Shown: positions 1 to 28,902 of the stretch, in pieces
How positions within the stretch are numbered: position 1 is the first letter of the stretch
Layout of the letters: each line of letters opens with the position of its first letter
Virus record (IMG/VR): IMGVR_UViG_3300021127_000030
Span: 1-28,902 of that record
Reading direction: 5' to 3' (one strand)
DNA from: a virus
Length of the DNA: 28,902 bases
The notes under the pieces: generated by a model
Databases searched by the model: none
Told to the model about the DNA's origin: nothing
What the model saw: only the letters and a program-made list of their open reading frames with translations
Program-made: the position numbers and the translations under genes

Positions 1-99
1 TGCGTCATTCATATGATCGTAACCACTATCCTTGTCAGGCTGTACTGTGCCTTCTTTGTAAGTGTGTCGTTCTAAACTCTCGATAGTGTATTTACACTG
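1..99. repeat. Direct terminal repeat, left copy (99 bp)
   Basis: Bases 1-99 are identical to 28804-28902. The TerL reading frame passes from codon 383 (bases 3-1) directly into the codon at 28803-28801, giving the expected conserved C-terminus. The repeat therefore marks circular closure of the sequence. Its length fits an assembler k-mer overlap better than a biological terminal redundancy, but that cannot be decided from the sequence. Confidence 0.97.
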
Positions 100-1149
100 A
101 TTGGCGATAAAGAGGTGTCTTTTACCGTCAGAACCGCATAGTCTAGAATTCACAGCGTTTATTCTATCTCGCACCTGAGTGTGGCTGTTGGGTGCCTTGA
201 CAACGAATCCATTATTACTGAGGATGCTGAGGTCAGTTGCTCCTCCTGCTGATGTCTTACGCTGTCTTGCGGCTGGATCAGGATAGACCCAGATTCGACT
301 CTTTGGATATCTGCTTTTAAGCTCGTCCGCCATCTCCTGCGTGTTGCTACTGAACATTCTAATTTCGTCGACAATATAGAGATCATCGTTTCTCCTTATG
401 GCTATTACAGCACTCATTGGATCAATGTTAAAGTCCATACCCACATAGATGACATCTGTGTTTACACTTTCAGGCATTGTGTAGGTATTCGCCAGGCGAT
501 CAAATGCGTAATAGATACGACCACTGTAAGTTTCAAAGGTGGCCATAAACTCTTGACGAAACTGTCGCTCATCTAGATCACGCATAGCGGCATCTATTTC
601 AGCTTTTGAAACTTGTCCGCCATCTATGGTTGTGTATTGAAAACTCTTCCAAGCGTCGGGAAACTCCTGCTCCATTTGATACAGTTCATAGGCCCAGTTA
701 GTGATACCTTTGGGAGTACCAATGAACATAGCTCGGCCTTCACGGTCAGCCAATGTAGGGCGTAGCACTTCAAAGAACGCTTCTGGATCTACATCGGCAA
801 ACTCATCCATAATGAGATAATCTAATCCCACACCACGCAAGCTGTCTTCATTGTCTGCGCCTTTAAGAGCTATGATTGATCCATTTTTGAGCAAGATGCT
901 GAGTTCGCTTTCGTTAGCTTTACGAATCCATTTGAGATCGGTTAGTTTGTTTTTGAGCTTGCGCCAAACAATCATCTTGGCCTGTTTGTATGTGGGAGCC
1001 ACATACCAAACTTCTTGCTCAGGTACCCGTGCGTGATAGCACAATTCGCGAATAGCCAGGTGAGTTTTTCCAAAGCGCCGACCTGCTACAACAACCTTAA
1101 ACCTATGGCCATCATTCGCGATAGTTTGTTGTGGAACGCTTAATGTCAT
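1..1149 (-). CDS. terL: Terminase large subunit, N-terminal 383 codons (continues at 28803-28678)
   Basis: ATPase-nuclease motor that packages DNA into the prohead through the portal. Translated from ATG at 1149 it starts MTLSVPQQTIANDG. It shows a Walker A motif (AGRRFGKT, residues about 22-29), a Walker B motif (YLIMDEFAD, about 111-119), and a coupling segment MFIGTPKG. The RNase H-like nuclease domain follows, with its first acidic residue in YVGMDFNID and a further YPDPAARQRKTS motif. The frame is open to base 1 and, after circularisation, continues to a stop at 28678 for a total of 424 residues, normal for the family. The start overlaps the stop of the upstream XhlA-like gene (stop at 1151-1149), so translation is probably coupled. 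Assignment is secure from the motifs and from the TerS-TerL-portal order. Confidence 0.96.
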   Translation of the reverse strand, partial: MTLSVPQQTIANDGHRFKVVVAGRRFGKTHLAIRELCYHARVPEQEVWYVAPTYKQAKMIVWRKLKNKLTDLKWIRKANESELSILLKNGSIIALKGADNEDSLRGVGLDYLIMDEFADVDPEAFFEVLRPTLADREGRAMFIGTPKGITNWAYELYQMEQEFPDAWKSFQYTTIDGGQVSKAEIDAAMRDLDERQFRQEFMATFETYSGRIYYAFDRLANTYTMPESVNTDVIYVGMDFNIDPMSAVIAIRRNDDLYIVDEIRMFSSNTQEMADELKSRYPKSRIWVYPDPAARQRKTSAGGATDLSILSNNGFVVKAPNSHTQVRDRINAVNSRLCGSDGKRHLFIANQCKYTIESLERHTYKEGTVQPDKDSGYDHMNDA

Positions 1150-1433
1150 CAGTGGAAATATCGGATTATGGTTTCGAGATGGCCGAATACAAGGCTTATT
1201 AAGGTAAGAATCGCGCCTCCTAGCCACATACCTTTATTTTTGAACAACATCAGTTCATCCAACTGTTTCATAACTTTGGCGTGGTCTCGGGCATTTTCTT
1301 CACGATAATCATCCAACTGTTTCATCATCTTGGTATGGCTATCGTCGAGACAATGTTTAAGATCATCAATACCTTCTTTGAGACTGTCTACTTTTGTTTC
1401 AACTACCGCAATGCGTTCAGGTATAGTGGCCAT
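1149..1433 (-). CDS. Small coiled-coil protein with C-terminal membrane segment, XhlA-like
   Basis: 94 residues. Residues 1-65 are heptad-rich and highly charged (VETKVDSLKEGIDDLK, then two related blocks MMKQLDDYREE and VMKQLDELM). A single hydrophobic segment follows (GMWLGGAILTLISLVFGHL, about 69-87). This soluble coil plus C-terminal anchor resembles XhlA-type holin-associated proteins. It sits between terS and terL: its start is 3 bases after the terS stop and its stop overlaps the terL start. A holin or lysis accessory role is an inference from topology. It could instead be a membrane-tethered structural or regulatory factor. No strong Shine-Dalgarno is seen, so coupling to terS is likely. 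It is the best lysis candidate in the genome. Confidence 0.75.
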   Translation of the reverse strand: MATIPERIAVVETKVDSLKEGIDDLKHCLDDSHTKMMKQLDDYREENARDHAKVMKQLDELMLFKNKGMWLGGAILTLISLVFGHLETIIRYFH

Positions 1434-1436
1434 AAA

Positions 1437-1946
1437 TTAAAGGTCGTTGTCTGACCAGGGTAAAGGAGCGTTTGCGGCTGAATCCTGGGGACTGTCGCTT
1501 TGGCCCAAGATGTTTTTGCCCAGCCAAATCAACATAGTGGCATTACCGCCCATTGCCACTTTGAGTTGTGCCGCTCTTAAACGGCGCTTAAGTTCCGCGC
1601 GGCCTTTTGCTATATAATCCGCAAAGTTGTATTTTAGGGTATCAGGTTTAACTTGAAACCAATCACTCATTTCTTCTAGGGTACAGCCCATAGCGGCCAG
1701 CTTCCATACTTCATCAGGAGGTACAACCTTTTTGGTAGCACCTCTGCCCACTACTAGGCCTTCTCTAGTAACTGTTCCCCATTTTGGTTGTTGTCTAGCT
1801 TTATATTCCCACTTGGGATATTCTTGCTCTTTGGGAGCCTCAGCCGGGATCTCACACTCGCAGTCCAGTTCGTGTGAGCATTCCGGGTTATTGATTTTGG
1901 GATTTGGTGGGGTCGCTATGATGCCCCCGCTGTCTATTGTGGCCAT
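1437..1946 (-). CDS. terS: Terminase small subunit
   Basis: 169 residues from MATIDSGG. The N-terminal third is a Cys/Pro-rich linker (NNPECSHELDCECE, about 20-33). From about residue 75 there is a helix-turn-helix of the small-terminase type: VWKLAAMGCTLEEMSDWFQV, then a segment ending KGRAELKRRLRAAQ and GNATMLIWLGKNILGQ. These last motifs are characteristic of TerS proteins next to TerL in aquatic phages. Role: recognises viral DNA and hands it to TerL. The frame is open further upstream to 2006, but that extension (MIITINPLFYKYF) has no ribosome-binding site and reads as non-conserved. The chosen start also lacks a clear Shine-Dalgarno, so the start is less certain than the identity. First gene of the packaging-head block. 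Confidence 0.9.
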   Translation of the reverse strand: MATIDSGGIIATPPNPKINNPECSHELDCECEIPAEAPKEQEYPKWEYKARQQPKWGTVTREGLVVGRGATKKVVPPDEVWKLAAMGCTLEEMSDWFQVKPDTLKYNFADYIAKGRAELKRRLRAAQLKVAMGGNATMLIWLGKNILGQSDSPQDSAANAPLPWSDNDL

Positions 1947-1974
1947 ATTGTATTTAACAAGAAGCTCAAAATAC

Positions 1975-2003
1975 TTGTAGAAAAGCGGGTTAATTGTTAT
2001 AAT
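1975..2003 (+). promoter_or_regulatory. Predicted sigma70-type promoter for the 2049 gene (extended -10)
   Basis: TTGTAG at 1975-1980, a 17-bp spacer, then a perfect TATAAT at 1998-2003 preceded by TG at 1995-1996 (extended -10). Transcription would begin near 2010 and the leader would carry a small hairpin (ATAGC, six-base loop, GCTAT, about 2010-2025) before the Shine-Dalgarno at 2037-2042. The -35 matches only its TTG. Confidence 0.6.
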
Positions 2004-2048
2004 CATTACATAGCAACAACGCTATATCATATAACAGAGGAGAATAAT

Positions 2049-2216
2049 ATGATTTCAAAAGAGCAAATAGATAGAATAGTAGACGCAATTGAAGGTGTAG
2101 CAGATCAATCGATAGGTAACACAGATATTCCAGAAAATGTCGATTTAATGTTAAGTTGGATTGTAGAAATAAGTAAAACTTTAGAAAGAATAGCAATAGC
2201 TTTAGAAAAGAAATAA
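2049..2216 (+). CDS. Small acidic helical protein, unknown function (plus strand)
   Basis: 55 residues, starting MISKEQIDRIVDAIEGVAD and ending ISKTLERIAIALEKK. It looks alpha-helical, with acidic residues throughout and a basic C-terminal tail. No Cys and no membrane segment. A good Shine-Dalgarno (GAGGAG, 2037-2042) sits 6 bases before the ATG, and an extended -10 promoter lies upstream. It runs against the rest of the genome and is one of only two plus-strand genes. An independently expressed small gene such as an early host-interaction factor or regulator would fit, but nothing in the sequence shows the function. Its last codons overlap the U-tract of the opposing minus-strand terminator at 2222-2237, so the two transcripts converge here. 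Codon use and RBS make it a real gene despite its size. Confidence 0.72.
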   Translation: MISKEQIDRIVDAIEGVADQSIGNTDIPENVDLMLSWIVEISKTLERIAIALEKK

Positions 2217-2237
2217 AAAAAGGGGAGGCAACTCCCC
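2209..2237 (-). terminator. Rho-independent terminator of the 5173-2299 operon
   Basis: On the minus strand GGGGAG, loop TTGC, CTCCCC (2237-2222) is followed by a run of seven T and then ATTTC. The 6-bp GC-rich stem and U-tract are textbook. On the plus strand the same stem is followed only by GATTTATTT, so plus-strand termination would be weaker. Confidence 0.9.
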
Positions 2238-2244
2238 GATTTAT

Positions 2245-2298
2245 TTGGCAGTAGAGTAATCTGCTCCTCGCTTCCGGGGGTAAGTGCCAAGACCCCTT
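2245..2298 (-). other. Potentially structured leader to the operon terminator
   Basis: Between the stop at 2299 and the terminator, the minus-strand RNA can form a stem between TTGGCA (2290-2285) and TGCCAA (2250-2245) enclosing about 34 bases. Competing pairings exist (GGGGT with ACCCC; GCAG with CTGC). This may only be the 3' UTR; no known RNA family is recognised. Confidence 0.35.
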
Positions 2299-2511
2299 TT
2301 ATTTCGGCTGTTTTAACAACAAATGGCCTATGGCTTCACTCAATACCTGTTCATTTTGTTGTAGTTGTTTGATTGTCTGTTGCTGTTGGTTGATAGTTCT
2401 AGTATCTGAATGATGCTGGGCCTGTAGGGCTCGCATTTGTTCTTCTAATAGATTAATGCGTACATTGTTCTGTATCAACATATCATAGGGATCTATATTA
2501 AACTGTATCAT
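2299..2511 (-). CDS. Small Gln-rich coiled-coil protein, unknown function
   Basis: 70 residues from MIQFNIDPYDML. The middle is a long predicted coiled coil (NLLEEQMRALQAQ, then a Gln-rich run around NQQQQTIKQLQQNEQ) and the C-terminus ends LLLKQPK. No catalytic motif or membrane segment. The start at 2511 is chosen because the longer open frame adds a non-conserved stretch lying inside the preceding gene. Its start overlaps the last codons of the 123-aa gene (ends 2498). It is the last gene of the second operon before the terminator. Oligomeric small proteins like this are often regulators or scaffolding partners, but nothing here proves either. Confidence 0.65.
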   Translation of the reverse strand: MIQFNIDPYDMLIQNNVRINLLEEQMRALQAQHHSDTRTINQQQQTIKQLQQNEQVLSEAIGHLLLKQPK

Positions 2512-2869
2512 AGTCCTGCTCCAGAATAATTTCATAAGCGGTATCATAAAATAGTCTATTCCAACGCTCTATGGGAGCTAGGGCAAAGTCTTTGAGTGAT
2601 CCGTCTTTTTTCTTGCCACCAGCTTCTGATAACAAGTCACTGATAATAGTATATATGGTTCTCGGGCGATTAAAGCCCTTTAGACGCTGAGTGGCTAGAT
2701 GTTCCCATACTAGATCACCTTCTATCACCGAGGCAAGTTCTTCTACACACAATTTAATGTGGGCACATAATAAGGCTCTTTGTTCCCGTGATTGTTGTAC
2801 ATAAGTGGTACTATAGGTCACGCCATCTCTTGGGGGCATTTTGAATAGATTTTTATATAGTATTCTCAT
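2498..2869 (-). CDS. Hypothetical protein, 123 aa
   Basis: Starts MRILYKNLFKMPPRDG at an ATG overlapping the stop of the HNH-like gene (ATGA, 2869-2866), which argues for coupled translation. The body is helical (ALLCAHIKLCVEELASVIEG, then TIYTIISDLLSEAGGKKKDG) and the C-terminus is aromatic and acidic (WNRLFYDTAYEIILEQ). No recognisable domain. The pairing with the HNH-like gene suggests the two act together or at least are co-expressed. I do not recognise the family. Confidence 0.7.
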   Translation of the reverse strand: MRILYKNLFKMPPRDGVTYSTTYVQQSREQRALLCAHIKLCVEELASVIEGDLVWEHLATQRLKGFNRPRTIYTIISDLLSEAGGKKKDGSLKDFALAPIERWNRLFYDTAYEIILEQDYDTV

Positions 2870-3249
2870 AGGCCCTCGGGATTGTGTTTGCTTTTGTACT
2901 TGCGGGGTAAGCCCTTGGCGGCCCATACTCGTCTACTGTTGGCCGCTTGTCTTTGGCAATGTTCAAGACGGGTTACCAAAATGATATTGTCCTTGCTCCA
3001 ACTGTCGGACCAATCCTTGCGGGTCATACACAAGCTGTCTCTATCTCTACCTCTATCTGCCCAGTAGCCATTCCATATCGTGAAATAGTCTTCAAATTCC
3101 AATTCCCAAGGTTCTTCTCTGAATTTGGCCTGTGCCTTGGCCTTGAGGAACGGTATGTACATTTGGTGTTTGTACTCATCTGGACCACATATCCATACGT
3201 GCGGTCTGGGTCCTCTTCCGCCTTTTCTTAATCCTTTGTTTGCCGCCAT
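2866..3249 (-). CDS. Conserved phage protein, HNH-endonuclease-like pattern
   Basis: 127 residues, with Shine-Dalgarno AAAGGAG about 7 bases before the ATG. It begins with a basic tail (KGLRKGGRGPRPHVW), then GPDEYKHQMYIPFLKAKAQA, a Trp-rich segment (DYFTIWNGYWADRGRDRD), and the diagnostic SLCMTRKDWSDSWSKDNI followed by ILVTRLEHCQRQ. The pattern of an aromatic-rich segment, C-x-x-R-x-D, W-x-x-DN and R-x-x-H is shared by a widespread set of small phage proteins that look like degenerate or minimal HNH folds. The pattern is clear but I cannot demonstrate the full catalytic His/Asn/His set, so nuclease activity is inferred. It could instead be a DNA-binding regulator. Confidence 0.65.
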   Translation of the reverse strand: MAANKGLRKGGRGPRPHVWICGPDEYKHQMYIPFLKAKAQAKFREEPWELEFEDYFTIWNGYWADRGRDRDSLCMTRKDWSDSWSKDNIILVTRLEHCQRQAANSRRVWAAKGLPRKYKSKHNPEGL

Positions 3250-3304
3250 ATTTTTTCTCCTTTAATATATTTATATGAAAGCTGTAAATATGGTTGAAAA
3301 TAGA

Positions 3305-3517
3305 CTAATCTTCGTAGCTACAGGGATCCACTTCATCTTCGTGCTGACTTAAACGCAATTTTAATGTGGCAATGTTCTGTTCCAATTGTTCGCGTTCTCG
3401 TTGACGATTAAGTCTTATGCGTATATGGGCAATACATTCAGCCACTTGTTCACCTGTGTAGTTGGCATAAACCTGTTCCATAATTGTTAATAGTTCTTTA
3501 TTCAAAGCAATCTCCAT
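3305..3517 (-). CDS. Small coiled-coil protein, unknown function
   Basis: 70 residues, MEIALNKELLTIMEQVY at the start, then a long charged helix (RIRLNRQREREQLEQ, IATLKLRLSQHEDE) and an acidic end (CSYED). It overlaps the preceding gene by 20 bases in another frame and has no strong Shine-Dalgarno, so expression probably depends on upstream translation. Soluble helical protein; no domain recognised. A gap of 55 bases follows before the HNH-like gene, which carries its own good ribosome-binding site. Confidence 0.65.
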   Translation of the reverse strand: MEIALNKELLTIMEQVYANYTGEQVAECIAHIRIRLNRQREREQLEQNIATLKLRLSQHEDEVDPCSYED

Positions 3518-3677
3518 ATCTTAAAATGGCCAGTGTATAAGTTTTACTACCTCTTAATATAAAGAAACACTGGTAATCTTCTCTATATTCGCAGTCCGGG
3601 GCTTGATGAAGCCAATTGAGTTCTACTCCGTGAGCAATCACACGCATAAGATCCAAGCGGGCGTATTCATACTTCAT
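3498..3677 (-). CDS. Hypothetical protein, 59 aa
   Basis: Reads MKYEYARLDLMRVIAHGVEL, NWLHQAPDCEYREDYQCFF and ends ILRYGDCFE. The ATG at 3677 overlaps the end of the zinc-knuckle gene (stop 3667). A TTG-initiated form six codons longer (3695) is possible. It looks like a compact alpha/beta protein with two central Cys; no family is recognised. Tight overlaps on both sides place it firmly in the second operon. Confidence 0.6.
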   Translation of the reverse strand: MKYEYARLDLMRVIAHGVELNWLHQAPDCEYREDYQCFFILRGSKTYTLAILRYGDCFE

Positions 3678-3831
3678 TGGTTTGTAACAATTCAACGGCT
3701 TGCTTACTGAGCCATTGTATGTGTTTATCGCAAGTGATACATCTCAAAGCCGCATAGTGTTTGCTGGGTGGCCGACATAGATGAATGCTAGTAGGATGGT
3801 TGTCGTGTTTGGTTATTCTAGTTATTGGCAT
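3667..3831 (-). CDS. Small zinc-knuckle-like phage protein, 54 aa
   Basis: Starts MPITRITKHDNHPTSIHLC at 3831, overlapping the end of the 206-aa gene, with GGAAAG a few bases upstream. It carries Cys19, then HYAALRCITCDKHIQWLSK with C31-x2-C34 and His37, a likely zinc-binding knuckle. Short proteins with a motif like KHYA-L-C--C-K-IQWLSK are common in aquatic phages, usually near replication or accessory genes. Their function is not established to my knowledge. Nucleic-acid binding is the natural guess for such a ribbon. Confidence 0.75.
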   Translation of the reverse strand: MPITRITKHDNHPTSIHLCRPPSKHYAALRCITCDKHIQWLSKQAVELLQTNEV

Positions 3832-4442
3832 ATGGCTTTCCAACAAATATCACAAAATCTATCAATTGACAATTTCTTTTTTCCATTAAACACCCAAGTA
3901 TATTTCTCATCATCCTCTTCATATCTTGCTGGATAAACATTATCATTAAGAATAAACCAAGCCTTAAGCGGAGATCCATCATTGATTTCAATTAAATTGA
4001 TTTCTCTAATTTGTTCGGTAACAGCAAGAGTTTCATACATACGACTAAAATTAATCTTAGCCCTAGCGCCCGATCTCACAATCATAGTTAAGATGGCATC
4101 ATATGCTCTATGTTCTGTGGGCATCCTGGGTTCGGATTTATCCCAAGTACCATATAATCGTCGATCCAATATTTTAATGCCATTGGTATAGGCCACATCA
4201 TATTGTGCCATAAGTCTATTGGTATCTCGCCAAACATTAAATCGACAGTTAGATATCTTAGCCACTGATCTAATAACCAATGGCGGTAACAATTTTTCTT
4301 CTTGTAATGCCAACCAATTTTTATCCTTGGTCAGTTGAGGTCGATCGATTGTGATACCAGGACTTTCAATAGCAAAATATTCTCTATTGGCCTGTTCAAT
4401 AGCCTCCCATTCCTCGCTTTCATAGTAATCTTCTTCGTTCAT
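3822..4442 (-). CDS. Hypothetical protein, 206 aa, acidic N-terminus
   Basis: Begins MNEEDYYESEEWEAIEQANR. The start at 4442 has AGGAGG six bases upstream and overlaps the preceding stop (ATGA); an in-frame ATG two codons earlier sits directly on the Shine-Dalgarno and is unlikely. The strongly acidic N-terminal 25 residues are followed by a mixed alpha/beta body with TYDAILTMIVRSG-like and KINFSRMYETLAVTEQIR-like helical stretches, and a C-terminal FCDICWKAIC Cys cluster. No family is recognised. The gene is translationally coupled to the 244-aa gene, so the two may form a complex or pathway, perhaps in replication or host takeover. That is context only. Confidence 0.7.
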   Translation of the reverse strand: MNEEDYYESEEWEAIEQANREYFAIESPGITIDRPQLTKDKNWLALQEEKLLPPLVIRSVAKISNCRFNVWRDTNRLMAQYDVAYTNGIKILDRRLYGTWDKSEPRMPTEHRAYDAILTMIVRSGARAKINFSRMYETLAVTEQIREINLIEINDGSPLKAWFILNDNVYPARYEEDDEKYTWVFNGKKKLSIDRFCDICWKAICQ

Positions 4443-5173
4443 AGCCATCCTCCTCTAGATATGTATTCTACTTGTTCTAGAGTAGTTTTGCTATCATATC
4501 GGTAAGGATAAGCTGTATTTTCAACAGGCGTTAGTTCAAATTCTTTGTGTAGGCCTTCAATCCATAGATTAACAATATAAACATTGTTTTTTAATTCTAA
4601 TGTGGCACTGAGTCCAAATTTAATCTTTTGATTGATATGTTTGCCTCGAGTAAACTTGCCCCTGGCACGACCTTTACCAATCCATTTAATTCGATCCACT
4701 AGGCCGTGATAGTGTTGCCAAGCTTCTTGATATTCCCAATCTGTATGTACCTGTTCAGGTAAGTTGGCAAAAAAGTCTCTATAACGATTGGTCAAACTGA
4801 ATACTAGTTTATTAAATTTACCAGGGGGGGTGGTTGACAATCTAAAATCAACATTCAGTGTTCGACTTTGCGTTTTAGTGGCTTTGAGACTGGCCGAAAG
4901 ATAAGTGATTTCCGGAACCGGCGCAACTAATAGACCTACGGTCTCTTCCGTTGGCCCAATGGCCACCTCTAGTTCCTCTGGAACAGAGCCATTTGGAGAC
5001 GAAGTCGAAGATGGAAGTTGTTTTCCGCCAGATGCGAAAACACTACTAGTGTCATAGTGTTTAGTTTTATAGTGTTTAGTGTCTATAGTGTCTATAGTGT
5101 TTAGTGTCTTAATATTACATTCGCTCTTTTGTAAATCAATTGAAGATGCTATTGAATATTGTTTATTTGCCAT
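4439..5173 (-). CDS. Unrecognised protein, 244 aa, first gene of second operon
   Basis: MANKQYSIASSIDLQKSEC at 5173, chosen because AAGGAG lies about 10 bases upstream; an ATG three codons earlier (5182) is only one base from the Shine-Dalgarno. Residues 20-45 are encoded by a cluster of TAGTGTY heptamers and read as Thr/Asp/His/Tyr repeats (LNTIDTIDTKHYKTKHYDT). Residues about 45-80 are a low-complexity Ser/Pro/Glu linker. The C-terminal 140 residues look folded, with a Trp-rich part (HTDWEYQEAWQHYHGL), a basic patch (GKGRARGKFTRGKHINQK) and beta-rich KFGLSATLELKNNVYIVNLW. The basic patch suggests nucleic-acid contact. Repeats inside the N-terminal coding region recall the iterons in lambda O, so a replication-initiator role is worth testing but not shown. 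Confidence 0.68.
   Translation of the reverse strand: MANKQYSIASSIDLQKSECNIKTLNTIDTIDTKHYKTKHYDTSSVFASGGKQLPSSTSSPNGSVPEELEVAIGPTEETVGLLVAPVPEITYLSASLKATKTQSRTLNVDFRLSTTPPGKFNKLVFSLTNRYRDFFANLPEQVHTDWEYQEAWQHYHGLVDRIKWIGKGRARGKFTRGKHINQKIKFGLSATLELKNNVYIVNLWIEGLHKEFELTPVENTAYPYRYDSKTTLEQVEYISRGGWL
5047..5108. repeat. Cluster of eight TAGTGTY heptamers (iteron- or operator-like)
   Basis: Copies of TAGTGTC/T start at 5047, 5055, 5070, 5077, 5086, 5095 and 5102, with a TAGTTTT variant at 5062. All have the same orientation, with 7-9 bp between starts. The cluster lies inside the 5' part of the 244-aa gene and is flanked on one side by an AT-rich stretch (5109-5120). It may be a protein-binding array or simply a coding repeat. 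Confidence 0.6.
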
Positions 5174-5204
5174 ATTTGTCATTCTCCTTTGTACCGACTT
5201 TGTA

Positions 5205-5233
5205 TTTATAACAATAACAAAAAAAGCCCTGAA
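5205..5233 (-). promoter_or_regulatory. Predicted promoter of the 5173-2299 operon
   Basis: On the minus strand an extended -10, TG-T-TATAAA, occupies 5213-5205. The weak -35 TTCAGG (5233-5228) is 17 bases upstream. The -10 context TTGTTATAA is shared with the plus-strand promoter at 1975-2003. The -35 lies inside the loop and stem of the preceding terminator, so one operon ends exactly where the next begins. Expected start near 5198. Confidence 0.45.
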
Positions 5234-5246
5234 GATCAAGGCTTTT
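5219..5246 (-). terminator. Terminator of the tail/fibre operon
   Basis: Minus-strand stem AAAAGCC (5246-5240) and GGCTTTT (5228-5222), 11-base loop, and a T-run of seven partly within the stem. Placed after the last tail gene and its structured 3' region. Confidence 0.7.
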
Positions 5247-5257
5247 GAATGAATGGG

Positions 5258-5347
5258 TGAGGGAGTAGCCGCTCGTCTGCCAATGCGTTGATGCCTAGTA
5301 TGGAAACGGACAAAACATACTAGTTCAGCCTACCCTCGCGGTCCGTT
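5258..5347 (-). ncRNA. Structured 3'-UTR RNA with possible pseudoknot
   Basis: Three perfect pairings are visible. An 8-bp hairpin, CTAGTATG with CATACTAG, has a 13-base loop (about 5296-5324). A closing stem pairs GAGGG-TAG with CTACCCTC (two bulged bases). Seven bases in the hairpin loop (AACGGAC) are perfectly complementary to GTCCGTT (about 5341-5347), which lies outside the closing stem; this would form a pseudoknot. It sits between the last tail gene (stop 5355) and the terminator at 5219-5246, so it would be the 3' end of the late mRNA. The pairings exist on either strand. No known RNA family is recognised. Confidence 0.55.
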
Positions 5348-5354
5348 AACACCG

Positions 5355-5681
5355 TTAAGCACTACGGCTAATTGTTCTTACTTTGAAATTTCTGCGTTCA
5401 ATCAAACCATTTGAGGTAGTAACAGTGACAAACACATTATAGGTCTTGTCTTCCTGTCCACCACTCAATTGGATATAAGTTTGGGTACCATTAGCAACAC
5501 CGCTGGTAACATTTACCAAAGGTTGTGGATCATTGGCACGTGCTTGTACTGTTTGTACCGCACTAACAATATGATCTCCAGTTGTGAGCCATTGACTCCA
5601 ATCCAAGGTATAGGTCAATTGGCTACTTGTATCTTTGTCAATGTATAATTGACTGTTTTGAATATAAAATCCTGTGGTCAT
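5355..5681 (-). CDS. Phage fibre-tail adaptor, Ig-like
   Basis: 108 residues from MTTGFYIQNSQLYIDKDTSS. The start is set by AAGGAG about 6 bases upstream; the longer open frame lies inside the preceding gene. Motifs: LTYTLDWSQWL, GDHIVSAVQTVQA, an exposed YIQLSGGQ-type segment, then YNVFVTVTTSNGLIERRNF. The sequence D-W-S-x-W-L followed by GD-I, then LSGG and a final T-x-x-G-x-x-x-R-x-F strand, is the pattern of small Ig-like fibre-tail adaptor proteins. These connect fibres to the tail or decorate virions. Its position next to the large fibre gene supports this. Last gene of the tail operon. Confidence 0.7.
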   Translation of the reverse strand: MTTGFYIQNSQLYIDKDTSSQLTYTLDWSQWLTTGDHIVSAVQTVQARANDPQPLVNVTSGVANGTQTYIQLSGGQEDKTYNVFVTVTTSNGLIERRNFKVRTISRSA

Positions 5682-5691
5682 CGTGGACTCC

Positions 5692-8600
5692 TTATAGTAT
5701 GTATGTTCTTTGTTCAAAATCAATGAAATTTGAACGATCTTCTGCTTCAATTGTTTGTGTTCTTAGATCTAGGTCTATGGACCATATCATTGTGTCTGCT
5801 TCTATAGGCCACACAAATAAATCTTTTTCAATAGTCCAAGTTAAGTTTGGATCCAAATGAATCTTGGTTGCTAGAACCAATTCGAAACTTAATGCTTGTA
5901 TGTGTGCTTGGGCTTGAACCTGTTTGCCAGCATTGACAGTTAAATTGGTATGGCTGACAATTTGAATAGAATCTGTTCTAATTCTAGTGCCAGTTACAGT
6001 TATCGAACTTGTAGCGTGTAAATTGGCCTGTTCTTCTCCAACTAAGCCGCCTTTGGCTGTCAATGTGCTTGTGGCAGATAATGTGGCTTGGGCAACTCTA
6101 ATATCCTGACCAACTACTAGTTCGCTAGCCAATGCTTGAATATGTACGCTTGTGCTACGAGTTCTATTAGCTGAACTTGTAATTGTTGTGGTTGAATATA
6201 AATTGGCTGAACCCAATACTCTACGACTCGCTTGAGCGGTTAACTGTGAGGTAGCAGATAAATTGGCACCGTCGTGTTCAATTCTATAATCTCTAGCTGT
6301 TAATTGTGTGGTTACAAATAAGTTGGCAGAGAATTGAATAAACTTGTAACTGGTAACACTAATTGAACTTGTTGCTGATAAATTGCTTGAAGTGCTTCTA
6401 ATTCTGCTGATGGTTTCAGTTAATGTAGTGGTACTAACTAAATTGCTTGAAGTGCTTCTAGTTCTGCTGGTTGTTTCAGTTAATGCGGTGGTACTAGATA
6501 AATGTATTTCATCATTCTTGGTAGCACGACAAATAACAGTGGTATTGAACTGATCTGTTAAGGCCGCATTGAATTGTTTAATGCTACCAATTACAGAAAC
6601 CAAATTACTGGTACTGGCCAATGAGACAGTGATGCCTCTAATACGACTGGTAATTTGGATCAAGGTTGAAGTGCTGGCCAAATTGGCTTGAGCACTATCA
6701 GTGGCTGTATCTACAACAGTTAATTGGGTGGTACTGGCGATAGAGACCGAAATAGGCCTAATTCTATAGGCAGTGATTGAACAGTTGCTATTTGCTTGTA
6801 AAGTGGCTGTAACAGCACGGGATCTGCTTGTAACTTCCGTTAAAGTTGAGGTGCTATTTACAGTTTGACTAATTCTACCTATTTTAACCAGGGTCGCTAC
6901 CAGAGTACACGAAGAGGTTAAATTCGCGACATCTGCGGAGCTTTTAGCCGAAACGACAACTTCGCTGGATAAGGCCAATAAGGTCAAGTTGATTCGTTTG
7001 ACACTTGTGGCATTGGCTGTTACTGTGGCCTGACAATTGAAACTGGCACGTGCTGGTTTAGTACCTAATGCGGTAACAGTTTGAGTTGTGGTTGCTGTTA
7101 AATTGCCAGTACCATAACGGATTCTAATATCATTGGCTGTTTGGGTTGATCTACTGGTTAATGCGGCTGTACCAAATGTTAGTTTACTAGCATTGGTTGT
7201 TTGATTACTTTGGCTGGACAATGAAGCTGGACAATTTCTTAATTTACCAGCAAGAGTAGTTTGAGTTGAATAACTAGATAATGCGGCTGAAATCGATTTA
7301 TAACCACTAGTATCATCAATTAAATTATTATTGAAATGTAATAGTAGTTTGGTTGTTGATAAACTACCATCATATATTTCACTGTTTGAAGTGGTATTGG
7401 TAACACTACTTGTACCATAGGCAATAAACAATTCATCTATGGTTAGTGGTTGATTATTATAAGTAGAGGCACTATTACCATTAGACCAATTACCAGCACC
7501 GATACGCAATGGCCAACCTGTATATCCATTGGTAATAGCAATAGCAGTCCAATAAGTTACAGTATTATAATTAGTACCATTGGCTACTACTGAAAAAGTT
7601 AATTGCTGTCCAATTCTTGTAATAGTCCATTTTGATTGATATGAAAATGCTGAAGCCGATATCTGATTAGAAACACTACTATTATAAGCATTAAAAGTTC
7701 CATATATCGAAGAACCTGATGTATTATCTAAAACAATGTTCCAACCAGAACCAGCACCACCAGTTACATATCCTGGTCCAGGACCCCACCCTATAATTTC
7801 TGTTGGAAAATTTCTATTGGCATTTAATGAAACAGGTTGAAGATAAAAACTTATGATAAAATCGGTATTGGCAGGAATATTAAATTCTGAATTACCATCA
7901 CTAACCTGTAAAAAATCACCACTATTGTTATGATAATTATATCCAGGAAGACTTATGCTTGATCCATAAAATTTATGAGTACTATCATAAGTTATGGTAC
8001 TACCGTTATTCCAAGGATAAACAGCAAATGGACGCTGGTATAGATATGTCTGACTTGGATTACAATATATTTTACTACTACTAGATAAAGCAAGACTGGC
8101 ATTTTTAGTTTTAATCGCATTAATTGTAATCGTACTAATGCTAGATAGCGTTATTGTGGTTAATCGTGTTCTTGTTGTAGTTTCAGTTAATGAACTTGTG
8201 CTAGATAATTGCTTGGTTATACCAGCAACACGATTGCCAGTGACACTAATCGTTGAACGAGTAACCATTGCGTCAACGCCATTCTTATTGGCAAAGCAAA
8301 CAAGGCCAATAGTGAACAAGGCATATTCAGCACTGGCATCAGTTCTTATTCTTATATAAGACTGTGTTTGTGAGAATGTACTGACTAAATTGCTACTATA
8401 ACCAGTAACTTTTTTACTAATTGTGGTTTGCGTTGTGGAGGCTTGTAAAGTCTTGGCAATGCTAACAGTCTTAACAGCAATAATGGTGATTGAACTGGTA
8501 ACAGACAATGAGACACTTGTATTGCGAACACAACTAGTTGTTTCAGTTAATGTACTGGCGGAATATAAATTGATCTGATCATTCTTTGTAGCACGACAAG

Positions 8601-10161
8601 TAAATGTAGTTGAGAATTGATCAGTTAATGCCGCAGAGAACTGAACAATCTTGTAATCAACGGCTGTTAAGGCACTTGTACTGGTTAAGCTAACTGATGT
8701 GCTTCTTGCTCTGCTGGTGGTTTCAGTTAATGAGCTGGTACTGAATAAATGTATCTCATCATTCTTTGTGGCGCGACAAGTAATGATTGTATTGAATTGA
8801 TCAGATAGTGTGGCAGAGAACTGAACAATTTTGTAATCAACAGCAGTTAAGGCACTTGTACTGGACAAATTGGCACTGACATTGCGAAGCCTAATTTGAT
8901 CTTGAGTTAATGTTGAACTACTAGATAAATTGGCAGTGGCAGATTCAATCTTGTAATCAACAGCCGTTAATGTTGAACTAACAGTTAATGCTATTGTGGT
9001 TGAACGGAATCTATTGCCACTTGTGGTAATAGCAGTTAAGACATTTAGATTTACCTCATCATTCTTTGTGGCTGTACATACAAGAACAGTTGAGAATTGA
9101 TCGGTTAAATTAGCTGATGCCGATTGTAATCGACCAACTGTGGCAGTAATAGTGGATTGACTTGATAAGGCAGCACTGGCATCTTTGACTGATCTAAAAC
9201 TTATAGCATCAGCGGTTATGTTAGATGTACTAGATAAGTTCGCTGTGAATCCAACAAAATGAACAAAATTAACAGTTTGATTAAAGGTACTGGCTAATGC
9301 GCTATTGAAATTTCTTGTTCTTGTTTGATCTTCAGTCAATGAAAAAGCCGCTGATGTCGCGGCTTGATATGAACGAATACGATAATCAACCGCAGTGATG
9401 CTGGCAGTACTGGCCTGAGCACTTGAATACAATCTACTTCGTGAACCTGTGGCCACAATGCTGGTTGTGGTACTTAATGCTGTGTTGACTGTTCTTATAC
9501 GACTAACAGCAATGGCAATTGAACCAGTGCTGAATGCGTGTAATATTATTTCTCTAGTTTCTTGGCCATACGCTGATTGTGTAAATGAACTGGTCAAACT
9601 AGCACTATCATTTCTTGTTCTACTTGGCGCGGTGTTTATGGTAGCAGTTGAACTTAATGAACTAGATGAATTTTTAATTGCTTGAGCAGTTGTGGTTTGA
9701 CTACTTGTACAAGTCAAATTGCTTTGAGCTTGTTGTAAACGAATTCGATTGGCTGTAATTGAGATTGAACTTGAACTACCACCAATAAAGGTATAATCAT
9801 CACCAAAATAATTTACAGCATATGGTGTTAGGTCAACTAGAGCAGATTGTAATTTACCACCCAATGCGGTTTGACTTGTGGTTATAGCTAATGCTGTGGC
9901 AACAGAACGAATTATTGTTGTAGTTTCAGTTACTGTACTTGAACTTGATACACTGGCATTTGTATTTCTAATTCTACTTGGTGTAACAGTTAATGTGCTG
10001 GTATCAAACGCAATTAAAATAGTGGTCTTGATATCACCACCAAAGGCAACCACAGTGGACTGACTGGCAACACTGGCAGCCGCATCAGCCGTGTAGACAA
10101 AATAGTCTAGGCTAGGTGTAAAATAGCCATCGGTTAGATAAAATTGATCTTGTGTTGACAT
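5692..10161 (-). CDS. Giant repetitive tail fibre/adhesin with LamG-like domain, 1489 aa
   Basis: Starts MSTQDQFYLTDGYFTPSLDY. Most of the protein is made of repeats of about 17-20 residues of the form A-x-L-S-S-T-S-x-L-T-x-x-x-x-R-I-R, rich in Ser/Thr. Four or more higher-order units carry a variant such as ALTDQFSTTFTCRATKND followed by LTETTSRTRSTS. At about residues 695-945 a unique domain interrupts the repeats. It contains SSISLPGYNYHN, FIISFYLQPVSL, SKWTITRIGQQLTFS, PLTIDELFIAYG and KLLLHFNNNLIDD; the order and motifs fit a LamG/concanavalin A-like carbohydrate-binding fold. The C-terminus is non-repetitive (LTWTIEKDLFVWPIEADT). It likely forms a long beta-structured fibre binding host surface glycans. 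No ribosome-binding site is evident 7 bases after the previous stop, so it is probably coupled. Confidence 0.88.
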   Translation of the reverse strand: MSTQDQFYLTDGYFTPSLDYFVYTADAAASVASQSTVVAFGGDIKTTILIAFDTSTLTVTPSRIRNTNASVSSSSTVTETTTIIRSVATALAITTSQTALGGKLQSALVDLTPYAVNYFGDDYTFIGGSSSSISITANRIRLQQAQSNLTCTSSQTTTAQAIKNSSSSLSSTATINTAPSRTRNDSASLTSSFTQSAYGQETREIILHAFSTGSIAIAVSRIRTVNTALSTTTSIVATGSRSRLYSSAQASTASITAVDYRIRSYQAATSAAFSLTEDQTRTRNFNSALASTFNQTVNFVHFVGFTANLSSTSNITADAISFRSVKDASAALSSQSTITATVGRLQSASANLTDQFSTVLVCTATKNDEVNLNVLTAITTSGNRFRSTTIALTVSSTLTAVDYKIESATANLSSSSTLTQDQIRLRNVSANLSSTSALTAVDYKIVQFSATLSDQFNTIITCRATKNDEIHLFSTSSLTETTSRARSTSVSLTSTSALTAVDYKIVQFSAALTDQFSTTFTCRATKNDQINLYSASTLTETTSCVRNTSVSLSVTSSITIIAVKTVSIAKTLQASTTQTTISKKVTGYSSNLVSTFSQTQSYIRIRTDASAEYALFTIGLVCFANKNGVDAMVTRSTISVTGNRVAGITKQLSSTSSLTETTTRTRLTTITLSSISTITINAIKTKNASLALSSSSKIYCNPSQTYLYQRPFAVYPWNNGSTITYDSTHKFYGSSISLPGYNYHNNSGDFLQVSDGNSEFNIPANTDFIISFYLQPVSLNANRNFPTEIIGWGPGPGYVTGGAGSGWNIVLDNTSGSSIYGTFNAYNSSVSNQISASAFSYQSKWTITRIGQQLTFSVVANGTNYNTVTYWTAIAITNGYTGWPLRIGAGNWSNGNSASTYNNQPLTIDELFIAYGTSSVTNTTSNSEIYDGSLSTTKLLLHFNNNLIDDTSGYKSISAALSSYSTQTTLAGKLRNCPASLSSQSNQTTNASKLTFGTAALTSRSTQTANDIRIRYGTGNLTATTTQTVTALGTKPARASFNCQATVTANATSVKRINLTLLALSSEVVVSAKSSADVANLTSSCTLVATLVKIGRISQTVNSTSTLTEVTSRSRAVTATLQANSNCSITAYRIRPISVSIASTTQLTVVDTATDSAQANLASTSTLIQITSRIRGITVSLASTSNLVSVIGSIKQFNAALTDQFNTTVICRATKNDEIHLSSTTALTETTSRTRSTSSNLVSTTTLTETISRIRSTSSNLSATSSISVTSYKFIQFSANLFVTTQLTARDYRIEHDGANLSATSQLTAQASRRVLGSANLYSTTTITSSANRTRSTSVHIQALASELVVGQDIRVAQATLSATSTLTAKGGLVGEEQANLHATSSITVTGTRIRTDSIQIVSHTNLTVNAGKQVQAQAHIQALSFELVLATKIHLDPNLTWTIEKDLFVWPIEADTMIWSIDLDLRTQTIEAEDRSNFIDFEQRTYIL

Positions 10162-10167
10162 AATTTA

Positions 10168-10863
10168 TTAACTAAATGTTATTCTTATAGCACCTGTGGC
10201 TCCAGCACCGTTGGTACCAAAAGATGAACTAGCGCCACCTCCACCGCCCGCATTAAATCCTGGATTTGCGGTAGCGGTTGAACTTGATTGTCCGCCTGTA
10301 CCACCACCAGTACCAAAATTTCCAATACCACCAGTACCACCAGTAGAACTACCAGTACCACCAGCACCACCTGGACCAGCACCGCCACCACCTCCATTGG
10401 AAGATGTTCCAAGACCACCATTACCACCGATATAAGTAGTTACACCAATGGTTGTAGTTAAACTTCCAGTTCCAACAGTACCACCAGCGGCATTGCTTCC
10501 GCTCGATGCCTTAACACCGGTAGTATTACTAGTGGGAGCGGAATTTGTTCCAACATTCACCCAACTTTGACTAACAGACCCACCAGCGGCAACTGAATAA
10601 TAAACCACAGTTGTACCACCGATAACGGATATTAAATTACTTCCAGCATAAGAACCGCCACCGCCACCTGCTCTTGTTGATCCACCTGAAATATTTGAAC
10701 CATAACCATTACCACCTGAACCAATTGCTTCTACTTTAACATTAGTGGCACCTGCCGGAGCAGTATAACTACCAGTAGATGCTGTAGTAATTGTATAAGT
10801 TATAGGTGAAAAAGTAGTTGCGGCCGCACTAATTGAATTTAATCTAAATGCTCCAATAGGCAT
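10168..10863 (-). CDS. Glycine-rich tail adhesin, 231 aa
   Basis: Starts MPIGAFRLNSISAAATTF at 10863, overlapping the preceding stop (TAATG). An N-terminal beta domain (YTITTASTGSYTAPAGATNV, then KVEAIGSGGNG) leads into a long Gly/Ser-rich region with repeated GGxGG blocks (for example GGTGGIGNFGTGGG), ending ATGAIRITFS. This is the glycine-rich domain found in phage receptor-binding proteins. Extended polyglycine blocks resemble the polyglycine-II packing of T4-type gp38 adhesins, which sit at fibre tips. The complementary strand is open because the codons are GGN/CCN, not because of a second gene. Good candidate for a receptor-specificity determinant. Confidence 0.8.
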   Translation of the reverse strand: MPIGAFRLNSISAAATTFSPITYTITTASTGSYTAPAGATNVKVEAIGSGGNGYGSNISGGSTRAGGGGGSYAGSNLISVIGGTTVVYYSVAAGGSVSQSWVNVGTNSAPTSNTTGVKASSGSNAAGGTVGTGSLTTTIGVTTYIGGNGGLGTSSNGGGGGAGPGGAGGTGSSTGGTGGIGNFGTGGGTGGQSSSTATANPGFNAGGGGGASSSFGTNGAGATGAIRITFS

Positions 10864-11759
10864 TATGCGAATCCTTTGGATAAACTGGCCCAATAAGTTG
10901 AACCATCATAAAATACTGTTAAGATATCAACGGCATTGGCCGCTGTTGATAATGTTTTTGACGCACCAGCAAACTTCATAGTTGAAGTTAGTGTGTACGG
11001 ACCACCTGAGGCTGGTTGAGTAACGATCAATGTCATTGATTGTCCGGCTACTGGATTGGCAAATGCTGAAAATGTAATTGAACCGGTTAGGGTAATCTTT
11101 TGTGTTGTTCCATTAGCACAATCTGGAGTAATAGTTCCTGTTGTTGAGCCTGAGGTATATACCGCTTCATTATAATAACCAGTTGTGGTTAAATTGGTAA
11201 ACTTGCCAGTTGATGGAGCATTAGCACCAATAGGTAAATTATCAATACCATTACTACCACCACTACCGGTAGGATAAATTTTAACTATACCACTGGGTTG
11301 TATTGTGACATTTTGTAAAGTTCCACTAGGTGATATATTCACACTGGCAGCACCAGTTAAGTTAACGGCACCAGTAGTAGTTAATGTTGTAAATGCTCCA
11401 GTATTAGGAGTTGTGGCACCTACAGTACCATTATGAGGTCCGCTAAAACCAGTGTTGGCTGTAATAGTTGTACCAGTAATCGCCGCTGGAGTTGTGCCAC
11501 CAATAGCACCAGGACTAGCAGGATTAAATGCTGACATACTATTATTGATAGTAACAGCACCTGTTGAGGCATTTACTGACAAGGTAATATTTGTACCTGC
11601 TGTGAATGTCACTGTATCATTAAGACTGAATACGTGACTGTTGGTGCCATCTGTAAATGTCAGAGTGGCATTTTGAAGGTTAGTGAAATTGCTATCGCCT
11701 TCGGTCCAAGTAAGGGCTGATCCTTTACTTGCTCTTGTAACTATAACTGGTTTGGTCAT
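10863..11759 (-). CDS. Tail fibre protein, 298 aa
   Basis: MTKPVIVTRASKGSALTWTE with AAGGAAT about 7 bases upstream. The N-terminal 50-60 residues (SNFTNLQNATLTFTDGTNSH) are shared with the 250-aa protein encoded just upstream, suggesting a common attachment domain. The middle has fibre repeats typical of phage tail fibres and other trimeric adhesins: PAAITGTTITANTGFSG, TTPNTGAFTTLTTTGAVN, APSTGKFTNLTTTGYYN. A beta-rich C-terminal domain (KITLTGSITFSAFANPVAG, ILTVFYDGSTYWASLS) resembles the terminal domains of virion fibre proteins. Structural, host-recognition role. Directly coupled to the Gly-rich gene. Confidence 0.85.
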   Translation of the reverse strand: MTKPVIVTRASKGSALTWTEGDSNFTNLQNATLTFTDGTNSHVFSLNDTVTFTAGTNITLSVNASTGAVTINNSMSAFNPASPGAIGGTTPAAITGTTITANTGFSGPHNGTVGATTPNTGAFTTLTTTGAVNLTGAASVNISPSGTLQNVTIQPSGIVKIYPTGSGGSNGIDNLPIGANAPSTGKFTNLTTTGYYNEAVYTSGSTTGTITPDCANGTTQKITLTGSITFSAFANPVAGQSMTLIVTQPASGGPYTLTSTMKFAGASKTLSTAANAVDILTVFYDGSTYWASLSKGFA

Positions 11760-11769
11760 TGGTTATTCC

Positions 11770-12522
11770 TTAGGCGTATTTGGTAATTTGTAAAATTCCA
11801 ACATAATTATAGCTATTATTAGCAGTATTACCTACAGGAATTATAGTTGTACCTGTGGTGGTAAATGTAAAAATTTGTCCTGTAAAAAATGGAGAATTTG
11901 AAATATTACACTGTTGAAAATTAGAAACACCATAGTTTGGAGTAAGTTGACTATTAGTATTAATATCTCCAAAATATAAAGTTCCAGTAGTGCCACCGCC
12001 AGGGTAATAAGCAGGTATTAATATTTGATAACTTCCTGCGGGTAATGTAATATAAGGCACATAACTAACACTACCATTACTATTCCAATTATAACTATTT
12101 CTACCTACGGATAAAGAACTTATATTTGAAAATATTTGATTAATAGCACCAGCACACGCCTTTTGAGCACCAGAAACATATGCTACACTTGCGAGAAAAT
12201 AAATGCTGGCTGTAGGATATCCTGAACTAACAGTGGCCCAGCTTAAATTACCTGATCCATCGTTGGCCAAATAACCTGCGGCATTACTAGGTAAACTACT
12301 ACCTCCACCTACTGTTAGGGTTTTTGTAGTGGGATTATAAACAACACTAGCACTACCACTGGCAGTGACTGTTAATTGATCATTGAGATTAAGTGTACCT
12401 GAATTAGTACCATCTGTTATTCCAACAGTGGCAGATTGTAAATTGGTAAAATTACTATCAACCTCTGTGTAGGTTAACGGTGAGCCTTTACCTGCTCTAG
12501 TTGTTATTGTTGGTTGTGACAT
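11770..12522 (-). CDS. Tail fibre protein, 250 aa, paralogue of the 298-aa fibre N-terminus
   Basis: Start MSQPTITTRAGKGSPLTYTE at 12522; a GTG-GAG type site lies about 10 bases upstream, and the longer frame starting five codons earlier is less likely. Residues 1-60 align with the downstream fibre (TRAGKGSPLTYTEVDSNFTN versus TRASKGSALTWTEGDSNFTN). A GGG linker follows, then a distinct C-terminal domain of about 150 residues (YPTASIYFLASVAYVSGAQK ... YVGILQITKYA) resembling a C1q/TNF-like or other jelly-roll adhesin cap in composition. Two fibres with one shared base suggest modular exchange of tips. Confidence 0.8.
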   Translation of the reverse strand: MSQPTITTRAGKGSPLTYTEVDSNFTNLQSATVGITDGTNSGTLNLNDQLTVTASGSASVVYNPTTKTLTVGGGSSLPSNAAGYLANDGSGNLSWATVSSGYPTASIYFLASVAYVSGAQKACAGAINQIFSNISSLSVGRNSYNWNSNGSVSYVPYITLPAGSYQILIPAYYPGGGTTGTLYFGDINTNSQLTPNYGVSNFQQCNISNSPFFTGQIFTFTTTGTTIIPVGNTANNSYNYVGILQITKYA

Positions 12523-12554
12523 TGTGACTTGCTCCACTTATAATTGTTTTCTAC

Positions 12555-12584
12555 AATACTCTAGGAGTCCAAGTCTAGAATACT
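12555..12584 (-). other. Hairpin in the intergenic leader of the 250-aa fibre gene
   Basis: On the minus-strand RNA AGUAUUCUAG pairs with CUAGAGUAUU over 10 bp (two G-U pairs) around a 10-base loop. On the plus-strand RNA the same arms give two A-C mismatches, so the structure favours the minus transcript. Confidence 0.5.
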
Positions 12585-12595
12585 GGTGTACTCAG

Positions 12596-12622
12596 CCTGA
12601 AAGGGGCAATGCCCCTAACAGG
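12596..12622 (-). terminator. Terminator-like hairpin after the 143-aa tail gene
   Basis: AGGGGC, loop ATT, GCCCCT flanked by an outer CCTG/CAGG pairing across TT/TT. Strong stem but no U-tract, so it is either a weak attenuator or an mRNA-processing/stability hairpin. Confidence 0.5.
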
Positions 12623-12635
12623 AATTAAATTAAAA

Positions 12636-13067
12636 TTAATTTAATGCTATTGTTAAATTACCACTAGTGATCTGGAATGTATCACCTGTGTCAATTTGTT
12701 TAGCAGTTGTAACAGCACCGAAGAACAATACATTACCTGATGTACTTGCGTCCATTACGGCCACGTGCGTGATTGAACCAAATGAGGCTGTTGCTGTTGG
12801 GAATGTAACAGTTGCGTTGGTAGCTGATGAACTTGGTCCTGCTCCAGTTGATGGGCTTGCGAGAGCGAATGTTACAGTTTGACGAGCATAAGCAGTACCT
12901 GAAGTTGAAACTTCATCTGTAATAATACCTTGTTGTAGGTTAGCTAATGCGTTACCACTTGTGTTGTTAAACAAAGCCACATAGCGTGTGCTAGGTGCTG
13001 AATAACTTGTTGATGTAAGTACGTGATTTAGTACTTTTGCTTCTAAATATGTTGATGCGGCTGACAT
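12636..13067 (-). CDS. Small tail/virion appendage protein, 143 aa
   Basis: MSAASTYLEAKVLNHVLTST with AAGGAG 6 bases upstream. Motifs TRYVALFNNTSGNAL, GTAYARQTVTFALA, NATVTFPTATASFGSITHVAVMD, LFFGAVTTAKQIDTGDTF. This is a common phage tail/appendage protein pattern (YVALF near the start, RQ-V-F, VTFP-A--SWG-I-H-A--D) found next to fibre genes. The good RBS and the hairpin that follows suggest high expression as a virion component. Its exact position in the particle is unknown. Confidence 0.78.
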   Translation of the reverse strand: MSAASTYLEAKVLNHVLTSTSYSAPSTRYVALFNNTSGNALANLQQGIITDEVSTSGTAYARQTVTFALASPSTGAGPSSSATNATVTFPTATASFGSITHVAVMDASTSGNVLFFGAVTTAKQIDTGDTFQITSGNLTIALN

Positions 13068-13098
13068 AAAAATCTCCTTAAGGGTTTTGTGAATTTGT

Positions 13099-13125
13099 TG
13101 ATCGATCGGATCACAATGTATTTAG
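13099..13125 (+). promoter_or_regulatory. Possible promoter/operator of the 13195 gene
   Basis: TTGATC followed after 17 bases by TTTAGT gives a weak -35/-10. The inverted repeat TGATC-GATCG-GATCA overlaps the -35 and could be an operator. No strong Shine-Dalgarno precedes the ATG at 13195. Confidence 0.28.
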
Positions 13126-13194
13126 TGAGAACTTAAAAAAAACCCTAAAAACCCTAGAAATCTATCAAAAAAGTTTCAGTTCATTAAATATAGA

Positions 13195-13500
13195 ATGGAA
13201 AATAAACTGGTAAAAGAATTTATAGAAGGTGTGGCCAAGATCAAACAGGATAAGAATCCCACAGCTGGATTTGAATTGGTCAAGTTAAAAGACCGGGTGG
13301 GCTTGTGTGAAATGGGTTGCGGTGAATTGGTTAAGAATCAAATTATAGAAAGACGCAAATCATTTACTCCTATACCACATTGGAGAACTTATTGTAAGAA
13401 TTGTCAATGTTTTTTACATCCAGATGGTGAAACTATTGTTAAAGGAGGTCACAAGATTCAGGCCATTTATTCAAGCTATTTTAATGAAAGAAATAAATAA
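13195..13500 (+). CDS. Small Cys4 zinc-binding protein, unknown function (plus strand)
   Basis: 101 residues. Basic N-terminal helix (NKLVKEFIEGVAKIKQDK), then a likely zinc site C38-x3-C42 (LCEMGCGELV) and C67-x2-C70-x-C72 (YCKNCQCFLHPDGE), with a basic stretch between (IERRKSFTPIPHWR) and a C-terminal KGGHKIQAIYSS segment. It is encoded against the surrounding tail genes and is followed by a structured RNA and its own terminator, so it is an independent transcription unit. Small zinc-ribbon proteins like this are often early regulators or host-interacting factors. I do not recognise the family. The coding sequence lacks a clear Shine-Dalgarno, so its start and expression level are uncertain. 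Confidence 0.78.
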   Translation: MENKLVKEFIEGVAKIKQDKNPTAGFELVKLKDRVGLCEMGCGELVKNQIIERRKSFTPIPHWRTYCKNCQCFLHPDGETIVKGGHKIQAIYSSYFNERNK

Positions 13501-13502
13501 GT

Positions 13503-13616
13503 GTGTTAGGGAGATCGGTATTCTCCTCGAATACTTGTTCTGACAGCCAAACAGTCATTTGGCATTCTCCAGGGTTACAGCCATTACCCTAAATTCTCTG
13601 AATATCTCCCTAACAT
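13503..13616 (+). ncRNA. Multibranched structured RNA downstream of the Cys4 gene
   Basis: TGTTAGGGAGAT (13504-13515) pairs perfectly with ATCTCCCTAACA (13604-13615), a 12-bp closing stem. It encloses three local hairpins: GTATTC/GAATAC with loop TCCTC (13518-13534), GCCAAA/TTTGGC with loop CAGTCA (13546-13563), and AGGGT/ACCCT (13571-13590). The layout recalls a cloverleaf but the arm sizes are wrong for tRNA. ATTCTC occurs three times and ACAGCCA twice. It lies between a plus-strand gene and a plus-strand terminator, so the plus-strand RNA is favoured. It could be a stable 3' UTR, a processed small RNA or an unknown riboregulator. Confidence 0.7.
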
Positions 13617-13637
13617 CTTTATACCTGAATGGAAATC

Positions 13638-13660
13638 GCCCACCACAAGTGGGCTTTTTC
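13638..13660 (+). terminator. Rho-independent terminator of the plus-strand 13195 unit
   Basis: GCCCAC, loop CACAA, GTGGGC, then TTTTTC. The U-tract exists only on the plus strand. It abuts the stop codon of the minus-strand gene at 13661. Confidence 0.92.
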
Positions 13661-13849
13661 TTAGGCTGAAATTAATTCACGAGTCTGAGGATCAACCAAA
13701 TAATTAAAATTTCTAGTGTTATTTGAAATAGAATCTACTTCAATATAATCTACATTGGTCCAATTAGCCATTAATGATTCAAAATTTTGATCTGGCATAC
13801 AAACAGCAATCACTCGGTTGGTTGTGATATCATAGATACATTTATACAT
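13661..13849 (-). CDS. Small hypothetical protein, 62 aa
   Basis: MYKCIYDITTNRVIAVCMPD at 13849, overlapping the stop of the 390-aa tail-tip gene by one base (TAATG). It ends NYLVDPQTRELISA. Compact alpha/beta look, no domain recognised. Short proteins of this type (YDIxTxRVIAV, then VDPxTxEL) are frequent beside phage tail-tip and fibre genes and are probably structural or assembly related. It is the last minus-strand gene before the plus-strand unit. Confidence 0.68.
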   Translation of the reverse strand: MYKCIYDITTNRVIAVCMPDQNFESLMANWTNVDYIEVDSISNNTRNFNYLVDPQTRELISA

Positions 13850-15021
13850 TATGATGTTCCATTAAATTTGGTTTCGGAGGTAATTAAAAATAAAGCATTG
13901 GTTCCTGTACCACCATTGCCTCCATAATCTCCACCCCAATCAGTCTGATACTGAAAATAAAAATCCACCACTTGTCCTTGAGTACCTGTCCAAAAGCTAT
14001 CTAAAAAATGATCTTCATACAATTGGACATTAACATCTCCAGTAGTTGCTAAACTTGTATTATTAATAATAGATCCATTAGTTTTAAGTACAATAGTAGA
14101 ATTTTTTTGTACTCCCCACGGATAATTTGTACCACCAATATTAATTGTGGGGTGTCCAGTACCTCCCCAATTGACAGAATAATTAGTATGATATTGTCCA
14201 GTATATGGCAATGTTACACTATGACCCAAACTAATTTCATAAAAACTATTACCTGGATGTGTAGCATTAATGATACCAGTTTGAAAAGAATTAATGGTCA
14301 ATAAACTTCTTGCCGCCGCCGCATTTTGAGCTTGTATAGCACTATTGCTATTATAAGGCACAATACCACTGGCACTGGTAGCATTGGTATAGGTCAATCC
14401 ACTGGCGTCATATACCGTGGCATCATATTCCAAAGCAGTAATGGTCAATGTAATTGATCCATCATTGCCATCATTTTCATCAATAGTAATAACTCTAAAT
14501 AATTTGTTGGTATAACCATACATATCTTCAGTTACATCTATAATATCACCTGCTTTTAGTCCAATGGCACTGAAATCAGTTGTGATAGTTATGACCTTGT
14601 CCACACGATTTTGTTTCAAGGCAATTTGACCCATAAATTGAGCCTGTACTGGATTGTTAACAAGATTGGTCTGTAGGCTTAGATTGTTGTCATTTTCATT
14701 GGGGAATCTCAAACTAGGATCCAGTGTTAAGTTGGCATAATCTATATCACCAGCTAGATCTTGTAAAGGATATTGAACTGTTACGCTGTTATACAATTGG
14801 TCGATACCAGTACCACTGATTGTGATATTGTCAATAATGTTTGAATTATCAAATGAAAACACACTTGAACCCGTATTGTTAATAATAACGGCCCATTGTC
14901 CCACGCTGACATCATAACTGATCCAACAGCCACTGGCCTGGCACAAAGCATCTATATTGCTTAATACATTCTTGCTGGTATCTATAATACCGTTGATAAC
15001 GAATGATGATTGTTGTGGCAT
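13849..15021 (-). CDS. Tail tip (J-like) protein, C-terminal part, 390 aa
   Basis: MPQQSSFVINGIIDTSKNVL with AAGGAT 8 bases upstream. The first 60 residues (NIDALCQASGCWISYDVSVG, QWAVIINN) match the region of lambda J-type tail-tip proteins that normally follows a domain ending like the upstream 270-aa protein. Then come VTVQYPLQDLAGDIDY, GQIALKQNRVDKVITITTDF, and a GLKAGDIIDVTED domain, typical of the hub part that contacts baseplate and fibres. The C-terminal 150 residues are beta-rich (HSVTLPYTGQYHTNYSVNWG). The protein looks like the second half of a tail-tip attachment protein, separated from the first half by a 628-aa adhesin gene. Confidence 0.75.
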   Translation of the reverse strand: MPQQSSFVINGIIDTSKNVLSNIDALCQASGCWISYDVSVGQWAVIINNTGSSVFSFDNSNIIDNITISGTGIDQLYNSVTVQYPLQDLAGDIDYANLTLDPSLRFPNENDNNLSLQTNLVNNPVQAQFMGQIALKQNRVDKVITITTDFSAIGLKAGDIIDVTEDMYGYTNKLFRVITIDENDGNDGSITLTITALEYDATVYDASGLTYTNATSASGIVPYNSNSAIQAQNAAAARSLLTINSFQTGIINATHPGNSFYEISLGHSVTLPYTGQYHTNYSVNWGGTGHPTINIGGTNYPWGVQKNSTIVLKTNGSIINNTSLATTGDVNVQLYEDHFLDSFWTGTQGQVVDFYFQYQTDWGGDYGGNGGTGTNALFLITSETKFNGTS

Positions 15022-15031
15022 TGTTTAATCC

Positions 15032-16918
15032 TTAATATGGTTGAATAATAATTATTCCATTAAATCCATTTTGACCTCTAGCATATAAAGTTGTAGAACC
15101 ATCACCTCCTAATCCACCTGATCCAGGAGTATTATATATTGTTCCATAAATTTGAGTATATGTCTGACCATAAGATGGTCCTGAGTAATTTAAGATAGCT
15201 GTTCCACCAGGTTGACCACAACCATAAGTTACAGAAGTTCCAGTAATATTTGAACTGACTCCTGGTCCGGCTGTTCCGCCGTGTGCTGGATAATAACCGT
15301 CAGTGTAGGTAGCAGAACCGGCATCGCCTCCAGGACCACCAGCGCCAGCTGATCCACCAGCATTAGCACCAGTATGTCCATATTGATCAACATTGGTACC
15401 AGGTAATCCACCTAAATAACCATTACCACTGGTACCCGAACGACCATTACTAACTTGGTCCCAACTAAGACCGCCACGGGCTGTATAACTCATAAAAGTA
15501 GAATTTAATCCACCTCCATAATCAGTCCAATTTCCACCTCTACCAACACTTAATGAATAAGAATTATTAGTTAATGCGATTCCACTATAGGTTAATACTT
15601 CTCCACCGGCACCTGGAGCACCTGCGGATGGTCCTGGCGATGCCGGCTCTCCAGCGGATCCTCCACCCACTAATAATACTTTTAGATTTGACCAATACAA
15701 TAAATCAGCATCTATTGGAGTCCAACTTGTTGCGGAGGTACTAGTAATTGAATATGCGGTTCCAACAGTTGAATTATAACCAGCATAAGTTAAAGTTCTT
15801 TGAGCATTAGTAACTTCGGCAACTCCATTTTTAGAAATACTAAAAGTATAATTTATCGAACTTGTAGTTTGATTTTTTACTGGATAATAATAAACAGATT
15901 GAATAAATGCTGTCGCCCCAGATTCTGTACCAGTATAAGTTATTGAATTTCCAACTAAACTGGTACTTGTTCCAAAATTACCAGCATCAGTTAATGTAAA
16001 TGTAACTGTATATGTATCGGTTCCAGGTGATTCAACAATAGCACCTGTTGGTAATATTTGAGTTATAATATTTCCAGCATAGTATGTATTAACAAAATTA
16101 TTAAACACGTGACTTGAACCAGCTGTTATAGTAATAATAATTGTTGATGTTAATGATGCGCTAGTGCGTTTTAATTTTAATCCACTTGTATTAATAGAAC
16201 TTGTTGATTGTAGATTTAACACACCTGGTCTGATACGATTAGTTACTTCAGTCAATGTACTAGTATCGAATAGTGAACCACTAGTTTGTTGTAAATAACC
16301 ACCAAGAGTATTCATTGCGGTTGCGGAACTGATATTGGCCTGTGCCTTGGTCCAAGGTTGAGCAAGACAATATAAAGAAAAATGACTTGATTCTGTAGCA
16401 ATACCTGTAATACCAAATAGATATCCACCATTTGCGTATTCTGTAAAACGACTAGTTAACGAAGCTCGTTGAGTTATAGCAACAGAGGTAGTCCAAGTGA
16501 CAGTTCGTGTTGATTCATAACCAATATAACAAATATAATTAAAATTAACATTATATCCTGTAGGTGCGTGAATCACAGCATTTTTAATCACATTCCAGTC
16601 TGCGGCATTCTGAATATTGCTGATTCTATAAACACCAGTTCCAATGTTAGTTACTGAATATCCACTGGGTAATGTGGTCCAAGTAACTGTGGCTCCTGTG
16701 GTAGCACTGACATCCACTTGAAAATAAACACTTTCAATACTAGGATTTACAATGCTAGTGATGTTTATACCTGGAACTGTTAGACTTGTTCCACCCACAG
16801 TATAACTGGTTGCGGTATTGGTTGGTGTTAAACGATCAAATGTAACCTTGCTGGCACGAAGATCGGTATAGGTAACTGGAACCGCACTGGCTGTATTAAG
16901 TTGGCTAAGACTGTTCAT
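15032..16918 (-). CDS. Tail adhesin with fibre repeats and Gly-rich C-terminal domain, 628 aa
   Basis: MNSLSQLNTASAVPVTYTDL, initiating at an ATGA overlap with the stop of the 270-aa tip protein. Beta-rich N-terminal half (TSYTVGGTSLTVPGINIT, YFQVDVSATTGATVTW). The middle holds repeats of the same type as in the giant fibre (TLTEVTNRIRPGVLNL, KLKRTSASLTSTIIIT). From about residue 400 a Gly/Pro/Ser-rich region follows (VGGGSAGEPASPGPSAGAPG, then SLSVGRGGNWTDYGGG) and ends GFNGIIIIQPY, like the separate Gly-rich adhesin. Probable receptor-binding component mounted at the tail tip. Its insertion inside the tip-protein block is unusual. Confidence 0.8.
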   Translation of the reverse strand: MNSLSQLNTASAVPVTYTDLRASKVTFDRLTPTNTATSYTVGGTSLTVPGINITSIVNPSIESVYFQVDVSATTGATVTWTTLPSGYSVTNIGTGVYRISNIQNAADWNVIKNAVIHAPTGYNVNFNYICYIGYESTRTVTWTTSVAITQRASLTSRFTEYANGGYLFGITGIATESSHFSLYCLAQPWTKAQANISSATAMNTLGGYLQQTSGSLFDTSTLTEVTNRIRPGVLNLQSTSSINTSGLKLKRTSASLTSTIIITITAGSSHVFNNFVNTYYAGNIITQILPTGAIVESPGTDTYTVTFTLTDAGNFGTSTSLVGNSITYTGTESGATAFIQSVYYYPVKNQTTSSINYTFSISKNGVAEVTNAQRTLTYAGYNSTVGTAYSITSTSATSWTPIDADLLYWSNLKVLLVGGGSAGEPASPGPSAGAPGAGGEVLTYSGIALTNNSYSLSVGRGGNWTDYGGGLNSTFMSYTARGGLSWDQVSNGRSGTSGNGYLGGLPGTNVDQYGHTGANAGGSAGAGGPGGDAGSATYTDGYYPAHGGTAGPGVSSNITGTSVTYGCGQPGGTAILNYSGPSYGQTYTQIYGTIYNTPGSGGLGGDGSTTLYARGQNGFNGIIIIQPY

Positions 16919-17727
16919 ACAGTAATTATCGAAGAATTAATCCCCGCTCCATATCTTGCGTTGGTCATATAATCCTTAAGAGCATCACCAGGTTGATAAA
17001 TTGGATTACTAACATCAAACTGTAGTGTACCAAGTCCAGTAACACCTGCGGTCTTGTTGTAAGTAACTTCTACAATGGCAAATACCAATTCATCTGCGGT
17101 ATGATTGGTAGTCCAGTTAGGCATAATATCCCAAGCGGCTTGGCCATTGCCATCTCCATTGGTAGCACCACCATACCATTGTGCTCGTGTGATACAAGGT
17201 GCTCTACTTCCTCTATTGTACAAATAAACTTTGTACAAAGGATTACCTGAACTATCTAATAAACTGGTACTGGTTTGACTACTGGGATCATATAAGGCTG
17301 TTACCACACCCCAATCACTTGATCCAAATCCAAATACACATTGTTGACCATTTAGATAGACATTATTGAATTGAACATTGCCATAGGTATTGTCTGTGGC
17401 TTCACATATGGCTATGGCAAAATACATTGTTTTGTTGTCACCAGTCATATAAGCATCGAATATGCGACCACCCAATACAGCCTGACCATAGACCACGGGT
17501 ATAGAATTCGAGGTATCGGCATCCAGTTGTTGTTTTACCCCCGGATCAACCGTGGCTGCGCTTGTGCTACTGGTGGCCGTTGAGGCTGGAGGATTAACAC
17601 TATTCACAACCTTGTTCAATGCCCATCCTGCTACGGCAGTTTCAGCAATGGTACCAATAATGCCCCAACCACTTACCGCCCCAACAATGCTGGCGCCTAC
17701 ATCGATAATATCATCTAAGAAACTCAT
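16915..17727 (-). CDS. Tail tip (J-like) protein, N-terminal part, 270 aa
   Basis: MSFLDDIIDVGASIVGAV with GGAG 7 bases upstream and ATGA overlap with the previous stop. A hydrophobic N-terminus (IVGAVSGWGIIGTIAETAVA, about 14-33) and a linker lead to SNSIPVVYGQAVLGGRIFDA, MYFAIAICEATDN, FNNVYLNGQQCVFGFGSSDW. VPVVYG followed by GG, a tolerance for DNK-MYFA, then V-NNV--NG, is the signature of the first domain of J-like tail-tip proteins. It ends DALKDYMTNARYGAGINSSI, exactly where such proteins usually continue into the hub domain, which here is in a separate gene (15021-13849). Confidence 0.82.
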   Translation of the reverse strand: MSFLDDIIDVGASIVGAVSGWGIIGTIAETAVAGWALNKVVNSVNPPASTATSSTSAATVDPGVKQQLDADTSNSIPVVYGQAVLGGRIFDAYMTGDNKTMYFAIAICEATDNTYGNVQFNNVYLNGQQCVFGFGSSDWGVVTALYDPSSQTSTSLLDSSGNPLYKVYLYNRGSRAPCITRAQWYGGATNGDGNGQAAWDIMPNWTTNHTADELVFAIVEVTYNKTAGVTGLGTLQFDVSNPIYQPGDALKDYMTNARYGAGINSSIITV

Positions 17728-18356
17728 ACAGGTGCTCCAAAATCGAAATAGGTATTTTGAATAGCTGTTACACGATCCATACTTAGGTCATTGGGAAAGA
17801 ATTTCTTTTGACTAACTGAATTGGTTAATCTGCCTGATATCTTTTGCCCCATAAAGTCCACATTAGTTCTACAGATCAACAATAAGGTATTACTGGCAAT
17901 CTTATTTCTCACATCATAGGTTTCAGTCAAACTGTAATTGTTTACATAACCTCTATAACGAGCCAGTACATTATCACCGGTCGCTTGGTTTACATTGATT
18001 ACAGCACCAGTTGTGGGGTCAAAAATAGCACGATTGATTTCAACACTACAGCCTTTGATTCTACTATTGACGATTTGAAAAATGCTTGAATTGGGAATAC
18101 CACTTAGACCAATTGTGACTTCATTGGATGTAGGTGCGAGTTCACTACGGCTGGCAGTAACACTTAAAAATCCACCCATACCCAAATAGGTATCACCATT
18201 ATAGGTCAAATTATTGGTCAAATTGAGGTCACTAAAGGTCAATACTGTACTAGTTGGAGTATCACCGGGATTGAGAACATAATAAGGTACAGTGATCTTG
18301 ATCAATAGATGACTACGAATAGCACGATAATTTTTTAATGGAGGCGTGTAACTCAT
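17724..18356 (-). CDS. Tail tip/baseplate hub-associated protein, 210 aa
   Basis: MSYTPPLKNYRAIRSHLLIK, start overlapping the preceding stop (TAATG). Beta-rich body with LTFSDLNLTNNLTYNGDTYL, GGFLSVTASRSELAPTSNEV, IVNSRIKGCSVEINRAIFD, RYRGYVNNYSLTETYDV. It closes with GRLTNSVSQKKFFPNDLS followed by FDFGAP. The G-R-x-T-x-x-x-SQ-x-FFPxD--MDR---ANT-FDFG ending is characteristic of phage proteins encoded between the distal tail protein and the J-like tip. Likely part of the tail-tip hub; no enzymatic motif. Confidence 0.75.
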   Translation of the reverse strand: MSYTPPLKNYRAIRSHLLIKITVPYYVLNPGDTPTSTVLTFSDLNLTNNLTYNGDTYLGMGGFLSVTASRSELAPTSNEVTIGLSGIPNSSIFQIVNSRIKGCSVEINRAIFDPTTGAVINVNQATGDNVLARYRGYVNNYSLTETYDVRNKIASNTLLLICRTNVDFMGQKISGRLTNSVSQKKFFPNDLSMDRVTAIQNTYFDFGAPV

Positions 18357-18754
18357 TACTGTGGTACCTCAACAAACACAAATGGTCCACTCCAACTCAC
18401 GCTGTTACGAGCATATAAACTCCAGTCAGGAAATGTGACCATATAAACAGTCCAACTATCTGGATTACTTGGAATGCTGGCATTGGCACCATAATACCAG
18501 GCCTGGCCAGGCGTGCTTATGGTAATTGTTTGTTGTGTAAAACGGTCAGCGGCTTCAGTTGCGGCAATAAAATCTTTAATGTCAGTCCACAACATACCAT
18601 CTGGCACTTTAACTGTAAAAATTTTAGGTGCTAAACCACGACTCACAGCACGAATACTTCCATCTCTGGCCTGTGTTTGTGCCACCATATGTTTTCTGTT
18701 GATAGCGATGGATTCCGCCTTGTCTATAATCCATTGAAAAGCACTAGTAGTCAT
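18356..18754 (-). CDS. Distal tail/minor tail protein, 132 aa
   Basis: MTTSAFQWIIDKAESIAINR at 18754, overlapping the end of the tape measure (TAATG) with AGGAAT upstream. Contains TQARDGSIRAVSRGLAPKIF, TVKVPDGMLWTDIKDFIAA and YMVTFPDWSLYARNSVSWSG, a beta-barrel-like composition. Position directly after the tape measure and before the tip proteins matches distal tail or minor tail proteins of lambda- and HK97-like phages. Sequence resemblance alone is weak. Confidence 0.7.
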   Translation of the reverse strand: MTTSAFQWIIDKAESIAINRKHMVAQTQARDGSIRAVSRGLAPKIFTVKVPDGMLWTDIKDFIAATEAADRFTQQTITISTPGQAWYYGANASIPSNPDSWTVYMVTFPDWSLYARNSVSWSGPFVFVEVPQ

Positions 18755-21090
18755 TAGATATTCCTATTTGGTAATGATTTAGCCCCTTGCTGGCTAATAG
18801 CATAAATGAATGTTGGATCAGCGGCAATCATCTGCTTGAAACTTAAAGCATCTACAGCATTGATGTTGTAGGTAATGTTGGTTGCGGCCTGTCCATTGTT
18901 TAATGCGCTGTTGGGGGTAACTGTCATACCAGCGGCACCGCTGATAATCTCAGGACCTTTTTCTCCCACTAGCACTGGTTGATTGGTTGGAATTGTACCA
19001 CCATCAGCAAATCCTAGCATTGATCCGATAGCGCCGAATATTCCGCCGCCTCCACCACCTCCACCACCTATACTAAACAAGCTGGCAAATAGACTCTTGA
19101 TATTGCTACGCAAGATATCTTCGGCGATAGTGGCCAAAAGATTTTGAAAACTTAATTTGCCTGTCTTGGCAAAATCCACAATGGCATCTTCCATTTGTGT
19201 TGTGGCATCGGTAAACAATTTCTTAGCATTGGCAGCACCATCATTAGCTGTTTGTACATATTCAGCAACGGCACCTTTCCAACCTGTGATCCATTCCATT
19301 GTTGTATCCTGGCTTTTCTTTAATGCTTCTTGTTGACTTGTAACCATACCATCGATACTGGTTTTGAATTGTTGGAACAATGGATCGCTGGCAAGATCAC
19401 CACCAGCACCTAGAGCAACCTGACGAACCTTGGCGTAAATTTCAATTTGTTTATCGCCCCATTTTTGTATTTCATATATTTTCTTTTCATTACTGGACAT
19501 AGCCGCTTCATCAGCTTGTCTTTGATATTCTTGTATATTGGCTGTGGCCTTTTCTTGAGCGTTCATTACTTTTAATCGCTCTTCTTCAGCATCTTTGGCG
19601 GCTTGTAAAGCTGGTAATTGATTTAGGAATTCCTGTCTTTGTTGACTAGCCAAGTCCTTCATTTTTTCTAGTTGAGCAATTTCACCAGAATGGTCTACAC
19701 CGCGCTTATTGGCCTGTTCAACTTCTAATTTGGCAATTTGTCCGTCTAAATTGAGAATAGTTGATTTATATTTGCTTTCATTTTCAAAATCTGCCATCTT
19801 GGCCGCTTTGACTGTGTCACTAGCACCAACTAGACTAATTTCCAATGCCAATCTCTCACGGGCCAAGGCATTGTTCTGTTCCATAACAGCATATTGATTC
19901 TTGAGACTTTGTAATGCTCCAGCATTTGGATCTGCTGTTGGAGTGCTAGGGCTTACTAATGAATTGGCATCTTTGTTTTTTTGAACAGCACTGGTATTGG
20001 CATTGACCATACCAGTTAATTTAGCCCAGGCTTCACTTACTGTGGAACTTAGAGTATTACCTAATTTGGTATAACCTTCACCTACTGTTTCTGTTTGGCC
20101 TGTTAATTTTTGATAAATGGCATAAGCAGTAGCGGCAGTAGCGGCTATCGCGGCAAAACCAGCTATGATTGGGGCAAATTCAACTAATAATGCGCCCATA
20201 CTGACAGCTAGACCGGCAACCGCTTCGGAAATGAGAACAAATGTTTTGGCAATACCTACAGCAGTAAGGCCAATAAACACACCAAGCAAGGCATCTCCAG
20301 CTATTTTGGCAATGCCCATCTTGTCAGCCAGGTTGACCAACGCACTAATCATATTGAGAAATGGTGCTAATAATGCTAAGATTTGATTTTTAACATCACC
20401 TATAAACACAGCAAAACTGGCATAGACCTTTTGAGCGGCATCAGCCCCAGCAGCCGCATCAGCCATCTTGCCTCGATTTTCATCTAACTGTTCACTTAAT
20501 GCTTTGAAATCAACGCCTTTGAATTGGCGACTTAATAGTTCATAGGCAATTTGTGCTCGTTTGGCAGGATCTTCCATATTGCCAAGAGCTTTGACAATCA
20601 TATTAAACACTTCGGCTGGACTATGAGTTTTCAAATCCTCCATAGTAATGCCAAGAGCAATAAAATCAGCACGAAGTTTTAAATTACCTTCAACAGCATT
20701 TTCAGCTGACTTTTCTAAGAATCCAAATGCTGTGGCTAGATTACCAACATCCTTACCAACACTAGAGGCCGCACGGCTAATTTCTAGCATTGATTCAGTA
20801 CTCATACTGGTACTGGCCGCTAGTCGACTCATTGCGGCACCACCTTCTACCACACTAGTGATAAATGCGCCAAGACCAATAGTGCCTAATGTGCTACCTA
20901 AACTTTCAAATAGATCTTTTAATGATTGGGTGCTACCACCCATATTGTTCACGGCTGATTGAACATCATTACCGGCCTTACGAACCTGATCACTAAAATC
21001 ATTCAGTGATTTGACAGCTTCATCTAGATTCTTTTGAAAAAGCGTGGTATCAATGGTTAATGATACTGATAGGTCATTGGGTCCGGCCAT
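18754..21090 (-). CDS. Tape measure protein, 778 aa
   Basis: MAGPNDLSVSLTIDTTLFQK; one base separates its ATG from the previous stop, with TAGGAA upstream. The N-terminal coiled coil (LDEAVKSLNDFSDQVRKAGN) is followed by a prophage tape-measure domain (LGTIGLGAFITSVVEGGAAM, SVGKDVGNLATAFGFLEKS). Several hydrophobic segments follow (for example FIGLTAVGIAKTFVLISEA and IIAGFAAIAATAATAYAIY, about 270-340), then long charged coiled coils. A Gly run lies near the C-terminus (SIGGGGGGGGGIFGAIGSML), followed by GGTIPTNQPVLVGEKGPEII. At about 0.15 nm per residue it implies a tail of roughly 115 nm. No lytic or peptidase motif noticed. Encoded directly after the G/GT chaperones, as expected. Confidence 0.95.
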   Translation of the reverse strand: MAGPNDLSVSLTIDTTLFQKNLDEAVKSLNDFSDQVRKAGNDVQSAVNNMGGSTQSLKDLFESLGSTLGTIGLGAFITSVVEGGAAMSRLAASTSMSTESMLEISRAASSVGKDVGNLATAFGFLEKSAENAVEGNLKLRADFIALGITMEDLKTHSPAEVFNMIVKALGNMEDPAKRAQIAYELLSRQFKGVDFKALSEQLDENRGKMADAAAGADAAQKVYASFAVFIGDVKNQILALLAPFLNMISALVNLADKMGIAKIAGDALLGVFIGLTAVGIAKTFVLISEAVAGLAVSMGALLVEFAPIIAGFAAIAATAATAYAIYQKLTGQTETVGEGYTKLGNTLSSTVSEAWAKLTGMVNANTSAVQKNKDANSLVSPSTPTADPNAGALQSLKNQYAVMEQNNALARERLALEISLVGASDTVKAAKMADFENESKYKSTILNLDGQIAKLEVEQANKRGVDHSGEIAQLEKMKDLASQQRQEFLNQLPALQAAKDAEEERLKVMNAQEKATANIQEYQRQADEAAMSSNEKKIYEIQKWGDKQIEIYAKVRQVALGAGGDLASDPLFQQFKTSIDGMVTSQQEALKKSQDTTMEWITGWKGAVAEYVQTANDGAANAKKLFTDATTQMEDAIVDFAKTGKLSFQNLLATIAEDILRSNIKSLFASLFSIGGGGGGGGGIFGAIGSMLGFADGGTIPTNQPVLVGEKGPEIISGAAGMTVTPNSALNNGQAATNITYNINAVDALSFKQMIAADPTFIYAISQQGAKSLPNRNI

Positions 21091-21091
21091 C

Positions 21092-21412
21092 TTAGATTCC
21101 TAATTGTTTAATTCTACGAATAATTTCTTGCTTGGCAAAATCAATTGTGGGTTGACTCATACCTTGAGGTGCTTGTGTTGAACCACGCATTTGTCCATCT
21201 CTATATCCACGCCCTGCGTCTAACACAGCGGCGTATTGATAATTGGCATCGATAGTGCGATTGTTTCTAGTGGTACTGGCTCTAGCATTACCTGATTTAA
21301 CAGGAGTGGTTTGTACAAACTTGTCATAGATGGCGGGCATAGCTTGATCAATCATTTGATTAAGCTGTGTTAAGGTAACAGTTAATTTTTTTACATCAAC
21401 GGTCATTGTCAT
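21092..21412 (-). CDS. HK97 gp10-like head-tail/tail completion protein, 106 aa
   Basis: MTMTVDVKKLTVTLTQLNQM at 21412, ATGA-overlapping the stop of the GT frameshift product. TPVKSGNARASTTRNNRTID followed by YAAVLDAGRGYRDGQMRGST and a C-terminal amphipathic helix (PTIDFAKQEIIRRIKQLGI). The TPVKSGxA-R and Y-AVLDxG patterns are those of gp10-like neck or tail completion proteins. In most siphophages this gene precedes the major tail protein; here it sits between the chaperones and the tape measure. Confidence 0.72.
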   Translation of the reverse strand: MTMTVDVKKLTVTLTQLNQMIDQAMPAIYDKFVQTTPVKSGNARASTTRNNRTIDANYQYAAVLDAGRGYRDGQMRGSTQAPQGMSQPTIDFAKQEIIRRIKQLGI

Positions 21413-21672
21413 TTCTGATTTTCCTTACGAACCTTTTCCAACATCTTCAACATCTCAGCTTCACTTGGGCGAGGAGCACCTGTTGTTTTACCCTGGGCCT
21501 TATCATTCAAATATATTTGATGTTTCATTGCTACATCTAATACAAACAAATCGAATGTGTCGCCTCTTGTCAGTGCTTCACTGGGCAAACAATGATATCT
21601 TTCAGCTAGTCTATCTAGAGTTAAAACTAAAAGAGTATCCTTGTCGTCCCAATTGTGTTCCTCGCCTATTAT
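21409..21672 (-). CDS. T extension of tape-measure chaperone GT (made by -1 frameshift)
   Basis: The frame read after a -1 slip at 21678-21672 runs IIGEEHNWDDKDTLLVLTLD, RLAERYHCLPSEALTRGDTF and LFVLDVAMKHQIYLNDKAQG, ending KMLEKVRKENQK at a TGA overlapping the next ATG. It adds 87 residues to the 98-residue G protein, giving a 185-residue fusion. It has no start codon with a ribosome-binding site of its own, and its W-D-D--TLL-L--DR-AE-Y---PSE-- motif is typical of T domains, so a frameshift is the natural explanation. Role: recruits tail subunits onto the tape measure during assembly. Confidence 0.85.
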   Translation of the reverse strand: MIGEEHNWDDKDTLLVLTLDRLAERYHCLPSEALTRGDTFDLFVLDVAMKHQIYLNDKAQGKTTGAPRPSEAEMLKMLEKVRKENQK

Positions 21673-21965
21673 TTTCCCAAGCTGGCAACAATCTTAGTAA
21701 TGGCTCTCATTAGAACTGGACCTGGCAAACTGATTTCGTCAGTTAGAATTTCCTTACCATTTTCATCGAGAATCATACGACGCACAACCTCAAGCATAGC
21801 TTGGTTATCAGTACCTTGTGTACTGGCCAGCTTCATAAATGTTTGGATTGGTTGACGGTCATATGTCCAGAATTCCATTGGTTCTCCATAACTGGCAATG
21901 GTTTCTTGGTCGTCTAAGACTAGTTGAACTAGCTGTGGCTTTGCGGCAATTTGTGATAATTTCAT
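21669..21965 (-). CDS. Tape-measure chaperone G, 98 aa
   Basis: MKLSQIAAKPQLVQLVLDDQ at 21965, overlapping the stop of the 59-aa gene (ATGA). Contains ETIASYGEPMEFWTYDRQPI and MLEVVRRMILDENGKEILTD, ending RAITKIVASLGK. The content (an early strand, GE-MEFW-YDRQP, then a helix with V-R-MI-DE-GK) is characteristic of small tail assembly chaperones. The last codons before the stop are TTG GGA AAA TAA, i.e. the slippery heptamer that yields GT. Position between the major tail protein and the tape measure is the canonical one. Confidence 0.9.
   Translation of the reverse strand: MKLSQIAAKPQLVQLVLDDQETIASYGEPMEFWTYDRQPIQTFMKLASTQGTDNQAMLEVVRRMILDENGKEILTDEISLPGPVLMRAITKIVASLGK
21672..21678 (-). 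other. Slippery heptamer GGGAAAA for -1 frameshifting
   Basis: Read on the minus strand: zero-frame GGA AAA then stop TAA; slipping by -1 re-pairs as GGG AAA and continues ATA ATA GGC GAG. Lambda G/T uses GGGAAAG. No convincing hairpin is evident just downstream. Confidence 0.85.
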
Positions 21966-22141
21966 ATCTTTAGATCCTTGTTTCTGTTAATAACTGTATT
22001 GACCAATAGAAGGATGAAACTCATTCTATTAGTGGCTTTTTCTAAATCTTGTTTCGCACATCTCAGTTCACTCATTGCTTTGGCTAATTCAGGCAACATA
22101 GCTTCCACGAGATCATCTGAGCTTTTATCTAAAACATCCAT
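21962..22141 (-). CDS. Small helical protein between major tail and G, 59 aa
   Basis: MDVLDKSSDDLVEAMLPELA with AAGGAG 8 bases upstream, a strong site. Coil (ELRCAKQDLEKATNRM) then a hydrophobic stretch (SFILLLVNTVIN) and a charged end (NRNKDLKI). It stops in an ATGA overlap with the G gene. It follows a hairpin that separates it from the major tail protein, so it may be expressed at lower level. Function unknown; a small tail-assembly factor fits the place. The hydrophobic stretch is short for a membrane span. Confidence 0.75.
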   Translation of the reverse strand: MDVLDKSSDDLVEAMLPELAKAMSELRCAKQDLEKATNRMSFILLLVNTVINRNKDLKI

Positions 22142-22177
22142 AAATCTTCTCCTTCCATATATTTACCATACAAACGA

Positions 22178-22202
22178 AATAAGGGCTTGAAAAGCCCTTA
22201 TT
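22178..22202 (-). terminator. Hairpin after the major tail protein gene
   Basis: Perfect 11-bp stem AATAAGGGCTT/AAGCCCTTATT with a 3-base loop, followed on the minus strand by TCG rather than a long U-tract (the T's are in the stem). Placed where many phages attenuate transcription after the abundant major tail protein. Confidence 0.72.
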
Positions 22203-22220
22203 GTCGCATCTAATAATAGA

Positions 22221-22733
22221 TTAGGTCACTGTACCAGTTGTGTTCTCAACTGTGTATTCACCAGAAACAACAATAGTCATTGGTGTTACCCAAACTGGAG
22301 CTGTTGCTGAAATTGCTGGTGCTAGAGCAGTAATGTAACCTTGACCTTGGATCAAATAATCATTTGTTGTTGATGATAAGTCTTGAACTTTAACTTCAAA
22401 AGCGATCTTGGTTTTGTTACGGCTTAGACCCATTAGACCTTGTGCTTGAACAGTACTACTTTGAGTTGTTCCTGATAATGTTGTTCCAAAGAATGTTGCT
22501 GGATCAACTACCAAGTTCATAGTAATATCGTTTGTTGCTGTTGTTGGTACAACATATTTGGCAGTTGAATCCAACTGTGGCCAAATGTGTGTGTCATTGG
22601 CATTCTTAACAACAATGTCCATTAGTGCTGGTATAGCTAGGGGTGTTGATCCTAGTGCGGTACTACCGGTAGATACATCAATCTTCAATGTAACCTGACC
22701 TGGGGTACCTGGTGCTGGGTTAATATAACTCAT
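22221..22733 (-). CDS. Major tail protein, 170 aa
   Basis: MSYINPAPGTPGQVTLKIDV with AAAGGA upstream. Beta-rich: STALGSTPLAIPALMDIVVK, NDITMNLVVDPATFFGT, KTKIAFEVKVQDLSSTTND, QGYITALAPAISATAPVW, TMTIVVSGEYTVENTTG. Lengths and strand pattern fit tail tube proteins. Its position after the tail terminator-like gene and before the chaperones and tape measure, plus the hairpin behind it, support the call. Sequence-only recognition is moderate. Confidence 0.82.
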   Translation of the reverse strand: MSYINPAPGTPGQVTLKIDVSTGSTALGSTPLAIPALMDIVVKNANDTHIWPQLDSTAKYVVPTTATNDITMNLVVDPATFFGTTLSGTTQSSTVQAQGLMGLSRNKTKIAFEVKVQDLSSTTNDYLIQGQGYITALAPAISATAPVWVTPMTIVVSGEYTVENTTGTVT

Positions 22734-22745
22734 TTTCTTTTCCTT

Positions 22746-23150
22746 TTATTGTGGTATTAATTTTACGAAGTGGAACAAGAACTCTGTAACCAATGCGTCT
22801 TCCATATAACGAGTCTGGACTGTGACCAAGCGTTGAGTTACCCCAACAGCTTCAACGGTCAATCTAGCATCCTTAATGGTCTGAACAATAGTTTCATAGT
22901 TCGGTAACACCTGCTTGGCATCTGTAACGAGGAACGCACGGATATTTGTATGTTCATTAGTGGCGCCAGTACCATCAAGAGCATTTAGAGCAGTGATTTG
23001 ATTCACTTGATCTACATCCACATAAATGTGTTTTTTGTTCTTGATATAAACTGGGTCACGATCTGTTTCATACGGCAATGTAGTGGCCACTATCGCTGGC
23101 GATAGAGCCTTCTTATTAGAATTCAGATAATCAACGATTGCTTGTCTCAT
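22746..23150 (-). CDS. Tail terminator/minor tail protein, 134 aa
   Basis: MRQAIVDYLNSNKKALSPAI at 23150, ATGA-overlapping the connector stop. DRDPVYIKNKKHIYVDVDQV, EHTNIRAFLVTDAKQVLPNY, ETIVQTIKDARLTVEAVGVT and a final ALVTEFLFHFVKLIPQ strand. The content (a helix, a beta strand with Q, then a long helix with paired strands at the end) and its place between connector and major tail protein fit a tail terminator that caps the tail tube and joins it to the head. Confidence 0.7.
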   Translation of the reverse strand: MRQAIVDYLNSNKKALSPAIVATTLPYETDRDPVYIKNKKHIYVDVDQVNQITALNALDGTGATNEHTNIRAFLVTDAKQVLPNYETIVQTIKDARLTVEAVGVTQRLVTVQTRYMEDALVTEFLFHFVKLIPQ

Positions 23151-23659
23151 CTTGTTCTATGTAACCTCATTGCTCCAGGTTTCTTTTCACTTGCGGTGAT
23201 AGAACCCTGATTCAGTATGTCGTACCAATCACCAACATTGATCAATTCCTCGAACAACATTTGGTATTTCTGTTGGTAAAATCCAATCTTGGCACGCTCA
23301 GCATTATCTTCTTTGCTAAAATCAGCAATTTTAGGCAAGATGAAATAATAAAGTGCGTAAAAGACACAAAGATAAGTGAAATCTTGTTGTCTTACTAGGA
23401 TTTGATTTGGATTAACATCTGGAACATCGCTAGCACTGGTAAAACTAGGGCTAACTGTTTCCTGTAGATATAAATCTCTCCACCAATCAGTGTATTTGAT
23501 AGCATACAAGATTCGTTGAGTACTCTTGGTTAAAAGATCCTCAACGATATCATCCGTGAGGCCTTCGTTGTTCTCGAATAGACGCTGGTCCATATCGAGA
23601 ACATCCTGATATTCGGCGAAACTAGTTACAGTTCCGCTGTTATTGGTTAAGAAGGCCAT
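23147..23659 (-). CDS. Head-tail connector/adaptor, 170 aa
   Basis: MAFLTNNSGTVTSFAEYQDV with AGGACG upstream. All-helical: VLDMDQRLFENNEGLTDDIV, EDLLTKSTQRILYAIKYTDW, VRQQDFTYLCVFYALYYFIL, KIADFSKEDNAERAKIGFYQ and a basic tail (KKPGAMRLHRTR). Helical adaptors of the gp6/gp15 type occupy this position directly after the major capsid gene and bind the portal ring. Family membership by motif is plausible, not proven. Confidence 0.75.
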   Translation of the reverse strand: MAFLTNNSGTVTSFAEYQDVLDMDQRLFENNEGLTDDIVEDLLTKSTQRILYAIKYTDWWRDLYLQETVSPSFTSASDVPDVNPNQILVRQQDFTYLCVFYALYYFILPKIADFSKEDNAERAKIGFYQQKYQMLFEELINVGDWYDILNQGSITASEKKPGAMRLHRTR

Positions 23660-23671
23660 CTGTTCGTCCTA

Positions 23672-24541
23672 TTAGTTGATGCGAGCGTCAGCTGTGATTA
23701 CAACACCGTGTTTAGCGTTCAATGTTGTAGCACCTGCTACAGCTTTCAATACTACATCAGTAGCACGGTAAGCTGGTAGGTACAATGTGTTCATATCGAT
23801 TGAACCGCGCATTGCGTGGCCAAATGCTGTACGAGCAAACACAGCGTTAGTAGCATCAGTACCAGTTACTGGAACTAGTGCGCTTTCGTAAATCTCAACA
23901 CCAGCTAATGTACCGATGTAAAAACCACGCAATACATCGTTACCAATGTCGCTTGGATTAACATAACCAGTAGCACCACTGTATGGAAGAGTTGCTGTCA
24001 AAGATTTCTTCAAATTGTAAGCACTTGCTGGGTGTACTACAGCGTAGAATGGACCTGTCAAGCGTTGTGCTCTTAGAGTTGCGGCAGCAGCCAAGATGTC
24101 TTGTGCTGTCAATTCGTGACCGCTAGCACCAATGTCGCTGTTGTAGTTCAAACCAGAGAATTGGCTGAATACTTGAGTGTCCATTGATTCAGCAATAGCA
24201 CGACCTGATTGGTCACCCAACTGACTGAATACATCGCTGTAAGCAGAGTCACGGATCATATCTGTGATCTGATGATAAACCACGTGCTCTTGTAAGCTGA
24301 TTGTGGCAGCGTTTGTGTTGGTTTGGTGTGCTGGGCTTGCTGATTCATCAGTGATCAAGTCAGCAGTTACACGATCCCAAACTGGTACTTGTAAGTTCTT
24401 ACCAGAGTGGATTGGAGCATCGAACACAGTAACCAATTGACGAGCTACTGATGTTTCATATGCTTGGTATTGCGCCTGAGTAACCAGGTTGGCAAACAGT
24501 TCGCTATTAAGCGAGGTATTAATGTTTGATGGATATGACAT
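23672..24541 (-). CDS. Major capsid protein, 289 aa
   Basis: MSYPSNINTSLNSELFANLV with AAAGGA about 8 bases upstream. The N-terminal helix (TQAQYQAYETSVARQLVTVF) and HSGKNLQVPVWDRVTADLI lead into SLQEHVVYHQITDMIRDSAY. It then shows QSGRAIAESMDTQVFSQF, and domain A elements (AAATLRAQRLTGPFYAVVHP, GFYIGTLAGVEIYESALVPV), ending AKHGVVITADARIN. The layout (E-loop region with HVVY, a spine helix, then FYAVVHP and G-A-G-I) fits the HK97 capsid fold. It lies between scaffold and connector. No N-terminal delta domain is evident; the separate scaffold gene serves instead. Confidence 0.92.
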   Translation of the reverse strand: MSYPSNINTSLNSELFANLVTQAQYQAYETSVARQLVTVFDAPIHSGKNLQVPVWDRVTADLITDESASPAHQTNTNAATISLQEHVVYHQITDMIRDSAYSDVFSQLGDQSGRAIAESMDTQVFSQFSGLNYNSDIGASGHELTAQDILAAAATLRAQRLTGPFYAVVHPASAYNLKKSLTATLPYSGATGYVNPSDIGNDVLRGFYIGTLAGVEIYESALVPVTGTDATNAVFARTAFGHAMRGSIDMNTLYLPAYRATDVVLKAVAGATTLNAKHGVVITADARIN

Positions 24542-24558
24542 TTTAATGTTCCTTTAGT

Positions 24559-25245
24559 TTATATTTTTTTAAGAGCTTGTGCTTGTGCCCATATCTTACG
24601 GTGCGCGGCTAGGCTCATATCTAATTTTGAGATATCAATCCCATCACTAGGACCTTGATTGATATTGCTCCTACTATTGACAGTAGCAGGAGTAGCCGAC
24701 ACAAAGTGCGGATTCGAATCTAAAAATTCGCGTACTAAATCGTCGACTCCAAGAGGTTCACCGCGGTCATTATAACGAACAGTTCCTCTACTATCTACTA
24801 CTTCAACTTCACCATCATCATTTAATCGAACATTTGAACTTAATAATGCTTTTACCTGATCAGCGTTCACAGCACGGTATTTGGCAGCGGCACTGATAAG
24901 AGGACTATTAACCTTATATTCTTTAATAATGTGGTCTCTCTTTTGGATCTCTTGATCCTTTTTATAAGCAAGTTCTTGTAGAGTCTTTTCAAACTCCCCA
25001 CGCTTGAGTTGTTCAGCTTGACGGCGTTGTTCCGCTTCACTTTTCAACTGACGAAGTTCTTCTGGATCGCCCAAGTCCTCGTAAGGTTTGGTAATCTTTT
25101 TAGTGATACTTGACTTCATTCGAGCCATCATATCATCAACTTCTTTTTGTGTGTAAGACTTTGCTTCTTGTGCCTGGCTTTCACTAGCTTGTAGTGCCGC
25201 GTCAGTAGCGTTTTGTTGTGCTATGGTATTGTTATATGAGTCCAT
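24559..25245 (-). CDS. Scaffolding protein, 228 aa
   Basis: MDSYNNTIAQQNATDAALQA with AGAGGA upstream. Long charged coiled coil (YTQKEVDDMMARMKSSITKK, ELRQLKSEAEQRRQAEQLKR, KKDQEIQKRDHIIKEY, residues about 30-110), then KYRAVNADQVKALLSSNVRL, EVVDSRGTVRYNDRGEPLGV and a C-terminal helix (AAHRKIWAQAQALKKI) typical of capsid-binding tails. It stands directly before the capsid gene. Assembly chaperone of the prohead, lost or degraded at maturation. No protease gene is visible, so removal would be by exit. Confidence 0.88.
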   Translation of the reverse strand: MDSYNNTIAQQNATDAALQASESQAQEAKSYTQKEVDDMMARMKSSITKKITKPYEDLGDPEELRQLKSEAEQRRQAEQLKRGEFEKTLQELAYKKDQEIQKRDHIIKEYKVNSPLISAAAKYRAVNADQVKALLSSNVRLNDDGEVEVVDSRGTVRYNDRGEPLGVDDLVREFLDSNPHFVSATPATVNSRSNINQGPSDGIDISKLDMSLAAHRKIWAQAQALKKI

Positions 25246-25320
25246 ATTCCTCTCGCCTCCCTTTAGAGTATTAAATTGTATTTATTGATAGTGATTAAGA
25301 ACCCATATCAAATGGCAGAA

Positions 25321-25536
25321 TTAACCGCCTCTTCCTGACTTCTTCATTGGAACACTATGTGACATTGACGCACGAGTTCCGTGATAGTTCTTTTGTCCAG
25401 GTGCGGCACCTTTGCTACGAGCAATGGCACCAATAACACCACCAGGTACACCAGCGGCTTTTAATTGTGCCGCACGACCACCGTGACCTAATGCGTTTGA
25501 TTTACCTTCGAACTTGCCTGATTTTTTAGTATCCAT
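25321..25536 (-). CDS. Small basic Gly-rich head-region protein, 71 aa
   Basis: MDTKKSGKFEGKSNALGHGG with AAGGAGAT upstream. Very basic and Gly/Ala-rich (RAAQLKAAGVPGGVIGAIAR, SKGAAPGQKNYHGTRASMSH, PMKKSGRGG). Such short cationic proteins occur near capsid genes in many aquatic phages and are plausible DNA-binding or capsid-interior proteins. Function not established. It is separated by 75 bases from the scaffold gene. Confidence 0.68.
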   Translation of the reverse strand: MDTKKSGKFEGKSNALGHGGRAAQLKAAGVPGGVIGAIARSKGAAPGQKNYHGTRASMSHSVPMKKSGRGG

Positions 25537-25547
25537 TTAGGATCTCC

Positions 25548-26045
25548 TTATTTGTATGATTCAGCTGGAGTTTCAGGTTTACCTAATTTGCCCCAGAACT
25601 TATCTTGTTCAGGTGTTGGTAAACTAGATTCCAACATCCAACATAATTTATGAACTGTCTGTAGGTAATCAGCAACTATGTTCTGTAGACCGTATGCCTT
25701 GGCATCTCCAGTTAGTTCAAATACTTCATTGGCACAAGTGATCAAAGTATCTAAATCTGCGTATAGAATTTTGACCATTTCTTCTGCGTTAGGTGCCACT
25801 GTTTCATCTTTGATATCAGCTAGAGCAATAATCCTAGCTAGACTAAATGGCACAATCTCACCTAGTGTTTTTAAGCCTTCGGCCAAAGTGTCAATTTCTT
25901 CTTGTAGTTCTTCATAGACTTTTTGAAACAATTTATGATTACTATAAAAACCCATACCTTGTACATTCACGTGGAATCCGTGACTCTTAGTGTATAGGAT
26001 AAAGTTGTTGGCCCAAAGGCGTTTTGTTGAGTCTTCTATTGACAT
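25548..26045 (-). CDS. dps: Dps/ferritin-like protein, 165 aa
   Basis: MSIEDSTKRLWANNFILYTK with AAGGAA upstream. It matches the Dps helix layout: KSHGFHVNVQGMGFYSNHKL, FQKVYEELQEEIDTLAEGLK, then LGEIVPFSLARIIALADI, EEMVKILYADLDTLITCANE, and the helix IVADYLQTVHKLCWMLES. The ferroxidase-centre positions keep the canonical spacing of Dps proteins: His25, His37 (+12), Asp52 (+15) and Glu56 (+4). The aspartate usually four residues after the second His is Gln41, so iron oxidation may be altered. Dps binds DNA and stores iron as a hollow 12-mer. Here it lies inside the head operon, between portal-side genes and scaffold, so it could be a late protective factor or a packaged/virion protein. Family assignment is strong; role inferred. 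Confidence 0.9.
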   Translation of the reverse strand: MSIEDSTKRLWANNFILYTKSHGFHVNVQGMGFYSNHKLFQKVYEELQEEIDTLAEGLKTLGEIVPFSLARIIALADIKDETVAPNAEEMVKILYADLDTLITCANEVFELTGDAKAYGLQNIVADYLQTVHKLCWMLESSLPTPEQDKFWGKLGKPETPAESYK

Positions 26046-26046
26046 A

Positions 26047-26232
26047 TTATTTTCCTTGAGCTACCTTGGTCATATGATTGTGAACACGGCCTTCTACACC
26101 TTTCTTCTTGGCTGTTGAATGAGCTGTGTTTAAGGCGATAGCTACAGCCTGTGCGTGTGGTTTACCCGCGGCCATCTCTGTGGCGATATTTTGACCTATG
26201 GTCTTAGCTGAGTATCCTTTGATAAGTGGCAT
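26047..26232 (-). CDS. Small conserved phage protein (MPLIKGYS type), 61 aa
   Basis: MPLIKGYSAKTIGQNIATEM at 26232, with AAGGAGAT 7 bases upstream; the longer frame to 26337 runs through the neighbouring gene and is not used. Reads AAGKPHAQAVAIALNTAHS, then AKKKGVEGRVHNHMTKVAQ. The pattern K-GYS-K-I--NI--EM--GKP--QAVA-AL--A is very common in phages, typically beside portal or capsid genes. Function unknown to me. Overlaps nothing essential and ends two bases before the Dps start. Confidence 0.8.
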   Translation of the reverse strand: MPLIKGYSAKTIGQNIATEMAAGKPHAQAVAIALNTAHSTAKKKGVEGRVHNHMTKVAQGK

Positions 26233-26242
26233 TGCTATCTCC

Positions 26243-26443
26243 TTAAGCGTATGTGCTAGAATCCGTGTGGCCCATTGTGTGAAGTATCTCGCCCTGACGG
26301 TTATACAGTTTGGTTGTATAACCATCGCGGTGTTCATTCTTCATATAACTACGAGCATCTTCCTCACGAGTAAAGAAGCGTTCAATGGTTTCTAGCCTTC
26401 CAGCTATCCATTTGTGAATCTGAACTTTGTGATTGGTAACCAT
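26243..26443 (-). CDS. Hypothetical head-region protein, 66 aa
   Basis: MVTNHKVQIHKWIAGRLETI at 26443, ending EILHTMGHTDSSTYA. Contains RFFTREEDARSYMKNEHRDG and YTTKLYNRQGEIL, resembling a small beta-alpha-beta fold. No strong Shine-Dalgarno; it follows the stop of the 88-aa gene by three bases and is likely coupled. No domain recognised. Confidence 0.65.
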   Translation of the reverse strand: MVTNHKVQIHKWIAGRLETIERFFTREEDARSYMKNEHRDGYTTKLYNRQGEILHTMGHTDSSTYA

Positions 26444-26446
26444 AGA

Positions 26447-26713
26447 TTATTTCTTAGCTTCAAATTGTGGTACTGAAATTGTAGCCATATCAATTGACTT
26501 AGTAATATCACCAGATTCCATTGGACTCCAGCTTGGATTGAAATCGTGTCCTGAACCGATCTTGTTGTCAGTACGAGTTTGAGCGGCTGTTATTTCTGGG
26601 ATTGCCAGTTTCACATCTTTTGGAATTGAGCGCATACCATCACTGACAGCACTATTTCCGAATTGTTCTTGTTGACTTGCGTTTGGATTTACTCCGTTTG
26701 GTAACATTGGCAT
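26447..26713 (-). CDS. Hypothetical head-region protein, 88 aa
   Basis: MPMLPNGVNPNASQQEQFGN with AAAGGAGG upstream, a strong site. Low in hydrophobics, likely disordered: SDGMRSIPKDVKLAIPEITA, GSGHDFNPSWSPMESGDITK, ending VPQFEAKK. Probably a minor virion or assembly protein because of its place between portal and capsid modules. No family recognised. Confidence 0.65.
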   Translation of the reverse strand: MPMLPNGVNPNASQQEQFGNSAVSDGMRSIPKDVKLAIPEITAAQTRTDNKIGSGHDFNPSWSPMESGDITKSIDMATISVPQFEAKK

Positions 26714-26714
26714 A

Positions 26715-27149
26715 TTAGCCTCCTTTAGTTGGTTTAAGTGGATTTGGCCCTACTTTCGGTGGCCAGTTTACATACAATGGTTTCTTGACAGGATCCACTC
26801 CTGCTGGGAAATTGTATTTCTTTTGAGCGGCGCTTTGTAAAGCACCATACATCTTGTCGCTATTGGGACCATAACTGTCTACAGCCTGTTGGGGCATTAT
26901 TTCGCCTTTGGTATTCCAGTTCAAGGCCTGTGCTGGATTACCCATATCGGTCTCAGTAAAAGGCTTACCAGGCACAATCATAGGCGCACCTTGACGACCC
27001 ATAGGTGGTTCATAGTTAGGTCCAGCAAATAGATTCATCTCACTAGCGTGATAGTCTGTTGGGACTAGGTTGCCACTGTGTGTATCTATTTGTGTACCAG
27101 CACGGATTCGCTCCCGGGCATTTGTTGTCACATTCTTTTGAGGTTTCAT
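26715..27149 (-). CDS. Hypothetical head-region protein, 144 aa, Pro/Asn-rich
   Basis: MKPQKNVTTNARERIRAGTQ at 27149, ATGA-type overlap with the end of the portal gene. Largely disordered and Pro/Gly/Asn-rich: NLFAGPNYEPPMGRQGAPMI, MYGALQSAAQKKYNFPAGVD, and a closing YVNWPPKVGPNPLKPTKGG. A structural or internal head protein is plausible from context. I do not recognise a fold. Confidence 0.65.
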   Translation of the reverse strand: MKPQKNVTTNARERIRAGTQIDTHSGNLVPTDYHASEMNLFAGPNYEPPMGRQGAPMIVPGKPFTETDMGNPAQALNWNTKGEIMPQQAVDSYGPNSDKMYGALQSAAQKKYNFPAGVDPVKKPLYVNWPPKVGPNPLKPTKGG

Positions 27150-28681
27150 AATTGATTACCTGTTGTCTTGGCACTGGTCTTCATATTCAAGTTGGGCAAG
27201 TTCAATGTGGATTTGCCTGTGGGCTGTGAACTTACCTTGATATTACCATATTGATCTACGGTAGCAGGACCTTCAGCACTTGGTTCAACTTCTTGTTGAT
27301 TATAATTTTCAGTAACCTTAGCTAGTTCTTCAGAAGTAGCACTTGGGCCAGCTTCTTCAATTGATAAATCTTCTGCTAGTAATTCAATCAACTTGCGGTC
27401 AATCATAGCCAGTACATCTGGACTTGTAGCAGAGGCCTTGGCCACTTGTAATTTGGTGTATTCAGCGTTCTTGTCCTGGATACCATAACTGTCTTGATAA
27501 CGAATTTCGCCTGTCCATTCGCGAGCTTGGAACCTAGCAAAGATTTCCCACAACTGTTCTTCAGCATCTTCTAAGTTGCCGGCCATCTCTGCCAGTTTGG
27601 CATTGAGCAATTGAAATTCAGTTGCCATTGCCACGCCTGACAATAATTTCTGTCCACTAGCACGAACACTACCAGTATTGGCCATTAGGTCAATAGCGGC
27701 TGTGGCGTGGTCAATACTTTGATATATTCCGCCTATTTGTGCGCCTGAGGTTTCTAAAAGATATGGTTTTAAGCCTGGATCCAAATTCTCTGGCATAGCA
27801 ACTATGCTGCCAGCGCCAGCGGAGGCCATAGTTTCATTGGTCTTTACCAATGAAGGGTGATTGTCTAGTCTAATTGCCTGTTCTACTTCACTGAGTTGAT
27901 TATAGATAAACTGTTGTGTCTTGGCAATATCTTGAATAGCACTAACACCAAAGCCTCTTACTAAGGATTTTTGATTGTAAACAATAACTAGAGGAATAAA
28001 GCCCAAGTTATTAGGTACCACAGTTTCAGCTAATTCTTCGCGGGTGTCATAGTTGACTTCGTGTGTGGTGATAGTTTCTGTGGTCCATTCTTTAACAGTC
28101 TGTACTGAGCCATTGATCTCTTCCACATATTTCACATAGACTAGTTCATAGCGTCCTGTAACATCACGCTCCCAACGCCAGTCTATAACAACTAGGGGAC
28201 TTAGAATCGACGCATAAGGTCTAACACCAACAGCTTCTTCATCGGCCTTGGTAATAGCACCTATATCTGGCTTGCTCATTAATACCCAGCAATGACCAAA
28301 CACACTTGCCCAGGTTGAAACTTCTTTCATAAAGGCATCAAGGTCGCGGCCATCAAGGTCCGCATCATCCAGAAAATCTAGTGTTTCTGGAAGGCCTTCT
28401 AGTGTGCCAAGATCACGCTCGGGTTTTTCCTGGAAGAGAAAGCTATTGTAGACATTGATGACCGACTTACAATGGTTATGAAGAGGAGTTTGCTGTAAGC
28501 GTTGTCCATACTCCATATCTGTTTCTAGTTGATATCTAGTGAGCAATTGATAGCGTTGATAATCCTCACCGCCCATATAGCTTACTAATAAGAAGCGCCA
28601 GTTGGCACGGTTATAGTTGTAGAATCTGTTGGGACTGGCAATACGCCCCAGCTGTTCATCAACAATTTGAATTATACTCAT
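27146..28681 (-). CDS. Portal protein, 511 aa
   Basis: Starts MSIIQIVDEQLGRIASPNRF at 28681, overlapping the terL stop (ATGA); an in-frame start 17 codons upstream lies inside terL and is discarded. Typical portal content: YNYNRANWRFLLVSYMGGED, HNHCKSVINVYNSFLFQEKP, DLDAFMKEVSTWASVFGHCW, PYASILSPLVVIDWRWERDV, then the long helical crown-wing region (FGVSAIQDIAKTQQFIYNQL, VEQAIRLDNHPSLVKTNETM, SGQKLLSGVAMATEFQLLNA). The C-terminal 60 residues are polar and likely disordered. Forms the 12-mer through which TerL pumps DNA. Secure from motif and context. Confidence 0.93.
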   Translation of the reverse strand: MSIIQIVDEQLGRIASPNRFYNYNRANWRFLLVSYMGGEDYQRYQLLTRYQLETDMEYGQRLQQTPLHNHCKSVINVYNSFLFQEKPERDLGTLEGLPETLDFLDDADLDGRDLDAFMKEVSTWASVFGHCWVLMSKPDIGAITKADEEAVGVRPYASILSPLVVIDWRWERDVTGRYELVYVKYVEEINGSVQTVKEWTTETITTHEVNYDTREELAETVVPNNLGFIPLVIVYNQKSLVRGFGVSAIQDIAKTQQFIYNQLSEVEQAIRLDNHPSLVKTNETMASAGAGSIVAMPENLDPGLKPYLLETSGAQIGGIYQSIDHATAAIDLMANTGSVRASGQKLLSGVAMATEFQLLNAKLAEMAGNLEDAEEQLWEIFARFQAREWTGEIRYQDSYGIQDKNAEYTKLQVAKASATSPDVLAMIDRKLIELLAEDLSIEEAGPSATSEELAKVTENYNQQEVEPSAEGPATVDQYGNIKVSSQPTGKSTLNLPNLNMKTSAKTTGNQL

Positions 28682-28902
28682 ACTCTCATTCCTTGAATTG
28701 TAGGACCTTTGTAGACGCCCTGATGTCCCCAACGCTGTGTAGTCACTGGGAACTGACTTGTATCTCTTCGCACTGGGAACAAATAATCGACCAAATAACC
28801 CAGTGCGTCATTCATATGATCGTAACCACTATCCTTGTCAGGCTGTACTGTGCCTTCTTTGTAAGTGTGTCGTTCTAAACTCTCGATAGTGTATTTACAC
28901 TG
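28678..28902 (-). CDS. terL: Terminase large subunit, C-terminal part (continuation across the circle junction)
   Basis: This end carries a second copy of the 99-base overlap (28804-28902) and then 41 codons plus stop that complete TerL. The segment reads DKDSGYDHMNDA, then LGYLVDYLFPVRRDTSQFPV and ends KGPTIQGMRV. The DH--DA pair is the expected last acidic motif of the terminase nuclease. Stop TGA at 28680-28678 overlaps the portal ATG at 28681-28679. Confidence 0.95.
   Translation of the reverse strand, partial: QCKYTIESLERHTYKEGTVQPDKDSGYDHMNDALGYLVDYLFPVRRDTSQFPVTTQRWGHQGVYKGPTIQGMRV
28804..28902. repeat. Direct terminal repeat, right copy (99 bp)
   Basis: Identical to bases 1-99; see the left copy. 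Merging the two gives a single circular molecule of about 28,803 bases with an intact terL. Confidence 0.97.

Follow-up and report, generated by a model that had tools for sequence, protein, structure and literature searches.

A predicted Dps-type mini-ferritin gene recurs between the portal and scaffold genes of a phage lineage

Introduction

Phage-encoded Dps proteins are already known (PMC6669764; PMC7881722; PMC8008677). They are usually classed as auxiliary metabolic genes, whereas the lineage described here recruits Dps repeatedly beside the portal gene. In the phages represented in PHROG 3636, which include Salmonella phage 7-11, Proteus phage Privateer and Kuravirus, Dps lies among genes of DNA and nucleotide metabolism, and the Privateer protein was found by mass spectrometry (MS) in CsCl-purified virions (PMC7881722). 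A ferritin-like protein, gp217 of Vi01-like phages, was also seen by MS (PMC10892097). Likewise, the Gratiaviridae, a different phage family that infects gut Bacteroides, encode ferritin-like oxidative-stress enzymes, DPS and Mn-catalase, and the accessible part of the report mentions neither a portal-scaffold position nor domains shared with the portal (PMC8008677).

The Dps studied here is encoded in a viral DNA stretch of 28,902 nt from IMG/VR (record IMGVR_UViG_3300021127_000030), hereafter called the window. It shares with bacterial Dps of the PA0962/HP-NAP/MrgA type (PDB 8ff9, 3t9j and 2chp) the four-helix fold with a BC helix (TM 0.81-0.82, Z about 22) and the metal ligands, but is 27-33% identical to them, carries HGFHVNV in place of HNxHWNV, has an extra conserved C-terminal tail, and lies in a head operon instead of a stress regulon. 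Its identity with the Dps of phage 7-11 is 28% (tblastn), and the Privateer protein is likewise distant; unlike the window gene, neither of these lies between portal and scaffold, and Dps was located outside the head module in all annotated phage isolates inspected. In the open-access papers searched, neither recurrent portal-scaffold Dps recruitment nor portal proteins bearing HiPIP domains were found described, and the recurrent portal-linked Dps arrangement appears to be new.

Results and Discussion

Gene layout around the Dps gene

The window carries minus-strand genes for a tail tape measure protein, a tail fibre, a portal, a scaffold and a major capsid protein, a gene set by which the genome is classed as siphophage-like. 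The IMG sample numbers of its closest relatives are presumably those of lake water, and the source was taken to be a lake. The genes of the head module run on the minus strand in the following order:

27146..28732, minus strand: portal protein, 528 aa from a TTG, with an internal ATG near 28681 as the likelier start (phrog_145, E 8.5e-55; PF05133)
26715..27149, minus strand: g144, a small conserved head-module gene, in relatives L072 and L073 also found downstream of a type-2 Dps
26447..26713, minus strand: g88, a small gene
26243..26443, minus strand: g66, a small gene
26047..26337, minus strand: g96, a small gene with a phrog_2423 motif; an internal ATG near 26232 with a ribosome-binding site is the likely true start
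25548..26045, minus strand: Dps-type mini-ferritin gene, type 1 (HGFHVNV signature), 165 aa from an ATG (Pfam, PHROG, PDB match, AF2/Foldseek/VIA)
25321..25536, minus strand: 71-aa small protein, basic and glycine-rich, in the interval between Dps and scaffold
24559..25245, minus strand: head scaffolding protein (phrog_2303, E 2.4e-5; PF06810 below cut-off; synteny)
23672..24541, minus strand: major capsid protein (PF25209; phrog_267, E 2.9e-14)

The head-operon location that the original prediction had given to the gene was thus confirmed, with the portal on one side and the scaffold and capsid genes on the other. The Dps reading frame, whose translation begins MSIEDSTKRLWANNFILYTKSHGFHVNVQG, is preceded by an AAGGA ribosome-binding site, and its ATG lies 1 nt past the g96 stop. 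When an internal promoter ahead of Dps was sought, the promoter-like matches did not exceed those in shuffled sequences; judged from its operon position, the gene would be expressed late.

Elsewhere in the window, positions 5692-10161 encode a 1489-aa protein with a weak PHROG match only (E 0.0013), and positions 12636-13067 match Pfam Gp80 (podophage GP4 fiber I protein, E 7e-34), yet the phage has a tape measure gene.

Fold and ferroxidase centre

The translation scored 66.5 bits against Pfam PF00210 (Ferritin; cut-off 24.5, E 3e-18), matched PHROG 3636, whose label reads 'DNA binding protein', with E 1e-30, and found the P. aeruginosa Dps PA0962 (8ff9) as its best PDB sequence (E 2e-19), while no unrelated family came up in the profile search. 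The AF2 single-chain model (pLDDT 84.9, pTM 0.79) has helices at residues 3-27, 33-60, 69-75, 87-115 and 118-140, of which the short 69-75 helix between B and C is the BC helix, and it superposed on solved Dps structures with a Foldseek TM of 0.82 and a VIA Z of about 22. By profile and model, the open reading frame at 25548-26045 can be regarded as a genuine Dps-type mini-ferritin, as originally predicted. The E. coli-type Dps equivalog NF006975 gave 34.4 bits against a cut-off of 114, and the cyanobacterial Dps equivalog models stayed far under their cut-offs; the protein is classed by its sequence as a member of the Dps family and not as an orthologue of either equivalog.

The predicted ferroxidase ligands, numbered presumably as in HP-NAP, are the following:

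25971..25973, minus strand: His25 codon (alignment; position computed from the ORF)
25935..25937, minus strand: His37 codon (alignment)
25890..25892, minus strand: Asp52 codon (alignment)
25878..25880, minus strand: Glu56 codon (alignment)

These four residues, which the original prediction had recognised as a ferroxidase centre, are unchanged in 36 of 36 aligned type-1 and clade-3 homologues, and so are their equivalents in 11 of 11 homologues of a second Dps type (both types are described below). The prediction had also singled out Gln41 as replacing the usual Asp. The glutamine is real but not striking, since position 41 varies freely among relatives (Q, K, E and others), and the idea that Q41 abolishes the ferroxidase centre was rejected on this variability and on the invariance of the four ligands. 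In addition, purifying selection on Dps is strong, with dN/dS of about 0.05-0.14 (dN about 0.07 and dS about 1.5 between the window and L003). The intact ligands and the strong purifying selection, together with the Fe-S-type partners present in relatives, argue for an iron/peroxide chemistry, and the iron or oxidative-protection role that had been among the originally proposed functions gains support at this level.

The same data bear on a purely structural co-option, in which the Dps fold would serve as a portal plug or as a minor head protein that lacks ferroxidase chemistry. The window gene does lie between portal and scaffold, a frequent place for minor head proteins; however, ligands invariant over 47 divergent sequences and Fe-S-type partners in relatives do not fit such a role, and we consider it very improbable.

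Charge and the C-terminal tail

The window Dps is acidic, with a pI of 4.81 and 15 basic vs. 25 acidic residues, and no Lys/Arg-rich tail was seen at its N- or C-terminus. Type-2 Dps proteins share this acidity, with pI values of 4.3-4.7 among those computed. The C-terminus of the window protein is formed by a distinct tail:

25551..25619, minus strand: C-terminal tail, residues 143-165, PTPEQDKFWGKLGKPETPAESYK (alignment of relatives)

Within the window clade, this 23-residue tail is 91-96% conserved, compared with 72-89% identity for the protein body, and its codons carry 6-9 synonymous changes in relatives when the window is the reference. A C-terminal tail is present in the window clade and the second type-1 clade only, and the tail is absent from clade-3 and bacterial Dps. 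That of the window protein is free of Cys, contains four positive and four negative charges, and showed no significant match to the portal and scaffold proteins.

Condensation of the genome for packaging had been another of the originally proposed roles. E. coli-type bacterial Dps condenses DNA, and the label of PHROG 3636 points the same way; however, the acidic character of the protein, its charge-balanced tail, the lack of a basic extension and the equal acidity of its type-2 counterparts give such a role no support. The DNA-condensing role was therefore rejected on charge, and its probability is rated as minimal.

The portal-scaffold slot in relatives

The relatives collected by IMG/VR scans with the window Dps fell into three groups by identity to it: the window clade at 74-100%, clade 2 at 48-55% and clade 3 at 38-42%. 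All three share HGFHVNV, vs. the HNxHWNV that is commonest among sampled bacterial Dps. The window clade and the second clade keep the order portal-(small genes)-Dps-scaffold-capsid, while in the third clade Dps is located elsewhere, outside the head module. In L046, the order is terminase-portal-Dps-scaffold-capsid, with a 4-nt overlap of portal and Dps. The second Dps type (type 2) has the signature HNxHWxV; a scan with it added contigs, and type 2 lay between portal and scaffold wherever both were mapped. In type-1 clade 2 and in phages with a type-2 Dps, the Dps start falls at -4 to +10 nt relative to the portal stop, while the type-1 Dps of the window comes after g96. The mean identity between type-1 and type-2 phages is 34% for Dps, 60% for the capsid protein and 50% for the portal. 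At L017:2830-3206, the Dps reading frame is split over two frames, which indicates a pseudogene or a sequencing error.

Slot content was assayed without bias towards Dps, by a scan seeded with the capsid protein that yielded 80 loci. Both portal and scaffold were present in 63 of them, which formed 37 clusters at 90% portal identity, and Dps occupied the slot in 20 of the 37 (12 with type 1 and 8 with type 2). The Dps-less relatives carry other genes there, for example endonuclease VII (L081:1934-2290 and L122:4357-4704). With 17 of 37 clusters lacking a slot Dps and with other genes in its place, Dps is not required for head assembly, nor is it a core gene of the lineage. A gene in the slot of pelagiphage HTVC111P looked MuF-like by eye, and this identity was dropped for want of a convincing Pfam or PHROG match.

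In the portal tree, the type-1 clade of the window is nested among type-2 portals, with five state changes overall. L072 and L073 have capsid proteins 84-85% identical to that of the window, yet they carry a type-2 Dps directly after the portal. Together, these results indicate that one Dps type has probably replaced another at the slot in the lineage of the window. On this comparison of loci, the Dps gene is no stray insertion, the phage lineage having filled the spot repeatedly and with two Dps types, a recurrence that the original prediction had missed.

In the Dps tree, the phage types were placed apart from 30 bacterial Dps with an SH-aLRT of 98, in a quick tree of 146 columns with long branches among isolates. 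Two scans of genome contigs gave a single hit, a truncated phage-like contig that had been binned with a Legionella MAG. A recent capture from a host dps gene is therefore unsupported. Dps divergence correlated with portal divergence inside each type, with Mantel r values of 0.72 and 0.40 that include any effect of genome relatedness.

Domains exchanged between Dps and portal proteins

Some type-2 Dps proteins end in a HiPIP-like domain. All 12 domains collected from Dps and portal proteins of relatives match PF01355 (best E 1.5e-5), and the L114 domain alone scores above the cut-off; they have four conserved Cys and a W, and solved HiPIPs are their best PDB matches, while the AF2 model of the domain alone is of low confidence (pLDDT 54). 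The Dps of other relatives ends in a distinct Cys-rich domain or in a short 'HTMTNPxTGE...GYT' (TG) motif, which may be a small interaction module. All three modules are also fused to the portal C-terminus in other relatives, as follows:

L090:1635-1850, L098:4434-4649, L102:3494-3700, L105:2054-2260 and L101:648-857: HiPIP-like domain at the portal C-terminus of Dps-less relatives
L042, L142, L143, L145, L157 and L163: Cys-rich domain (GNCAAFN...GYC...CAAARTCDAWVAGGP) at portal C-termini, no Pfam match
L082, L112, L115 and L147: Cys-rich domain of the same type (GNCAAFN...GYC...CAAARTCDAWVAGGP) at Dps C-termini
L150, L153-L156, L158, L160 and L161: motif HTMTNPxTGE...EH..A...GYT at Dps C-termini
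L092, L122 and L127: motif HTMTNPxTGE...EH..A...GYT at portal C-termini

Of 54 dereplicated clusters, 13 have a module on Dps, another 13 have one on the portal, and none has modules on both. The Dps bodies of L113 and L115 are 96% identical and bear different modules. Modules occur as separate genes as well: the Cys-rich domain lies directly upstream of Dps at L051:7463-7954, and at L065:5455-5815 a stand-alone HiPIP gene lies directly upstream of a truncated HGFH-type Dps on the uncultured Legionella MAG contig, which is probably a phage-like virus contig binned with that MAG. The window as a whole gave no HiPIP profile match, and neither the Cys-rich domain nor the TG motif is present in it. 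The bacterioferritin-Bfd system pairs a ferritin cage with an Fe-S electron carrier ferredoxin. The Dps-HiPIP proteins of relatives resemble it in joining a cage and an Fe-S carrier, but the joining is a covalent fusion and the carrier is of HiPIP type, not a [2Fe-2S] Bfd.

Portal C-termini face the capsid lumen. A module common to portal and Dps therefore suggests the same site of action for Dps. The shared fusion partner could also be explained by recombination at the gene junction, with no physical contact between the two proteins.

Proposed role of the head-module Dps

The conserved position, the coupling to the portal gene and the domain swapping between portal and Dps suggest a virion- or portal-associated role. 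The explanation that we prefer, and to which we give roughly an even chance, is an active mini-ferritin of the head module that protects DNA and acts next to the portal or procapsid. The protein would be translated together with portal and scaffold and assemble into a predicted 12-mer, in which Fe2+ would be oxidised with H2O2 or O2 at inter-subunit ferroxidase sites and the ferric product stored. Fenton damage to phage DNA would thereby be suppressed late in infection, and the DNA under packaging would be protected. The genetic evidence favours a site of action beside the portal or procapsid, possibly virion-borne, over general protection of the cytoplasm, and by analogy with Privateer a residence in the virion is plausible.

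The cytoplasmic alternative follows close behind. As an auxiliary gene (moron) without any link to the head, an active Dps would guard the infected cell and the replicating phage DNA from iron and H2O2, the late operon offering a permissive slot and strong late expression. The content of the slot is variable and includes endonuclease VII, other phage Dps genes adjoin DNA and nucleotide metabolism genes, and DPS and Mn-catalase of the Gratiaviridae are interpreted as conferring oxidative-stress tolerance (PMC8008677). Against it stand the return of two distinct Dps types to one slot, the alternation of appendix domains between portal and Dps, and the lineage-specific, conserved tail of the window clade, so that we hold this account to be somewhat short of even odds. 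Head association in turn is opposed by the Dps-less clusters and the other slot genes, by the third clade and all inspected isolates, in which Dps lies outside the head module, and by the window Dps itself, which has no Fe-S appendix and is separated from the portal by four small genes.

A more specific form of head association would be a redox or iron device sited within the capsid at its portal. In this reading, a Dps cage would be co-assembled with the procapsid and carried in the virion, with a HiPIP or Cys-rich domain added on portal or Dps in relatives, and would keep Fe2+ and H2O2 off the packaged DNA or deliver a ferroxidase with the genome; this is possible, though on balance unlikely. 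Much less probable still is a 'Ferrojan horse', in which mineralised iron or an iron-loaded protein would travel with the virion and help it to bind or feed the host. The ferritin-like gp217 seen by MS in Vi01-like phages was so read by its authors; that hypothesis, however, concerns tails, whereas the window gene belongs to the head module, and the authors observed no dependence on TonB or FeoB uptake systems (PMC10892097).

Under the preferred reading of an active mini-ferritin next to the portal, the swap of Dps types and the exchange of iron-sulphur-like domains with the portal suggest a tie between iron/redox chemistry and head building or genome packaging. Carriage of ferritin by phage particles becomes directly testable, and the arrangement could bear on how phages persist in lake water rich in iron and peroxide.

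Three predicted structures in BFVD (A0A6J7XDU5, A0A6J7WPK9 and A0A6J7WIS1), each of an uncultured phage 'Prohead protease', show a Dps-like domain; if these domains are real, Dps would be fused to another head protein too.
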